Source: Pyrinomonadaceae bacterium
GTDB taxonomy: Bacteria > Acidobacteriota > Blastocatellia > Pyrinomonadales > Pyrinomonadaceae
Assembly: GCA_026129865.1 (NCBI GenBank)
Contig: JAHCHG010000003.1
Location: 310,001 to 374,000 of the forward strand
DNA: 64,000 bases
Reading direction: 5' to 3'
Below, piece by piece: positions 1-64,000 of this stretch; within the stretch, counting starts at the first letter, position 1, and each line of letters starts with the position of its first letter. Under the pieces are notes generated by a model. It saw only the letters and a program-made list of their open reading frames with translations. It ran no database searches and was not told the DNA's origin. The translations under genes were made by a program, and so were the position numbers.

Positions 1-636
1 AAGCTGTCATCGGAAGATCCGACGCACAGCCAGCTGACGCTCGAAGCCGGTTTCCTGGCTTTGAAAGACATGATCATCAACGTGGTCGGGCATCACGGGT
101 ACAAGTATTTTCCGGTTGTCGCGACATTCGCGGTTTTGGTTCTGGTTTCCAATTTGATGGGATTGTTCCCGCTGTTCATGTCGCCGACGGCTTCGGTTAA
201 TGTAACGTTCGCGCTTGGTATCTCATCGTTCGTTTATTACAACTATGTCGGCATCAAGGAAAACGGCTTGGTTGGGCATCTTGCGCATTTTGCGGGACCG
301 AAACTTCCGCTGGTGATTGCGCTGTTCATTACGCCTTTGATCTTCGGTATCGAGCTTGTCAGTAACATGATCCGCCCGATGACTCTTGGTTTACGGCTCT
401 TTGCGAATATGTTCGCGGACGAGCAGATCGCCTTGAACGTAGCAAATCTTGCGTCGCCGTACACGAATATTCTGCTGCCGATCGCGCTAATGCCGCTTGC
501 AGTTTTTGTCGCTTTTGTTCAGACACTTGTATTTACATTGCTGTCGATGATCTACATCAGCGAAGTTACGCACGAACCGCATGATCATCATGAAGAAGAT
601 CACGCACATTCCGAAGCCGTGCCGGCGCACGCGTAA
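1..636 (+). CDS. atpB: ATP synthase F0 subunit a, 5'-truncated by window edge
   Basis: Membrane subunit a of F-type ATP synthase, which forms the ion half-channels beside the c-ring. The reading frame is open from base 1, so the gene starts upstream of the window; 211 residues are visible. Several hydrophobic helices are seen. The hallmark segment LGLRLFANM carries the essential stator Arg at visible residue 132. The C-terminus is unusually His/Glu-rich (EPHDHHEEDHAH), which could bind metal or simply be a polar tail. atpE follows on the same strand after about 250 bp. No other ATP synthase genes follow, so the a/c genes are apparently separated from the rest of the complex. Confidence 0.95.
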   Translation, partial: KLSSEDPTHSQLTLEAGFLALKDMIINVVGHHGYKYFPVVATFAVLVLVSNLMGLFPLFMSPTASVNVTFALGISSFVYYNYVGIKENGLVGHLAHFAGPKLPLVIALFITPLIFGIELVSNMIRPMTLGLRLFANMFADEQIALNVANLASPYTNILLPIALMPLAVFVAFVQTLVFTLLSMIYISEVTHEPHDHHEEDHAHSEAVPAHA

Positions 637-890
637 AAAGTTTCCGCTGTGAGTAACGTTGATCGGCTCACCGCAATCGAAGGAATCTTGATCAACAAAC
701 AACGATCTTTTGAAAAACCGGGAAATTTGCCAATTATAGTGAGAATATGCCCGCACGCAACAGGAGCCTCGACTCCAACGAGAGTAGAAATCGAGTGCAT
801 ACCGGAAGTGAGGCGAAATAATACCCGGCGGGTTTTTTAGAATTTTCAATTGATCTTCGAAAAAACAAAATAGTTTAGGAGATTATTACA

Positions 891-1214
891 ATGAAAAAGT
901 TTAAATATGTATTTTTTGCCGCGCTTGCTCTGATGGCGATGGCTGCAGTTTCAATGGCGCAAACGGGCGCTGCGGACAATGAAAACACGGTTAATGCTTA
1001 CAAAGCACTCGGAACAGGAATCGGCGTACTCGGTTTCGGTATTGTTGCAGGTCTTGCAGGTATCGGACAGGGTTTGGTCGGTTCGCGTGCTGCTGAAGGC
1101 GCTGCCCGCAATCCCGGCGCTGCCGGAACGGTTCAGACGATGATGATCATCGCGCTGGCTCTTATCGAGTCGCTCGTACTTTTCGGATTCGTTGTTGTTC
1201 TGCTTAAAATATGA
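891..1214 (+). CDS. atpE: ATP synthase F0 subunit c with signal-like N-terminal extension
   Basis: Subunit c forms the rotor ring and carries the ion-binding carboxylate. The protein is 107 residues, longer than the usual 70-90, because a Lys-rich hydrophobic segment ending AVSMAQ (residues 1-24) precedes the core hairpin; this resembles a cleavable signal peptide. Helix 1 is about residues 41-65, the polar loop has R73-N74-P75, and helix 2 is about 84-107 with the carboxylate E93. Q60, E93 and S94 match the spacing of the Na+ ligands in Na+-type c subunits, but the following Thr and Tyr positions are Leu and Phe. AGGAG at 877-881 supports the ATG start. A strong terminator follows. Confidence 0.95.
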   Translation: MKKFKYVFFAALALMAMAAVSMAQTGAADNENTVNAYKALGTGIGVLGFGIVAGLAGIGQGLVGSRAAEGAARNPGAAGTVQTMMIIALALIESLVLFGFVVVLLKI

Positions 1215-1252
1215 TCTCGAAACGCTCAAAAGGCGTTACATTTCATTAAGTT

Positions 1253-1294
1253 AAAATGCGGGCAAAGTCTTATGCTTTGTCCGTATTTTCTTTG
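1253..1294 (+). terminator. Rho-independent terminator after atpE
   Basis: A near-perfect 15-bp stem pairs 1253-1267 with 1275-1289, using G-T wobbles, around a 7-base loop. A T-rich tract follows (tattttctttgttttt). It separates atpBE from the kinase-like gene. Confidence 0.85.
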
Positions 1295-1385
1295 TTTTTG
1301 CAAAAATCGTGTGTTACAACTTAGTCAAAGCGAATTGAATCTCAGAAATTGTCCGTAAAGTATATTCAATTTAAGATTTTGAAAG

Positions 1386-2951
1386 ATGAGTGAAGTAGTT
1401 TTTGAACAAAAAGTTGAGCTTCTGGATCGCTACGTCGGAAAGGTCGTAGCTGACAAATACCGCATCGAAAGCGAATGGCGCGTGTCCGGTTTGGGTAAAA
1501 TGTACCGCGCGAAACATTTGCTTATGGATCGACCGGTTACGTTGAAGATCCTCTCGCCGGCGCTTGCCGTTGACGTCAAGATCGTCAACCGGTTTTCCGC
1601 CGAAGCGCGGACGATTTCGCAGCTTTCGCATCCGAATATACTGAACGTTACCGATTTTGGAACTACGCCGGAAGGCAGTGTTTACATCGTTTTGGAAGAC
1701 GGCGCCGGCGAAACGATAAAGAACGTGATCGAAGGTTCGCAGGAATTTTCAGTCGAACGCGCGGTAAATGCGGTGCGCGGAATCGCCGCGGCGCTGACGG
1801 CTGCGCACGACAAAAAGATTCTTCATAAACATCTTACTAGTGATAGTGTTTTGCTCGTTAGAGCCGACGATCAGACCGAATCTGTTAAGGTTCTCGATTT
1901 CGGTGCGGTTAAACCGTCCGACGACGGAATGTTCGCGGAAGAACTCTCCCGGGAGGATCTAGTTTACACGGCGCCCGAACTGATAAGCGGATCGAAGGAC
2001 GCGGACGAACGTTCCGACATTTTTTCCGCCGGGATCGTTTTTTACGAAATGCTCGCCGGAGAACCGCCGTTTGTTGCGGAAAACGGCGAAGAAATGCTTG
2101 CTCGGCAATCGGAAAATCCGCCGCTGCCGCTGTCCGCTTTTCGCGACGATATTCCTGAAGGATTGGAAACGGTTCTACTTCGGGCGATCTCGCTGGATCC
2201 GGACATGCGTTATCAAAAGGCTTCGGCATTTTATGATGACCTCGCGCCGTTTGCGGCAGATGGATCCGTTACAGAACCGGTTCCGGCGACATCGGCAGAA
2301 CTTGCGGCTGCGAACAACAACATTTGGAAGACAGCATTCGTCGTATTGGCAGGAATCTCTCTGCTTGCTGTCGGAATGATCTATGCAACTTATACAAAGC
2401 AAACGGATCCGACGACTCAGCTTCAGACGGATGCAAACGGACTTCCTGTTCAGCCGCTGAATCCCGCAACAGGTATTAACGAGCAGAATCTTATTTTTTC
2501 GCCGGACGGAACGTTGCCCGAGATAGTCGGAACAAATCCCGGCGCGGAAGTCGCTCCCGGCGGCGACGGATACGACCCTTGGGCTCGCGGCGGCGCTCCG
2601 CCCCCGGGTGCACCGACTTATCCGAGCGGCGGACAGATCATTACAATTCCCGGCGACGGCAGCGGAAGTCAATTTATGCCCGGTTTAGACGCGTCGGGCG
2701 GAATAATCTTGATCCCGGTTCCCGTAAATTCAAATACCGCTCCGGCGGCGACTCCGAAACCCGGAAAATCACCGCCTGCAAATACGGCTGATCCTGCGAC
2801 CAAGGACCCCGAAACGAAGCCTGAAACGAAGCCGACGGTGCCGAAAACGGAAAAAACTCCCGCACCGAAACCGGCTGAAACAAAGGAAAAGCCTCCGGCT
2901 TCGTCCGGCGATAAGACCGGGAAAAGCGGAAAAGAACAGGACGCGTTGTAA
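1386..2951 (+). CDS. Membrane-anchored serine/threonine kinase-fold protein, probable pseudokinase
   Basis: Hanks-type kinase fold at residues about 25-300, one transmembrane helix at about 317-339, and a Pro/Gly/Thr-rich outer tail to residue 521. Seen in the sequence: the ATP-anchoring Lys is present (VTLKIL, K54), as is the alpha-C Glu (E73), DFG (171-173) and the APE-like YTAPEL. The catalytic loop reads HKHLTSDS (147-154) where active kinases have HRDLKPxN, so the catalytic Asp is His, the Lys is Thr and the metal-binding Asn is Ser. The glycine loop is also degenerate (VSGLGKMY). Family knowledge says these losses usually abolish phosphotransfer. It probably acts as a sensor or scaffold; the ligand is unknown. 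It stands alone between atpE and convergent lpxK. Confidence 0.85.
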   Translation: MSEVVFEQKVELLDRYVGKVVADKYRIESEWRVSGLGKMYRAKHLLMDRPVTLKILSPALAVDVKIVNRFSAEARTISQLSHPNILNVTDFGTTPEGSVYIVLEDGAGETIKNVIEGSQEFSVERAVNAVRGIAAALTAAHDKKILHKHLTSDSVLLVRADDQTESVKVLDFGAVKPSDDGMFAEELSREDLVYTAPELISGSKDADERSDIFSAGIVFYEMLAGEPPFVAENGEEMLARQSENPPLPLSAFRDDIPEGLETVLLRAISLDPDMRYQKASAFYDDLAPFAADGSVTEPVPATSAELAAANNNIWKTAFVVLAGISLLAVGMIYATYTKQTDPTTQLQTDANGLPVQPLNPATGINEQNLIFSPDGTLPEIVGTNPGAEVAPGGDGYDPWARGGAPPPGAPTYPSGGQIITIPGDGSGSQFMPGLDASGGIILIPVPVNSNTAPAATPKPGKSPPANTADPATKDPETKPETKPTVPKTEKTPAPKPAETKEKPPASSGDKTGKSGKEQDAL

Positions 2952-2956
2952 ATTTT

Positions 2957-4000
2957 CTATTGAGTGCTGTTTACGGCTGTGCGAATGATATCGCGCAGCC
3001 GTTTTTCATTTTCGAAGTGCAAACGGTTTTCGACAACAAAACAGGGAATTTTCAGATCCGATTTTCCTAGTTTTACCGCGTCCTTCGCTGTTGTTAGAAG
3101 CATTACAGCGCCGGATTTTTTGGCAGTTTCGATAATGGTTTGAACGTCTTTCTGATCGTAAAAATGATGATCTCGAAATTTTAATGTCGCAGCAACATTA
3201 AATTGTTCTAGCTCAAGCTGATCGAAAAAATTTCCGGGGTTGCCGAGTCCGCAAAATGCAAGCGCGGGCGCTGTTTTCAGATTTTCAGATATTTGAGAGT
3301 TACTTTCAGAAATGCGCTCGCAGAATTTTTCAAGCGGTGTTATCGAGCCGATCTCATTGAAACATTCCAAAATAAGAATTCCCGGTGCTATCTTTTGAAT
3401 ATCCTTGATGATCGACCCAGTTTCGCCGGCAAGATTTGAGCGGCTTAGGATCGATAGATCCGCGCGTTCGAGATTTTCGAGCGGTTCACGAAGACGACCG
3501 AACGGCAGCATTTTTCCGTTTCCAAAAGGATCTGTCGCGTCGATAACGACAATATCCAGGTCGCGGCGGACTCGACGATGCTGAAATGCATCGTCCAGGA
3601 CGAAAACAGTCGTGCCAAGTTTTTCGCGTGCCCAAATCGAAGCTGCGACGCGATCGCGGTCTGCAATGACCGCGGCTTTTCCGTCGAGTTTGCGGGCAAG
3701 TTCCAGCGGTTCATCGCCGGTAATGATCGGATCGTTTTGAATTTTTGTCCCGTCGGAGACGATAACGCGGTTTGAACCATTTTGACGCCCGTAACCGCGT
3801 GTCAAAATACAAACTTTTTCACCCGATTCCGCGAGTATTTCGGCAATAAACGCGACGATCGGCGTTTTGCCCGTTCCGCCTGTCGTTATGTTCCCGACGC
3901 TGATCACCGGAACTCCGAGATCATAAGACCGGAAGCTTTCACGGTCATACAAGCGATTTCGAAGATTTGTGATCGCGCCGTAAATTTGAGACAAGGGCAT
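2957..4000 (-). CDS. lpxK: Tetraacyldisaccharide 4'-kinase
   Basis: Phosphorylates the lipid A disaccharide at the 4' position in the inner membrane, a late step of lipid A synthesis. Length 347 is normal for LpxK. The P-loop GNITTGGTGKTP lies at residues 36-47 and the family motif DDAFQHRRVRRDLDIV follows further on. It implies that the organism makes lipid A and has an outer membrane. The ATG is only 3 bp downstream of the trpD stop, so it is the last gene of the trp run and probably depends on that transcript. The coupling of lipid A to tryptophan genes may be only positional. Confidence 0.93.
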   Translation of the reverse strand: MPLSQIYGAITNLRNRLYDRESFRSYDLGVPVISVGNITTGGTGKTPIVAFIAEILAESGEKVCILTRGYGRQNGSNRVIVSDGTKIQNDPIITGDEPLELARKLDGKAAVIADRDRVAASIWAREKLGTTVFVLDDAFQHRRVRRDLDIVVIDATDPFGNGKMLPFGRLREPLENLERADLSILSRSNLAGETGSIIKDIQKIAPGILILECFNEIGSITPLEKFCERISESNSQISENLKTAPALAFCGLGNPGNFFDQLELEQFNVAATLKFRDHHFYDQKDVQTIIETAKKSGAVMLLTTAKDAVKLGKSDLKIPCFVVENRLHFENEKRLRDIIRTAVNSTQ

Positions 4001-4003
4001 AAA

Positions 4004-5083
4004 CTATTTCTTGTTCGTCGCGGCGATCATACGCTCCATTTTTGCTAATGCAGATCGGCTGTCGATGCTTTGTTCGGCAAGACGCGCGGCTCGCTTTGCG
4101 TCCGGTTCCACACCGCCGATCATCAGCGCTGCGGCGGCATTTATAACGATCAGCGAACGCGCTTCGTCGCGCCTTTTTCCTTCGAGCACTTCTAAAATTA
4201 TCTTTGCGCTTTCCGTCGGCGATTCGGTTCTTAAATGCGAAATATCGGCGCGTTTTAAGCCGAACTCCTCCGGCGCGATCTTAAAGGAGCGAATCTTTCG
4301 TCCGGAAACTTCGGAGACAAGAGTTTCGCCGTTTAGCGTAATTTCGTCCAAGCCGTCCTCGCCGCTGACGATCCAGCCGCGGTCCGTTTTCAAACGGCTC
4401 AGGGCTTTTGCCGCCGGTTCGATCAATGAAGAATGCCAAACACCGATCAAATGATGCGGCGCTCCCGCCGGATTTGCCAGCGCCTCAAGTAAATTAAGAC
4501 ATGTTCGAATGCCGAGACTTCGCGAAATATCTTTCAACCGGCGCGATTCGGGATGAAATTTTGCAGAAAATAAAAAACCGATGCCTGCACCATTTAAACA
4601 TGCCTGCGAAACCTTCGGTTCGATCGACACTCTTATTCCAAGTTTTTCCAATCCTTCCGCGCCGCCGGTTTGTCCCTTTGAACCGCGTCCAGTGTGTTTC
4701 GCAACGGGAAGTCCCGCGCCTGCGGCAACAAATGCCGTTGCGGTCGATACATTAAAGGTTTTTGCTTCGCTTGAGCCCGTGCCTGAAATGTTAATAAAAT
4801 TGTCAAAACGCGAAGAGATCTTAACCGACTTTCGAAGCATCGCTTTTGTCATTCCCGCAATCTCTTCCGGCGTTTCGCCCTTTGCGGTTAGTGCGGTAAC
4901 GGCACCCGCGATCTGAGTCGCGTTTGCGTTTCTATCGGTCAACGCAAGGAAAAAATCAGCGGCTTTTTCGTAAGTCAAATTCTCCCGGCGCGTCAAACGC
5001 ACCAAATATTTAAAGAGATTTGTATCGGCTTTCGAATTGGTCGCGGAGATCGGCGCGGCGATCAGCCATTCAGGTTTTGGCAT
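4004..5083 (-). CDS. trpD: Anthranilate phosphoribosyltransferase, motif-divergent
   Basis: Transfers phosphoribose from PRPP to anthranilate in tryptophan synthesis. Length 359 and overall layout fit the family: GTG-containing PRPP loop, TFNVSTA, a KH-type loop and a C-terminal NPAGAP region. The signature loops differ from the textbook forms. GTGGDG is replaced by GTGSSE, and KHGNRS by KHTGRG, so the Asn that contacts anthranilate is Gly. Close linkage to trpE and trpG argues for the normal role; a related TrpD2-type activity is the alternative. It is 43 bp downstream of trpG and 3 bp upstream of lpxK. Confidence 0.85.
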   Translation of the reverse strand: MPKPEWLIAAPISATNSKADTNLFKYLVRLTRRENLTYEKAADFFLALTDRNANATQIAGAVTALTAKGETPEEIAGMTKAMLRKSVKISSRFDNFINISGTGSSEAKTFNVSTATAFVAAGAGLPVAKHTGRGSKGQTGGAEGLEKLGIRVSIEPKVSQACLNGAGIGFLFSAKFHPESRRLKDISRSLGIRTCLNLLEALANPAGAPHHLIGVWHSSLIEPAAKALSRLKTDRGWIVSGEDGLDEITLNGETLVSEVSGRKIRSFKIAPEEFGLKRADISHLRTESPTESAKIILEVLEGKRRDEARSLIVINAAAALMIGGVEPDAKRAARLAEQSIDSRSALAKMERMIAATNKK

Positions 5084-5126
5084 ACGGCTATTATAAACGC
5101 CGAATTACAGCTGACAACCAGAGAAG

Positions 5127-5693
5127 TTATAAGTTAAGAAAATTCGCCAGAAGCTTTTTTCCGTCGGTCGTCAAGATCGATTCCGGATGAAACTGCACGC
5201 CCTCGATCGGCAGCGATTTATGCCGCAAACCCATTATCAGCCCGTCAGGCGACGCTGCGGAAATTTCCAGACATTCAGGCAGAGTTTCGCGCTCGACGAT
5301 CAGAGAATGATAACGTCCGGCACTGAAATTTTGTGCAAGTCCCGAAAACACGGTTTTGCCGTCATGGATAATTTCCACCGGTTTTCCGTGAACCGGTTCA
5401 GGCGCTCTGATAACTTTTCCGCCAAAGATCTGACCGATCGCTTGATGACCTAAACAAACGCCCAGGATCGGCATGTTTTCGCCGAAAAGCTTAATGCATT
5501 CAAGCGAAACTCCTGCATCGTCCGGAGTTCCCGGTCCGGGCGAGATTAATATTTTTGCGGGTTTTATTTCCGATTCGATCTCGTCTAGCGAAACTTCGTC
5601 GTTTCGACGAACGATCATTTCGGCGCCGAGTTCGCCGAGATATTGAACGAGGTTGTAGGTAAACGAATCGTAATTATCGATGACTAAAAGCAT
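5127..5693 (-). CDS. trpG: Anthranilate synthase glutamine amidotransferase subunit
   Basis: Hydrolyses glutamine and delivers ammonia to TrpE. It is a class I amidotransferase of 188 residues with the start chosen at MLLVIDNYDSFTYNL, where homology begins; the frame stays open upstream but that part is not conserved. The nucleophile is C80 in GVCLGHQ and the His-Glu pair is in FHPES near the end. The ATG overlaps the stop of the upstream ankyrin gene by one base, a typical sign of translational coupling. A para-aminobenzoate synthase role (PabA) is possible too, since many bacteria share this subunit. Confidence 0.95.
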   Translation of the reverse strand: MLLVIDNYDSFTYNLVQYLGELGAEMIVRRNDEVSLDEIESEIKPAKILISPGPGTPDDAGVSLECIKLFGENMPILGVCLGHQAIGQIFGGKVIRAPEPVHGKPVEIIHDGKTVFSGLAQNFSAGRYHSLIVERETLPECLEISAASPDGLIMGLRHKSLPIEGVQFHPESILTTDGKKLLANFLNL

Positions 5694-6520
5694 TATTTTT
5701 TTAAAAGTTCGAACAATTCCGCGTGATTCCTTTCCTTTGCCCAATCTAGCGCGGTCTTTCCTTCCGAATCCTTGATCGATCTGTCGGCACCTTTGGCGAG
5801 AAGCATTTCAACGATCTGTCTGCGCGTACCTGACGATACCGATTTGTTCTGAGCGATAAAGATCAGTGCATGCGCGTTGTTCTCTGTTTCCTGTTTATTC
5901 ACCTCGGCACCTTTATCGATCATCAGTTTAACGATCTCCGGGTCCGCGTCGGAATCGACCACCGCTTCGACAAGCGGAAGTGAGCCGCGGCTGTCGGATT
6001 TGTTCGGATCGGCGCCGCGGTCGAGCAAACGTTTTACAAGATCTTTTTCGCCGCGCGCGACGGCGACATATAAAACGGTTTGATCGTTCGTCTTCGAATC
6101 GATTCGACCGGGAACATTCACATCGGCGTTTTTTTCCAGCAGTAAATTAAAAATTTCTTCATTTTTCTTCAGCGCAAGATGTATCGGCGAATTGCCGAGA
6201 TCGTCGCGCATGTTGATGTCAGCACTTTCGACAAGAAGCTTTATCAGCGGCGTTTCCGCATGGTGCAATGCGAAGGTCAAGGCGGTTTCGCCGGCTTCAT
6301 TTTTTGCATTTGGATTTATTCCGCCCTGCAGGAATCCTTTGACCGCAATACCGTCGTTCCCCCGAATCGCCCTGAAAAACTGCGGTTCGGTGAAGTTAAA
6401 TCCGCGAAGTTTGAGCATGTTTTGCGCCATTTCGGGCGTCGTTTCATCGGAACGAGCGGTGCAGGCGGCAAGGCTCAAGATGGCTAGAGCCGATATCAAC
6501 AAAAAAGTGAAAAATTTCAT
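5693..6520 (-). CDS. Ankyrin-repeat lipoprotein inside the trp operon
   Basis: A 275-residue protein with a lipoprotein signal (MKFFTFLL to LSLAAC) and about six ankyrin repeats from residue 50 to the end, with typical phrases such as ETALTFAL, NSPIHLAL, GADPNKSD and GKTALDWA. The start is placed at this Met because it begins the signal peptide; the open frame upstream would put a basic leader before it. It should be exported and lipid-anchored, where ankyrin repeats serve protein binding. It sits 28 bp after trpE and its stop overlaps the trpG start. No role in tryptophan synthesis is known for such a protein; the partner is unknown. Confidence 0.88.
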   Translation of the reverse strand: MKFFTFLLISALAILSLAACTARSDETTPEMAQNMLKLRGFNFTEPQFFRAIRGNDGIAVKGFLQGGINPNAKNEAGETALTFALHHAETPLIKLLVESADINMRDDLGNSPIHLALKKNEEIFNLLLEKNADVNVPGRIDSKTNDQTVLYVAVARGEKDLVKRLLDRGADPNKSDSRGSLPLVEAVVDSDADPEIVKLMIDKGAEVNKQETENNAHALIFIAQNKSVSSGTRRQIVEMLLAKGADRSIKDSEGKTALDWAKERNHAELFELLKK

Positions 6521-6548
6521 AGCAGTAAATAAAAGACCGTTCTTTCGA

Positions 6549-8075
6549 TCAAGTGTTCTGTGCCGACGCCAACTCGTCAAATGTCTCTGCAAGTTCGATT
6601 GCCGATCTTAAGGCAAGAGCCTTGTTCAATGTTTCCTGGAACTCACTTTCCGGAACGGAATCGGCGACGATGCCGGCACCTGCCTGGATCGTTGCGACGC
6701 CGTTTTCAAGCTCGATCGTGCGAATTGCTATACATGTGTCGAGATTTTCCGCGTAATCGATATAACCGATCGCGCCCGAATAAACGCCGCGCGAAGTCGG
6801 TTCAAGCTCGTCAATGATCCGCATTGCGGCAACCTTTGGCGCGCCGGAGACGGTTCCGGCGGGAAAGCAGGAACCAAGCGCGTCAAAGCGATCAAGACCG
6901 GCTTTTAATTTTGAACGTAAACTTGTGACAAGATGCTGAACATGCGAATATCGTTCGATCTTCATCAATTCTGCGACCTTTACCGAGCCGAATTCGGAAA
7001 CGCGCCCGAGATCGTTTCGCCCGAGATCGACAAGCATCGTATGTTCGGAAACTTCCTTCACGTCGTGCAGCATTTCCAAGCCGAGTGCGGCGTCTTCGGC
7101 TTCGTTCGCGCCCCGTTTTCGCGTGCCGGCGATGGGTCTATATTCAAGATCGCGACCGAAACTTCTGATCAGCATTTCCGGCGACGCGCCTATCAAATGC
7201 TTTTCGCCGAAATTCAGATAAAACATATACGGCGAAGGATTTGTCGTTCTAAGAGCGCGGTAAATATTCATCGGCGCGGCGTTTGTTTGCCGCGTAAAAC
7301 GCTGCGATAGAACGACCTGATAAGCATCGCCGGCAAGAATTTTCTCTTTTACCGCGGCGACCGCCGATAAAAAATCTGCTTTTTTCCAGTTTGATTCGTA
7401 ATCATCCGACGAAAGACTTACATTTTCGTTCGTAGAAATTTGAAACTCAGCGGAACTTTTAAGTCGAGCTTCTAGATCGCGCGTTTTGTCGACGGCGTTT
7501 TCAAAAAGCTGCCTTAAATTCCGCTCGTCGTCCTGCGCTTCATCGGTGAAAACAACGGAGACGATCTCGATCCGCTGCTTTACGCGGTCGAAAACCATCA
7601 GATCACGAAAAAACATCCAATTCGCATCTTCGCTTTTCGAAGCGTTACCATCGCTTAACGCAGTTTCAAACCATTTCGCGGCTGAGTAGGCAAAAAATCC
7701 GACCGCACCTCCGCAAAGCGGCGGCAGATTTTCGCGGACAGCGAGCTTGTTTTCCCTAAAATGCTCTCGCAAAAATTCGAGCAAAGAAACCTTCGCAGCT
7801 TTCGGTCCGCCGTCGAAGTTGTCGATGTAAGTTTCGCCATTTGAAGAAGTTATAGTAAACTTCGGATTCGCTGCAAGAAATGAAAACCGGGCGATCTTTT
7901 CGCCTCCTTCGACAGATTCGAAAAGAAACGAGCGGTCGTTTTCCGATGCGATCCTGAGAAACGCGCTGACCGGTGTATGAAGATCGGCAAGAACGCTCCG
8001 AACGATCGGTACCACATTTCCTTTCGCCGATTCTTTTTGAAATTCTTCAAAGGTTTTGGGATATAATTCAAGCAT
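6549..8075 (-). CDS. trpE: Anthranilate synthase component I
   Basis: Converts chorismate and ammonia to anthranilate, the first committed step to tryptophan. Length 508 is normal. Visible chorismate-enzyme motifs are GASPEMLIR, PIAGTRKRG, MLVDLGRNDLGRV, PAGTVSGAPK and RGVYSGAIGY. The N-terminal FLFESVEGG resembles the tryptophan-binding LLES region, so feedback inhibition is likely. It is the first gene of the minus-strand run and reads away from the secreted helical protein. I saw no leader peptide with tandem Trp codons in the upstream 200 bp. Confidence 0.95.
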   Translation of the reverse strand: MLELYPKTFEEFQKESAKGNVVPIVRSVLADLHTPVSAFLRIASENDRSFLFESVEGGEKIARFSFLAANPKFTITSSNGETYIDNFDGGPKAAKVSLLEFLREHFRENKLAVRENLPPLCGGAVGFFAYSAAKWFETALSDGNASKSEDANWMFFRDLMVFDRVKQRIEIVSVVFTDEAQDDERNLRQLFENAVDKTRDLEARLKSSAEFQISTNENVSLSSDDYESNWKKADFLSAVAAVKEKILAGDAYQVVLSQRFTRQTNAAPMNIYRALRTTNPSPYMFYLNFGEKHLIGASPEMLIRSFGRDLEYRPIAGTRKRGANEAEDAALGLEMLHDVKEVSEHTMLVDLGRNDLGRVSEFGSVKVAELMKIERYSHVQHLVTSLRSKLKAGLDRFDALGSCFPAGTVSGAPKVAAMRIIDELEPTSRGVYSGAIGYIDYAENLDTCIAIRTIELENGVATIQAGAGIVADSVPESEFQETLNKALALRSAIELAETFDELASAQNT

Positions 8076-8288
8076 ATCGTAAACGTCTTTCGACTAAATT
8101 TTGCAGATCTCGATCGACCGCCGCCGGTCGCAGTTTTGACTTCCAACGGCGCTTTCACACGCGATCTAAGATAAACAAAAATTAAACTTTCCGGACGCGC
8201 AAAGTTATTGTAAAGGAAGCGTCAAAGTTCGGGAAGTAACCCGGTTCTAAATTTCAACCACTGAGCGCATCGCTCCACGGAGGCATAA

Positions 8289-10109
8289 ATGTTCTTGAAG
8301 AAATTGTTTCTTTTCGCGGTCTGTTTAATGATCGCGAGCCAATCTTTTGCACAATCGACTGTTCCTGACAAGCCAAAATTCGAGATCTCGGACGATCTGC
8401 GTGCGAAAGCAAACAGCACTTTATTAGCAATGGCGCGCGAAGCCGATCAGTTTTTTCTTCCCGAAAACCGGATCAAGGCACGAATAATGGTTGCGCATTT
8501 GCTCTGGGATCAAGAGCCGAAACAATCGATGCAGCTGATGCAGAATGCGATCGGCGAAATGGATACGTTGGTTAATGGATTGCTCAATTCGGAGTTGTCG
8601 GAAAACGATTATTACTATGAGGTTTACACCGTTGGTGAGCTGAGAAAATCGCTGCTGCTTGAACTTGCCGAACATGATCCGGTTGCCGCACTTGCAGCTT
8701 TTAAGTCTCTGTCACGCAAAAAGGCGGAAGGCGAAGATCTTTTCGACGGCGATGCCGATTTCGAACTTGAACTGGCGAAGAATATCGCCGCGAAAGATCC
8801 GAATAAGGCGTTCGAGGTTGCGATGAGAAAATTGGAAAGCGGGTTAGGTTACGGAGCTTTTGAAGCGCTCGAGAATATTTATAAGAAGGACAAAGATCTC
8901 GGCGCGAAAATGGCACGCGAGATCTTGCGGCAGATCAAAGCGCAATCGACAATGAGCTTTCCGGCGTCGAATGCGAATTCGAATACCAACGTGTCGAACA
9001 TGAATTCGGACCCGAGCGTTCCGGGCGAAACCGAGATAACGGTCTGGCAGATGAAGGAATTTGTCGATAAAGTACGACAATTAAATAATTTAAGCGCCAA
9101 GGACAAGGAATCTCCGGCGCTAACCGATGCGGAATATCGCGAACTGATCGAGGTACTGGCTCGAAAATACACGACTCAGCAATATCTATCGTCCTATGAA
9201 GTTGCGGGAGTTCTAAAAGATATCGAAAAATATTTCCCGAACTTAGGTCAGGCGATCCGCCGCCGGCTTGCTTCGGAGAAAGACACGCTGGACAAAATGG
9301 TTCGCGAAAGCGCTTTCGATTCCGAAATTCAAGGAAAAAACTCGAAAGAGATCGCCCTCCTGATCGAGCGAAAACCGCAGGCTCAGCGCGATGCGCTTTA
9401 TCATAAAGCGGCGGAAACGGCTTTTAACAATGGCGATATTTTGACGGCAAAGGAGTTTTACGACAAAGCCGTCACAAAGCCGGAATATGATTATCTCGGC
9501 GAACAGATCAATATGGTGCTGCCGAAAGCTTTGGCGGAAACCGGTGATCTCACCTCTGTTCGCGAACGACTGGCTGAAATTAAAACGCCGGAAGAAAAGA
9601 TCGAAATTTTAACGACTCTGGCGCAATCGCTCGCTGCTTCCGGCAACACAAAAACCGCAAAGGAACTGACGGAAGAAGCGCGTTCGATCTATTCGGGTAA
9701 AATGAAGAACCGGCGAAATTTGGCGTCGGTGATGCAAATGTCGGCTAGCTATGCAATGTTCGAACCTGATCAAAGTTTTGCATTTATCGAACAAAATACG
9801 TCGATCGTGAACGAATTGATCTCGGCGGCAATCGTGTTGGACGATTTTAACGAATACGGTTCGGTCAAGGACGACGAACTCCTGCTGACTGTGGCATTGG
9901 TGCAGTCGTATCAAGGCATGCCGAAAGGTGTTTTGATGCTGCGAAATCTTTCAAAAGCCGATTTTGAAAGAACTTCGGCGCTTGCCGACAAATTTTCTCG
10001 CCGTGAGGCTCGTTTTGCGGCAAGAATGCGAATTTTGCAAGCGCTGCTCGATCCGAAAGCGGAAGAGATCGAAGCAGAAAACCAGCAAGTCTATGAAGAA
10101 GGCTGCTAA
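8289..10109 (+). CDS. Secreted helical-repeat protein, first of a tandem paralogous pair
   Basis: I do not recognise a named family. A signal peptide (MFLKKLFLFAVCLM to SQSFAQ) leads a 606-residue mostly alpha-helical protein with TPR-like phrasing, such as AEHDPVAALAAF and repeated ALAETGD-type turns. An Asn/Ser-rich linker is at about residues 220-240. The next gene encodes a relative: both contain AEHDP followed by an A/F helix, and both end with an ADFxRT...RxxxR...ALL helix. CGGAGG at 8278-8283 supports the ATG. It is probably periplasmic. Function is unknown; peptide or protein binding is only a guess from the helical repeat look. Confidence 0.85.
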   Translation: MFLKKLFLFAVCLMIASQSFAQSTVPDKPKFEISDDLRAKANSTLLAMAREADQFFLPENRIKARIMVAHLLWDQEPKQSMQLMQNAIGEMDTLVNGLLNSELSENDYYYEVYTVGELRKSLLLELAEHDPVAALAAFKSLSRKKAEGEDLFDGDADFELELAKNIAAKDPNKAFEVAMRKLESGLGYGAFEALENIYKKDKDLGAKMAREILRQIKAQSTMSFPASNANSNTNVSNMNSDPSVPGETEITVWQMKEFVDKVRQLNNLSAKDKESPALTDAEYRELIEVLARKYTTQQYLSSYEVAGVLKDIEKYFPNLGQAIRRRLASEKDTLDKMVRESAFDSEIQGKNSKEIALLIERKPQAQRDALYHKAAETAFNNGDILTAKEFYDKAVTKPEYDYLGEQINMVLPKALAETGDLTSVRERLAEIKTPEEKIEILTTLAQSLAASGNTKTAKELTEEARSIYSGKMKNRRNLASVMQMSASYAMFEPDQSFAFIEQNTSIVNELISAAIVLDDFNEYGSVKDDELLLTVALVQSYQGMPKGVLMLRNLSKADFERTSALADKFSRREARFAARMRILQALLDPKAEEIEAENQQVYEEGC

Positions 10110-10128
10110 CAGTTACGGAGACAATTTT

Positions 10129-11847
10129 ATGAAAACCTTCACGATTTTTCTCGCACTTCTGATCGCTCAATCGGCGTTCGTCTTTGGACAAGATACGATC
10201 GCCGCAAAGCCGGGAACCGCAGATGCGGATCCCGGCAAGATTTCCAAGGAACTAAAAGCCGAAGCCGTCGATTTCTTAAGAGCAACCGCCGCCGAGGTCA
10301 ATAATATGCGGACGCTCGAAAACCGCATTAGTTTTTCTGCGGAAATGGCTGGTTTAATGTGGTTTACAAATGAACGCGACGCCCGCGCGATGTATCAAAC
10401 GGTGATCAACGATTTCCGCCAGCTTTTAGCGCAGCATGACGCAGCACTGAATGCTTTTACCGCCGATTCGGATAAACCGTCGCAGCGCGTTTCCCGGGGA
10501 AGCGCGCAAGCGAAGACCGTTCGGAAGTTTATGAAAGCGCTCAGCGTTCGGCAGCAGATAACTTCAAGCTTAGCCGAACATGATCCGCAGCTTGCGTTTG
10601 AATTTTTTACCGAAACGGCTCAGGCGATCTCAAATCCGGAAATGCGTGAAAGAACGGCGCAGTCCGATTCTTATTTCGAATCCCGTCTGCTGCAGCAGGT
10701 CGCCGAAAAGGATGTTGACACCGCATTAAAATACGGACGAAAAAACCTTGAAAAGGGAATCAATTACGAAACGCTTAGTTTGCTTAGAAAAATTTATGAC
10801 AAGGACGCTGACAAGGGAATAGGTTTTGGAGAAGACATTATCAGCAAACTTATAAGCGATTCGTCGAAATCGCAGGAATTTTACGTGTTGAGTTCGCTCA
10901 TCGATTTTGGCGAAGAGACCATCGAGATCAGCAGGCTTAGACAAGCCGGCGACGCACGCCGACCGGTCTTTAGCGAACAGAATCTTCGCGAGATCGCCGA
11001 AATTCTGGCGCAGAGAGTCTTAAACAGCGACGACGATTCCGATAGGTCTCAATATTTGTCTGTAATCGAAAAATATGCGCCTTCGCGCGCGGTTCAGATC
11101 CGCTCCAAGTTTGGAATTAAAAAAAGTGCTGCACCTGCGGGCGGGTTAACGACAAAAGCAGGTACGGGCGTTGGAATTCCCGAACCGAAAGAAATGCCCG
11201 AGGAAAGCGTCGAAGAGCGCCTGGCTGGAAGCTTGGAAGAACTCGGGAATAAAGAATTGAGCGGTGAAGAAAGACAAAAGGTTATTGAACAGTCGCGAAA
11301 GATCATCGTCTCGATCGACGATCCAAATCAAAAGATCATGGCGCTTAGCGGGCTTGCCGTTCAAGTCGCTCAATTGGGCGACAAACAGCTCGCAATCGAA
11401 ATTCTTGAAGACGCGCGCGGTTTGATAAATCCGCAGCCGGTTAACTATCTCGATTATATGGAATCGTGGATATTGATAACCGGATATTCGCAAATCGATG
11501 CACCGCAAGCGTTTCCGATGCTGGAAAGCACGATCTACCGTTTGAACGACACGATCTCGGCGTTTGTAAAGGTTGGTGAATTTATCGATGTCGAAGGCGA
11601 TATGGTCGAAGACGGCGAGATCCAACTCGGCAGTTTCGGCGGCGGTTTCACACGCGAATTACTTGGAATGATCGGCGTCGCAAGTCCAACGGTCAAAAAT
11701 CTCGCGGTCGCCGATTTTAAGCGAACAAAGGATTTGACCAATCGTTTTGATCGTCAGGAAGTTAGAATTTTAGCAAAAATGCTCGTTCTGCGGGCAATTT
11801 TGGGAAATGACCAGGCGAAGACCTCAACAAATATAATGGATTTTTAA
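10129..11847 (+). CDS. Secreted helical-repeat protein, second of the tandem pair
   Basis: Paralogue of the preceding gene, 572 residues with a signal peptide (MKTFTIFLALLIA to VFGQ). The start is set at this Met because a signal peptide begins there and GGAG lies at 10117-10120; the frame is open further upstream inside the previous gene but that extension is basic and unlikely. It shares the AEHDPQLAFEFF and NLAVADFKRT...RQEVRILAK segments with its neighbour. The gap between the two genes is 19 bp, so they are very likely co-transcribed. Its stop overlaps the convergent SDR gene's stop in a shared TTAA. Function unknown. Confidence 0.85.
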   Translation: MKTFTIFLALLIAQSAFVFGQDTIAAKPGTADADPGKISKELKAEAVDFLRATAAEVNNMRTLENRISFSAEMAGLMWFTNERDARAMYQTVINDFRQLLAQHDAALNAFTADSDKPSQRVSRGSAQAKTVRKFMKALSVRQQITSSLAEHDPQLAFEFFTETAQAISNPEMRERTAQSDSYFESRLLQQVAEKDVDTALKYGRKNLEKGINYETLSLLRKIYDKDADKGIGFGEDIISKLISDSSKSQEFYVLSSLIDFGEETIEISRLRQAGDARRPVFSEQNLREIAEILAQRVLNSDDDSDRSQYLSVIEKYAPSRAVQIRSKFGIKKSAAPAGGLTTKAGTGVGIPEPKEMPEESVEERLAGSLEELGNKELSGEERQKVIEQSRKIIVSIDDPNQKIMALSGLAVQVAQLGDKQLAIEILEDARGLINPQPVNYLDYMESWILITGYSQIDAPQAFPMLESTIYRLNDTISAFVKVGEFIDVEGDMVEDGEIQLGSFGGGFTRELLGMIGVASPTVKNLAVADFKRTKDLTNRFDRQEVRILAKMLVLRAILGNDQAKTSTNIMDF

Positions 11848-12626
11848 CTCAAGCCCGTTCCCGTCAAATAATGTCCGCCATCAACGACCAGAGTTACGCC
11901 GTTGATGTAGCTTGCCGCGTCGGAACAAAGGAAAAGCGCGGCTTTTTCAATGTCTTCGATGCGTCCAAATCTTTGGAGCGGAATTTTCTTTGTCAATTTT
12001 TCTTTTAAATCCGGCGGAAGAAGGCGTTTCATTCCTTCGGTGTCTTCGATCGGTCCGGGCGCGATGCCATTGACGCGGATTCCGTATCTGCCCCATTCGA
12101 CCGACAAGTTTCGCGTGATTGCGTCAACGCCGGCTTTCGCGGCGGAAACGTGTATCTGCATCGGTGTGGCATTGTAATGAAGCGTCGCGCTGATGTTTAG
12201 GATTTGTCCGCCATTTTCTTTAAGATGTTCAAAAGCCGCGCGGCAGACGTTGAAAGTACCTTTCGTATCAATATCAACGACCGTTCCGAAACCGTTTGCC
12301 GACAATTCTTTGGCAAAACACAGAAAATTTCCCGCGGCGCCATTGACGACAATATCAATTTTGCCGAAATGTTTGACCGTTTCCGCGATCGCGTTTTCGA
12401 CGGCTTCGTAATCGCGAACGTCCGCTGCAACCGCAAAACATTCGCCGCCGGCGTCTTCGATCAGCTTTTTCATCGGTTCGAGGTTTTCGATCTTTCGCGA
12501 AGTGATCGCTACTTTTGCGCCGTGTTCCGAAAGCGCCCGAGCAACGCCGCCGGTAATTCCCGTTCCGCCGCCCGTTACAAACGCAACTTTGCCCTGTAAA
12601 ATCGTGTTCTGATAAATTTTGTCCAT
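11844..12626 (-). CDS. SDR-family 2,4-dienoyl-CoA reductase-like enzyme
   Basis: Short-chain dehydrogenase of 260 residues. The cofactor motif is TGGGTGITGGVA (about residues 18-29). NGAAGNFL, VVDIDTKGTFN, HVSAAKAGVDAITRNL and APGPIEDTEG match the peroxisomal-type dienoyl-CoA reductase group, which removes double bonds during unsaturated fatty acid oxidation using NADPH. As in that group, the usual YxxxK Tyr is not at the standard spacing; a Tyr lies 13 residues before the Lys. The gene stands alone, divergent from the downstream lipoprotein. A generic enoyl or ketoacyl reductase is the alternative. Confidence 0.85.
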   Translation of the reverse strand: MDKIYQNTILQGKVAFVTGGGTGITGGVARALSEHGAKVAITSRKIENLEPMKKLIEDAGGECFAVAADVRDYEAVENAIAETVKHFGKIDIVVNGAAGNFLCFAKELSANGFGTVVDIDTKGTFNVCRAAFEHLKENGGQILNISATLHYNATPMQIHVSAAKAGVDAITRNLSVEWGRYGIRVNGIAPGPIEDTEGMKRLLPPDLKEKLTKKIPLQRFGRIEDIEKAALFLCSDAASYINGVTLVVDGGHYLTGTGLS

Positions 12627-12667
12627 AATTTGAGGGAAATTTTACCATAACTGTGCTGCAACTAACG

Positions 12668-14281
12668 ATGCGTTCAAAATCGAAAATTAGATTCTGCGTA
12701 ATGTTTGCGACCGTTTTGAGTGTCGCGGTGCTCGCATTTCTTTCAGTTTCCTGTACTTCGAAAAAAACCGAATTGCCCGGTCTAGTTCCAAAAGAAACTC
12801 TGGTCTATTTAGAAACCAAAGACCTCGGTGAGCTCTTAAGAACAATGACCCAAAGCCCGCGATTTAAGGAAATTGCAGCAGGAACGCATGATTTTTCGGC
12901 GCTTGATGAAACTCCGGCAGCTGTTGCTATCACCGGATTTGAAACCTCGGAACAGCAATTGACCGATGAGAATTCTTCTCTGAATTTCAAGCCGCGTTTT
13001 GCGGCGCTGATCGAATCCGGTCTTTGGAACTGGCAGACGCGCGGCTTTGTCGAAGAGGTTTTGGGCGATTTCGTCAATGAAACTTACGGCGGGGAGGTCG
13101 TTCTGGAAACGACCGAAAAGTTTGGCGGGACGTGGTACGAATGGAAATCCCGCGATGGAAAAAGCGCGTTTGCGCTGGTTCAAAACAGCCTTATCTTTTT
13201 CGGCAATGACGCCGCCTCGATCGAAAAATGCCTCGCTGCCGCACGCGGCGAGACGGAAAAGATAACGGCAGACACGAAATTTACAAACGCGCGCGAAGAT
13301 TCGAAAGAGCTCGTCGCGTTCGGTTATGTTTCGCCGGACGGAGTCGGACAGCTTGCAAATATCGCAGGTGTTTTCGCAGCGGTTGCCGCAACTGAGGAAG
13401 AAGCAGGACGGAATTTTGTTTCGGGCTTTTTACCAAGGCTGCTTCGAAACACAGTGTCCGAGGTCGTTTGGACCGCGCGAAGAAATCGCGAACGGATTGA
13501 GGACAGTTATTCGTTCGCGCTGCCGGCGAAAATTTCGGAGATATTTCAGGAAACGCTTCAAGTTTCCGAAAAAGAATCGTCAAATTTGTTCGAATACGTA
13601 CCGGCGGATGTCGAATCTCTGACGAAATACGATCTGAAAGAACCTCTGATAGCATGGCGAAGTGCGGTTCTCGTCGCACAGGATTCTGCGGGTGCGGCGA
13701 ATCCTGCAATTTTCGCCGAGTTTTCAAAGAATTTGCTGAATTCATACGGAATTTCCGACGCCGAACTTTTTCTTAGATCGGTTGATTCGCAATTGATCAC
13801 GGTTCAAATAACCGGCGATTCCGACCGAGTACTTACGATCGCTTCGGTTAAAGACTTTGAGAATCTGAAACGTTCTTTGAACGAGTCGATCGATCTTAGA
13901 ACGAGAGCCGAAACGATCGGCGGTGCAGAGGTTTGGCGATCGAAAGACGGTTTCGCCGCAGCTTTCCATGGGAACATTCTTATATTAGGCGATTTCGAAT
14001 CCGTTCAACGCTCGCTCGATACAAAGGCGGGCGGAAAAAAATTCAGTTCCGACGCTTCTTATCAATATTTTTCGCAAAAACGAGCGATCGCTACAACCTT
14101 CGGCACCGATCTGAGTTCAGCGGAAAAGATCGTACGCGTTTTGGGAACCGTGAAGGACGACGCTGTCGGTGGAAAGTCCAATTTTGTCGTCCGAACAGAA
14201 ATAAAAGACAAGCGTTTGGTCAGAACAACCATTTCGGATTTTGGTTTGATAGGTTCGATGATCGCGCAGTTCGATCAGTAA
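12668..14281 (+). CDS. Putative lipoprotein, DUF3352-like
   Basis: A 537-residue protein with a basic start, a hydrophobic stretch (VMFATVLSVAVLAFLSV) and a Cys in a loose lipobox (SVSC), so probably lipid-anchored. The following LVPKETLVYLETKDLGELL resembles the opening of DUF3352 proteins, whose role is unknown. The rest alternates beta and alpha with no catalytic motif I can see. The ATG at 12668 is preferred to the in-frame GTG at 12653; neither has a clear ribosome site. It is divergent from the SDR gene and ends 3 bp before a convergent gene. Confidence 0.8.
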   Translation: MRSKSKIRFCVMFATVLSVAVLAFLSVSCTSKKTELPGLVPKETLVYLETKDLGELLRTMTQSPRFKEIAAGTHDFSALDETPAAVAITGFETSEQQLTDENSSLNFKPRFAALIESGLWNWQTRGFVEEVLGDFVNETYGGEVVLETTEKFGGTWYEWKSRDGKSAFALVQNSLIFFGNDAASIEKCLAAARGETEKITADTKFTNAREDSKELVAFGYVSPDGVGQLANIAGVFAAVAATEEEAGRNFVSGFLPRLLRNTVSEVVWTARRNRERIEDSYSFALPAKISEIFQETLQVSEKESSNLFEYVPADVESLTKYDLKEPLIAWRSAVLVAQDSAGAANPAIFAEFSKNLLNSYGISDAELFLRSVDSQLITVQITGDSDRVLTIASVKDFENLKRSLNESIDLRTRAETIGGAEVWRSKDGFAAAFHGNILILGDFESVQRSLDTKAGGKKFSSDASYQYFSQKRAIATTFGTDLSSAEKIVRVLGTVKDDAVGGKSNFVVRTEIKDKRLVRTTISDFGLIGSMIAQFDQ

Positions 14282-14283
14282 TT

Positions 14284-15087
14284 TTACCGCTTTCGACGTT
14301 TTCGTGCTTTGCGGCGAAATTGCGCAATATTTCGGTCGATCCAGTTATCGGCTTCCGAGTAATAAGCAAATTGCCGCTCATCGCGCTTAAATGCCGGCGT
14401 GTGAATTCGCCGCCGTCCGTTGACGCGTTCGACCGGGTGAAGAATATGAAGCATCTCGTGAAACACGACGTATTCGACAACAAATTCGGGCACTTCGGGC
14501 GAGTCGAGCGATTTGCTGACGATTATCGTTTCATGCTCCGCGTCGTGATGTCCCAAAATTCGAAATGTTCGATCGCGCGACCATGAAAGCGTCGGTTTTT
14601 TCAGTTTGTTGCCAAAATAGAGCAGATTCAGACGTTCAAAAATGGTTTCGAGATCGAAGAATTCGCCGTAAGGAGACGAGATCACTTTTTTACCGCGCGC
14701 CTTCTTATTCTTAAGAGCCTGTTCGCGAAGTTCGGATAATTTTGAATAGTCGCGGTATATAGCGGAAACTGCGGGAGAGATTCGCGTCCGCAAGAGTTTT
14801 CCAACCAGAATAAAAGCGAGCGATTCCTGAACATCCAGCGGCGCGTCGCGGCAGATCTCGCCGATCCGAACATAGACCTTTCCATCGCGAACCCGAATCG
14901 TGTGATTGATGCCGAGATACGGATAAAACCTGACATTTATCTCCGGCAGCGGATTTCGCGGTTTAATTTCCAAAAAAGCGCGTTCGTAGAAGCTTTTAAT
15001 TTGTGAGAGTTTTTCGTCCATCAAACCACCGATTATTCCAGTTTGACCGGATACTTTCAATTGCAGATGAGGGAGTTCCGCGGACAT
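14284..15087 (-). CDS. SprT-like zinc metallopeptidase-fold protein
   Basis: 267 residues. The C-terminal half contains HEMLHILHP (zinc-binding HExxH at residues 210-214), followed by RRRIHTPAFKRDE, which supplies a likely third ligand. FERLNLLYFGNKLKKPTLSWS and ILGHHDAEHETIIVS are typical of SprT-like domains in environmental bacteria. The N-terminal 100 residues are a separate alpha/beta region of unknown role. Known SprT-like proteins act on DNA-protein crosslinks or are uncharacterised; no DNA-binding segment is obvious here, so the substrate is open. No signal peptide. Confidence 0.82.
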   Translation of the reverse strand: MSAELPHLQLKVSGQTGIIGGLMDEKLSQIKSFYERAFLEIKPRNPLPEINVRFYPYLGINHTIRVRDGKVYVRIGEICRDAPLDVQESLAFILVGKLLRTRISPAVSAIYRDYSKLSELREQALKNKKARGKKVISSPYGEFFDLETIFERLNLLYFGNKLKKPTLSWSRDRTFRILGHHDAEHETIIVSKSLDSPEVPEFVVEYVVFHEMLHILHPVERVNGRRRIHTPAFKRDERQFAYYSEADNWIDRNIAQFRRKARKRRKR

Positions 15088-15161
15088 TATTGCGGTATCG
15101 AAACTTCCGCGCTAAAATTGAGACATCGGCAGATCGAGATTAAGGTTTTATTTATTTTAAT

Positions 15162-15218
15162 AATGTTAGACAAAGTTTAACATTTTCCTTGACTTTTTCT
15201 CTGCCGAAATGGTATCCA
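15162..15218 (+). promoter_or_regulatory. hrcA operon promoter with upstream inverted repeat
   Basis: AATGTTA at 15162-15168 and TAACATT at 15178-15184 form a perfect 7-bp inverted repeat with a 9-base spacer. Four bases on is TTGACT (15189-15194), an 18-bp spacer and a weak -10 TATCCA (15213-15218). The 7-9-7 geometry recalls CIRCE, the HrcA operator, but the sequence is not the CIRCE consensus. A similar arrangement lies upstream of the gene at 49091. Confidence 0.5.
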
Positions 15219-15272
15219 ATTAATGGCGATCGTTTACCTTTTTGGTAAGCACTACTTCTCATTCGAGGAAAA

Positions 15273-16391
15273 ATGTCTGCCCGTGAAATAAATAACACAT
15301 CAGAACCGAAAGTTCCGGATGCCCGCGGGCAAATAATTCTCTCCGCCATTATCAACGAACATTTGATAACCGGCGAGCCGATCGGTTCGAAACTGATTGC
15401 GGAGAAATTCGCAAATGCAGGCGGTTTGAGTTCGGCAACAATTCGCAATGTAATGAGCGAACTGGAAGATTTGGAGCTGCTTGAACAGCCTCATACTTCA
15501 GCCGGACGAATTCCGACGGACAAAGGTTACCGCTATTATGTTGATAATCTGCTTGGCGTTTTAAGCATTTCAAACGAAGATCTGCGGCTGATAAACCGTG
15601 AGCTCGGAGTTAACGAACAGGAACTGCACGACGCGCCGGACAGAATAATGGAAAGAACTTCACTCCTTCTTTCAGCTCTTTCTCAAAACGTCGGCATCGT
15701 CGTTTCGCCGTCCCTGGCGAAGGACAGGATGCAGCATATCGAATTCGTAAATTTGTCCGACAACCGAATTCTTGTAATTTTGGTTTCGGCTCCGAATATA
15801 GTTCATAACAAGACGATCAGGCTGAAAGATTCGTTTTCAACCGAAGATCTCAACCGGACGGCGCGTTATTTGAACACCGAATTTAAAGGGCGATCTCTTG
15901 CCGAGATCAGGACCGAGATCCTGAAATTGATGCATGAAGAAACCGCTCTTTTTGACAAAATGCTTCAAACGGCAATGATACTTTGTTCGCAAAGTATTGA
16001 GAGCGAGGAAGATACGATGGGCGAGGTTTTCGTGGGCGGAACTTCGAACATTCTGGCAAAACGCGATTTTGCCGATCTTGGACGGCTGCGCGAGCTGCTG
16101 AAAACGATCGAAGAAAAGTCCAAATTCGTTCAGATCCTGACCGAATGCATTGAGCAGGATCATTCGATGAAGGACAACGTCCAGATAATCATCGGCAGCG
16201 AAAATCCGACCTCGTCGCTGCAGGACTGCACTCTGATCACCGCGCCGTACCGCTATGGAGCGAGTGAGACACTCGGAACGCTGAGCGTTTTGGGTCCGAC
16301 ACGAATTGAATATGCGAGAATGATCTCCATTGTCAGCTATGTGGCGAAAGTTCTCGAAAAAACCATGACCAAGGAAGCTCCGAAATTCTGA
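15273..16391 (+). CDS. hrcA: Heat-inducible transcription repressor HrcA
   Basis: Represses chaperone operons by binding an operator when folded. Length 372 is normal. The N-terminal winged helix contains GEPIGSKLIAEKF and SSATIRNVMSELEDLELLEQPHTSAGRIPTDKGYR in separate blocks, both hallmarks of HrcA; the rest is the GAF-like dimerisation and inserted domains. It is the first gene of hrcA-grpE-dnaK-dnaJ, the common arrangement for autoregulation. No canonical CIRCE was found, but a 7-9-7 inverted repeat lies just upstream of the promoter. Confidence 0.95.
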   Translation: MSAREINNTSEPKVPDARGQIILSAIINEHLITGEPIGSKLIAEKFANAGGLSSATIRNVMSELEDLELLEQPHTSAGRIPTDKGYRYYVDNLLGVLSISNEDLRLINRELGVNEQELHDAPDRIMERTSLLLSALSQNVGIVVSPSLAKDRMQHIEFVNLSDNRILVILVSAPNIVHNKTIRLKDSFSTEDLNRTARYLNTEFKGRSLAEIRTEILKLMHEETALFDKMLQTAMILCSQSIESEEDTMGEVFVGGTSNILAKRDFADLGRLRELLKTIEEKSKFVQILTECIEQDHSMKDNVQIIIGSENPTSSLQDCTLITAPYRYGASETLGTLSVLGPTRIEYARMISIVSYVAKVLEKTMTKEAPKF

Positions 16392-16423
16392 TTCGAACGA
16401 TTTTCGAAAGCCCGTACCTATAA

Positions 16424-17257
16424 ATGAATCCCAAGAATAATCACGACAACGCGGAAGATTTTTCCGACGAAGTAGAGATCGATGAATCGGCTTCGATAGA
16501 TGATTTCATCAGAGAACTCGAAGCGCGCGAAAAAGATCTGCATATTTCGCCGGAAACCGTCATTGAGATCGAAGACGACGATTTCGACTCCGAAACGATC
16601 ACTGCGTTTTTGGAAGGAGAAACAGCGATAGAAGAGATCGCGTTTGAAAAACCTGCTCCAAAACCCGCAGCGAAAGCCGCCGAGCCAAAACCGCAGGGAA
16701 AAACAGCGAGCGATGGAAAGCTGGACTCTGAGATCGCAAAACTCAAAGCGAAGATCGCTAATATGGAGAAAGAGCGCACCGAAGTGTTTGAACTTTCGCG
16801 CCGTCGACAGCTGGATTTTGATAATTTTAAGAAACGAACTGAACGCGACCGTGATGAGATATTTAGCAGCCAGCTTGGAAATCTTACCAGCGAAATTTTG
16901 CCGGTAATCGATAATCTTGAGCGCGCATTAAATTCTGTAACAACGTCTAATGTCGAAAAATCGCCCGATTTTAAGCAGTTTTTCGACGGAATAGTTCTCG
17001 TTGACCGTCAGCTCAACGAGATAATTTCGGAAATGGGTGTAAAGCCGATCAAAGCGGTCGGCGAAGTATTTGATCCGCATTTCCATGAAGCGGTTGCGAC
17101 CGAAGAAACGACCGACCACGAGTCCAACATAATCATTGACGAATTCCTTCGCGGCTTTCAAATAGGCGAGAAGGTTCTTCGCCCGTCGATGGTTAAAGTT
17201 GCAAAAAAATCACCCAAATCCGGCAGCCTTCCGCTGACCGAAATCGAAAACGAATAA
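16424..17257 (+). CDS. grpE: Nucleotide exchange factor GrpE with acidic N-terminal extension
   Basis: Releases ADP from DnaK. At 277 residues it is longer than most GrpE (about 190-210). An acidic, low-complexity leader covers residues 1-95, followed by the long coiled coil (about 100-160, with RRRQLDFDNFKKRTERDRDE) and the C-terminal beta domain (GVKPIKAVGEVFDPHFHEAV). The leader may be disordered; its role is unknown. It lies 32 bp after hrcA and 36 bp before dnaK. Confidence 0.95.
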   Translation: MNPKNNHDNAEDFSDEVEIDESASIDDFIRELEAREKDLHISPETVIEIEDDDFDSETITAFLEGETAIEEIAFEKPAPKPAAKAAEPKPQGKTASDGKLDSEIAKLKAKIANMEKERTEVFELSRRRQLDFDNFKKRTERDRDEIFSSQLGNLTSEILPVIDNLERALNSVTTSNVEKSPDFKQFFDGIVLVDRQLNEIISEMGVKPIKAVGEVFDPHFHEAVATEETTDHESNIIIDEFLRGFQIGEKVLRPSMVKVAKKSPKSGSLPLTEIENE

Positions 17258-17293
17258 TCCATCCAACCATATTCTCCTTCAGGACCCGAAAAT

Positions 17294-19099
17294 ATGAGCA
17301 AAGTAATCGGAATAGACCTTGGCACAACTAACTGCTGCGTAACTGTTTTAGAAGGCGGGACCGTCCAAACGATCTCGAATAAAGAAGGCGGTCGGACGAC
17401 ACCTTCGGTTGTCGGTTTTACCGACAAAGATGAACGTCTCGTCGGTCAGATCGCTAAACGTCAGGCGATGACAAACCCTTCGAACACGCTTTTCGCCGTC
17501 AAACGTTTGATCGGTCGAAAGTTCGATTCTCAGGAAGTTGAAAAAATGCGTCTGACGGTGCCGTTTGAGATCGTCGAAGCGCCGAACGGCGACGCTCATA
17601 TTCGCGTCATGGATCACGTCTATTCGCCTCCCGAAGTTTCGGCGATCGTTTTGCAGCGATTGAAAATGGTTGCGGAAGAATTTCTCGGCGATACGGTCGA
17701 GGAAGCGATCATTACGGTTCCTGCATATTTCGACGACATGCAGCGCCAGGCGACGCGCGACGCCGGCAAGATCGCCGGACTCAAAGTCGAACGAATCATC
17801 AACGAGCCGACGGCTGCGGCGCTTGCTTACGGTTTTGGAAAGAACAAGAACGAGCGCGTTGCGGTGTACGATCTCGGCGGCGGAACGTTCGATATTTCGA
17901 TCCTCGAGATCAATGACGGCGTATTCGAAGTTTTATCGACGTCCGGAAACACCTTCCTTGGCGGCGAAGATTTTGACCAACGTTTGATCAGCTGGCTTGT
18001 CGAAGAATTTTTAGAAGAGAACGGAATCGATCTAAAAGACGACCGTCTGGCTCTTCAGCGTTTGAAAGAAGCTTCGGAACGGGCAAAATGCGAACTTTCA
18101 TCGGTCGAGGAAACGACGATCAATCTGCCGTTTATCGCGGCTGATACGAACGGACCGAAGCATATAAATTCGGTTTTGACGCGTTCAAAGTTTGAAGAAT
18201 TGGTAAAAGATCTTGTCGAATCTTCTGTCGAGCCCTGTCAAAAAGCGCTTTGGGACGCGAAACTTAAACCGGAAGATATCGACAAAGTAATTCTCGTCGG
18301 CGGTCAAACGCGGTCGCCGCTGATCACAAAGACCGTTACCGAAGTTTTCGGCAAGGAACCTTCAACCGAGATCAATCCGGACGAAGTTGTTTCGATGGGC
18401 GCCGCAATTCAGGGCGGAGTTCTTTCGGGCGACGTGAAGGACATTGTTCTGCTCGACGTTTTACCACTCAGTCTAGGGCTAGAAACGCGCGGCGGTTTAT
18501 TTGTAAAACTTATCTCAAGAAATGCGACGATCCCTTTGAAAAATACGATGACATTTACAACGGTTGTCGACAATCAGGTTTCGGTGGATATCCATATTCT
18601 GCAGGGCGAGCGCGAGATCGCGTCTGCGAACAGAAGTCTCGGACGATTCGAACTCGTCGGAATTCCACCTGCGCCGCGCGGTGTTCCGCAGATCGAAGTT
18701 TCATTTGAAGTCGACGCGAACGGAATCGTAAACGTTTCGGCAAAGGATAAGATGACCGGTCTCGAACAGGCGATGCAGATCACGCCGTCGTCGGGTTTGG
18801 CGCCGGACGAAATCGAACTGCTTATAATGGAAGCCGAACATTCAATCGAAAAAGACCGAGAATCGAAGGAACTTATTCTTCAGCGAAACAAGCTCGATTC
18901 GCTTATCAAGAACACAAAGAAAGCGCTGCTAGAATTTGGTTCGGGACTTACCGTCGAACAGCAAAACAGAATAAACTCAACGGTTACCGAAGCCGAAGAA
19001 TCTCTGACCTCTGACGATATGGACATCGTTACGATCCATCTCGGCAAGGTCGAAGAAGCAGCAAATGAGCTGACTTCGGCGCTGCTCGCCGCTGTCTAA
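17294..19099 (+). CDS. dnaK: Chaperone DnaK (Hsp70)
   Basis: ATP-dependent Hsp70 chaperone, 601 residues. The N-terminal ATPase shows [32 protein letters not shown] and [11 protein letters not shown]. The linker [17 protein letters not shown] and the substrate-binding domain follow. The C-terminal lid is short and ends [12 protein letters not shown] without the usual disordered acidic tail. Phe/Cys variation at GTTNCC is common outside model species. It is the third gene of the heat-shock operon; dnaJ follows after 136 bp with a strong hairpin between them. Confidence 0.97.
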
Positions 19100-19142
19100 A
19101 CAGCGCTGCTTGTTAAAAGCGGCGCGATATCGCAAAATATAA

Positions 19143-19178
19143 ACAACGCTGGTTCAATCTGGATTGGGCTGGCGTTGT
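19143..19178 (+). terminator. Stable hairpin between dnaK and dnaJ
   Basis: A roughly 16-bp stem with several G-T wobbles: outer arms ACAACGC/GCGTTGT and inner arms CAATC/GATTG close on a tight loop. There is no long T tract after it, so it may be a partial terminator or an RNA-processing or stabilising element that sets the dnaK:dnaJ ratio. Confidence 0.45.
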
Positions 19179-19235
19179 CTGTGTTTAGGATTTTGAATAC
19201 GGTTATTTGAAGTTTTAGACCATTGTTTTTCGAAT

Positions 19236-20345
19236 ATGAGCAAACGAGATTACTACGAGATTTTAGGAGTTTCCAAAACCGCCAGCGACGGCGAAATAAA
19301 GGCTTCTTACCGCAAATTGGCGATAAAATATCACCCGGACAAAAATCCGGGCGATTCCGAAGCCGAAGAAAAGTTTAAGGAATGCGCTGAAGCTTATTCA
19401 GTGCTTTCAGACCCGCAAAAACGTGCGAGCTATGATCGTTTTGGACATCAGGGCGTCGGCGCGGGAGCCGGCGGATTCGATCCCGGATTTACAAATATCG
19501 AGGATATTTTCGATCTTTTCGGATTCGGCGACATGTTCGGAGGCGGTCGCGGCGGCGGCAGAACGCGTTCAAGCGCACAGCGCGGTTCGGATCTTAGGTA
19601 CGATCTTCAGATATCGCTCGAGGACGCGGCAGCAGGAAAAGAAGAGAAATTAAAAATTCCGCGCCTCGAACGCTGCGAAGAATGCTCCGGAAAAGGAACT
19701 GAGAAGGGAACCGAGCCGGAAACATGTATTACGTGTCAGGGAAGCGGTCAAACTCGCTTTCAGCAGGGCTTTTTCAGTGTCATGCGCACCTGCGGAAACT
19801 GCGGCGGAAAAGGTCAGATAATCAAGCATCCGTGTAAAGGATGCCGCGGCGCCGGCAGAATTGAAAAGGAAAAGAAACTCGAGATAAAGATTCCGGCAGG
19901 CGTTGAAACCGGATCTCGTCTGCGTGTAAACGGCGAAGGCGAAGCGGGAACCAACGGCGGTCCTTCCGGCGATCTTTACGTTGTCATTCATGTTGCCGAG
20001 CACGAACTATTCGAAAGACAAGGCGCGAATCTTTATTCATCGATTCCGATCTCTTTTGCGCAGGCAGCGCTCGGAGCGGAGATTAATGTTCCGACTCTCG
20101 ACTCCGAAGAAGAATTGAAAATTCCCGCGGGAACTCAGACCGGAACGGTTTTCCGCATCAAAAATCAGGGAATGCCGATTCTCGGCGGGCGCGGCAAAGG
20201 CGATCTTTTCGTTGCTGTAACGCTGGTTACGCCGAAAAATCTCACAAAGGACCAAAGAAAGGTCCTCGAAGAACTCGCTGAGATCGAAAATACCGATTTT
20301 GAAGACGAGTCGTTTATGGACAAGGTGCGGAATATTTTTGGATGA
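19236..20345 (+). CDS. dnaJ: Chaperone DnaJ (Hsp40)
   Basis: Co-chaperone that loads substrates on DnaK and stimulates its ATPase. 369 residues. The J domain at residues 1-70 has the essential HPD (YHPDKNPG). A Gly-rich region with GGRGGGR follows, then four zinc-binding CxxCxGxG motifs: [24 protein letters not shown] and CKGCRGAG. The rest is the C-terminal substrate-binding beta domains. Type I DnaJ, complete. It is last in the chaperone operon and ends at a bidirectional terminator. Confidence 0.97.
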
Positions 20346-20371
20346 AATCTTGGAACGGTTTTCGTGACTCG

Positions 20372-20415
20372 AAAAAAAAGGAAGGACTTCGGTAAATCGA
20401 AATCTTTCCTTTTTT
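20372..20415. terminator. Bidirectional terminator between dnaJ and the YqeY gene
   Basis: Arms AAAAAAGGAAGG...TTCG and CGAAATCTTTCC...TTTTTT pair over about 18 bp with two wobbles. A-run and T-run on either side allow termination from both converging genes. Confidence 0.8.
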
Positions 20416-20434
20416 CGTTTGGAAGCAGTAAAAT

Positions 20435-20881
20435 CTAAGCCAATTTTGCTTTTACCGTTTCGCTTACCATTTTGCCGTCAGCATTCATTCCTTCGAGATG
20501 CGCCATTGCGGCTTTCATAACGGTTCCCATATCTTTCATCGACGACGCGCCCGTTTCCGCGATTGCATTTTCGACTGCGGCGCCCACTTCTTCCTGCGAA
20601 GCGGCTTGCGGCAAGTATTCTTCGATAAACGCAATTTCGGAGATTTCCTTCGCTGCCAGCTCGGCACGTCCGCCTTTTTCATATTGATCGGCGGCTTCGC
20701 GACGTTGTTTTACAAGCGTTTGAAGCGCTTTTACGACTTCTCCGTCGGATAATTCCGAGCCTTTTTCGATCTTTTTGTTCATTAAATTGGCTTTTGCCAT
20801 TCTCAAAACCGAAAGACGTTCGGCGTCTTTTGCCTTCATCGCCGATTTAATATCGTCCAAAATGCGTTCTGTTAAGTTCAT
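20435..20881 (-). CDS. GatB/YqeY domain protein
   Basis: 148 residues from the Met at MNLTERILDDIKSAMKAKD; a 7-residue upstream extension is possible but unneeded. The helical YqeY fold is recognised by LRMAKANLMNKKIEKG, EYLPQAASQEEV and the ending GKMVSETVKAKL. YqeY proteins resemble the tRNA-binding tail of GatB but their cellular role is unsettled. Convergent with dnaJ, divergent from the membrane protein at 20984. Confidence 0.9.
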   Translation of the reverse strand: MNLTERILDDIKSAMKAKDAERLSVLRMAKANLMNKKIEKGSELSDGEVVKALQTLVKQRREAADQYEKGGRAELAAKEISEIAFIEEYLPQAASQEEVGAAVENAIAETGASSMKDMGTVMKAAMAHLEGMNADGKMVSETVKAKLA

Positions 20882-20983
20882 ATCTTTGTTATTTATCTGC
20901 AATCCATTTATTATCTATGATTCGCGCTGGAGACTTTCAACTTTATCCGATAATCGGCTGCTGTGCGCGAAACTTAATGATAA

Positions 20984-22798
20984 ATGTTCAAAAATAATAG
21001 TTCAACGGGCTTGATCCTTTGGCGCTTGGGACTTGTTTCGGCGTTTCTTTGCGCGCTGTTCGCTCTTTACCCGCAATTCAAGCTCGTATATAACCGTGGC
21101 GCCGAATGGCAGGGAAACTATGCTTACAACGATATCGATGAGGTCGCGTACGCTTCTTACCTGCGTGCGCTGATAGACGGACGCCCGCGAAAGAACGATC
21201 CTTACACAGGACGCGATCATACGGCTGTTGATCCGCAGCCGGAATCGCTTTTTTCAATTCAGTTCGCAGCGCCTTATTCGGTCGCTATTCCGGCACGAAT
21301 TCTGGGTATCGGCGCGCCCTGGGCGATGACGATCAGCGGTGCAGTTGCGGCGTTTCTCGCAGCATTGGCGATCTTCTGGGTCATTTTTCTACTTACTGGA
21401 AACAATTGGGTCGCCTTTGCGGGTAGTTTATTCGTAATTGCCGGCGGAGCATTAGCTGCGGGCGAAGGCGCGATCGGTGAAATACTCGGAACAGGCTATT
21501 CTTATCCTTATTTTCCCGGTCTGCGGCGATATATTCCGGCGATGGCGCTCCCGTTCTTCTTTGTTCTTTGCGGTTCGATCTGGAAACTATTCGAATCCGA
21601 CGGTCGAAAAAAACTGCTCTTTGGTTTGCTCGGCATTTTCAGCTTTGGTTACGTAACGTTCTCATATTTTTACATCTGGACGACCGCGGCGGCGTGGCTG
21701 GCATCTATATTTCTGGTTTATTTGATTATTCGTCCGGACGGATTTAAAAACGATCTGAAGTGGCTTGCCGCCGTCGGGGTCGGCTGTGGCGCTGTTCTTT
21801 TACCGTACGCATATTTACTTTCGAAGCGGGCTGAAACGTTGGATCATATTCAATTGCTGGTCGAAACGCGACAGCCGGATCTTTTCCGTGTACCCGTCTA
21901 TATCGCCGTTTTCGTAATTGTCCTGATGGCGGGCGGAGTATTATTTAAAGTCATCGAGTTTCGTTCAAAGGCGGTAATTTTTACCGTTTCGCTGGCGGTA
22001 ACTGTCTTCGCGGTTTTTAATCAGCAGATTCTAACAGGAAAAGAACTTCAGCCGATCCACTACCAGGTTTTTATTGGCAACTACGTTGCTGCGCTGGCGT
22101 TGATCTGCGCGATCGGAATTCTATTGAAACGTAAATTGGCTAGAAATACTGCGCTCACGAAGGCGGCAATGACCGGTTTTGCATTGATATCAACAGTGTG
22201 GGGTTTTGTTGAATGCCATTACACCGTCCGTATCCTCGACGACGCGAACGTTCACCGCGATAAAGGAATGGGCGTTGCTCGCAGGCTTTCCGAACTTGCA
22301 ATTAGCGATGCTGACCCGCACCGGACGACCGTTCTCTCATTCAGCATGACTCAGGCGGACGATTTGCCGACGATAATTCCACAAAACGTGCTTTGGGCGA
22401 GACATCAGCATGTTTTTGCCGGTCTGAGCTGGGAAGAAAGCAAGGAGCGCTATTATCAGTATCTTTATTATTCCGATGTCGACTCTGCGTCGCTTGCTGA
22501 ACGATTAAAAGACGGCGATTTTGTTTCGATGATCGCGCTTTTCGGATGGGGAAGACATACGGACCGTTTAAGCAGTGCGGCGAAGCCACTAACCCTTGGT
22601 GAAATTGATGAAGAGTCAGCACGCTATCAACAATTTATAGAGCAGTTCGATCAAAAGACAGCGGCAAACCCGGTTGTTTCATATGTAATTCTTCCCGTGA
22701 ACTCAAACAGAAAGCTCGAAAACTTCAATAAATGGTATGAACTTGACGAAGGGGAACCCCACGGCGATTTCATCCTTCATAAAGTAACGCCGAAATAA
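20984..22798 (+). CDS. Polytopic membrane protein, possible GT-C-type glycosyltransferase
   Basis: 604 residues with about ten to twelve hydrophobic helices spread over residues 10-400 and a soluble C-terminal domain of about 180 residues. The first loop holds DIDEVAYASYLRALIDGR, an acidic patch like the catalytic loop of GT-C enzymes that use lipid-linked sugars, and GEGAIGEILGTGYSYPYFPG follows later. I cannot assign a substrate. The C-terminal half, with FVSMIALFGWGRHTDRL, has no motif I recognise. It is a single gene with its own terminator. Confidence 0.75.
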   Translation: MFKNNSSTGLILWRLGLVSAFLCALFALYPQFKLVYNRGAEWQGNYAYNDIDEVAYASYLRALIDGRPRKNDPYTGRDHTAVDPQPESLFSIQFAAPYSVAIPARILGIGAPWAMTISGAVAAFLAALAIFWVIFLLTGNNWVAFAGSLFVIAGGALAAGEGAIGEILGTGYSYPYFPGLRRYIPAMALPFFFVLCGSIWKLFESDGRKKLLFGLLGIFSFGYVTFSYFYIWTTAAAWLASIFLVYLIIRPDGFKNDLKWLAAVGVGCGAVLLPYAYLLSKRAETLDHIQLLVETRQPDLFRVPVYIAVFVIVLMAGGVLFKVIEFRSKAVIFTVSLAVTVFAVFNQQILTGKELQPIHYQVFIGNYVAALALICAIGILLKRKLARNTALTKAAMTGFALISTVWGFVECHYTVRILDDANVHRDKGMGVARRLSELAISDADPHRTTVLSFSMTQADDLPTIIPQNVLWARHQHVFAGLSWEESKERYYQYLYYSDVDSASLAERLKDGDFVSMIALFGWGRHTDRLSSAAKPLTLGEIDEESARYQQFIEQFDQKTAANPVVSYVILPVNSNRKLENFNKWYELDEGEPHGDFILHKVTPK

Positions 22799-22828
22799 AA
22801 AAGAACCGCCCGGTCGGGCAGTTCTTTT
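22799..22828 (+). terminator. Rho-independent terminator after the membrane protein
   Basis: AAAAGAAC and GTTCTTTT flank GCCC/GGGC with one C-A mismatch and a 4-base loop, followed by T residues. It starts at the stop codon. Confidence 0.75.
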
Positions 22829-22855
22829 CCTGGTATTACAAAAAGCTATTAAAAC

Positions 22856-23107
22856 TTACGCCGCTAGAATATCGTTCGACGTTTCGGCGAAAACCCGTCT
22901 TCCGTTTAAGGCATCGTCGATTATTTCGCGAACTGCCGATGCGTCCGGATTAACATCCATTCGTGCACATGCGCGAAGATGTCTGATAATTCCTTCCGTT
23001 GCGATCTCAAGCGGTGCGCCGCTCAATTTAGAAAAACGTCGCGCCTGAATATGGTCGATCTGTAAAATGCGGTCTTGAATGGTCATTGGTTTAGCTGCTG
23101 CTGCCAC
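22856..23107 (-). CDS. Small protein of unknown function
   Basis: 83 residues from a GTG start at 23107, chosen because a strong GGAGG lies about 11 bases upstream; the open frame further upstream reads like non-coding DNA. The product is AAAAKPMTIQDRILQ... and appears soluble and helical, with RRFSKLSGAPLEI and REIIDDALNGRR. No signal peptide or membrane segment. I do not recognise a family. It ends near the terminator of the convergent membrane protein gene. Confidence 0.6.
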   Translation of the reverse strand: MAAAAKPMTIQDRILQIDHIQARRFSKLSGAPLEIATEGIIRHLRACARMDVNPDASAVREIIDDALNGRRVFAETSNDILAA

Positions 23108-23370
23108 GTTATTGTTGTCCTCCAATTTTTTAATCCGCCACACCTTGTGAAAATTGTCGCAAGGTACGACGGAAAATAAAGTTGCTGACTGCGCAAAGCC
23201 GTCCTTCGGAAATAAATTAGCTGATATAAATAGCAAATCGCTGGGAGAAAAGAACGTTCGTCAGTGCGTTTCAACTCAATTTAACCAGATATTAACAAAT
23301 TATTAACGCTTTGTCACCATTTTTTTTCGGTGATTGTGATATTTTTCTCAAACTTGCCCCAAAAACATGA

Positions 23371-23406
23371 AAAAGACCGGAAAACCAAGCGATTTCCCGA
23401 TCTTTT
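23371..23406 (-). terminator. Probable terminator of the HU gene
   Basis: Arms AAAAGACCGG and CCGATCTTTT pair with one C-A mismatch. On the minus strand a T tract follows. It lies 22 bp after the HU stop. Confidence 0.5.
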
Positions 23407-23427
23407 CACGTAATACAGTTATAAGAA

Positions 23428-23715
23428 CTATTTGCCGACGGCGTCTTTCATTGCTTTGCCGACACGGAATTTGACGGTTGTTTTTGCAGGAATTTTGATC
23501 GGCTTGCCGGTTGCCGGGTTGCGACCTTCACGAGCCTTTCTTTCAGCTTTTACCAATTTTCCGAATCCCGGAATGGTAAATTCACCGTTTTTCTTGACTT
23601 CGCTCGTTGCGAGATCAGCCAATTCATTAAAGAAATCCTTCGCTTCCGATTTCTTAAGTCCTGTCTTATCAGCCATGTGATTGACAATATCCGTCTGTGT
23701 CATACGATCTGCCAT
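23428..23715 (-). CDS. HU-family DNA-binding protein
   Basis: 95 residues. The DNA-bending arm is clear: GFGKLVKAERKAREGRNPATG in the middle, then KIPAKTTVKFRVGKAMKDAV. The N-terminal TQTDIVNHMADKTGL is the helical dimer part. Acts on the nucleoid. A good AGGT site precedes the ATG. It lies 118 bp downstream of tRNA-Pro on the same strand; a T-rich tract follows the tRNA, so HU probably has its own promoter. Confidence 0.95.
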   Translation of the reverse strand: MADRMTQTDIVNHMADKTGLKKSEAKDFFNELADLATSEVKKNGEFTIPGFGKLVKAERKAREGRNPATGKPIKIPAKTTVKFRVGKAMKDAVGK

Positions 23716-23833
23716 AATAATAAATTAACCTCCAAAGTTATTGTGAATGTAAATTACTCCTTAATTGAACATACTTGCCGGAAAAAATGCAAACCCGCTC
23801 GGGACAAAATCGCCGTGCAATCGTCAAAAAAAA

Positions 23834-23912
<79 letters not shown>

Positions 23913-23953
23913 CACACGGTTTGTCTCATTCAAGAAACGCAACCAAGTGCCGA

Positions 23954-23982
23954 ATAATACAGGCGAAAATTACATTGGTCAA
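23954..23982 (-). promoter_or_regulatory. Promoter of tRNA-Pro
   Basis: Minus-strand TTGACC (23977-23982), 17-bp spacer, TATTAT (23954-23959): close to the housekeeping consensus. It starts two bases after the rdgB stop, and initiation would fall about 35 bases before the tRNA. Confidence 0.75.
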
Positions 23983-23983
23983 G

Positions 23984-24592
23984 TTAGACCGCCGTAAATT
24001 CGCGCAAAAAATGAATTATTTTTCGAGCGGCTTTTGCGCGGTGGCTAAGCGTATGTTTTACGGAAGCGGATAGCTGTCCAAAAGTTTCCTGGTAGCCTTC
24101 GGGCACAAAAACCGGATCGTAACCGAAACCGTTTGTTCCCAAGGGTTGACGAACGATTTTCCCCTCGCAAATGCCGTATTCTGTCCGTAAAACCAAACCT
24201 TTCGGATCGGCAACAGCGATCACCGACGTGAAACACGCGCTGCGGTCTGCGGCGTGTTCCAATAACGACAAAAGCTTGTTGAGGTTTTCAGTGTCCGACG
24301 CATCCTCGCCGGCGAATCTTGCCGAATAAACGCCCGGCGCGCCGCCGAGAGCGTTGACTTCTAAGCCGGAATCGTCAGCAATAGCGATCAGCCCGGTTGC
24401 GGCAGCGTATTCGACCGCCTTAATTACTGCGTTTTCCTCGAAAGTCGCACCGGATTCGACCGGATCCGGAACGCGCGAAAACTGCTCCAGCGATATAAGT
24501 TCGAACGGAAGTTCTTCGAGAAGTTTCTGAAATTCAACAACTTTGCCGCGGTTTCGAGTTGCGAGAAGTATCTTCTTATTGATTTCCATCAC
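23984..24592 (-). CDS. rdgB: Non-canonical purine NTP pyrophosphatase (RdgB/HAM1)
   Basis: Hydrolyses ITP, dITP and XTP to keep them out of nucleic acids. 202 residues, normal length. Motifs: [13 protein letters not shown] at the N-terminus, [26 protein letters not shown], and [15 protein letters not shown], with SHRAKA near the end. Alternative adjacent Met starts (MMEINKK) make no difference. Divergent from the gene starting near 24767. Confidence 0.95.
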
Positions 24593-24662
24593 AAATTGGT
24601 TTAACTTTTATCCGATAAACGCAAGATTTTACGACGCGTTGACCGGTACCGACAATTAGTTC

Positions 24663-24691
24663 TTTACGAACGACGTCGGGTACGTTATAAA
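24663..24691 (+). promoter_or_regulatory. Candidate promoter for the non-AUG-start gene
   Basis: TTTACG (24663-24668), 17-bp spacer, TATAAA (24686-24691). It would start transcription about 70 bases upstream of the proposed start at 24767. Confidence 0.5.
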
Positions 24692-24766
24692 CGATTTAGC
24701 AAAGATCTCTGTCATCCCTTTTGAAAAACGGACAGAATTCGGCGCGTTTTTTGTGAGGATACTCTT

Positions 24767-26074
24767 ATCTCAGAAGTCGCATCAAGCCAGAAAACAAAAG
24801 TTAATTCGTCGATCCTTGTCTTTGATCCGGCGTCGAACGAACCGCGATCGGCGGTTGACGAACTCAACGACATCATTTTTGATCTCGGACTTTGGTTATC
24901 GGGACTCGAGAGTTTTCTGAACATCCGGAATCATTCCTTTGGCGAGGAAAGCCGGAAAAAAGTTTCCGCACGCGATTGGACGCGCGAATTTCGCCTTACG
25001 CATTCTGCGCTGATGCTCTGTTCCTCAAAAGCATTTCAGGCTGGAAAGCGTTTATCGAAGGACGGTTCGGGCGAGTTCGGGGCTGGAGAAATTCTCGACC
25101 TTTCTCTGCTTTTAAAAGATGCCGTTCTGCTCAACGAAGGACTTTTACGCGCCGCGCCTTTAAAATTTGGAGAATGGACGGCATGGAGCAATTTACTTTC
25201 TGCGAAGTTAAGCTCGGAAGAAGTATTCAGCCGATTGATCGCGTTCGCGGAACGCGCGGGCGAGAAAAGTTTGCCGAAAAAACTCGCTGACCTCGTTGAA
25301 TCTAAAGAAGTCTCGTTCGAAGCAAAAGCCGATCTCAGGCTGGTCTTGCCGCGCATTGCGCGCATTTTGAAATGGCTCAGCGCGGTTGGAATTATGCTCC
25401 GCAATGACGAGCCGCTGAAACCCGCGCTTCTGCTTTTTTCGCGTATTTACGAGCAGATAAACGAACTCACAAATTTTATCGACAACCGACTAAAGCGCTT
25501 TGAAAATGAGGAAGACGAACTTTTCGGAACGCTTGACGGTGCGGCTTATACCGCGTCGATCGAACTGAGAAAGGTTTTCAATCACGAATTGACCGGTCTG
25601 GTCGATATCCGCACGACGCCTTCGGTTTACGCCAAGATCGAAACTGCTTACGCGTTGTTAAATGACAGTTTTCAGCTGACTTTGATCAGCTTCGCGCGTT
25701 TGGTCGATCCGTCAATCGATCCGGAGGAGATCTTTCCGAATTTGAAGGTTAAATATGAGCAGTCGCTCGCTCTGCGTGAAACGATGTGGTCGATGCTTCG
25801 CGACGTTCGCGCCGCCGAGACAAACCCTGAAACATTTCCGCTCGACGCGCTTCACAAAAAACTTGCGGATTTTCGCGACTCTACGCAGCATTTTCTTTTC
25901 TATAAAGATAAAGAAACCATCGAACGGTTTATCGAAGAGGTTTTGATCACGAAAAACAAGCAGGACCTGGTCCCGATCCTTCACCGTTTCGGCGCCTACA
26001 TAGAAACGCTTTTCGGACAGGTAAATATGCGAATTGTCCTCGCAAACGATCCGTTTGAATATCCTGAAAGCTAA
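24767..26074 (+). CDS. Conserved-looking protein of unknown function, likely AUC start
   Basis: The first AUG in this frame is at 25013, but the frame reads as clear protein for about 80 codons before it, including DELNDIIFDLGLWLSGLESF and EESRKKVSARDWTREF. No ATG, GTG or TTG occurs in that stretch back to the in-frame stop at 24722. A GAGGA at 24755-24759 sits 7 bases before ATC at 24767, so ATC is the best start, giving 435 residues. The product is helical and soluble with no recognised domain. A frameshift or sequencing error near the 5' end is the alternative. Confidence 0.6.
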   Translation: MSEVASSQKTKVNSSILVFDPASNEPRSAVDELNDIIFDLGLWLSGLESFLNIRNHSFGEESRKKVSARDWTREFRLTHSALMLCSSKAFQAGKRLSKDGSGEFGAGEILDLSLLLKDAVLLNEGLLRAAPLKFGEWTAWSNLLSAKLSSEEVFSRLIAFAERAGEKSLPKKLADLVESKEVSFEAKADLRLVLPRIARILKWLSAVGIMLRNDEPLKPALLLFSRIYEQINELTNFIDNRLKRFENEEDELFGTLDGAAYTASIELRKVFNHELTGLVDIRTTPSVYAKIETAYALLNDSFQLTLISFARLVDPSIDPEEIFPNLKVKYEQSLALRETMWSMLRDVRAAETNPETFPLDALHKKLADFRDSTQHFLFYKDKETIERFIEEVLITKNKQDLVPILHRFGAYIETLFGQVNMRIVLANDPFEYPES

Positions 26075-26077
26075 GAG

Positions 26078-28603
26078 TTATTGTGAACGTAGCGTAGCAA
26101 GAGGTTTTCTAAACAACACATCAAAGCTTGCCAGAGCGCCGATCAGCGTAACAAGAATCGTCGTCACCAAAATTCCCAGGACGGTCAATCCCGCGTTAAA
26201 TTCCCACTCGATATTCAAAACAAATCGAGAAACAGCCCACGAAAGCAGTACGGCGAAACCTGTTCCGATCATTCCGGCAAGTATTCCGAGCAGACCGTAT
26301 TCAGTAAAAAGGATCGCGGTAAGCGTCGCGCGTTTTGCACCGAGCGTTTTCAAAACAGCATTTTCATAGATCCGCTGAGATTTTGTCAGCGCGACCGAAC
26401 CTATCAGGATCAAAATTCCGCTTAAGATTACAAAACCGCCGACAAATGAAATTGCCAGAACGAAGTTATTGATCAAATTCTGAACGGCAGCGACGATATC
26501 GGCGATATCAAAGATCTGGATGTTCGGAAATCTGTCGATCACGTTTCGCTGCAAACGCGTCCGTTCGGTTTCGGGCAGCTTTTTCAGAACCGTTGCGATA
26601 AATGTCTGCGGTGCATCGTCCAAAACGCCGGGCGCAAAGACAAAAACAAATGCGGTGCGCGTATTGCGAAGATCGATCTCGCGAATGTTATCAACACGCG
26701 CGGTTACTTTTTTTCCGGAAATATCAAAAGTTATCGAATCGCCGAGCACCACCCGCAGATCCTGCGCGATATCTTTTGAAAGTGACACCTGCGGAACATC
26801 GGAAGTTTTGGGATCATTCCACCAATCGCCGGCGATCACAGTTTCATTTTCGTCGAGATTCGGGCGATATGTAACCGCAAATTCCCGACCGATCCGACCT
26901 TGTTCCTGACGAACTTCCGGACTTTGAAAATCTATGGGTTCGCCGTTAATATGCGAAATTCGCGCCCTTATCGTCGGAATCGCCTGCGGTTCTTCGCCGG
27001 ACGCGGCAATGACGATCGATCGAAGTTCATCGACCTGACTTTTTTGTATATCTATGAAAAACAGGCTAGGGAGCCGCGAATTTCGCGTGAAATCAAATTC
27101 CCGGATGAGATTTGCCTGTAAAAATTGAACGGAAAGCACGACGAACGTGCCGAGCCCGACAGCGAGAAGAATGATGCGGGTTTGATTACCGGGACGATAC
27201 AGCGAATTTATCGCCTGAGCGAGCGAAAAGGAACCGAGTTTTTTCATACGTTTGACGAAGAACGTCAAAACAAATGCGGCTGTATAAAGTATCAGCGACG
27301 TCAGCGCCAGACCGACGAGGAAAAACGAGCCGACGAGCACGGAGCCGGCTTGCCAGACGGCAAGTCCCAGCAAGCCTGCGATCGAAACAATCGTAAATAT
27401 CGTGCGCGTCCAATCCATCCGGCGAAGATTGCGGTTATTTTCATCGCGAAGAAGGAGATTGGGTTTGATTGTCCGCACCTGAAGCAGCGGAAGCGCAGAA
27501 AACAACAGCGAGATCAAAACGCCCAGCAAAATTCCTTGCGAAGCCGTCGAAAAATTGACCGCATAGCTCATTTCCTTTGGAAGTTCGCTGCCGAATTGCG
27601 ACTGCGCTCCCCAAAGTGTCAGCTGCGCGAGAAAAACTCCGAAAAGGCTGCCGATAAAACCAAGTGTAAGTATTTGAAGAAGATAAACGGTGATTATCCG
27701 TGTGCCGCTCGCGCCTAAACATTTTAAAACGGCGACCGATTTGCGTTTTTGTTCGACAAACACGCGCGCGACATTCCAAACTCCGACGCCGCCGAGAACG
27801 AGTATCAAAAGCCCGGTCAGCGACAGATAGTTCTCAGTTCGCGCAAAATTTTCGCCGAGACGTTCCTGCGATTCCCGGTAAGAACGCACACGCAGCGTCG
27901 TGCCTTTTAACTCTTCGCGCAGTTCACGCACAAGCGCCGTTGGATTATCGGCGGTGCGGTAAAGAATTCTGCGGTTAATTCTTCCGCGGCTGGCGGTCAA
28001 GCCGGCTTCGTCAAACGCCTTCTTTTCGATAAAAACACGCGGACCGAGCCTGAATCCGCCGGTTCCGCCGGGTTCTTCCTGAAAAGCGCCGCGAATCGTG
28101 AATTCGATCTCGCCGATCTTTATACGGTCGCCGACCTTGATCTTCAGATCCTCGAGCAGGATCGGCGCGACGACAGCGCCCCGATCTTCTAAAAGTTTGA
28201 AATCAAACGGCTTTCCGTCAACGATGAAATCGCCGACAAGCGGAAACGGCGGTTCGATCCCTTTAAGTTCGACAACGGAAAACGATTCGTTATCGGGATC
28301 TACCGGTTTAGCCATTGACGAAACGGTAATTGCTTCATTTCGCGCTTCGACGATCGACGAGCGATTTATGACCTCTTCGATCTTGGCGATCTCTGTGGGC
28401 GTGAAGTCGTTAGTCGAAATTATCTCAAGATCAGCCGTCATCAGCGCCCGGGCGTCGCCGCCGACAGCGTGTGCGAGATTTTGAATAAGCGAACGCAAGG
28501 CAACAACCGACCCGACCCCGATCGCGATGCAAAGAAAAAAGAACAAAAGACGCCGCCAGGAGGAGCGTATTTCACGAAATGTCAGGTTGAAGATAAATTT
28601 CAT
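26078..28603 (-). CDS. ABC transporter permease, YbbP/FtsX-like
   Basis: 841 residues with a first transmembrane helix at about 16-38 (WRRLLFFFLCIAIGVGSVVALRS split in the text), a large periplasmic region with MacB-like segments, and two further helix bundles; the FtsX fold appears twice (about 255-450 and 700-841). This is the YbbP arrangement of ten helices. Such permeases act as mechanotransmission or export units with a YbbA-type ATPase. The ATPase gene is upstream on the same strand, separated by a repeat-rich spacer. The substrate is unknown. Confidence 0.9.
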   Translation of the reverse strand: MKFIFNLTFREIRSSWRRLLFFFLCIAIGVGSVVALRSLIQNLAHAVGGDARALMTADLEIISTNDFTPTEIAKIEEVINRSSIVEARNEAITVSSMAKPVDPDNESFSVVELKGIEPPFPLVGDFIVDGKPFDFKLLEDRGAVVAPILLEDLKIKVGDRIKIGEIEFTIRGAFQEEPGGTGGFRLGPRVFIEKKAFDEAGLTASRGRINRRILYRTADNPTALVRELREELKGTTLRVRSYRESQERLGENFARTENYLSLTGLLILVLGGVGVWNVARVFVEQKRKSVAVLKCLGASGTRIITVYLLQILTLGFIGSLFGVFLAQLTLWGAQSQFGSELPKEMSYAVNFSTASQGILLGVLISLLFSALPLLQVRTIKPNLLLRDENNRNLRRMDWTRTIFTIVSIAGLLGLAVWQAGSVLVGSFFLVGLALTSLILYTAAFVLTFFVKRMKKLGSFSLAQAINSLYRPGNQTRIILLAVGLGTFVVLSVQFLQANLIREFDFTRNSRLPSLFFIDIQKSQVDELRSIVIAASGEEPQAIPTIRARISHINGEPIDFQSPEVRQEQGRIGREFAVTYRPNLDENETVIAGDWWNDPKTSDVPQVSLSKDIAQDLRVVLGDSITFDISGKKVTARVDNIREIDLRNTRTAFVFVFAPGVLDDAPQTFIATVLKKLPETERTRLQRNVIDRFPNIQIFDIADIVAAVQNLINNFVLAISFVGGFVILSGILILIGSVALTKSQRIYENAVLKTLGAKRATLTAILFTEYGLLGILAGMIGTGFAVLLSWAVSRFVLNIEWEFNAGLTVLGILVTTILVTLIGALASFDVLFRKPLATLRSQ

Positions 28604-28612
28604 AGTTCAGTT

Positions 28613-28800
28613 TTGCGAGTCTAGCGAGTCTAGCGAGTCTAGCGAGTCTGTTGCGTATGGCAAATCGTTGCAATACTTTTTGAAATTACAAAAGTGCCTG
28701 TACAGTTTCAGCGGATGTGCAAACGTTTCATATCACAAATTTCGACTCGCTAGACTCGCAGGACTCGCCAGACTCAATAAACTCAACCGACTCGAAAGAC
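28613..28800. repeat. 9-bp tandem repeats with a distant inverted copy in an intergenic spacer
   Basis: Four head-to-tail copies of GCGAGTCTA (28615-28650, last base changed) are matched by an imperfect inverted run of GACTCGC-type units at 28744-28776, with decaying GACTC units to the ATPase stop. The arms could pair into a long hairpin with about 93 bases in the loop. It lies between the ATPase and permease genes of one operon. No terminal duplication was seen. Confidence 0.8.
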
Positions 28801-29465
28801 TATTGATCGCTGACAACTCTTCCGTCGCTTAAAATTATTTGCCGCTGTGCTTTATCTGCAAGGTTTTGGTCATGCGTAACCAGAACCAGCGAAACGTTGT
28901 GCCGGTCGTGGAGATCGGTCATCAGATCGAAAATATGGCTTCCTGTTTTTGAATCGAGATTTCCGGTCGGTTCGTCGGCGAGCAGAATTTTAGGCTGATT
29001 GGCAAATGCCCTTGCGATCGCGATCCGCTGCTGTTCTCCGCCTGATAGTTCGGTTGGATAATGATGCCCGCGCTGCGTAAGTTCAACGGCTTCAAGCAGA
29101 TCGTTCGCTCTCGCTTTTGCGCCTTTGACGCCGAGAATTTCCATCGGGATCAAGACATTTTCAAACGCAGTTAAGCTCGGGATCAGATGAAAAGACTGAA
29201 AAATAAAACCGATCTTTTCGCTTCGCAGCGTTGCCAGACCGTCTTCGTTCATTGTTGTGATATTCTCGCCGTCGATCAAGATCTCGCCCGAACTCGGCGC
29301 ATCCAAACCGGCTATCAAACCGAGCATGGTTGATTTTCCGCTGCCCGACGCGCCGGTTATAGCAATAAATTGCCCGTCCGGAATTTCGACAGAAACATCT
29401 TTCAGTATCGTCAGATCGGTAACGCCGGACCGGACTGTTTTCGTAACGTTTTGAAGGGTTATCAT
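28800..29465 (-). CDS. ABC transporter ATP-binding protein, YbbA/LolD type
   Basis: 221 residues, the size of a stand-alone MacB/LolD-family ATPase. Walker A is TGASGSGKST, the Q-loop is GFIFQSFHLIPSLTAFENV, the signature LSGGEQQRIAIARAF, Walker B LLADEPTGNLDS and the switch His is in LVTHD. It partners the FtsX-like permease downstream. The gene is divergent from tesA, exactly as ybbA-ybbP is from tesA in Escherichia coli, so the assignment rests on both sequence and order. Confidence 0.95.
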   Translation of the reverse strand: MITLQNVTKTVRSGVTDLTILKDVSVEIPDGQFIAITGASGSGKSTMLGLIAGLDAPSSGEILIDGENITTMNEDGLATLRSEKIGFIFQSFHLIPSLTAFENVLIPMEILGVKGAKARANDLLEAVELTQRGHHYPTELSGGEQQRIAIARAFANQPKILLADEPTGNLDSKTGSHIFDLMTDLHDRHNVSLVLVTHDQNLADKAQRQIILSDGRVVSDQ

Positions 29466-29631
29466 AAGAATTTTCAGATCTTCGCTGCCAGGCGCGAATC
29501 AGCTCAATTTCAGAAAGCCGCGATTAACAATTAACAGTTTACTGCTTACAATCATCATAGCTGTCGAAAAAGGTGCGAACAAGTTAGCGCAAATTCGCAT
29601 CGAATTTCCGGACAAACGCGAATAACCAATT

Positions 29632-30330
29632 ATGAAGAGTGTATTTCGAAGAACATTGTTTTTAGGATTCATTGCATTTTTGCTAACCGTCTCGGGCTGC
29701 AGTGTTTCGACGGCAGAGCAGTTTTCGTCCGGAAATGCGAATCGACCGCTGGTCAAACCGAAAACGGCGACCGAACGACCAAAAATAGTCGCATTCGGCG
29801 ACAGTTTAACAGCCGGATTCGGTCTGGCTGAAAAGGATTCATATCCATATTTGCTCCAGAAAAAGCTGGAATCGGACGGTTTCAATTACGAGGTAGTAAA
29901 TGCAGGAGTTTCGGGCGAAACGAGTCTTGGCGGGCTGGAGCGGATCGACTGGGTTTTAGCGCAGGAAAATGTGCAGATCCTAATTCTCGAACTCGGCGCC
30001 AACGATCTGCTTCGCGGGTTACCGGTTGCGAAAATGAAGGAAAATCTGAGCACGATCATTGAAAAAGCGAAGGCGAAAAACGTTAAAGTCCTCCTTTGCG
30101 GAATGCTTGCGCCTGACAATCTGGGTGCTGAATATCAGCGCGATTATGTCTCTGCGTTTCCGGATCTTGCCGATGAGCACAAGGTTGAATTTTTACCGTT
30201 TATCCTTGAAAACGTCGCGCTGAAAAAGGAATTGAATCAAGCTGACGGGATTCATCCGAACGCGGAAGGCTCAAAGGTTTTGACGGCGAATGTCTATCAG
30301 GCACTAAAACCGATGCTTGAAAAAAAGTAG
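29632..30330 (+). CDS. tesA: SGNH hydrolase / arylesterase-lysophospholipase, lipoprotein
   Basis: TesA-type esterase, 232 residues. The N-terminus is a lipoprotein signal (LTVSGC), so it is lipid-anchored instead of soluble periplasmic as in E. coli. Block I is GDSLTAGFG with the nucleophile S58, block III is LGANDLL, and the His-Asp pair is in DGIHPNAEG. Substrates of the family are acyl-CoAs, lysophospholipids and aryl esters. Divergent from the YbbA-type ATPase, which suggests shared regulation. Confidence 0.92.
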   Translation: MKSVFRRTLFLGFIAFLLTVSGCSVSTAEQFSSGNANRPLVKPKTATERPKIVAFGDSLTAGFGLAEKDSYPYLLQKKLESDGFNYEVVNAGVSGETSLGGLERIDWVLAQENVQILILELGANDLLRGLPVAKMKENLSTIIEKAKAKNVKVLLCGMLAPDNLGAEYQRDYVSAFPDLADEHKVEFLPFILENVALKKELNQADGIHPNAEGSKVLTANVYQALKPMLEKK

Positions 30331-30549
30331 ATGCGTTTTGAGATTTAAACACGGCGCAGCGATCATGTTTTGCGCTTTTCCTTTTACCATCGTATTTAAT
30401 CGAAATTTTTTAATTGCTTCGGAAAAGCCCGGATATCGAAATCATAAAATCGCGCTTCGAGTCTCATTCGACCTTTTGTCTGAATTTCGCGAGCATTTCG
30501 CGCCCGGCAGCTTGACCGGCTCGCGGCGAAGCGCGGAAACTAGATTGAC

Positions 30550-31734
30550 ATGAACGTTACACATCTTGAATGCGCCAATTGCCATAAAAATTACGAAGCA
30601 AATCAATTGCTTAATCTTTGCACCGAATGCGGAAAACCGCTTCTTGTTCGCTACGATCTGGAGAAAGCGAAAAAAACTTTAACAAAAGATTCTCTACCGT
30701 CGCGCCGTTCAAATCTCTGGCGTTACATGGAAGTTTTGCCGGTTAAAAATGAAGAAAATATCGTTAGTTTCGGCGAAGGCTGGACACCGCTGCTTGAAGC
30801 AAAAAGATTGGCTGAAACGCTTCCTGTTAAATTAAATCTTTATATCAAAGACGAAGGACAAAATCCGACGCAGAGTTTCAAAGCGAGAGGGATGACGGCG
30901 GCGATCTCGATGGCGAAAGAACTCGGCGTGAAGAAATTAGCTGTTCCTTCGGCGGGAAATGCGGCGGGTGCGCTTGCGGCTTACGCAGCGCGGGCGGGAA
31001 TGGAAGCGAATATTTTTATGCCGTCGGACACGCCGAAAGCAAACATCATCGAATGTCAGCAAACGGGCGCGAATGTAACTTTGATTGACGGTTTGATCAC
31101 CGATTGCGGCGCGGAAGTCGCGCGGCGGAAAGATGCGGAAGGTTGGTTTGACGTTTCGACTTTGAAAGAACCGTATCGCGCCGAAGGCAAAAAGACGATG
31201 GGCTACGAACTCGCCGAACAATTTAAATGGAATTTGCCGGACGTGATTTTGTATCCGACGGGCGGCGGAACTGGTTTGATCGGAATGTGGAAGGCGTTTG
31301 ACGAGATGGAAAAAATGGGTTGGATCGGCGAAAAAAGACCGCGAATGGTTTCGGTGCAGTCTTTGACCTGCGCTCCGATTGTCCGCGCTTTTCACGAAGG
31401 CAAACGATTTGCCGACGAATTTGAAAATGCCGAAACGGTTGCGTCAGGTTTAAGAGTTCCGAAAGCGATCGGCGATTTTTTGATAATTGATGCGTTGAAT
31501 GAATCGAAAGGAACGGCAATCGCCGTTTCCGATGAAGAATTGGTCAAAGCCGTCGGAGAAATCGGCGCGGCGGAAGGCGTTTTTACTGCACCCGAAGGCG
31601 CGGCGTGTCTTCCGGCTTTGCGAAAAATGATCGAACAGAATTTGGTCAAAGAAAATGATACAGTCGTGATTTTTAACACAGGCGCGGGCGTGAAATATCT
31701 CGAGTGTTTCCAGACGATTTCATCGAACGGTTGA
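30550..31734 (+). CDS. thrC: Threonine synthase
   Basis: PLP enzyme that converts O-phosphohomoserine to threonine. 394 residues. The N-terminus has a CxxC...CxxC zinc-ribbon-like pair (CANCHK, CTECGK), seen in the archaeal-type class. The PLP Lys is K111 in [11 protein letters not shown], and the phosphate-binding loop is [10 protein letters not shown]. No threonine-pathway neighbours are present. The 219 bp before it contain nothing I can name. Confidence 0.93.
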
Positions 31735-31754
31735 TCTAAGTAGTAAACGAACTT

Positions 31755-31893
31755 AGCCAATTTCTGAAAATTGGCAGCGAAAGCCGCATTTTTTACGCCG
31801 GCACACGGAGGTGAAGGCGTCGAGTCCGAAATTGTTCAGATGCCTGAATCGCGCCAGATTATTTAGCTATTCAAGAAAATTTCAGATCGGTCG
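31755..31893 (+). ncRNA. Candidate structured leader RNA upstream of the first HDOD gene
   Basis: Contains a perfect 8-bp stem, GCCAATTT-CTGA-AAATTGGC (31756-31775), followed at once by AGCGAAAGCCGC and a possible ACGCC/GGCGT stem (about 31795-31820). It is followed by an intrinsic terminator and then the HDOD start. It resembles an aptamer-plus-terminator layout but matches no riboswitch class I know; the GEMM core is not present. Confidence 0.3.
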
Positions 31894-31937
31894 AAAGGTA
31901 GGTTGGAGAACTTTGTAGTTTTCTCGTCTACCTTTTT
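31894..31937 (+). terminator. Intrinsic terminator just before the first HDOD gene
   Basis: AAAGGTAG (31894-31901) pairs with CTACCTTT (31928-31935), with an inner GAGAA/TTCTC stem and a T tract. It ends 16 bases before the HDOD ATG. It either ends thrC transcripts or attenuates the HDOD genes. Confidence 0.75.
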
Positions 31938-31952
31938 CCTCGTAAAAATTTA

Positions 31953-32825
31953 ATGAATTTACAGACTGATCACTTCCAGGAAAACGCCGCTCCGCCGGCT
32001 GTTCACATTGATGTGGAAGCGCTCGTCAGGACTAAACTTCCGCCTTTGCCCGGAAGTGTGGTCCGAATTTTACAGCTTTTGCAGGATTCGAATGTAACAA
32101 CCCGCGCTCTTGCAGACGCGGTGAGTTTCGATCCGCTGCTTACGACCAGAATTCTCAGGCTCGCAAACTCGCCGATCTACTCGCTTCAGCGGCGGGTGAT
32201 GTCGATCGCAACCGCGATCGATGTCATCGGAATGCGTTCGCTTTACGATATTTTGATGCTCAGCGCAGCGGCTGAATCTTTTTCTGCAGAAATTCGAACG
32301 TCTGTCATAGGCAGATTGATCTGGGAACATTCTCTGACGACCGCGCTTTATGCGCGCGAGCTCAGCCGTGAACTGGGGTTACGCGGAACTGAAGAGGTTT
32401 TCCTGTGCGGATTGCTGCACGACATCGGCAAAATTCTTTTGCTGCGTGCCGATCCCCAAGAATATGCGGACGCGCTCGAAAAACGCGGAGAAAAAGAAAT
32501 GCTGGTTTGGGAACAAGAGACCTTTGGAATCGATCATTCTTCGATCGGTGAATTAGTTGCAAAAAGCTGGAAACTTCCTGAAGCAGTTGGCTTTACGATA
32601 GCAAATCATCACCGCACCGGAGAAATCGAGAATATCGTACCGCATTTAATAAGTGTCAGTGATACGGTCGCTAACATCAACGGTTTTGGCGTCCGATTCG
32701 AAGAAATCGAGTCGCTGACGAATTCGGAATCCGTTCAGTTACTTCAGCTAAAAGGCGAGGTTCTGGAATCGGTCTGGGAAAGGATCGAACCCGGACTTCA
32801 GGAAGTGATGGACAGCTTCGGATAA
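31953..32825 (+). CDS. HDOD domain signalling protein, copy 1
   Basis: Single HDOD domain, 290 residues, with the conserved opening LPPLPGSVVRILQLL and ADAVSFDPLLTTRILRLANS. HDOD proteins are HD-superfamily regulators found in chemotaxis, motility and c-di-GMP networks. The potential metal ligands of the HD fold are kept: WEHS, LLHDIGK, IDHSSIGE and NHH. There is no visible ribosome site before the ATG, and an intrinsic terminator ends 16 bases upstream. First of three tandem copies; a fourth is at 41147. Whether it hydrolyses anything is unknown. Confidence 0.9.
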   Translation: MNLQTDHFQENAAPPAVHIDVEALVRTKLPPLPGSVVRILQLLQDSNVTTRALADAVSFDPLLTTRILRLANSPIYSLQRRVMSIATAIDVIGMRSLYDILMLSAAAESFSAEIRTSVIGRLIWEHSLTTALYARELSRELGLRGTEEVFLCGLLHDIGKILLLRADPQEYADALEKRGEKEMLVWEQETFGIDHSSIGELVAKSWKLPEAVGFTIANHHRTGEIENIVPHLISVSDTVANINGFGVRFEEIESLTNSESVQLLQLKGEVLESVWERIEPGLQEVMDSFG

Positions 32826-32929
32826 AAAATTGGACAAAACTTAAAAATCCGCTAAAGAATAAAAATCATCTGCCGAAAAGATGAAGGGCAGTTATTTCGC
32901 CGCTTCTATTCAAATCTATCCAGAAAAAT

Positions 32930-33844
32930 ATGCTAACCACTACGTCAACCGAATCTGCTGCCGTTCAGGGAATTCCGCAGCATGAAGAAAACCGGCTAGA
33001 AAAAGTTTTGAAAGAAAACCTGCCGCCGCTTCCGGGCAGCGTATTTCGGATTTTGGAGCTGATGCGCGATCCGAACACCTCGAGCGCTCAGCTCGGCGAA
33101 GCGGTCGGGCATGATCCGATGCTCGCGGCGCGAATGCTGAGGCTTGCCAATTCTTCCTACTATTCCCGGCAAAAAAATGTTACGTCGCTTTCGAAAGCGA
33201 TCGATACGATCGGGATGAAAGCGCTTTACGACGCATTAATGCTCGGGGTCGCCGCGAATGCGTTTTCGAAAGAGATCGGGACCGGAATCGGTGCGGCTAT
33301 TTGGCGGCATTCCCTTGCAGTCGCGTTAGTTGCGCGCGAGGTTTCACAGCAGGCGGACATGCGCGGCGGCGAAAATGCCTTTATTTGCGGATTACTGCAC
33401 GACATCGGCAAATTTGTCTTTCTCAAAGCAGATCCGAAAGGGTTTAAGGCAATTTCCGAACGCGCATCGGAATCGGAATTTTCTGAACTGGAAGCCCGGC
33501 ATTTCGGAGTCGATCATTCGGAGATCGGCGCTCTGCTCGTGCGCCGCTGGAACCTGCCGGAGGCGATTTCGTCGGTGATCTTGCATCATCATCATCCGGA
33601 AAATTCGCCAATGGCGCTATACGTATCGCACGTCGTAAACGCGGCTAACGATATCGCAAATATGAACGGATTCGATGTTTTACCATCAAAAAAAGAAGAA
33701 CTTTTCCCGGAGATAGAAAATCCTTTTGTTCCGACAAGATCGATGATTGCCCTGCATCTTTCGAGAGAACAGATCAGGGTCATATGGGAAAAGGTCGAAC
33801 CGCATCTTCACGAAGTGTTAAACGCGTTTTCGAAAAGCAAGTAA
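32930..33844 (+). CDS. HDOD domain signalling protein, copy 2
   Basis: 304 residues, same architecture as copy 1: LPPLPGSVFRILELM, AEAVGHDP-like GEAVGHDPMLAARMLRLANS, then WRHSLAVALVAREV, CGLLHDIGKF, VDHSEIGALLVRRWNLPEAI and LHHHHPEN. The His and Asp positions of the HD fold are kept. A variable N-terminal 30 residues differs from its sisters and may set partner choice. It follows copy 1 by 104 bp and precedes copy 3 by 53 bp; no Shine-Dalgarno is evident. Confidence 0.9.
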   Translation: MLTTTSTESAAVQGIPQHEENRLEKVLKENLPPLPGSVFRILELMRDPNTSSAQLGEAVGHDPMLAARMLRLANSSYYSRQKNVTSLSKAIDTIGMKALYDALMLGVAANAFSKEIGTGIGAAIWRHSLAVALVAREVSQQADMRGGENAFICGLLHDIGKFVFLKADPKGFKAISERASESEFSELEARHFGVDHSEIGALLVRRWNLPEAISSVILHHHHPENSPMALYVSHVVNAANDIANMNGFDVLPSKKEELFPEIENPFVPTRSMIALHLSREQIRVIWEKVEPHLHEVLNAFSKSK

Positions 33845-33897
33845 TTTAAAGACCGATTATTACGAAAATCCAAACCCGCTCCGTCCTAACAAAATAT

Positions 33898-34776
33898 ATG
33901 CAAACCAATCTAAATCAATACGATGTTCAACCTCCGATACCAAAAGCTAAGGTCGACATTGAAACTCTTTTGATCACAAAACTGCCGCCGTCGCCCGGAA
34001 CAATGATGCGGATCACTACACTTTTGCGCGATTTTAATGCCTCAATGCGCGAAGTGACTCAGGCGATAAGCTATGAACCAGTGCTGGTCGTGCGAATTCT
34101 TCGCCTGGCAAATTCACCGGTTTACGCGCTTGAAAGAAACGTTACCTCTATCCAATCGGCGATAGCCGCCGTCGGGGCAAAAGCGGTTCATGACATCGTT
34201 ATGATCGGACTGGCATCGACGACCTTTGCCAAAGAGATCAAAAATTCGCCAATCGCGAAAAAGATCTGGGAACATTCTCTGGCGGTTGCAATGACCGCGC
34301 GCGAACTCAGCAAATTGCTTGGAATGCGCGGCACGGAAGAAGCGTTCACGTGCGGGCTGCTGCATGACATAGGAAAGCTCATTTTGCTTTCGAACGATGT
34401 TGCGGGTTATTCGAGCCTCCTCGATCTGACCGAGGAAAGCCTTATGCTTCAGGGCGAAACCGAATTGTTTGGATACAACCATGCCGAGGTTGGATCGTTG
34501 ATCGCAAAACGCTGGAATCTGCCGGAAGAGGTCTATTTTTCTATACTTCATCACCATAATCCGTCGCAGTCGGAAAAGGTAAATCTGGTAGCACACATTG
34601 TAGATATTGCCGACATGATGACGAATTCGCGCGGCTACGGACTCCGTCCTCAGGACCCTGCCCGGATCGAACATTCAGAATCCGTAATGAAACTGGGATT
34701 TACGCTCGAGCAGCTCGATAAAGCTTGGCAAAATGCAGAAAGCAATATAAATGAAGTCATAAAGACATTTTCGTAA
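33898..34776 (+). CDS. HDOD domain signalling protein, copy 3
   Basis: 292 residues with LPPSPGTMMRITTLL, ISYEPVLVVRILRLANSP, WEHSLAVAMTAREL, CGLLHDIGKL, YNHAEVGSLIAKRWNLPEEV and LHHHNPS. The putative metal ligands remain. It is closer to copy 4 (both have PGT, ESVMKLG and a C-terminal W..AE segment) than to copy 2. Likely co-transcribed with copies 1 and 2. A stem-loop-like ggctgttgcagaacggtcgggattttttt region after the stop may be a weak terminator. Confidence 0.9.
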   Translation: MQTNLNQYDVQPPIPKAKVDIETLLITKLPPSPGTMMRITTLLRDFNASMREVTQAISYEPVLVVRILRLANSPVYALERNVTSIQSAIAAVGAKAVHDIVMIGLASTTFAKEIKNSPIAKKIWEHSLAVAMTARELSKLLGMRGTEEAFTCGLLHDIGKLILLSNDVAGYSSLLDLTEESLMLQGETELFGYNHAEVGSLIAKRWNLPEEVYFSILHHHNPSQSEKVNLVAHIVDIADMMTNSRGYGLRPQDPARIEHSESVMKLGFTLEQLDKAWQNAESNINEVIKTFS

Positions 34777-34918
34777 GGTGTATTTTAATTAAATTTAGGA
34801 TTCCCGGCTGTTGCAGAACGGTCGGGATTTTTTTTGGACTTAGAACATCTTTATGTGGCAGACCACGTTGAACCGATCCTAGATTCGCCTAATCATTAAG
34901 ATACCTTGGAGAAAAAAT

Positions 34919-35659
34919 ATGAGAATGCGGATCTTTCGGATGGCACTTTGTCTGATTTGTTTTTGCGTTGGAATTTTGGGAGTTTATCTTGGTTCCCGTT
35001 TTTTAACCGATCAATTCGAAATCAGTTCCCTGGAAAAGATTGTGGCGGACGATTTCAGCGGAATCGGTTACGGGACCGGGTCGGCAAGTGGAAACGGACT
35101 TCGTGCGGCGGAACCATTTGTTCGATTTGTTCCACGAAAACTAATAACCCCGACTTGTTCCGATAAGAAAATCCTGCCCATTTGGAATGAACTTAAAAAG
35201 GATAGCGAATTTATCGATCAAGTGGAAACTTTTGATGAAAACGCGGATTGCACAAACCGGATCGAAATTGATGAAGTAGATCTCAATCGCGATTCTCGCA
35301 GAGAATATATTGTGTGGGGACGCTACAATTTCTGCGGCGGCACAGGGAATTGTTCGCTATGGGTTTTAGAAAAACGTCGGGGAAAACTTCGAATGATCCT
35401 GAGCTCAGGCGGCTACTATGGCGAATCTAAATGGTTCGAGGTTAAAAAACGTTCGACAAACGGCTTTCGCGATCTTCTCATTAAAGGTCATTTTACAGCC
35501 GCTGAAACGCATTACGGCAGGTACAAGTACTACGGGCGGAAATATGTGGAATCGGACTGCAAAATGGAGATATATTCTTCTAACGCAATTGAACCGCAAT
35601 TTATCAGCTGTCGCGAGCACGAACGCAGGATCAATTCTGAAATCATTAATTCAAACTAA
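34919..35659 (+). CDS. Exported protein of unknown function
   Basis: 246 residues. A hydrophobic N-terminus (MALCLICFCVGILGVYLGS) is a signal peptide or membrane anchor. The rest has six Cys residues and a segment, IDEVDLNRDSRREYIVWG, that resembles a calcium-binding or VCBS-like loop, followed by NFCGGTGNCSLWVLEK. GGAG lies before the ATG. I do not know a family name. It lies between the HDOD cluster and the radical SAM gene on the same strand. Confidence 0.75.
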   Translation: MRMRIFRMALCLICFCVGILGVYLGSRFLTDQFEISSLEKIVADDFSGIGYGTGSASGNGLRAAEPFVRFVPRKLITPTCSDKKILPIWNELKKDSEFIDQVETFDENADCTNRIEIDEVDLNRDSRREYIVWGRYNFCGGTGNCSLWVLEKRRGKLRMILSSGGYYGESKWFEVKKRSTNGFRDLLIKGHFTAAETHYGRYKYYGRKYVESDCKMEIYSSNAIEPQFISCREHERRINSEIINSN

Positions 35660-35725
35660 ATATGTGCTGAAAACGGCTGTAAAACTTGGAAAAACCCAAC
35701 AAATTTGCTAGCCTTAGTGCTGAAT

Positions 35726-35755
35726 TTGAATTTTTCCCACACAGCCCGTTATTAG
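35726..35755 (+). promoter_or_regulatory. Candidate promoter of the radical SAM gene
   Basis: TTGAAT (35726-35731), 18-bp spacer, TATTAG (35750-35755). The ATG at 35778 follows closely, with AGGAAG as ribosome site. Confidence 0.4.
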
Positions 35756-35777
35756 AATTTTTTAGGAAGAATTATTT

Positions 35778-37730
35778 ATGTTCAGCGACAATTTCAGGCG
35801 CGGCGAAGGAACCGGAAACAGGAAAACCGGTTCAAAGATAGCATCAAAACTGGCGGACGCCGGATGGAAGGCGTTTCAGGCGGTGAATAAATCTTTGCCA
35901 GAAGGGAAATCCATTCAGCCGCAATGGGCGGCGGAACCGCTTTTGAAAAGCTATGAGCGAACCGCGCCGCCGTTAGGGTTTCCGCGCGAAACGGATTCTT
36001 TGTGTCCGAAATGCGTCAAGCAAGTTCGCAACGGCGTAATTAATAAAGATATTCCGCTTGAGATTTTGATGAATTCGCATCCGGGCGAGATCAAGGCGCA
36101 GATTTTGGAAGAGAACGGGCAAGTGATTATGCGAAAAACCTGCCCGACGCACGGCGAATTTGTTGACGTGATGGCGACCGATCCGGCGTTTTTAGAGCGC
36201 ATCGAATCACTTTTTTACGGGCGCGATTTCCGCTCCGCAGAAGACGAACACATACACAAACACGGAACATCCGACATTAAATACGGACGCGGCGCGGTTT
36301 TGACGGTCGATCTGACGAACCGCTGCAATATGATGTGCAATCCGTGTTTTATGGATGCGAATCAAGTCGGCTACGTTCACGAACCGACGTTTGAAGACAC
36401 GAAAGCGATTCTTGACCGCGCGATTTCATTCAAACCGAAACGGCAAATTATCATTCTGTTTTCCGGCGGCGAACCGACGATTGCGCCGCACTTTTTGGAA
36501 TCGGTCGCGTATGCGAAAAAGATCGGTTTTTACCGAATTTTAGCCGCGACGAACGGCATTCGCTACGCGGAAGACATCGAATTTTGCAAAGCGGCGAAAG
36601 CGGCGGGACAGCACGGCGTTTATCTGCAGTTTGACGGCGTTTCGGAAGAGAAAAACAAACATCGCGGAGTCGGGAATTTATTCGACGTAAAACTTCGCGC
36701 AATTGAAAATCTCGCGTCGGTCGGCATCAAAGTTACGCTCGTAACGACGATCGTCAATACGATAAATAACGACGGCATCGGCGACATCGTAAAGTTTGCG
36801 GCGGAAAATATCGATAAAGTTCAAACCATCGCGTTCCAGCCGGTTTCGTTTACGGGACGCGATGAAGATGTTTCCGACAAAGACCGAATTGAGCAGCGTT
36901 ACACACTCGCTGGAATGGCGCAGGATTTGGACACGCAGATGGACGGAACGCTCAAACCTTTGCGCGATTGGTTTCCGTTAAGTTCTTATTCTGCCTTTAC
37001 TTCCGTGATGGATATGCTGCAAGGCGCGGATGCGCCTTGGGGCTGGTCTTCGTGCAATTGTCATCCGAATTGCGGGATTTTTACGTTGATGATCGTCAAC
37101 AAAAAATCCGGCGAAATTCGTTCGCTTTTTGAATTTTTCAACTACGAACAATTTATGAAGGACGTGGCGACGATCACCGACACGGCTCGCGGCAAAAAGT
37201 TGACGATGGCGCAACTCGGAATGGCGATTATGCGAAATTATAACGCCGCGAACGCGCCGGAAGGTTTTCCCGTTTCGCAAATTCTAAATTTATTCAAACC
37301 GTCGTCCGCCGATTCAAATTCGGATCGAAACGACCGTATGAAGCAGGAAAAATCAGGAGAAGATGTTTGGCGCGTGCTTTGTGTCGAAGGAATGTGGTTT
37401 CAGGATTTGTTCAACTACGATTTCCGCCGCACCGAAATGTGCGTCATTCCTTACGGCACGCAGGAAGGCGAAATTTCGTTTTGCGCTTACAATACGGGTG
37501 TCGGCTGGCGGCAGATTATCGAAGAAATGCACAAAACCGCATCTTTGGGCGAATGGTATCAGGAACACGGTCGCCATGCCGTTTATGCGAAAGGCAAAGA
37601 GGTTCCCGGAATCAAAAAATCGCGCTCGATCTCGCTTCCCGTTATTGCCAATATCGTCGCTGAAGACAACGATGCGCCGAGCGTTACGCCGTATTTGGTT
37701 GAAGAAGAGTCCGAAACTGTTGGTGTTTAA
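35778..37730 (+). CDS. Tes/MJ0619-like radical SAM protein, candidate membrane-spanning lipid synthase
   Basis: 650 residues. N-terminal zinc-ribbon-like region: C76-x2-C79 and C122-x2-H125. The radical SAM cluster motif is CNMMCNPC (C183, C187, C190), then LFSGGEPTIAPHF (SAM-binding GGEP) and LQFDGV. A second Cys cluster, CNCHPNC (C426, C428, C432), and a Cys-bearing C-terminal block (MCVIPYG, ISFCAYNTGVGW) suggest auxiliary iron-sulphur sites. CNMMCNPCFMDANQVGYVHEP matches the archaeal tetraether synthase family in separate blocks. That family joins lipid tails carbon to carbon; bacterial relatives are linked to membrane-spanning diacids in Acidobacteriota. The role here is inferred. Confidence 0.8.
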   Translation: MFSDNFRRGEGTGNRKTGSKIASKLADAGWKAFQAVNKSLPEGKSIQPQWAAEPLLKSYERTAPPLGFPRETDSLCPKCVKQVRNGVINKDIPLEILMNSHPGEIKAQILEENGQVIMRKTCPTHGEFVDVMATDPAFLERIESLFYGRDFRSAEDEHIHKHGTSDIKYGRGAVLTVDLTNRCNMMCNPCFMDANQVGYVHEPTFEDTKAILDRAISFKPKRQIIILFSGGEPTIAPHFLESVAYAKKIGFYRILAATNGIRYAEDIEFCKAAKAAGQHGVYLQFDGVSEEKNKHRGVGNLFDVKLRAIENLASVGIKVTLVTTIVNTINNDGIGDIVKFAAENIDKVQTIAFQPVSFTGRDEDVSDKDRIEQRYTLAGMAQDLDTQMDGTLKPLRDWFPLSSYSAFTSVMDMLQGADAPWGWSSCNCHPNCGIFTLMIVNKKSGEIRSLFEFFNYEQFMKDVATITDTARGKKLTMAQLGMAIMRNYNAANAPEGFPVSQILNLFKPSSADSNSDRNDRMKQEKSGEDVWRVLCVEGMWFQDLFNYDFRRTEMCVIPYGTQEGEISFCAYNTGVGWRQIIEEMHKTASLGEWYQEHGRHAVYAKGKEVPGIKKSRSISLPVIANIVAEDNDAPSVTPYLVEEESETVGV

Positions 37731-38207
37731 GGACTTATCGTTTGAATAATAGCGATGCGGTAATCCTGTGCCCGCGGCGCTTGAAAAATTATTCCAGTAC
37801 GAAAAATTTGCTTATAACGGCAATCCAAAAGTCGCAGTCGCGTCGCTCGATTTTACTAACCGCCGGAATTACTGCTAATTTTTCGAACATGATCAATCCG
37901 AAAATTCGACCATCGGACAACAATCAACATTTTTTGACCGCAGAACACTCGGGCGAATGTCCGTTCCCGGCACTGCGAAATACTGAAAAAGTTCGAAGCA
38001 TTTGTGCAAGGTCCGCAATCTCTTAAAAGCCCACCAAGCCGCGCTAAACGAAGCTGTTTGGCTATTAATTCTGCCTAAATTTGGCAAAACACCGCTCGAT
38101 TGTTACTTTATAAACTTAGAAGTTTATAATTTTTTAGAATAACCAGTGAATGAATCTTTTCAACCCCCCGAAAGATTTTCCGGTTTAACCATGCATTTAG
38201 CGGAATT
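37731..38207. other. Non-coding spacer between radical SAM and GH38-like genes
   Basis: About 475 bp. A 94-codon frame at 37742-38026 (TTG start) has no ribosome site or recognisable protein and is not called. The only clear element is the terminator at 38107-38135. Confidence 0.5.
38107..38135 (+). terminator. Perfect hairpin terminator upstream of the GH38-like gene
   Basis: TATAAACTT and AAGTTTATA form a perfect 9-bp arm pair around AG, followed by TTTTTT. Confidence 0.75.
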
Positions 38208-41036
38208 TTGATGAAGAGATTTTATTCGGCAATTATTTTATCGGGCATTTTATGCGTTTCTTTTTTTGCTTCTTCAGCAAAAGCTCAAAAACGCATCTAT
38301 ATCGCGCCTGACGACCACACTGATTATATGTGGTCGGCTGACGAGGCGACTTATCGATCCAGCTTGCTGGCAATGACCGATTACTATCTTAACCAGATGG
38401 ATGCGACTGCCGGAAATCCGTCAAATCAGCAAGCTCGCTGGAATGCAGACGGAAGCTTTTGGATGTGGCTCTACCAGCGAAACCGCACGCCCGCGCAATT
38501 TCAAAGATTAATTAACCGAATAAACGATGGACATTTCAGTGTTCCGCTGAACGCATTGGTACTGTCGAACGGCGGAACACCGGCGGAGGCGGTTTTGCGG
38601 GGAATGTATTATCCGGGTCTGATCCAGCGTCAATTCGGTGTTCAATTTCCGATCGCGATTTCCATGGAGAATCAGGTTTTACCGCTCGGACTGCCGTCTT
38701 TATGGGCGGGTTCAGGCGCGCGTTACAGCTGGAAAGGCGTTTGCAATTGCGCGTCGCACGTTACGCAGCTTAATAATCGCGACCGCGAAATTTATTACGC
38801 CGGCGGGCGTGACGGCAGCCGGATCTTGATGAAGTGGAATTCTCAGCTTCTAAATGACAGCGAATCGATCGGCGGATATGCCGAAGGTCGCGTCGTGGGA
38901 ACGGCGATCAATTTTGTCGATAATAATGTATTGTTCACGTCCCGGTATCCGTATAACGTGATCGGGATATTCGGTCTCGGGCATGATGATCTGCAGACCA
39001 TGACAACGGGTTTTGTTGAAGCCGCCCAGCAGCATTCGCTGCCCGGCAGGCAGGTGATCGTTTCGAATCAAACCGACTTTTTTCAGGATTTTGAATCAAA
39101 TTTCGGGAGCGGAATTGAAACGTATTCTGCCAGTTTCGGGAACGAATGGGAGCTTTACGTCGCCTCGTTGGCGGAAGTTTCGGCGCGCGTAAAGCGTGCA
39201 AATGAAAAACTTAGAAACGCGGAAGCACTCGCAACTTTGGTTTCACTTCGCGACCCGTCGTTCATGAACAGCCGAATCGCCGCGCGCGACAAAGCGATGC
39301 TTAATTTCGGGCTATATTACGAACATAACTGGACCGCCGACGGCGCGGTGTCGCGAACCGACCGTGCAAATTGGCAGCGCCGCATCGAGTCTGAGATCAC
39401 TAATTACGTCGATCAGCTGCATGAAGATGCGCGGAGTTCGCTCGGTACATATATCTCCAGAAGCGGTTCTAATACAAGGTTTTATGTATTTAATGGATTA
39501 AGCTGGGCGCGAACCGATTTTGCAGATTTTCCGGTAACCGATACAAATCCGGTAAATGTTATCGACGTTTCAAGCGGCTTGCAGGTTCCGTCTCAATACG
39601 TAAATCTCAATGGACAGACGTTCCTTCGCGTTTTGGCGAGCGATGTCCCTTCCGTCGGGTACAAGGTTTTCGAAATTCGCAGCGGTACGGGAACGACTTT
39701 TTCCGATGCGGCGACCATTAACGGCGGAGTAATTGAAAACGAAATCTACAAAGTCACCGTGTCGCCGACCGGAGCGATCACCAGTTTGATCGATAAAACA
39801 CAGGGTAATAGGGAATTTGTCCGGACCGTAAATGGTAGAACGGTCAACGACCTCGGCGGCAGCGGCGGCAGTTTGGCTGTAGAAAATGTCGGTCCGGTCA
39901 GCGTCACGCTTCGCGCGACTTCTTCAAGTCCGCTGTCGCATGTTTCGAGAATAACCTTTATCCGCGGAACCAACCGCATAGAGATTCGAAACGAGATCAC
40001 ACAGAACTTCGGCAATTCGCCGACCTGGGGCTATTCGTTCGAGATCAATTCGCCGGATGTATGGCACGAAGAGGTCGGTGCCGTTATCCGTGCCAAATTG
40101 TTAGGAAACGGCGGTCATTATTCTCCGCGAAATGCCCGGTACGATTGGTTGACAATGAATCATTTCGCCGATATCAGCGGCGGCGGAGTCGGCGTAACCA
40201 TCTCAAATGCCGATGCCTACTATATGAAATTAGGTTCAAGCGGATTTACAACGCTTGACACGAACACTCCGCAGATCAACATTTTGGCTGGAGGACAGAT
40301 CGACGGCAGCGGGCTCGGGATTCCGAATCAGGGCGGCGATTCGCAGTTTTTGCAGAGATTTGCATTAAAAACGCACTTCGGATTCGATCAAACCGCAGCG
40401 ATGAAATTTTCAAAAGAACATCAAAATCCGTTTGTGACCGGAACCGTAACAGGATCGAACGGCTATTACGATGAAAATTCATACTCGTTTTTAACCATTA
40501 GCGATCCTGATGTTCTTCTTTGGTCGCTGAAGCCCGCGGAAGACGGTATTGGTCAAGGAGTCATTACTCGTGTTTGGAACCAAGCAAATTCGGGCAGAAC
40601 TTATAGTTTATCTCTCGCTCCGGACTTAATTTCGGCAAAACACGTAACGCATATCGAGACTTTTCTGTCTGATGCTTCTGTTGTAAATGGAAATCTTTCC
40701 GCTTTTGCCGCAGCCAATCAGATCCAGACACACCGGCTCACGCTTTCGGAAACGACACATAGTGCAGCGCCGGTTTCAGGACGAATTCTCTTTCATGGAC
40801 GGGCAGCGTTTGGAAAAGTAACGGTAAAATTAGTCGATTCGACCGCCGGAGTAACTTATACAACCAAAACGAACGCCGAAGGTTATTTCGTTTTCCAGTC
40901 AATTCCGATCGGGAATGAAATTTCGGTTACGCCGGTACGTCCCGGTTATTCTTTTATGCCGCAGACGCGCTTTTACACCCATCAGGGAACGCTGATAAAT
41001 GTAGATTACTCAGGAAATTACCGCGGATTAAACTGA
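38208..41036 (+). CDS. Secreted GH38-like glycoside hydrolase with C-terminal regulatory-like domain
   Basis: 942 residues. Signal peptide to about residue 26 (SSAKAQ). The mature start IYIAPDDHTDYMWSADEATY carries the HTD pattern of family 38 alpha-mannosidases, where the Asp and His bind zinc. A helical region (about 360-430), the C-terminal beta-sandwich of GH38 enzymes (about 480-850) and a carboxypeptidase-regulatory-like domain (SGRILFHGRAAFGKVTVKL to the end) follow. It may cleave mannose-type glycans outside the cell; catalytic residues beyond the zinc motif were not confirmed. A related uncharacterised hydrolase family is the alternative. Confidence 0.75.
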   Translation: MMKRFYSAIILSGILCVSFFASSAKAQKRIYIAPDDHTDYMWSADEATYRSSLLAMTDYYLNQMDATAGNPSNQQARWNADGSFWMWLYQRNRTPAQFQRLINRINDGHFSVPLNALVLSNGGTPAEAVLRGMYYPGLIQRQFGVQFPIAISMENQVLPLGLPSLWAGSGARYSWKGVCNCASHVTQLNNRDREIYYAGGRDGSRILMKWNSQLLNDSESIGGYAEGRVVGTAINFVDNNVLFTSRYPYNVIGIFGLGHDDLQTMTTGFVEAAQQHSLPGRQVIVSNQTDFFQDFESNFGSGIETYSASFGNEWELYVASLAEVSARVKRANEKLRNAEALATLVSLRDPSFMNSRIAARDKAMLNFGLYYEHNWTADGAVSRTDRANWQRRIESEITNYVDQLHEDARSSLGTYISRSGSNTRFYVFNGLSWARTDFADFPVTDTNPVNVIDVSSGLQVPSQYVNLNGQTFLRVLASDVPSVGYKVFEIRSGTGTTFSDAATINGGVIENEIYKVTVSPTGAITSLIDKTQGNREFVRTVNGRTVNDLGGSGGSLAVENVGPVSVTLRATSSSPLSHVSRITFIRGTNRIEIRNEITQNFGNSPTWGYSFEINSPDVWHEEVGAVIRAKLLGNGGHYSPRNARYDWLTMNHFADISGGGVGVTISNADAYYMKLGSSGFTTLDTNTPQINILAGGQIDGSGLGIPNQGGDSQFLQRFALKTHFGFDQTAAMKFSKEHQNPFVTGTVTGSNGYYDENSYSFLTISDPDVLLWSLKPAEDGIGQGVITRVWNQANSGRTYSLSLAPDLISAKHVTHIETFLSDASVVNGNLSAFAAANQIQTHRLTLSETTHSAAPVSGRILFHGRAAFGKVTVKLVDSTAGVTYTTKTNAEGYFVFQSIPIGNEISVTPVRPGYSFMPQTRFYTHQGTLINVDYSGNYRGLN

Positions 41037-41146
41037 AACAATCGACCGGATCTGCGAAAAAATTTGATAAATTTTCTAAAGATTTTGCCATATTTGTCGA
41101 AAAGTAAATGCGGAATCTATAGCTCCGCGACGACGAAGTCGACAAT

Positions 41147-42025
41147 ATGATCACTCAAATTTTACCAGGTGACGAGTTCGCTCCGGTTGCGCTTCGCGAG
41201 AAGCTGGATATCGAAACACTCGTCGAATCCAAACTGCCACCTGCGCCGGGAACTCTTTTGCGCCTGGTGAGACTGCTTGCAGATTATTCTACTCCCAGAT
41301 CAAAACTGATCAGCGAAATAAACGGCGATCCGATTCTCGCAGCCAGGATACTGCGGCTCGCGAATTCACCTATCTACGCCTTCGAACGCGAGATCATGCT
41401 GGTTGATATGGCACTTACTGCCGTCGGCAGCCAGACGATTTATGACATCGTAGTTCTCGAACTTGCATCGCGTTCGATCGATAATTCGCTCAGCCGTACT
41501 GCTGCGTTCCGAAAGCTCTGGAACCATTCGATAGCGGTTGCGGTTCTTACCAAGACAATAAGCGAAACGATGGAGATGCGCGGTTTAGAAGAATCTTTCA
41601 TTTGCGGGCTTTTGCACGATTTTGGAAAGTTTTTGCTGCTTAATCATGATCTGGAAAATTACCAGAAACTGTTCGACATAGAAGACGAATTTGAAATGCT
41701 CGCCGCCGAAGATGCAGCGTACGGATTTACTCACGCGGAAGTCGGTTCGTTGGTTGCCCGCCGCTGGAATCTGCCGGACGAAATATGCTACGCGATCTTG
41801 AATCATCACAGCGCGTCGCATTCGGAACAGCCGCGATTTGTCGATCATATTATTGAGATCGCCGACCTGTTAGCAATTACTAAGGGATTTGGAACCCGGA
41901 GCGTCGGCAAAGCATCGCTGGAGTTTTCCGAATCGGTAATGAAACTCGGGATGTCGCTAAAACATCTGGAAACGATCTGGAGTACCGCCGAACCGAAGAT
42001 CAAAGAAATGATAAGCTACTTTTAA
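41147..42025 (+). CDS. HDOD domain signalling protein, copy 4
   Basis: 292 residues, with LPPAPGTLLRLVRLLADYS, GDPILAARILRLANSP, WNHSIAVAVLTKT, CGLLHDFGKF, FTHAEVGSLVARRWNLPDE and LNHHSAS. The HD-fold His and Asp residues are retained; Ile is Phe in the HD motif. Sequence is nearest copy 3. It lies 6.4 kb downstream of the tandem copies, beyond the radical SAM and GH38-like genes, and is convergent with pgi. Confidence 0.9.
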   Translation: MITQILPGDEFAPVALREKLDIETLVESKLPPAPGTLLRLVRLLADYSTPRSKLISEINGDPILAARILRLANSPIYAFEREIMLVDMALTAVGSQTIYDIVVLELASRSIDNSLSRTAAFRKLWNHSIAVAVLTKTISETMEMRGLEESFICGLLHDFGKFLLLNHDLENYQKLFDIEDEFEMLAAEDAAYGFTHAEVGSLVARRWNLPDEICYAILNHHSASHSEQPRFVDHIIEIADLLAITKGFGTRSVGKASLEFSESVMKLGMSLKHLETIWSTAEPKIKEMISYF

Positions 42026-42028
42026 TGA

Positions 42029-43720
42029 TCAATCGACGAGCGCTGGCAGTTCACGAAGTTCTTTTGCAGCATCGCCGTCAAAATGCATTCTCAATGCCCG
42101 GCGTTTCCGGTCGAGCAAAACCTGAAAATCACCGCGTGCCTGAGCCGATTTGACGACACCGAACGTATAATCCTGTCCGGGAACCTCTAAATCCTGTGCG
42201 TCGTCCGATGTTATCTGCAGAAAAACGCCGTTGTTCGCGCCCCCTTTATATGCCTGTCCGGTCGAATGCAGGAATCTCGGACCAAAACCTAGAGCGGTCG
42301 CAGCAAGCTTTTTATTGAACACTTTCTCGCGGAATTCCTGCAGCAGTCCGATGTTCTCTTCGTTTCGTTCAACATAAGCCAAAAGCGCGAAGTAATCGTT
42401 TTCCTGAATATGCGCAAGATGCGCCTCAAGAAACTTGTCGACAGTCCTATCGCCTTCAATATATTTCTCCAAAGATTTCGCGTAATCGCTGCTTGAAAAC
42501 AGCTTGATTCCGCCCGCTTCGAAAAATGGTTCCTCTTTCGGCAATTCGCCTGTTTTTTCGTATTCTTCGGTGAGCTTTTTTGCTTCGATCTTCGCCGATT
42601 CCACGTCCGGCTGATCGAACGGATTTATTTTCATGATCGCGCCGGCGACCGCGGTCGCAAATTCCCAGCGGAAAAACTCCTGTCCAAGGTTCATTTTATC
42701 GTCCAAAACTATTTTGACCACAGGAAATCCGGAGTCGCCGAGCAAGGCGATCTTCTCATCTAAACTGTCATCGCGAGTATTTCTCAACTTTAGGTAAGCA
42801 AAAATGCGGTCGTCCGAATAGCTGTCCGGCTTTTCGATCGGTTCGAGATCGATTGGAATGATCGATCTGTTTTGTTTTCCCGTGCTTTCGGCGATCAATT
42901 GTTCAAGCCACGCACCGACATCGTAGATCTCAGGCGAAGTAAATATGGTCAGTTTATCGCGACCTTGCCTGTTGCAATTGCCTAAAATGATCCCGAGCAT
43001 AGCGCCCGGATTTTCCATCGCGTCCGAAGTTTTGCATGAGTCGACCATTTCCTGCGCGTTCGCCAAAAATTGCTCAACATCCAATCCCATCGCCGCACCG
43101 GCTGCCATTCCGAAGGGCGAAAGCGCGGAAAATCTGCCGCCGATCGTCGGATCTCCGTAAAAAATCTTGCGAAAGTTGTTTTCTTTTGCGATCTTTTCAA
43201 GCTTGGAACCGGGATCTGTGATCGCCGCGAAGTTATTTCCGGCATTTTCAACACCTACCGTTCCCTTTACCCGTTGGTGAAAATACTGATAGAAAGTGTT
43301 CGGCTCAAGGGTTGAACCGCTTTTGCTTGCAACAATAAAAAGCGTCCCGGCAATATCGAGTTTACCTTCTAAGGTCATGATCTGTGCCGGAACCGTCGAA
43401 TCCAGAATATGAAAGTTTTCTTTGCCGAATGTTTCCGCGAGAACTTCGGGACATAGAGACGAACCGCCCATTCCCAGAAGTACGATTGACTGAAAACTTT
43501 CTGCTTCTTTCGCAAAAGCTTTATATTCACTCACTTTTCCGAGCTCCGCCGCGACGGAATCGAGCCATCCGAGCCATTTTGCTTCGTCCTCGCCGGTCCA
43601 AACGGACGCATCTTTCTTCCAGATCCGTTCGACTCCGGAATCGCTGTTCCAGGTTGAAACGGTTTTCAAAACAGCGGATTCAATTTCCGCAGGCAGCTTA
43701 AAACTTATTTGATCGAGCAT
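42029..43720 (-). CDS. pgi: Glucose-6-phosphate isomerase
   Basis: Interconverts glucose 6-phosphate and fructose 6-phosphate. 563 residues from MLDQISFKLP; the open frame upstream would add an unconserved hydrophobic leader and overlap ada. LLGMGGSSLCPEVL, VASKSGSTLEPN and IGGRFSALSPFGM are PGI motifs. The sequence is closest to the PGI part of the transaldolase-PGI type, with FLHSTGQAYKGG near the end. Convergent with HDOD copy 4, divergent from ada. Confidence 0.92.
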   Translation of the reverse strand: MLDQISFKLPAEIESAVLKTVSTWNSDSGVERIWKKDASVWTGEDEAKWLGWLDSVAAELGKVSEYKAFAKEAESFQSIVLLGMGGSSLCPEVLAETFGKENFHILDSTVPAQIMTLEGKLDIAGTLFIVASKSGSTLEPNTFYQYFHQRVKGTVGVENAGNNFAAITDPGSKLEKIAKENNFRKIFYGDPTIGGRFSALSPFGMAAGAAMGLDVEQFLANAQEMVDSCKTSDAMENPGAMLGIILGNCNRQGRDKLTIFTSPEIYDVGAWLEQLIAESTGKQNRSIIPIDLEPIEKPDSYSDDRIFAYLKLRNTRDDSLDEKIALLGDSGFPVVKIVLDDKMNLGQEFFRWEFATAVAGAIMKINPFDQPDVESAKIEAKKLTEEYEKTGELPKEEPFFEAGGIKLFSSSDYAKSLEKYIEGDRTVDKFLEAHLAHIQENDYFALLAYVERNEENIGLLQEFREKVFNKKLAATALGFGPRFLHSTGQAYKGGANNGVFLQITSDDAQDLEVPGQDYTFGVVKSAQARGDFQVLLDRKRRALRMHFDGDAAKELRELPALVD

Positions 43721-43814
43721 AAAACTAATGTAACAAACGATTTCCCAAAAAGGAAAAAATTGCATGACAATAAACGGATAGATTCGGTTTACGATTTTTA
43801 ATAATATCTTCGAC

Positions 43815-44861
43815 ATGGAAAAAGAACTCTTTTGGAACGCGGTGATTTCGAACGACAAAAGATTTGACGGCGCGTTCGTTTACGCTGTCGGCACGACCAA
43901 GATCTACTGCAAACCGTCCTGCAAATCTAAGCCTCCGAAGCGCGAGAACGTAGCATTCTTTCGTTCGCCGGAACTTGCGGAAAAAGAAGGTTTTAGAGCC
44001 TGCTTACGATGTCTTCCAAGATCGGAAAAGACAGACCGTCAGACAGATCTGGTTATACGTACGTGCGAATTGATCGAAACGGATATTGAAAACACGCTCG
44101 AATCGCTCGCAGAACGGTTGAACGTTAGTACCGGACATTTGCAGCGGACATTTACGCGAATCGTCGGCGTTTCGCCGCAAAAATACAAAGAAAATCGAAG
44201 ACTGGCGAAATTCAAAAACGAACTGAAACAAGGCGGGGAAATTGTCGATGCGATCTATGAATCGGGTTTCGGTTCAAGTTCCAGACTTTACGAAAATGCT
44301 TCGCGAAAGCTCGGAATGACACCATCGAAATATAAAAAGGGCGGAAAAAATATGGAGATCGACTTCGCGATCACAACTACAAAGATCGGGAAAATGATTG
44401 TTGCTGCAACTGGGAAAGGGATCTGTTCGGTTTCGCTCGCCGATTCGGCTGAGGATCTTCTTTCGGCTTTGAAAGAAGAATTTCCGAATGCAATTATTCG
44501 GGAATCGGACGAACTGTTAAAAGAATTTATTAATGAGATAGTAGAAAATATTGAAGGCGATAATCGAGCGATCGAGCTGCCGCTGGACGTTCGCGCGACG
44601 GCGTTTCAAATGCGGGTCTGGGAAGAGCTTCGGAAAATTCCGTACGGCAAAACAGCCACGTATCAGGAAATTGCGGCAAAGATCGGTAATAAAAACGCTG
44701 TTCGTGCGGTCGCGCGGGCATGCGCCTCGAATCAGGTCGCTCTGGTTATCCCATGTCATCGAGTCATTCGCAGCGACGGCAGTTTGAGCGGCTATCGTTG
44801 GGGCGTAGAGCGCAAACGGTCTCTTTTGGAGCATGAAAGATCAAGATCGGTAGAAACATAA
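43815..44861 (+). CDS. ada: Ada: methylation-responsive regulator and O6-methylguanine methyltransferase
   Basis: Repairs alkylated DNA and activates the adaptive response. 348 residues. The N-terminal zinc site has four Cys (IYCKPSCKSK, ACLRCLP); one accepts methyl from phosphotriesters. The AraC-type HTH pair covers about residues 85-175 (LAERLNVSTGHLQRTF). The C-terminal methyltransferase has the PCHRV active-site Cys. All three parts are intact, so both repair activities and gene activation are likely. Divergent from pgi. Confidence 0.95.
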   Translation: MEKELFWNAVISNDKRFDGAFVYAVGTTKIYCKPSCKSKPPKRENVAFFRSPELAEKEGFRACLRCLPRSEKTDRQTDLVIRTCELIETDIENTLESLAERLNVSTGHLQRTFTRIVGVSPQKYKENRRLAKFKNELKQGGEIVDAIYESGFGSSSRLYENASRKLGMTPSKYKKGGKNMEIDFAITTTKIGKMIVAATGKGICSVSLADSAEDLLSALKEEFPNAIIRESDELLKEFINEIVENIEGDNRAIELPLDVRATAFQMRVWEELRKIPYGKTATYQEIAAKIGNKNAVRAVARACASNQVALVIPCHRVIRSDGSLSGYRWGVERKRSLLEHERSRSVET

Positions 44862-44953
44862 ACCGCGTATTGAAAAGATCTAAAGCGATTAAATTTATTA
44901 AAAAACAACGAAATTTAGCGCTTTCATTCGGTCGTGAAAACTGCTCTCTTTAA

Positions 44954-45121
44954 CGCTTTTTTGCAATTCGTGTCCGCTTGCTTATCGACAGCGCGAAGGC
45001 GATCGCTGCTGTGATCAGCGATAATTCCAGAAAGATCTACGAATCCTGGCTTGCGAGGGCAAAAGCCGCAGTTTCAGCAAGAAACGATTGGCGAGATCGA
45101 CAAATTGACTCGGAACTTTAG
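44954..45121 (+). pseudogene. Possible short gene relic with RsbRD-like sequence
   Basis: A 56-codon stretch between stops, without a start codon, reads SAKAIAAVISDNSRKIYESW followed by LARAKAAVSARND. This resembles the helical N-terminal RsbRD domain of some sensor proteins (an xxWLARxR motif). It could be a decayed gene end; chance is also possible. The enclosing spacer, 44862-45255 (394 bp), otherwise shows nothing. Confidence 0.25.
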
Positions 45122-45255
45122 TTCCTTAGCGGTAAAAACGAGTTCGATAGGACTATCGACATTAATCTGAAATATTAACCCCCGAAGTTTTCCGCTGCCG
45201 GAAGAGTACACTCAAACCAAAGCGAAATAGTTAACGAGAAGTTAAATTTTAAAAA

Positions 45256-46434
45256 CTACGCGTTCAACCATTTCAAAAAATGTTTGTTTTGAATGTGAAA
45301 CGCATGTTCCGGGGATTCGTATTTCGTCATCGGCAGTTTAAAGAACACCGATAGCTGCTCTTGAATGCCTGAATCGCCGCGTTGTTTTGCAAGGTCAAGG
45401 CATCTTGCGATCTCAATTGCCAGCGGGGCTGCAAGGATCGAATCTTTGCAGAGAAAATTCACTTTTATCTGCATTTTCTGCCCCAAAAAGCCCGTGATGT
45501 CGATATTGTCCCAGGCTTCTTTGTCATCGCCGCGCGGTCGATAATAGCGTATATCGACGATATGGTCTTCGACTTCGTAACCCAAAATATTCCGCAACAC
45601 CGACGCTTTCGTTTTGATCTTTGAACGCAGACTGTCTTCGTTTGAAAGTGCGAGCCCGTCGCGATTTCCCAAAAGATTTGTCGAATACCAGCCCTCGATC
45701 TTCAATTCCCGGGCTTTCAGGGCAGGGGCAAGCACGGTCTTAATAAAGGTCTGCCCGGTTTTGCCGTCCTTTCCAGCGATCGGCACGTTTTGCATTTCGG
45801 CAAATTCGATCAACGCTGGAATATCCGCAGCAACAGAGGGCGTAAAATTGCCATACGGAATTTCTGTAGAGATTGCCGCGTAAGCGTAAAGCATTGCCGG
45901 CGAAATGTTTTCCGAGCCCGCATCCAAAGCGTTTTCAAATGCTGCGAGCGAAGAATATTCTTCCGACGATTCATCCACCAGCTTTTCCGTCGATGCAAGA
46001 TTGATCACGACCACCTGATCACAGATTTCCTGAAATTTTTTCAGATCATTGACGATATTTTTGATCACTTCACGGTGATCTTTTGACGGTAAAAAATTTC
46101 CGCCCTCGATATTCGAAAGAAATCGTTCATCAACCGCGGCTTTCCAGGGATAAATCTTGGAAAGCGAATTTTCAACCGCGACGAATTGTTTATGATTCAA
46201 CACTTCGTGTTCCTCGGCGGCTGCGGCAAGATTTTCGGCATTCAGATCCCATCCCCCGAAAACGATCCGTTCGTATGCGGCAAGGTCTTTGGCTGAATTC
46301 TGATCAAGTTCGGAAAGCGGCAGCCCGGTTTTATCGACCTTTCCCAATTTTAAAAGTTCGATTCCGGCAACCATCGTGGTGCCGACCGCGCCGCCTAAAC
46401 CGATCACTGCAATTCCAAGAGTTCGTTCGCTCAT
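45256..46434 (-). CDS. ino1: Myo-inositol-1-phosphate synthase
   Basis: Converts glucose 6-phosphate to inositol 1-phosphate with NAD+. 392 residues, starting with the nucleotide motif AVIGLGGAVGTTM. IAGKDGKTGQTFIKTVL, the catalytic Lys region and GWYSTNLLGNRDGLAL are hallmarks. C-terminal KSILAAPL-like SILAAPLAIEIARC completes it. It may supply inositol for phospholipids, or a compatible solute. The nearby pgi acts on the same substrate but is in a different orientation. Confidence 0.92.
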   Translation of the reverse strand: MSERTLGIAVIGLGGAVGTTMVAGIELLKLGKVDKTGLPLSELDQNSAKDLAAYERIVFGGWDLNAENLAAAAEEHEVLNHKQFVAVENSLSKIYPWKAAVDERFLSNIEGGNFLPSKDHREVIKNIVNDLKKFQEICDQVVVINLASTEKLVDESSEEYSSLAAFENALDAGSENISPAMLYAYAAISTEIPYGNFTPSVAADIPALIEFAEMQNVPIAGKDGKTGQTFIKTVLAPALKARELKIEGWYSTNLLGNRDGLALSNEDSLRSKIKTKASVLRNILGYEVEDHIVDIRYYRPRGDDKEAWDNIDITGFLGQKMQIKVNFLCKDSILAAPLAIEIARCLDLAKQRGDSGIQEQLSVFFKLPMTKYESPEHAFHIQNKHFLKWLNA

Positions 46435-46808
46435 AAAAATCTAGATTTTATAACTTACATCGAGATTTCGCCATATCGCTTTAATAAATGCGTTTGATGA
46501 GATTGAATCAGCGGTAAAATCTGACAATGTTCAGATTATAACGGTCGGGATTGAAATGAGACAATTGCGCGAAGGCACGATGAAATAACGGGATTTATTG
46601 AACGGAAGGAAATGGAATGCTTTCAAAAGCAGCGGGATTCGGTCAAAGCGGGCTTGTGTTTTTTTCTAATTAAAGCAAAGAAACGAGGTTAACTTCTCAC
46701 AGTCCGAGCATTTTATGTCCGAATATAAAGAATAGGTGTGACGTAAGGCTCGCCCGCTCGCATCGGACGATGAGAGGTATTTAGTTATTCCATCTAATTT
46801 TTAACAAG
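46435..46808. other. Non-coding spacer
   Basis: 374 bp between ino1 and an exported-protein gene, both on the minus strand. No protein or hairpin of note was seen. Confidence 0.5.
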
Positions 46809-47318
46809 TTATTGTTTATAGATCAGATCGCGTTTTTTGTGTTTTTTCTTTGAAAAGAAACCGGCGATACCGCCGACGGCTGCGCCGCCAAGTGCGCCAA
46901 GTAAAAATCCTGCACCAGCCAATCCATTATCGACCTGATCATCGCCCTTGCCGGCGGCGACCGCCGGTACTCCAAGCGCCAGCGCGCCGACACCCGCTCC
47001 GATTGCTGCGCCTTTTCCAGTGTTTCGATCATTTACAAATAGCAGTGCGCGCCATACTTTCTTAACCTCAGCACGGTTGATCGTTGTCTCCGTTTGCGTC
47101 AAACTTTTTGCTCCAGCAACCTGAATAACAAAACTATCTGGTGTTACGGAACGCATAATGCCGTATTTCATAGTTCCGCCTGACAATTTAACGGCTACTT
47201 CCTGACCGACCAGCGATTCCACCGATGACCAGTCCGTCTGGCTCCCAGCCAATGCCAAACTGCTGGAAACAGCCATTATTGAGCAGATCAATAGAGATGA
47301 CATTAGTTTTCTGACCAT
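46809..47318 (-). CDS. Exported Sm-like-domain protein with glycine-zipper tail
   Basis: 169 residues. Signal peptide MVRKLMSSLLICSIMAVSSSLALA. The next 70 residues, QEVAVKLSGGTMKYGIMRSV and onwards, look like a small Sm/LSM barrel. The C-terminus is a Gly/Ala-rich segment (GAAIGAGVGALALGVPAVAA, GAGFLLGALGGAAVGGIAGF) of the glycine-zipper kind found in membrane-associated proteins, then a Lys-rich tail. Probably periplasmic or membrane-bound. Function unknown. Confidence 0.75.
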   Translation of the reverse strand: MVRKLMSSLLICSIMAVSSSLALAGSQTDWSSVESLVGQEVAVKLSGGTMKYGIMRSVTPDSFVIQVAGAKSLTQTETTINRAEVKKVWRALLFVNDRNTGKGAAIGAGVGALALGVPAVAAGKGDDQVDNGLAGAGFLLGALGGAAVGGIAGFFSKKKHKKRDLIYKQ

Positions 47319-47451
47319 AGTTCGATCCTCCAGAGAAAATGTTTTGTAAGCAGCTTTAGATTATCCGAACTATTCAAAGAACGGATTTGAGCTGTGATAG
47401 TTTGCCGGATTGCAACAGTTCGCAGCGCGAGAATTTCTCACAAAGCAATAC

Positions 47452-48531
47452 TCAAATCTTGCCGCGTTCAATGGAGTTCGACGCGATCTTACCTAGCGCG
47501 CTGACGAACAGGTGGAAATTTGCGAACCGCTTATCTTTTGTGAAGCCTTTTACGAAGCGAAAATAGATCTGCTGGGCGATGACGGCGATCTTAAATGTGC
47601 CGAAAACGTAATAATACAAAATGTTTGAAAGATCAGCGCCCGACTCCGCTGCATAGATCTCTGCCAATTCGCGGCGCGATACATTTTCCATCAACGACCG
47701 CGGATTAAACGGCATTGAAAGAAGCGCTTCACCGGCGTTTCTCGACATCCAATAACCGAGAGTCGTGCCCAGATCCATCAACGGTTCACCGATCGTGGTC
47801 ATTTCCCAATCGAGGACGGCAACGATCTTTGTCAGGTCGGAAGGGTCGAGCATTAAATTGTCGAATTTGTAATCGTTATGGATCAACGAAGCGCCGTCGG
47901 AGTCCGGAATATGCGAGTTTAACCATTTGATCGCCTCTTCTAGTTCCGCGTGATCTTCAGTCTTTGCGTTGAAATACCGCTCGGTCCATCCATAAACTTG
48001 CCGCTGAACATATCCCTCGGGCTTTCCAAGGTCAGCGAGTCCGATCTCTCTAAAATCTATCGAATGAAGTTTTACCAGATTTTGAATGAACGATTCGACG
48101 ATCTTCAGCCGCGATTCTTGAGATCCGTTCAGCATCGCGCGCTGTTCGGGAGCAGCATCGCCGGCGAGCGAGCCGCGAATTATCAAGCCGCGGCGGCGCT
48201 CCATTATGTAAAACTCCGAACCGATAACGGACTCGTCGCCGCAATAAAGCAGCGGCTTCGGCGCCAATTCGTAACCGGTGCTCAGTTTCGCCAATACGTT
48301 AAACTCGCGCGACATATCATGTGCCGATTTGACGGGATTTCCTACGGGCGGACGCCGCAGGATAAACTCTTCGTTCTCGATCTTCACGCCGTATGTCAAG
48401 TTTGAACTTCCTCCGGTCAACCGGTGTATTTTCAGATCGGAATTTGCGTCAAAACCCTCCGATCTAAGAAATTCACGCAGCCGCTTTGGGTCAATTTCTT
48501 CGGTGTTTTTGGCGATACTCTGTTCTTTCAT
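47452..48531 (-). CDS. APH-family phosphotransferase (ACAD10/11 or LvaA-like)
   Basis: 359 residues from the Met at MKEQSIAKNTEEIDP; earlier in-frame Met codons are less likely. Kinase-like fold: LTGGSSNLTYGV and FILRRPP contain the nucleotide-binding region, LIHNDYKFDNLMLDP is the catalytic loop (HxDxxxxN), and LDWEMTTIGEPLMDLG carries the metal-binding Asp. This fits the ACAD10/11 N-terminal kinase and LvaA, which phosphorylate 4-hydroxyacyl-CoA, not aminoglycosides. The acyl-CoA dehydrogenase at 52888 could be its partner, 4 kb away. Confidence 0.85.
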   Translation of the reverse strand: MKEQSIAKNTEEIDPKRLREFLRSEGFDANSDLKIHRLTGGSSNLTYGVKIENEEFILRRPPVGNPVKSAHDMSREFNVLAKLSTGYELAPKPLLYCGDESVIGSEFYIMERRRGLIIRGSLAGDAAPEQRAMLNGSQESRLKIVESFIQNLVKLHSIDFREIGLADLGKPEGYVQRQVYGWTERYFNAKTEDHAELEEAIKWLNSHIPDSDGASLIHNDYKFDNLMLDPSDLTKIVAVLDWEMTTIGEPLMDLGTTLGYWMSRNAGEALLSMPFNPRSLMENVSRRELAEIYAAESGADLSNILYYYVFGTFKIAVIAQQIYFRFVKGFTKDKRFANFHLFVSALGKIASNSIERGKI

Positions 48532-49090
48532 AACCAATCGACTCGCTTTACGACGCGACATTTTTCGATTCCGAACCAAATTATTTTCATCTTCAGAAAA
48601 AAAAGGATCTGCTTTGTTCGTTATAAGCGAAAACATCTAAGTTTATCGTTTCGAACCAGATAACGGAAACACCTTATTGCCGGTACGATCCTTTAATTCT
48701 TGCAAAGCATTAAATGTTGCAACAATGTTAAACATTTTTGCTTGACAGCGCCATTTTTCGGGTGCTATACCAGAGTTGGTACTAAAACCGTTACTCATAA
48801 AACCGAATGATAAGTCCTCCCGACGGTGAGTAACGATCGATCGTGGGATTGAAACTGCAGCTCTGCCGCGCAATAAGATTCCGGTTTTTGATGGATCTTT
48901 TGATCGCGTGAATCTTCGCAGACCTGCAAAACCAAACAACTAACATTTCTATTGGAAATCGATCGCGCTCTATTTGACGCGATCCCAAAATTTTAATATG
49001 TTCAACGGTTTTTGCACGAGCTTTTTCGGAACAAAGCAAGATTTCGTACGAACTCGTCAACGAAAACCAGATTTAGAGAGGATTTTATAA
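48532..49090. other. Spacer and long leader upstream of the SBBP/VCBS gene
   Basis: About 560 bp. It contains a promoter near 48742, and a transcript from it would have a leader of about 310 bases. A hairpin with arms GATCGCG (48961-48967) and CGCGATC (48978-48984) is present. The rest shows nothing I recognise. Confidence 0.5.
48713..48771 (+). promoter_or_regulatory. Promoter with upstream AATGTT/AACATT element
   Basis: TTGACA (48742-48747), 18-bp spacer, TATACC (48766-48771). AATGTT at 48713 and again at 48724, then AACATT at 48731-48736, five bases before the -35. The element resembles the one upstream of hrcA. Confidence 0.6.
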
Positions 49091-51400
49091 ATGAAGACAT
49101 TGTCAATCGTTCTAGTTCTCGGATTCTGCATCTTCGCCGGTTCCACTCAAGCTTCGATCACTTTGAGTTATTCGACGTTTATCAATTCAACCGGAAATGT
49201 AGAAGATGTAGTGCGAGATGCGGCTTTTGATTCGCAAGGCAATATATATGTTACCGGCGGAACCCGATCGCCAAATTTCCAAACGACCAACGGTGCATTT
49301 GATACTTCGTTCAATGGAGTAATGGACATTTTTGTTCGCAAGTACAGTCCGTCCGGCACACTCATCTGGTCAACGTTTATCGGAGGAAATGCGTACGACC
49401 GCGCATATGCGATCGAAGTTGACTCTGCCGGAAACGTTTATATCGGCGGAAGATGTTCGACTAACTGTCCGACCACGACTGGCGTAGTGCAGCCTAATTT
49501 CGGCGGCGACGATGTTGGCGGCGGCGCTTACGGTCAGCAGGACGGATATGTCGCAAAATTTAACACGAACGGCAATCTGCTTTGGGCGACTTATTACGGT
49601 TCTTCAGGACCGGATTTTTTGCGTGATATTGCGATCGATCCCGCCGGAAATGTATATCTGGCAGTTGCAGCGTTGACCAGGCAGTTTACAGCGCCGGGTA
49701 ACCCCAACTCGTTCGATTCAACCTATAATGGCGGTCTTTACGACGGACAGGTTGTGAAGCTGAATTCCACCGGAACGGCAGTCGTTTACTACGGGCACAT
49801 CGGCGGCAGCGGAGAGGACTGCAACTCGCCTTCGATCCGTGCAAACGCTGCCGGCGAAGCCTTCATGCTTTGTCAGACAAAAAGCACGAATGCCTACGTT
49901 AGTTCCGGCGCGCCACAGTTGACGCATGCGGTTGACGGCGGAAAGAAAGATCTTTACATCGTTAAAATAAATTCAGCCGGCAATTCGATTGCCTGGGCGA
50001 CATATTTGGGCGGCGATGGAGACGACGATCTGGAAACGCACAATCTCGGGATCGATTCCGCGAGCAATGTTTATGTCGCGGCGTTTACGAAATCGAGCAA
50101 TATTCCAGGAACTGCGGGCGGTTTTCAATCGGTCTACCGCGGCGGCGGGAACGATGCGCTGATCTCCAAGATCGCGGCTGACGGCAGAAGTTTTATTCAG
50201 AATACCTATTTAGGCGGAACGGGCGACGACGGCGCGGAAGGTGTTTTCATCGATTCTAATGGAAAGGTGATCGTTTCAGGCTTCACGGTTTCGACGAATT
50301 TCCCGGTGACGGCGGATGCAATTCAGCCCAACAAGTCGGGTGGATACGACGGAACGATCGTAAGATTTAACAGCAACTTGACCGCGCTCGAATTCTCAAC
50401 TCATCTTGGCGGTTCGGGAAACGATTCACTGAGGTCCGCCGATATGTTCGGAAATCGCTCCATTCACGGTGGAGTGACCGTTTCAAGCAATTATCCCGTA
50501 ACGAGCGGAGCGAGTTATCAGGGACAGGACGACGGTGTGGTCAGCGTTATCGATTACGGGACGGTCACCGCGCCGCAGATGCGAAGCAAATTTGATTTTG
50601 ACGGTGATAATAAGTCCGATCTATCGATTTATCGCCCGGCGTCCGGACAGTGGTGGTTTAAGGGAAGCAAGTCCGGCGTTACGACAGGACTCACATTCGG
50701 CACGGCTCCGGATAAACCTGTTGCGGCAGATTTTACCGGCGACGGAAAAACCGACGTTGCGATCTGGCGTCCTTCTTCAGGCGAATGGTTTGTGCTTCGC
50801 AGCGAAGATTCGACCTTTTACAGTTTTCCATTTGGAACCAGCAGCGATACGCCGCTTTCGGGCGATTATGACGGGGACGGCAAGGCTGATGCGGCATTGT
50901 TTCGCGCCGCAACAGGAAATTGGTTCATCAACCGGTCAAGCGGAGGTACATCCATCCTAAGTTTCGGCACTAACGGCGATAAAGCGGTCTCAGGCGATTT
51001 TGACGGGGATGGGAAAGACGACCTTGTTGTTTACCGAGCCGCCGCGGGAGAATGGTGGATCTCCAAAAGCACGGGCGGTATTGCTGCTTTTCAATTCGGA
51101 AATGCTTCGGACATTCCGGTTCCAGGAGATTTTACCGGCGACAGCAAGACTGATGTCGCTATCTGGCGTCCATCGACGGGAGAATGGTTTATCTTGAGAA
51201 GCGAATCGGGAACATTTTATTCGTTTCCATTCGGTACAGCAGGCGATATACCTGTCCGCGGCGATTTTGATGGAGACGGGAAAGTCGATTCGGGAGTATT
51301 TCGACCGTCAAATGCAACATGGTATTTGAACCGGTCTCAATCCGGACTTTTCATCGCAGGATTCGGTGCGGTTAGCGACGTTCCCGTTCCATCGCTATAA
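49091..51400 (+). CDS. Secreted SBBP-propeller and FG-GAP/VCBS repeat protein
   Basis: 769 residues with a signal peptide (GFCIFAGSTQA). Residues about 25-480 are SBBP-type beta-propeller repeats with the theme AAFDSQGNIYVTG and WSTFIGG...YDRAYAIEVD. Residues about 500-769 are about seven FG-GAP/VCBS repeats (DFDGDNKSDLSIYRP, YDGDGKADAALFR), with Asp-rich DxDGDxxxD loops that usually bind calcium. Likely exported to the surface or medium; a binding or structural role is inferred. A similar repeat protein is at 61726. Confidence 0.88.
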   Translation: MKTLSIVLVLGFCIFAGSTQASITLSYSTFINSTGNVEDVVRDAAFDSQGNIYVTGGTRSPNFQTTNGAFDTSFNGVMDIFVRKYSPSGTLIWSTFIGGNAYDRAYAIEVDSAGNVYIGGRCSTNCPTTTGVVQPNFGGDDVGGGAYGQQDGYVAKFNTNGNLLWATYYGSSGPDFLRDIAIDPAGNVYLAVAALTRQFTAPGNPNSFDSTYNGGLYDGQVVKLNSTGTAVVYYGHIGGSGEDCNSPSIRANAAGEAFMLCQTKSTNAYVSSGAPQLTHAVDGGKKDLYIVKINSAGNSIAWATYLGGDGDDDLETHNLGIDSASNVYVAAFTKSSNIPGTAGGFQSVYRGGGNDALISKIAADGRSFIQNTYLGGTGDDGAEGVFIDSNGKVIVSGFTVSTNFPVTADAIQPNKSGGYDGTIVRFNSNLTALEFSTHLGGSGNDSLRSADMFGNRSIHGGVTVSSNYPVTSGASYQGQDDGVVSVIDYGTVTAPQMRSKFDFDGDNKSDLSIYRPASGQWWFKGSKSGVTTGLTFGTAPDKPVAADFTGDGKTDVAIWRPSSGEWFVLRSEDSTFYSFPFGTSSDTPLSGDYDGDGKADAALFRAATGNWFINRSSGGTSILSFGTNGDKAVSGDFDGDGKDDLVVYRAAAGEWWISKSTGGIAAFQFGNASDIPVPGDFTGDSKTDVAIWRPSTGEWFILRSESGTFYSFPFGTAGDIPVRGDFDGDGKVDSGVFRPSNATWYLNRSQSGLFIAGFGAVSDVPVPSL

Positions 51401-51426
51401 GATCGGACAACCACTTCATCTTCAAT

Positions 51427-51467
51427 AAAAAAAGAGCGCTGCATTGACGGGCAGCGCTCTACTTTTT
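51427..51467. terminator. Strong bidirectional terminator
   Basis: AGAGCGCTGC (51433-51442) and GCAGCGCTCT (51451-51460) pair perfectly over 10 bp, flanked by A and T runs. It separates convergent genes. Confidence 0.9.
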
Positions 51468-51489
51468 AAATCGATACCGATGACTGGAT

Positions 51490-52815
51490 TTATCTGTTCA
51501 TTCCAAGCCTAATATCTTCAGCCAGCAGTTTTTTGATCATAGCTTCCAAATTTTCGCTTTCTTCGTTTGTCGCCCCGATACCGATATAACGGACGACGCC
51601 GTTTCGGTCGAGCAAAACCGTCGTCGGATAGACTCCGATGCCGTATTTCATTTCATCCTCGTTTCTTTCGGCAATCGCGATCGGATAGGGAAGTTTGTGC
51701 TTTTCTTTAAACTTCGCAACGTATTGGAGTTCCTGAACTGGCGTCATTTTCTCGCCGTCGCCGTTTCCATAAAATTGAGTAACCCCGATTATCTCAAACC
51801 CTTCGCCGCTGAATTTTTTATGCCAACTCCGCAGCCGCGGAAAGGTTGAGATACACGGTCCGCACCACGTCGCCCAAAAATCAAGAAGGACGATCTTGCC
51901 CCGGAATTTGTCAAGCGTGACCGGCTCGTGCCCGATCCAGTCTGATATTTTCAAATCCGGCGCGGGATCGACATTCGGGTATGATTCCAATTTTTCCATT
52001 AATTTCTTTTCGGAAAAGCCGGATTGATCGACAAAGTCGATCACCTTTCGATATAAATTTGCCGAGGGTATCGCAAAGGATTGCGCCCGGGCTTCAGCCA
52101 GAACATTGAGCGCAGCGTCTTTGTCCTTGCTCTTTTTGTAGCTCATCGCAAGGATCTCGACGAGGCTCGAGTAAAGCCGCTCGATATTTCGCTTGTCAGA
52201 ACGGTTGTTCGCGTCCAACTGTTTTAGAAGGGAAAAAGCACTGTTTGCAAACTTTAGCGCGTTTTCAAACTCGCCCTCTTTATAAAATCCGTAAGCCAAC
52301 AAGGATTCGAGACTCGGCTTTTGAACCGTCAAAGCTTCGTTGTTCGACGCCCATATCTGATAGATCTTCTCCGCCTCTGCGCTCCGCTTCTTTTCCACAA
52401 GAAACGAAATGACATGTCCGCGGGCGTTCTGGACCGCATTTTCACGGTTATCATCCGGATATTGCACGAGAAATCGCGTCAACGCGGCGAGCGCTTTGTC
52501 CTCGTTTTCCGACGTTTTAAAGAGCATTCCCAGAAAATAGAGATCCGAGCCGCTCAGATCGGACCGTACCGATATCTCACCCGCGTATTTCTTTGCGAGC
52601 TTTTTTTGATCATCGTAGAATCCGTCATTCTTTTGTCGATCGACTTTTTTTCCCTTTTGAGCCCACGCTTTTGCCTGGTCACGAGGGTAGTTCATTACCT
52701 CGGAATAAATTTCAGCAACTGGACGCTGATCGGTCTGCGCAATGATGTTGGAAATAAATGTCGAAAATACGATCAAGACGGCTGTCGCAATGACAAATGG
52801 GGAACGTAAATACAT
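51490..52815 (-). CDS. TlpA-like thioredoxin-domain protein with helical N-terminal region
   Basis: 441 residues, signal peptide at 1-26 (to SNIIAQ). A helical, TPR-like region covers about 40-280. The TlpA domain follows with DFWATWCGPCIST, so the CPC-type redox motif WCGPC is intact, and GVYPTTVLLDRNGVV contains the cis-Pro. Such proteins reduce disulphides in the periplasm, often for cytochrome maturation or uptake systems. Neighbours give no clear partner. It is convergent with the VCBS gene and divergent from the acyl-CoA dehydrogenase. Confidence 0.88.
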   Translation of the reverse strand: MYLRSPFVIATAVLIVFSTFISNIIAQTDQRPVAEIYSEVMNYPRDQAKAWAQKGKKVDRQKNDGFYDDQKKLAKKYAGEISVRSDLSGSDLYFLGMLFKTSENEDKALAALTRFLVQYPDDNRENAVQNARGHVISFLVEKKRSAEAEKIYQIWASNNEALTVQKPSLESLLAYGFYKEGEFENALKFANSAFSLLKQLDANNRSDKRNIERLYSSLVEILAMSYKKSKDKDAALNVLAEARAQSFAIPSANLYRKVIDFVDQSGFSEKKLMEKLESYPNVDPAPDLKISDWIGHEPVTLDKFRGKIVLLDFWATWCGPCISTFPRLRSWHKKFSGEGFEIIGVTQFYGNGDGEKMTPVQELQYVAKFKEKHKLPYPIAIAERNEDEMKYGIGVYPTTVLLDRNGVVRYIGIGATNEESENLEAMIKKLLAEDIRLGMNR

Positions 52816-52887
52816 AAAAGGCGAGTTCCTGCTTTGGTTTTTAGATAATTAAAATCGTGATAATCTTTGCCTTTAAGAGCAAAATTT

Positions 52888-54072
52888 ATGGAATTTAATT
52901 ATTCACAAAAAACCCTTGAACTGCAACAAAACCTTTTAGCCTTTATGGATGAATGGGTCTTTCCAAATGAAGCGGAATATTTGCGCGAAATAAACTCCGG
53001 CGATCGTTGGAAACCGTTGAAATTGATCGAGAAATTAAAAGAAAAGGCGAAAGTGCAAGGTCTTTGGAATCTGTTCTTACCGGAGGTTTCGGGACTGACT
53101 AATCTGGAATACGCACCGCTCGCCGAGATAATGGGAAGAGTTCACTGGTCGGCGGAAGTTTTCAATTGTTCGGCACCGGACACCGGAAATATGGAGGTTT
53201 TGGAACGATATGGAACCGCTGAACAAAAGGAAAGATGGCTGAAACCGCTCTTGAACGGTGAGATTCGCTCTTGTTTTTCGATGACCGAGCCCGACGTCGC
53301 ATCAAGCGACGCGACGAATATACGGGCGTCAATCATACGCGACGGCGATGAATATGTGGTAAACGGAAAAAAATGGTGGTCGACCGGCGCAGGCGATCCT
53401 CGCTGCAAAGTGTCGATCTTCATGGGAAAAACGGATCAACGCGCGCCGAAACATCTGCAGCAATCGATGATTCTCGTACCGATGGACGCTGACGGCGTAA
53501 AGATCGAACGAAATCTGCACGTTTTCGGATTCGATGATGCGCCGAACGGGCATTCGGAGATCACATTTGATAACGTCCGCGTTCCCGCGAGCAGTCTTTT
53601 GTTAGGTGAAGGTCGCGGATTTGAGATCGCTCAAGGGAGACTCGGTCCGGGACGCGTTCATCATTGCATGCGTCTTATCGGCGTTGCAGAAAGGGCGCTG
53701 GAATTGATGAAAGACCGAGCAAAATCGCGGATAGCATTCGGCAAAACATTGTCCGAACAGGGCGTTATCCGGCAATGGATCGCCGAGGCGCGGAACGAGA
53801 TCGAACAAGCCAGGCTGCTGGTACTGAAAACCGCCTGGATGATGGACGAAGTCGGAAATAAAACAGCTAGAAGGGAAATTGCGATGATAAAAGCCATTGT
53901 ACCGGCAATGGCGCTGAAGATAATAGACCGGGCGATCCAGATCCACGGCGGCGCCGGCGTATGCGAAGATCTTCCGCTGGCAAATTTTTGGATAGTTGCC
54001 AGAATGCTTCGAATTGCCGACGGTCCTGATGAAGTTCATCTCGAATCGATCGCCAAAATGGAACTTCGCTAA
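52888..54072 (+). CDS. Acyl-CoA dehydrogenase, ACAD11/LvaC-like
   Basis: 394 residues from the ATG at 52888; an in-frame TTG lies 21 bases upstream. [52 protein letters not shown] and [11 protein letters not shown] are the FAD- and substrate-binding segments. The WW and ASSDATNI form is typical of ACAD10/11-type enzymes, which act on 4-phospho-acyl-CoA. The APH-type kinase 4 kb upstream would be the partner. An ordinary fatty-acyl role is the alternative. It ends at a clear terminator. Confidence 0.9.
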
Positions 54073-54077
54073 ATAAG

Positions 54078-54110
54078 AAAGACCGTCTGGAAGATCCACA
54101 CGGTCTTTTT
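54078..54110 (+). terminator. Terminator after the acyl-CoA dehydrogenase
   Basis: AAAGACCGT (54078-54086) and ACGGTCTTT (54100-54108) form a perfect 9-bp stem with a 13-base loop and a T run. Confidence 0.85.
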
Positions 54111-54129
54111 CGTCATTAAATCAAGTCGG

Positions 54130-56232
54130 TTACGCACCGACGGTCGCACCCGGATATGCGCTTCCGAGTCTTGCTTCTTCACCTTCCGCAAGCGTATTCA
54201 CAACTTCATAGTGAAAATAGTCGAAACGTTCAACAACCGCCGGCTGTACCCGTTTGTCGTACATTTCACGTGAACGGTCGAGCGCTTCACGGAGACGGTC
54301 GTAAAGATCGTTCGACTCGCGCCCTTCTTTCACTTTTTGTTCGTTATAAAGCTTGATCTCCGAAACCAAAAGACGCGCAAATCGTCGTGCGTCATTGTGC
54401 AAACGTCGCTCGTCTTCACTTACTTCGATCGGAAGGTCTAAATTTCGATCGCTGAAACGTGTTCGGAACGAAGGCGCAGGAGCAGGTTCAGGTTTAGCTT
54501 CTTCAACTTCTTCCCGGACAGGCTCCGAAACGGATTCTTCTTCCGATTGAATATCGTCGAAGGAAACTTCCTGAACATCTTCCGGTTGCGAAACCGGCTC
54601 GAAAGTTTCTTCTTCTACAAAAGATTCCTCGTAAGCGACAGGCGACGAATTTAAGTCCTGATTTGTTTCAAAGCTATCGGTTCCGCTCCTGAATGAATAT
54701 GATCCAGTTTGTTCCGATTCGACTAAATCTTCATCGGATTCTGCCGTGTCAAACGAAACCGGTTCAACTTCGCTTTCGACTGAATCTTCGTCCGCCGCAT
54801 CGACAAATTCCGATTCTTCTTGGAAAGCTGAATGATCGCTTTGCGTTTGAACTTCCTCGATCAAATCGTCGTCGTAAGCAGCGTATTCGTTCTGAAGCGT
54901 CTCGATCGTTTCAACTTCATCATATTCGGCGGAAACTTCCTCGGGTTCTTCGATTACGTTGTCCGACGGCTGCTCGCTGCTAAATGAATATGAAGGTTCG
55001 AATTCAGCTTCATCCGAAACCTCACCGGCGGCAAATGCAACTTCAGCCTCGTCTTCGATTTCGTCTGCAACAGCTGAAACTTCTTCAACTTCAACTTCTT
55101 GAACGTCAGAATCAAAACGAGCTTCTTCAACTTCGTCTTCTGATTCTTCGACCGCGGAAACGTCGTATGAAGTTTCCTGGAAATCGTCTGTTCCTTCAAA
55201 TTCCGCAGACTCTTGATCGACGCCTTCTTCTACCTCATCAGTTTCCGCAAATGAATATTCTGTTGACGATTGAACGCTTTCAACTTCCGAGTATTCGGCT
55301 TCGGATGATTCCGACACTTCTGCCGGTGAATAATAGTCGGTTTCGGTGTCAGTTTCGGCTGCCCCGTAGGCTTCTTCCTCTGCTGGAGGCGCCGCAGCTT
55401 CGCGCGAAACATTTGAGTTTTGCGCCGCAGCGAGAAGTTCGACCGTCAAACCCGCAACGCTTACGAGAGTCTCGAGCGCTTCTAAATTTACCTCGCCTGA
55501 ATCGCCGCCGTCGGCATATATGGCGGCAACGCCGCGACCGCGCGCGATCAGCGGAACCGCATACATGTCGCCGGGCTCCGAAAATCCAAGTTGACGCAAA
55601 TAATCTGCATCCGCATCGTAAGTTCCAAACTCAGTTTTAACTGCACTTAAGGCGCGAACGGATTCGCCGAGAACTGTCGACGAGTCAACCGGAAAAACAA
55701 TATCCGTGATCGAATCGTTCTCTGATTGCTGTTCGTTTCCAAAAATTCGCCAACCGACAAAATGATTGTTCTTAACAACAAAAAACGCACCGCGCGGCGT
55801 AAAATTCGACGCATGTGAAATTAGCGATTTCAGGATCGAAGATTGCGAACTCTGACTGCTGATGTCATTTACGGCGTCGCGAATGCCGCTAAGGTCCACG
55901 ACGGTTGCGGCGGGGGCTGATTCGGCTTGTTCAGCTTTCGTCAACTCTTCTGCTTCGGCGATCGCAGTTGCGGTAATTCTCGCGCCTTCATCGCGGGCAA
56001 GCCGTAAATGCTCGACTACCGATTCGGAAAATCCGGCGTCAAGTTTTCGTTCCGACCTAAGCCGCGTTGAAAATTCCTGAAATACCTCGTTGAGATGCAC
56101 CTTGTGCTTCTCGAGCTCAGCATCAATTTTTTGTTGAAATTGAGAGACTTCCTCAGCCATGTCTTCGAGAATATTCTCGAAATAGCTGTCAAATTCAGTT
56201 CTCAAACTCTGTTCGAGTTCTTCGCTATTCAC
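54130..56232 (-). CDS. Large acidic coiled-coil/GAF-like protein with long disordered region
   Basis: 700 residues. A coiled coil at about 1-110 (EEVSQFQQKIDAELEKHK), a GAF-like domain at about 115-275 (GAFFVVKNNHFVGWRIFG, AVPLIARGRGVAAIY), then about 300 residues almost wholly Glu, Asp, Ser, Val and Phe/Tyr with no predicted fold (about 285-590). A basic helical C-terminal domain of about 100 residues follows (RRLHNDARRFARLLVSEIKL, YFHYEVVNTLAEGEEARLG). I do not know its role; a signalling or scaffold protein is plausible. It has a strong promoter with an operator-like repeat. Confidence 0.8.
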   Translation of the reverse strand: MNSEELEQSLRTEFDSYFENILEDMAEEVSQFQQKIDAELEKHKVHLNEVFQEFSTRLRSERKLDAGFSESVVEHLRLARDEGARITATAIAEAEELTKAEQAESAPAATVVDLSGIRDAVNDISSQSSQSSILKSLISHASNFTPRGAFFVVKNNHFVGWRIFGNEQQSENDSITDIVFPVDSSTVLGESVRALSAVKTEFGTYDADADYLRQLGFSEPGDMYAVPLIARGRGVAAIYADGGDSGEVNLEALETLVSVAGLTVELLAAAQNSNVSREAAAPPAEEEAYGAAETDTETDYYSPAEVSESSEAEYSEVESVQSSTEYSFAETDEVEEGVDQESAEFEGTDDFQETSYDVSAVEESEDEVEEARFDSDVQEVEVEEVSAVADEIEDEAEVAFAAGEVSDEAEFEPSYSFSSEQPSDNVIEEPEEVSAEYDEVETIETLQNEYAAYDDDLIEEVQTQSDHSAFQEESEFVDAADEDSVESEVEPVSFDTAESDEDLVESEQTGSYSFRSGTDSFETNQDLNSSPVAYEESFVEEETFEPVSQPEDVQEVSFDDIQSEEESVSEPVREEVEEAKPEPAPAPSFRTRFSDRNLDLPIEVSEDERRLHNDARRFARLLVSEIKLYNEQKVKEGRESNDLYDRLREALDRSREMYDKRVQPAVVERFDYFHYEVVNTLAEGEEARLGSAYPGATVGA

Positions 56233-56346
56233 TTTAAACTTCCTCCGTATTTGAAAAGACCGCTCTCTATAAGGAAAGGTTCGGATGGCGGAATATAGGG
56301 TAGATTATTATCAATTATTTAAGACAAGGAAGCACCCGAGAGGTGC

Positions 56347-56386
56347 GACATCAAAGATTATGACCAATTTTAACCTTTGATGTCAA
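56347..56386 (-). promoter_or_regulatory. Promoter framed by a 10-bp inverted repeat
   Basis: Minus-strand TTGACA (56381-56386), 18-bp spacer, CATAAT (56357-56362). GACATCAAAG (56347-56356) and CTTTGATGTC (56375-56384) form a perfect 10-bp inverted repeat that overlaps the -35 and abuts the -10. A regulator bound here would probably block the gene at 56232. A short GCACC/GGTGC hairpin (56332-56346) lies in the leader. Confidence 0.65.
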
Positions 56387-56429
56387 GAATTAAGTTTACG
56401 CAAGTGAAGGAGGGATGAAGGGGTCGGAT

Positions 56430-56996
56430 CTAAACCGCGACGACCTCGATTTCGGGATCGATCTCATCTTTGATCATATTTTCGATCGCCATCAACGTTC
56501 CGGTCAACGAGCTCGGACAGCTTCCGCATGCACCTTGATATCGGATCTTCAGCGTTTTGTCGTCCAACGAAAGTATTTCGAGCCAGCCGCCGTCGCTCGC
56601 CAGATACGGTCTGATCCTTTCGTCTAACAGTTCGTTTATCTCGGCGATGATCGGATCGTCGCTCAGCGCAGCAGCGATCGCACCGCCGACTTGGCTAGCT
56701 GCCGAACCGTTACCGTTCGAACCGCCGACCGATTCGGCAGCACGAATCGGAACCGCCAGCAGCGGTAAAATCTCGTCCCAATCGGCTTCATCCGTTTTTT
56801 CAACGGTGATCATTTTATCCATGTAGAAAACCGAAACAACTTCGCCGACCTCAAAGATCGACTTCGCAAGCTGGTTATCGACGGCTTTTTCTGCATTATC
56901 GAACGAATGCGAAGTTCCGTGGCTGACCGGCTCTTTTAAAATGAACTTAACCGCGTTCGGATTTGGCGTTTCTTGTATATCTGCAATTTTTGGCAT
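56430..56996 (-). CDS. Nfu-type iron-sulphur scaffold/carrier protein
   Basis: 188 residues. The N-terminal Nfu domain ([14 protein letters not shown]) and a C-terminal NifU-like domain with the cluster-binding CxxC (ACGSCPSS) give the NFU1 layout. It carries 4Fe-4S clusters to target enzymes. The middle linker is Gly/Ala/Asn-rich. It may serve the radical SAM and other Fe-S enzymes; no direct link is seen. A strong promoter with palindromes precedes it. Confidence 0.9.
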
Positions 56997-57031
56997 TACT
57001 GTTTATGAATTAGCTTGTAAAAAAGAAAATA

Positions 57032-57084
57032 TTGTAATCTTTACAATTTTGTAAACATTATACCAAATCCGATGCCGGTATCAA
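57032..57084 (-). promoter_or_regulatory. nfu promoter with nested palindromes
   Basis: Minus-strand TTGATA (57079-57084), 16-bp spacer, TATAAT (57057-57062). Just downstream, 57040-57055 is an inverted repeat TTTACAA-N2-TTGTAAA and 57032-57046 is TTGTAA-N3-TTACAA, sharing bases. They cover the expected start site, as repressor operators often do. Confidence 0.65.
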
Positions 57085-57105
57085 TGAAAGCGTTTCAGAA
57101 AAATT

Positions 57106-58884
57106 CTAAAATGACCAAAAATAGGGAATAAGAATTGTTGCTATGATCCAAAAGATGATGTTGAGCGGAGTTCCAACCTTCAAAAAATCCGCAAATTTAT
57201 ATTGTCCCGGACCGTAGATGAGGGTGTTCGTTTGATATCCGACGGGCGTCATAAAACTTGCAGACGCTGCGAACATTACGGCGACCAAAAAAGGTCGCGG
57301 GCTCACGCCGAGAGTGTGCGCTGTCGAGATCGCGATCGGTGCGAGCAGCGCTGCCGTTGCGTTGTTCGACATCATTTCCGTAAAAATGAACGTCATCAGA
57401 TAAAATGCGGAGACAAGGGCGATCGGTCCCCAGAATCCGACAGTCGAAATTATTTTTGACGAGATCAGGGGTGCTGCGCCGCTGTTTTCCATGGCAGCCT
57501 CGAGCGTTAAGACTCCGGCGAGCAAAAAGATTATCCGCCATTCGATGGCGAGATATGTTTCTTCCATTGTCAAACAGCCGATCAAAACCAGAAGGATCGC
57601 TCCGATGACCGAACTGACGACGATCGGAGCAATGCCGAGCGTCGCCGTGATTATGACTCCGGCTGTAATTATCAATGCAGGAATCAGCCGTGTTTTTCTA
57701 AAAAATTCTTCTTCAACTTCGGAAATAATAACGAACGACGGATTGCCTGCGAGTTGATGGTACCTATCGATCTTTACTTCCAAAAGCAGCGCGTCACCTG
57801 CTTTTAGCTTTATGTCGGAGAGTTTTTCGCGCATCAATTTTCCGCGATGACGGATAGCCAAAACGGTAGCACCGAAATTTTCTCTAAACCGCATTTCCTG
57901 TAATGATTTGTTGATGAAATATGAATTCGGGGCGACAACCGCTTCGATTAATTTCAGGCTTTCTGTTTCGAGGTCCCCATCGTGCCATTTGAATCGAGGC
58001 TTGAGCATTATTCCTTCGCGGCTGCGGATCTTTTTAAATTTTTCAAGATCGCAGCGTACAAGCAGAACATCTCCTATTTCGAGCACCATATCGGGCTCGG
58101 GAACGATTCGAAGGTCTTTGCCGCGCGATATTTCAATGATTGCAATATCAATATCTTTTACGAGAGGCGCGTCTTTGATCTTTTTTCCGACCGAACTGGA
58201 ATTCGCAAGAATAACGACTTCCATCATATATTCTTGAAGATTGAAGCTTTCGATCAGATCGCCCTCGGCTCGACGGTCGGGGATGATACGAATTCCGATC
58301 AGAACCATATAAAGCATGCCGACGCAGAACATTACGATTCCGAGCGGAGCGATCTCGAACATCGTGAAAGGCGGCTCGCCGCGCTGTTCGGCGATAGAAC
58401 TGACCAGAATGTTCGTAGATGTACCGATGAGCGTACAAACTCCGCCAAACATCGAAGCAAATGACATCGGCATCAGCAGTTTCGAAGTGCTTGCCTTGAT
58501 CTCTTTAGCAACGCCCAGAAGGATCGGGATAAAAACAGCGACGACCGGAGTATTGTTGATAAATGCGGAAAAAAATCCGACGGCGACCATTACGGAAATC
58601 AGCCCGAGCCAATAATTCTTCTTAAATATCTTTGTAGTAAAACGCCCGAGATATTGAACTGCTCCGGTTTTAAACAAACCCGCACTAATAACAAACATTG
58701 CAGCAACCGTAACTGTCGCTTTATTGCTGAATCCTGCAATTCCTTCTTCCGGTGTTATTATCCTCGAACTGAGCAAGGTCGCCATGATCAAAAGAGCGAT
58801 CAGATCCACCGAAAGCTTTTCAGTGGCAAATAGAATGACCGCAGCGATTGCGACTGCAAATACGAAGACAATTTCAAAGTTCAT
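57106..58884 (-). CDS. SLC13/DASS-family transporter with two TrkA-C domains
   Basis: 592 residues. Two hydrophobic halves, about residues 1-190 and 400-592, each carrying a conserved SNNA/NNT loop ([31 protein letters not shown]), flank two regulatory TrkA-C segments ([19 protein letters not shown], about 205-290, and about 300-385). This matches sulphate, dicarboxylate or similar anion carriers of the SLC13 type. The ion cannot be decided from the sequence. It lies alone on the minus strand. Confidence 0.9.
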
Positions 58885-59277
58885 GGAGAACGCCGGCGTT
58901 TAAAAGTGCTAATTGTTCCGTCAAAAGGAATTTAGCTGCAAGCCGCAAGAGGAGACATTTCGACCTAAAGCTTGGAAATCAAGACTCCGGACACGACTAA
59001 ATTTTTCGTTTGTTCGGCTACATTATATTGAATTTGCTAAGTTATTCAATAAATTCGGGGTTTTGAAGGGAATTAAATGCAAAAACTAAACTAGACGAAC
59101 AGTTCGAAACCGCAGGACCGCCACGAAACAAAAAAGGACCCGGTAAATTAATACCTGATCCTTTTCACTAAAACTGTGTTGACTACGAAAAAGCGCGGAT
59201 TACCAAGAAAGGCTATCGCCGCTTCGTATTTCGTTCTTAATTCTTTGATCTGCGACTACGGACAGCATTGGTACAGA
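58885..59277. other. Non-coding spacer
   Basis: 393 bp. A minus-strand terminator lies at 59130-59166; otherwise no gene or structure was seen. Confidence 0.5.
59130..59166 (-). terminator. Terminator of the small membrane protein gene
   Basis: AAAAGGA (59132-59138) pairs with TCCTTTT (59159-59165), with an inner GGTA/TACC. On the minus strand a T run follows. About 110 bp after the stop at 59278. Confidence 0.6.
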
Positions 59278-59478
59278 TTATTCGGTAATGTGAATATCTT
59301 CCGTTTTGTTGACTCTGCCGGTCATATACATCGCCCCGAACGCAATCGTAGCAATTATGCCAATAATGCCCACGACTACCCAGAGAGTTCCGCCGTCTTT
59401 ACTTTGGAACATCCAAAACGAAATTATCGCCACAATCGCCGATAAAATTGCCAAACCGCTCGACATCATACTGTTCAT
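59278..59478 (-). CDS. Small two-helix membrane protein
   Basis: 66 residues with two hydrophobic helices (SGLAILSAIVAIISFWMF and LWVVVGIIGIIATIAFGAMY) and a short acidic tail. GGAGG lies at the right distance before the ATG, and a promoter-like site lies upstream, so it is probably real. No family recognised. Confidence 0.75.
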   Translation of the reverse strand: MNSMMSSGLAILSAIVAIISFWMFQSKDGGTLWVVVGIIGIIATIAFGAMYMTGRVNKTEDIHITE

Positions 59479-59580
59479 AAAATTCCTCCATTTGCGTTAA
59501 TAAAAGGTGTTCAATTCCGAAATATTAGCGGAGCAAATTTCCCGTCGAACTTTCAAACTTCATATTTTGGAATACGCCCT

Positions 59581-59609
59581 ATAGTAAACCCAAACGTTTG
59601 AAAAGGCAA
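59581..59609 (-). promoter_or_regulatory. Candidate promoter for the small membrane protein
   Basis: Minus-strand TTGCCT (59604-59609), 17-bp spacer, TACTAT (59581-59586). The leader would be about 100 bases. Confidence 0.45.
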
Positions 59610-59677
59610 GAAAGTTCTGAGCCGGGCAGAACAGGAAAAAGTCGTTTAGCTGTCTAAATTAAAGACGAAAACGCGTC

Positions 59678-59902
59678 TTACGCCGCAGTTTCAAACAGAC
59701 TGAGAATCTTCTTTCCTTCGCTCGATCGCGGATCGATGGTGCGCAAGTGCTTGTCGCCCTGCATTTCCCAGATCGCGGTTACTGAACCTTCCTTTTCCAC
59801 AGCGTGGTAAGAAATCTCGTCTGCATTTGAATAGGTTACGTTTTCTGTGTTTTCCGGTGAATCCGCCGCTTCAGGCGCGGCGACCGTTCCATTTTCTGAC
59901 AT
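59678..59902 (-). CDS. Small soluble protein of unknown function
   Basis: 74 residues. An acidic, Asn/Glu-rich start (MSENGTVAAPEAADSPEN) precedes a short beta-like core (ISYHAVEKEGSVTAIWEMQG) and a helical end. AAGGAGAGA before the ATG supports translation. No recognised domain. Confidence 0.65.
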   Translation of the reverse strand: MSENGTVAAPEAADSPENTENVTYSNADEISYHAVEKEGSVTAIWEMQGDKHLRTIDPRSSEGKKILSLFETAA

Positions 59903-60049
59903 GTGTTGCTAAATCTCTCCTTAAGGAATATCTATTTAAAGTGTTAATGAGCGATCAATTCTAAAACTAATCGCGCCTGACGGAACCCGTTTATAGGGAA
60001 ACAACAAATATAAATCACCCGTTGAGCGTAAGCAAACACTCGAGCGACA

Positions 60050-61600
60050 TTATTTCTGCCGGTTAAGTTGAAGTTCGTAAAACCAAAAATCGTTGTTCGG
60101 TTGATCTATTTTCAACTCATCGGTTTTTCCATTCTTATCGATCGAAAATGTTACAAATCCGGGTGGAAAATCGTAAGAAACGGACGGACGCCATTTGATG
60201 CGAAAAGTATTAAAATGCCAAGGTTCGAGATCTGCGACAAAATTTGGCGCCGGTTTAAAGCGTAAAACGAGCTTGCCGTTTTCTTCGCTGACAAGCACAT
60301 CGCCATAGAATTCTCCTGTGTAGGTGCCTGCATATTCTTTTAGCGGAAGACCCGGCGGTGCGTCTTTGATTCTAGCGGCGTTCATTTTCGCCAGCCCGGC
60401 AGATTCGGTTTTCTTCGAGGATTCCGCCCTTGCTTTCGATTCGGCGTTCCAATCTCGCTTCGGCGCATCAACGAAGACGTCCAAAATTTTGGACTGCATT
60501 ATGCTGTAAACCGGATATTCGCTGTTTGTCAGAACGACAAAACCGACATTTTCTTCCGGAATTAGAACGGTTTTAGAAAGCATTCCGTCGAGACCTCCGC
60601 CGTGCGTTACGATCTTTTTCCCCTGATAGTCAAATAAGTTCCAGCCAAGCCCGTAAGTGTTGAAATGCCTCGTCGGCATATACTCAGATGCCGCCTTTGA
60701 AAGCGGAAGCAGAACCGCAGGCTGCCACATTTCCCAGGAATTTTTCTCGCTGAAGATCCGTTTGCCATTCGATTCACCGCGACCCAGCTGAAGTTTGATC
60801 CATTTTGTCAGGTCCGCTACAGATGAATTCAAACCAGCCGCCGCTGCCGCTCCGTCGACATTTCCGCGATTCAATGCCCTCAAACCGCTTCCGAGCGATT
60901 CGTTATGCGGCGTCGCAGCGTTGTCCCTTAAGTCTTTTACGGTAACGGTCGTCCGGTTCATTTCGAGCGGTGCAAGAATTTTTTCCTTGATGAAATCGCC
61001 CCATGATTTTCCGGAAACTTTTTCAATTATCTTACCGGCGGCGATGAACATCAGGTTTTGATAGCCAAATCCCGAACGAAATCCCCTAACGGGCTTCAAA
61101 AACTTGAGCCGTCGAAGAATCTCATCGTCCGTATAAGTCGTTTCGTACCATAGAAGGTCACCGCTAAACGTATCTAGCCCAACCCGATGCGAGACAAGAT
61201 CGCGAATTGTCAGTTCGTCGGAGACATAAGGCGAGTAAAGCCTAAACTCCGGCAGGTATTTGGAAACCTTGTCGTCCCATCCGCCGATCTTTCCTTCGTC
61301 GATCAAGATCGCGATTCCGGCAGTTGTAAATGCCTTTGAATTTGATGCGATCGCAAATATCGTGTTTTCATCGACTTTGTCATTTGTTCCGATCTGCCGG
61401 ACACCGTAACCTTTTGCAAAGACTGTCTTTCCATCTTTGACGATAGCGATCGCCATACCGGGCTGGTTCCAATCCTCCATTACTTTTAAGGCGTATTGGT
61501 CGATCTCGGCAAGTTTCGATTCCAGCGTTTGCGCCGACGCGGCAAACGGGAGAACCAGCAGCAATATCAATAAGTTAACCCGCAGAAAATAACGTTTCAT
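60050..61600 (-). CDS. Exported serine hydrolase, class C beta-lactamase family
   Basis: 516 residues, starting at MKRYFLRVNL with a signal peptide to AASAQ. The catalytic SxxK is S86-N-S-K89, and YQN is the second motif. The third, KTG-like motif appears as VTHGG. A C-terminal beta domain (about 410-516, DUF3471-like) follows. Family members include D-aminopeptidases, esterases and beta-lactamases; the substrate here is not known. Confidence 0.9.
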   Translation of the reverse strand: MKRYFLRVNLLILLLVLPFAASAQTLESKLAEIDQYALKVMEDWNQPGMAIAIVKDGKTVFAKGYGVRQIGTNDKVDENTIFAIASNSKAFTTAGIAILIDEGKIGGWDDKVSKYLPEFRLYSPYVSDELTIRDLVSHRVGLDTFSGDLLWYETTYTDDEILRRLKFLKPVRGFRSGFGYQNLMFIAAGKIIEKVSGKSWGDFIKEKILAPLEMNRTTVTVKDLRDNAATPHNESLGSGLRALNRGNVDGAAAAAGLNSSVADLTKWIKLQLGRGESNGKRIFSEKNSWEMWQPAVLLPLSKAASEYMPTRHFNTYGLGWNLFDYQGKKIVTHGGGLDGMLSKTVLIPEENVGFVVLTNSEYPVYSIMQSKILDVFVDAPKRDWNAESKARAESSKKTESAGLAKMNAARIKDAPPGLPLKEYAGTYTGEFYGDVLVSEENGKLVLRFKPAPNFVADLEPWHFNTFRIKWRPSVSYDFPPGFVTFSIDKNGKTDELKIDQPNNDFWFYELQLNRQK

Positions 61601-61725
61601 ATTCGTTCTTTTAATTAAGTAGATTTTGATCGAGATTATCACAAATCGCGAAAAAACGGGTAACTGACGCATTTGAAAAACTTGCCAGCGTACCCGTCAC
61701 GCATTCAATAATTAAAACATTAAGT

Positions 61726-63168
61726 TTATTGAGCGAGTCTTGAAGTCGGCGCCGGAATATCTTCGGACGTGCCGAAATTCGCAATAATAACGCCGCTGTC
61801 CGAAGACCTTAGAACATACCAGGTTCCATTTCGATAAACAGCGATATCAAATTTGCCATCGCCGTCGAAATCGCCCGGTGCCGGTTTATCTGTCGAGTTC
61901 CCAAACTGACTTGCGCTAAAGCCGTCGCGGCTTCTTAATAGATACCAGGTGCCGTCGGACGGACGAAAAACCGCAAGATCCGCTCTTCCGTCGCCGTCAT
62001 AATCGCCCTGAACCGGCAGATCGCCGTTTTGACCGAAGGTGACGATGATAAAATTGTTGTTCGTGCTGCGCCAAACGTACCAGGTACCGGTCGAAGGACG
62101 CCACACAGCGATGTCGGTTTTGCCGTCCGCATCAAAGTCACCCTGTGCGATCTTGTCGGTCGAGACACCAAACTGCCTGATGTCATAAGAGCCGTTGGAA
62201 CTCCGCAAAATATACCAAACCCCGGTCGAAGGGCGCCAAACCGCAATGTCCGATTTAAGATCGCCGTCATAATCTCCGACAACGGGAACATCGCCGGTCG
62301 CGCCGAATTGAGTGATAAGGAAACCGCCGGTGCTTTTTAAGACGTACCAGGTTCCGGTCGACGGTCGCCAAACAGCGAAATCGCTGATGCCGTCGCCGTC
62401 ATAATCCGCAGAAACGATCTTGTCTCCGGCGGCGCCGAACTGAACCGCCTGAAAATTTCCGTCCGAGCTGTTAAGCGAATACCAGGTTCCGGTCGAAGGT
62501 CTGAAAACGGACAGATCGCTTGAAAGATCGCCGTCGAAATTTGCGATCGCGGAACCCGAAAGAGCAGTTTTTTGACCTGTGTAAATATAATCGCCCGAAG
62601 TGTCGCCGTCGCTGTTCGCACCGTTCCCGGCAGCGTGAAAGCTGACTTTTCCGACGCGAAAAGCGGGTGCGGTCCATGTAAATGTCCAGGATTTCGTCCC
62701 GAAAACGGTCGGCGTTACACCGTTTGACGTGTGCTGAATATATTCGCGGGTATTTCCACCGACAAGTCCGAAAGTAAGCTGAAGCGGTTCCGGATTTTGC
62801 GTGGGAAATGAAAACATTCCCGCGCGCCTGCCTAAATTATCGATCGCTGTCATTTGGAAACCGTAAAGTACCGCATTTGCTTCATTCACTGTTACGGTTA
62901 AAGGAATCTGCTGATTTGGCAGATAGTTAGCCGGAATTCCAGTGATTACGATTCCGCCTGTTCCGCTGTTGACCGGGAAATCTGCGTGGCATGTTGTGCA
63001 ATTTGCTTCGCCCGGTGCATTGGTATGCGAAGCGGTCGGACCTGCTACGGAGGCTCTTACCTTCTGCGTCTTTGGCGCGAATGTAAGATCAACGAAAACC
63101 GCTGAAAAAGTGGTTAGAACAATTATAAGCAGCTTGATTCGGACAAGTTTTGTTGAATAGTTAATCAT
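61726..63168 (-). CDS. Exported CxxCH/Reeler-like protein with FG-GAP repeats
   Basis: 480 residues. After a signal peptide, SHTNAPGEANCTTCHADF carries one c-type heme motif (CTTCH), then a beta-sandwich of the Reeler/choice-of-anchor kind (about 70-195). Residues about 200-480 are about seven FG-GAP/VCBS repeats (FRPSTGTWY, DYDGDGISDFAVW, FGAAGDK). Each repeat has an Asp-rich loop. Related to the repeat region of the protein at 49091. Whether heme is attached cannot be told. Confidence 0.85.
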   Translation of the reverse strand: MINYSTKLVRIKLLIIVLTTFSAVFVDLTFAPKTQKVRASVAGPTASHTNAPGEANCTTCHADFPVNSGTGGIVITGIPANYLPNQQIPLTVTVNEANAVLYGFQMTAIDNLGRRAGMFSFPTQNPEPLQLTFGLVGGNTREYIQHTSNGVTPTVFGTKSWTFTWTAPAFRVGKVSFHAAGNGANSDGDTSGDYIYTGQKTALSGSAIANFDGDLSSDLSVFRPSTGTWYSLNSSDGNFQAVQFGAAGDKIVSADYDGDGISDFAVWRPSTGTWYVLKSTGGFLITQFGATGDVPVVGDYDGDLKSDIAVWRPSTGVWYILRSSNGSYDIRQFGVSTDKIAQGDFDADGKTDIAVWRPSTGTWYVWRSTNNNFIIVTFGQNGDLPVQGDYDGDGRADLAVFRPSDGTWYLLRSRDGFSASQFGNSTDKPAPGDFDGDGKFDIAVYRNGTWYVLRSSDSGVIIANFGTSEDIPAPTSRLAQ

Positions 63169-63246
63169 TTAGGAAACTCCAGAAATTCATTGACCGGGTT
63201 TTGACGGCGCGCGGCAGATAATAGTTTAAGAATATACGCAGTTTCT

Positions 63247-63275
63247 AAGATATTCTTTGAAAAATTGAACGTCAA
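63247..63275 (-). promoter_or_regulatory. Promoter of the CxxCH/FG-GAP gene
   Basis: Minus-strand TTGACG (63270-63275), 17-bp spacer, TATCTT (63247-63252), with a leader of about 70 bases. Confidence 0.55.
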
Positions 63276-63353
63276 ATTTTTTCGGGAAACCATCGGCAGC
63301 TTAAGTATTATGGTAAAGTATTGAAAAACCAAAGCGAACGAGAACGGGAAGCA

Positions 63354-64000
63354 ATGATCAAATCGGATGCAGCGATTCAATTTCTTAAATGGACATTCTA
63401 TTGTTTTGGCGGTGTAGGTGTACTTTTTACCATTTTGCCGTTTTTGCGGTTTGAAAATTGGTGGATTCGGATCGGCGATTTTCCAAGGCTTCAGATCGCG
63501 GCTGTTTTGATCACTGCATCCATCGCGATCCTGGTTTTTTTTCGACCGGAAAAGTTTTATGAAGCCGGTTTTTTGTCGGTGCTTTTGGGCTGTGCGGTGT
63601 ATCAATTTTACTGCATTCTGCCGTACACGGCGGTTTATCCGAACAAGGTGAAACTCAGTGTTCAGCCGGAAGAAAGTAAAACTATTAAACTGCTTATTTC
63701 AAATGTTCAGCAGGACAACGATCAATATCAAAACTTACCCGAAATGATCCGCCGCACAGATCCCGACGTTATCTTACTTGCAGAACCGGATCAAAAATGG
63801 CTTTCCGAGGTTTCCGAGATCAAGGAAAACTATCCGTTTTATGTAGAAGTTCCGCTCGATAACGCCTACGGTATGGCGCTTTATTCGCGATTTGAACTGA
63901 TCGATCCGCAAATTAAGTTTTTGATCGAAAGCGACATTCCTTCGATCCACAGCGGAGTAAAGCTCGTGTCTGGCGATGTCATCAAACTATACTGTCTGCA
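63354..64000 (+). CDS. Endonuclease/exonuclease/phosphatase-family protein, truncated by window edge
   Basis: The frame is open from an ATG at 63354 to the window end (215 residues visible). It begins with two or three transmembrane helices (FLKWTFYCFGGVGVLFTILP, AAVLITASIAILVFF, FLSVLLGCAVYQFYCILPY), then the soluble domain KLLISNVQQDND, with the metal-binding Asn, and PDVILLAEPDQKW, with the catalytic-site Glu of this fold. The rest is cut off. A TTG at 63321 is an alternative start. Divergent from the CxxCH/FG-GAP gene. Confidence 0.8.
   Translation, partial: MIKSDAAIQFLKWTFYCFGGVGVLFTILPFLRFENWWIRIGDFPRLQIAAVLITASIAILVFFRPEKFYEAGFLSVLLGCAVYQFYCILPYTAVYPNKVKLSVQPEESKTIKLLISNVQQDNDQYQNLPEMIRRTDPDVILLAEPDQKWLSEVSEIKENYPFYVEVPLDNAYGMALYSRFELIDPQIKFLIESDIPSIHSGVKLVSGDVIKLYCL

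Follow-up and report, generated by a model that had tools for sequence, protein, structure and literature searches.

A Tes-like radical SAM protein of Pyrinomonadaceae belongs to an accessory, lpxD-linked clade that may join lipid tails

The 64,000-nucleotide stretch of a Pyrinomonadaceae bacterium genome analysed here (the window; contig JAHCHG010000003.1, positions 310,001–374,000) encodes a radical SAM protein that, by sequence comparison, is a member of clade A, an accessory paralogue of the Pyrinomonadaceae and related lineages. Judged by its sequence and structure model, the protein is probably (roughly 60%) a cytoplasmic, membrane-associated enzyme built like Tes that couples lipid tails at their methyl ends, with lipid A or an outer-membrane lipid as the leading candidate pool.

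The initial annotation placed a 650-residue radical SAM protein at positions 35778–37730 of the forward strand, and an open reading frame of that length, which starts with ATG just downstream of an AGGA sequence, was found there (Table 1). The protein matches Radical_SAM (E = 1.4e-21) and, at its N-terminus, Zn_ribbon_HMPTM (PF23545; E = 9e-15) in Pfam. Its top curated family is the tetraether lipid synthase Tes (NF045702; 320.7 bits, E = 1.5e-95), but the score lies below the 450-bit cut-off of this NCBIfam equivalog. A phmmer search against solved structures identified 7tol (MJ0619/GDGT-MAS; E = 1.9e-68) as the sole close solved relative. The AF2 model of the protein (pLDDT 87.6, pTM 0.89) adopts the whole-protein fold of Tes/GDGT-MAS, including the helical cap, and aligns with 7tol over 476 residues at 2.3 Å (Z = 42.1; Foldseek E = 5e-40, TM 0.88 by target). 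The next-best fold is that of MoaA, which matches in the core only (Z = 21). The Tes/MJ0619-like membership that had been claimed for the protein is thus borne out by sequence, fold and catalytic ligands. No relative was found in viral contigs. The N-terminal helix, which precedes the part shared with MJ0619, is moderately amphipathic (hydrophobic moment rank 14 of 632 18-mers).

Table 1. Features of the radical SAM gene and its HDOD neighbours in the window
Feature	Position	Strand	Evidence
Upstream array of three HDOD genes in tandem; orthologues do not keep this context	31953..34776	+	ORF list, neighbourhood comparison, PF08668 scan
Tes-like radical SAM protein of clade A (650 residues)	35778..37730	+	Pfam, NCBIfam, phmmer, alignment, tree, fold comparison
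N-terminal helix, residues 15–37, not in MJ0619; candidate in-plane membrane anchor	35820..35888	+	AF2 model, hydrophobic moment
Rubredoxin-like ribbon C76-x2-C79-x42-C122-x2-H125, residues 76–125	36003..36152	+	Alignment, Pfam PF23545
Site of the archaeal N-terminal auxiliary cluster (MJ0619 C73/C77/C80), here H158, H160, H162 and S165, residues 158–165; ligands lost	36249..36272	+	Alignment
Radical SAM motif C183-x3-C187-x2-C190	36324..36347	+	Pfam, alignment
L227 and L255, Leu in clade A only and Gln in clades B and C and in MJ0619, on either side of the GGEPT SAM-binding strand	36456..36542	+	Alignment
C426-N-C428-H-P-N-C432; C432 corresponds to a Cys of MJ0619, whose sequence lacks C426 and C428	37053..37073	+	Alignment
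Block of the C-terminal auxiliary cluster: M539 (in MJ0619, the labile Met439), C555, Y559 (Tyr459), C569	37392..37484	+	Alignment
Fourth HDOD gene, downstream; context not kept in orthologues	41147..42025	+	PF08668 scan, neighbourhood comparison

The metal sites were compared with those of MJ0619 in an alignment that joined MJ0619 to 139 relatives, of which 49 belong to clade A, 68 to clade B and 22 to clade C. Lloyd et al. (PMC9433317) describe in MJ0619 a rubredoxin-type iron site (C9, C12, C33 and H36, arranged as C9-x2-C12-x20-C33-x2-H36), the RS cluster and two auxiliary [4Fe-4S] clusters: an N-terminal one, with C73, C77, C80 and a His as ligands, and a C-terminal one that bears the labile Met439. 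They also state that the substrate carbon becomes bound to cluster sulfur. In the window protein, the rubredoxin-like CX2C...CX2H site is present (C76/C79/C122/H125), and its longer central spacing makes the ribbon 22 residues longer than that of MJ0619, in agreement with the insertion noted earlier. The CX3CX2C cysteines of the RS cluster are invariant, as are M539, C432, C555 and C569 at the C-terminal site. The ligands of both clusters and the equivalents of Met439 and Tyr459 are kept in all three clades, except for two clade A sequences in which Asn replaces the Tyr, and this conservation suggests that C432, C555 and C569 are the ligands of the C-terminal cluster. The additional residues C426 and C428 are invariant in clades A and B. 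Because the residues of the ribbon, RS motif, CNCHPNC motif and C-terminal block are invariant or nearly so among relatives, these motifs do not reflect chance. The N-terminal auxiliary ligands of MJ0619 are replaced by H158, H162 and S165, and the cysteines are absent throughout clades A and B (His at position 162 and Ser or Ala at 165), whereas 22 of 22 clade C sequences retain them. The motif set expected of tetraether synthase relatives, which had been ascribed to the protein, therefore stands for the ribbon, CxxxCxxC, CNCHPNC and C-terminal block but not for the N-terminal auxiliary ligands.

Homologues are present in 58 of 60 relatives and in 168 of 297 genomes of the phylum. Clade A proteins are 62–89% identical to the window protein and are carried by its own family, by two other lineages (f33 and f47) and by a number of Acidobacteriota MAGs that have no family placement; the named carriers include Pyrinomonadaceae MAGs. 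The source genome contains a second homologue (C15:406632–408398), 55% identical over nearly the full length, which belongs to clade B. Clade B proteins (50–59% identity to the window protein) are spread across the phylum, as in Granulicella sp. S156, and are present without clade A in Acidobacteriaceae-like and Chloracidobacterium-like genomes. Several members of the window's family also keep clade B and lack clade A, and clade A is therefore accessory. Clade C proteins are approximately 35% identical to the window protein and score 487–583 bits with the Tes model, above its cut-off, whereas all clade A and B proteins tested score 297–328 bits. In a tree built by a quick method, with long branches, one archaeal sequence and the Mss proteins left out, clade A is monophyletic (SH-aLRT 99), clade B forms one clade (80), and the two form one group (support 100) that stands apart from clade C and MJ0619, with a branch length of 2.6 changes per site. 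The comparison with Tes that had been proposed thus stops short of Tes identity, in both model score and tree position.

Clade B also extends outside Acidobacteriota, to Minicystis rosea (complete genome), other Myxococcota, Gemmatimonadota, Latescibacterota and KSB1 (loci L109, 7308–9860, and L093, L095, L098, L102, L103, L108, L116, L124, L129, L137, L144 and L145); by sequence, these carriers are possible unrecognised makers of iso-diabolic acid. Clade B and clade C genes share a neighbourhood in three Acidobacteriaceae-like genomes of two genera (L181, 8821–13001; L179, 6256–13489; L180, 5991–15445), where they possibly form a joint pathway, and are directly adjacent in L181. The Chloracidobacterium-like genome G046 contains further Tes-model matches of 224–258 bits (C2:297532–298470 and C1:207651–208586) that belong to none of clades A, B and C and are possibly Mss-like.

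The gene neighbourhood separates clade A from clade B. An lpxD paralogue is located within 10 kb of the clade A gene in 26 of 44 genomes, compared with 0 of 70 for clade B (Fisher p = 3e-14); the linkage occurs in essentially two lineages, and the genomes are thus not independent. In lineage f33, lpxD lies 49–356 bp from the clade A gene on the same strand in 12 of 12 genomes. In the window's family, Pyrinomonadaceae, lpxD lies within 10 kb in 14 of 31, often with lpxB and at some loci with lpxA; hldE is also found near clade A genes at some loci. The linked LpxD copies examined all belong to one LpxD paralogue group (support 100/99). In profile scans of representatives, LpxD, LpxB, LpxA and the RfaE/HldE heptose kinase domain scored above their cut-offs; a relative of lipid A methyltransferases that resembles LmtA, also encoded near clade A loci, scored below its own. 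At the operon-like locus L186 (3813–13133), lpxB, a peptidase gene, an LmtA/ICMT-like methyltransferase gene, the clade A gene, lpxD, an SprT-like gene, a gene for an unassigned Cys-rich protein and an hldE-type kinase gene form a run. No lpx genes adjoin the clade A copy of the window: in the window's own subclade the gene has left this location, and the LpxD2 and LpxB orthologues of its genome reside on contig C12, away from that copy; the lipid A link thus rests on orthologues. The two LpxD paralogues of the source genome are encoded at C12:131260 and C12:429234, the second paired with LpxB, and two LpxD paralogues occur in most Acidobacteriota examined. A second LpxD as a peculiarity of clade A carriers was rejected, since most genomes with clade B only also have two. 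An ORF at 14284 was rejected as lpxA and is related to the SprT-like neighbour of other clade A loci.

The window protein is likely to work like Tes, as its sequence and modelled fold suggest. SAM would be cleaved at the C183/C187/C190 cluster, and the 5'-deoxyadenosyl radical would abstract a hydrogen from a tail end lying in the hydrophobic channel. The C-terminal [4Fe-4S] cluster (C432, C555, C569 and the labile M539) could then hold the carbon radical, in the manner shown for the substrate radical of MJ0619 (PMC9433317), and a second hydrogen abstraction, from the other tail, would lead to the C–C bond. The two tails, coupled at their methyl ends, would probably be iso-branched. Bulk iso-diabolic acid is probably the product of clade B, the core acidobacterial version, and the clade A enzymes probably act on another lipid pool. 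Gene context points to the acyl chains of lipid A, or of an outer-membrane lipid made with LpxD2–LpxB, as the leading clade A substrate. Within the tail-joining reading, such a lipid A or outer-membrane specialisation is tentative and has the odds against it. MJ0619 ignores head groups (PMC9433317), and gene context may therefore not mean substrate.

Membrane-spanning iso-diabolic acid, attributed to Acidobacteriota by the initial annotation, is abundant in the cultured Pyrinomonadaceae relative Pyrinomonas, where ether or membrane-spanning lipids exceed 40% (PMC4644332). Iso-diabolic acid composes 27–49% in Occallatibacter and Telmatobacter of the Terriglobales (PMC12935467). Groups that lack clade A and carry clade B appear to make iso-diabolic acid, as suggested by matching their families, through genome architecture, to Acidobacteriaceae and Chloracidobacterium. 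Chloracidobacterium makes iso-diabolic acid, and acidobacterial iso-diabolic acid is poorly released by Bligh–Dyer extraction. In a narrow literature search, none of the papers listed linked iso-diabolic acid to LPS. The suggestion that the window protein may be the synthase holds for its place in the Tes-like superfamily but not for an obvious iso-diabolic-acid synthase, because a phylum-wide clade B paralogue is encoded in the same genome; clade B is the better candidate for the main synthase, and clade A the less likely one. That acidobacterial Tes homologues make membrane-spanning lipids is already a published hypothesis (Zeng et al. 2022, PMC8941075); that study found 456 bacterial homologues, some of them from Acidobacteria, and suggested a role in brGDGTs. 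Solibacter homologues were invoked by Halamka et al. (PMC10087280). The function of bacterial Tes homologues was still unconfirmed as of 2025 (PMC11868695), and Mss and Ger were confirmed through expression in E. coli (PMC11604127, PMC13274423).

Clade A could instead be a second iso-diabolic-acid synthase that shares the bulk phospholipid substrates of clade B and differs in chain length, tail position or the conditions of expression, its lpx context being historical. This alternative is possible but doubtful. It would suit the identity of 55% and the shared catalytic ligands of the two clades, the iso chains of C15–C21 found with iso-diabolic acid in Pyrinomonas (PMC4644332) and the absence of lpx genes beside the window copy; however, the clade A gene stays linked to one and the same LpxD paralogue despite class-like divergence (clade A identity of 62–89%) and in two different gene orders, and two Gln-to-Leu changes are fixed in clade A only. 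It is unlikely that clade A is a dedicated synthase linking lipid A acyl tails, mutually or to phospholipid, into cross-linked or outer-membrane-spanning LPS.

Eleven alignment columns are at least 90% conserved within each of clades A and B but differ between them. The residues corresponding to Q141 and Q169 of MJ0619 are 99–100% Gln in clades B and C but Leu in clade A (L227, 100%; L255, 96%) and flank the GGEPT active-site strand region. These changes could alter or change the chemistry of clade A. Hydrogen abstraction from the tails of lipid A or another lipid might then be followed by desaturation, thiolation, methylation or ring formation, an improbable outcome that would be in keeping with the two Leu residues and with E537 beside the labile Met. 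The lost N-terminal cluster and the two extra cysteines near the C-terminal cluster would also fit, but they are common to clade B and thus do not distinguish clade A. Moreover, Met539, Tyr559 and the three C-terminal cluster cysteines are kept, and their counterparts hold the substrate radical in MJ0619 (PMC9433317).

Despite the top match to the curated Tes family, the protein was rejected as a true Tes, and a bacterially acquired archaeal-type Tes making tetraethers is very improbable given its 321 bits against the 450 required and the 487–583 reached by acidobacterial clade C, the absent N-terminal cluster ligands and the separate long-branch subfamily. The HDOD genes do flank the radical SAM gene, three upstream and one downstream (PF08668 confirmed by scan for 31953–32825 and 41147–42025), but of about 30 clade A loci, just 3 (the window itself, L051 and L069) have HDOD neighbours; the suggested control by adjacent HDOD genes is thus unsupported and was rejected as a family trait, and an enzyme controlled with, or acting in, HDOD signalling is highly implausible. 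The interval that separates the radical SAM gene from the fourth HDOD gene encodes a 942-residue secreted-looking protein (38208–41036), which has only a weak carboxypeptidase-regulatory-like match and, by eye, the appearance of a GH38-type glycoside hydrolase. Further downstream (42029–48636) are genes for a phosphoglucose isomerase-like protein, an inositol-1-phosphate synthase and an APH-type kinase, the first two of which are kept at several other loci of the window's subclade; phosphoglucose isomerase-like and inositol-phosphate synthase genes neighbour clade A at many loci of this subclade.

Several palaeoclimate proxies in wide use are built on membrane-spanning lipids of bacteria. Three homologue types, with clade C as true Tes, clade B as the core type and clade A as the accessory, lpx-linked type, replace one undifferentiated Tes homologue and provide distinct genes for tests. 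Tail-to-tail coupling would reach the outer membrane if lipid A were the substrate of clade A; the joining of lipid A tails would then amount to their modification by a radical SAM enzyme and could explain part of the bound iso-diabolic acid of these bacteria.

Among known systems, the TrsS radical SAM (seleno)protein (NF045646) has a related N-terminal ribbon and RS core, but the window protein scores 210 bits against a cut-off of 490 and matches in two separate stretches. Mss was reportedly described as a bacterial membrane-spanning lipid synthase by Sahonero-Canavesi in 2022, and Thermotoga maritima is the source of a tested mss. At E = 1e-40, the Tes model matches the window protein but nothing in T. 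maritima, and Mss and the window protein are thus at least not close. Mss resembles the window protein in the proposed reaction and shares the Tes catalytic architecture in published models (PMC13274423); the threshold for similarity to tested Mss proteins in that paper is >30% identity and E ≤ 1e-30. The one BcrAD_BadFG match in the source genome is a single 326-residue frame, unlike the large, tandem-domain Ger/PlsA of the literature, and no Ger was thus found in this genome. Tes/GDGT-MAS (MJ0619, PDB 7tol/7tom; NF045702) shares with the window protein the whole-protein fold, the rubredoxin-type ribbon and the RS cluster, as well as the conserved Tyr and the ligands of the C-terminal cluster, among them the labile Met. 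The window protein differs in being bacterial, approximately 30% identical and below the curated cut-off, in lacking the N-terminal auxiliary ligands, in having the 22-residue ribbon insert, C426/C428, an N-terminal helix and a C-terminal extension and, as a clade A protein, in the two Gln-to-Leu changes. Clade C, the bacterial Tes of Zeng et al. (2022), belongs to the same superfamily and phylum but contains all Tes ligands, passes the Tes cut-off and is approximately 35% identical to the window protein. The clade B paralogue, of the sister clade of A, has the same ligand set and has likewise lost the N-terminal cluster; at 55% identity, it differs in keeping both Gln residues, in lacking the lpx linkage and in its far wider distribution, including Myxococcota and other phyla.
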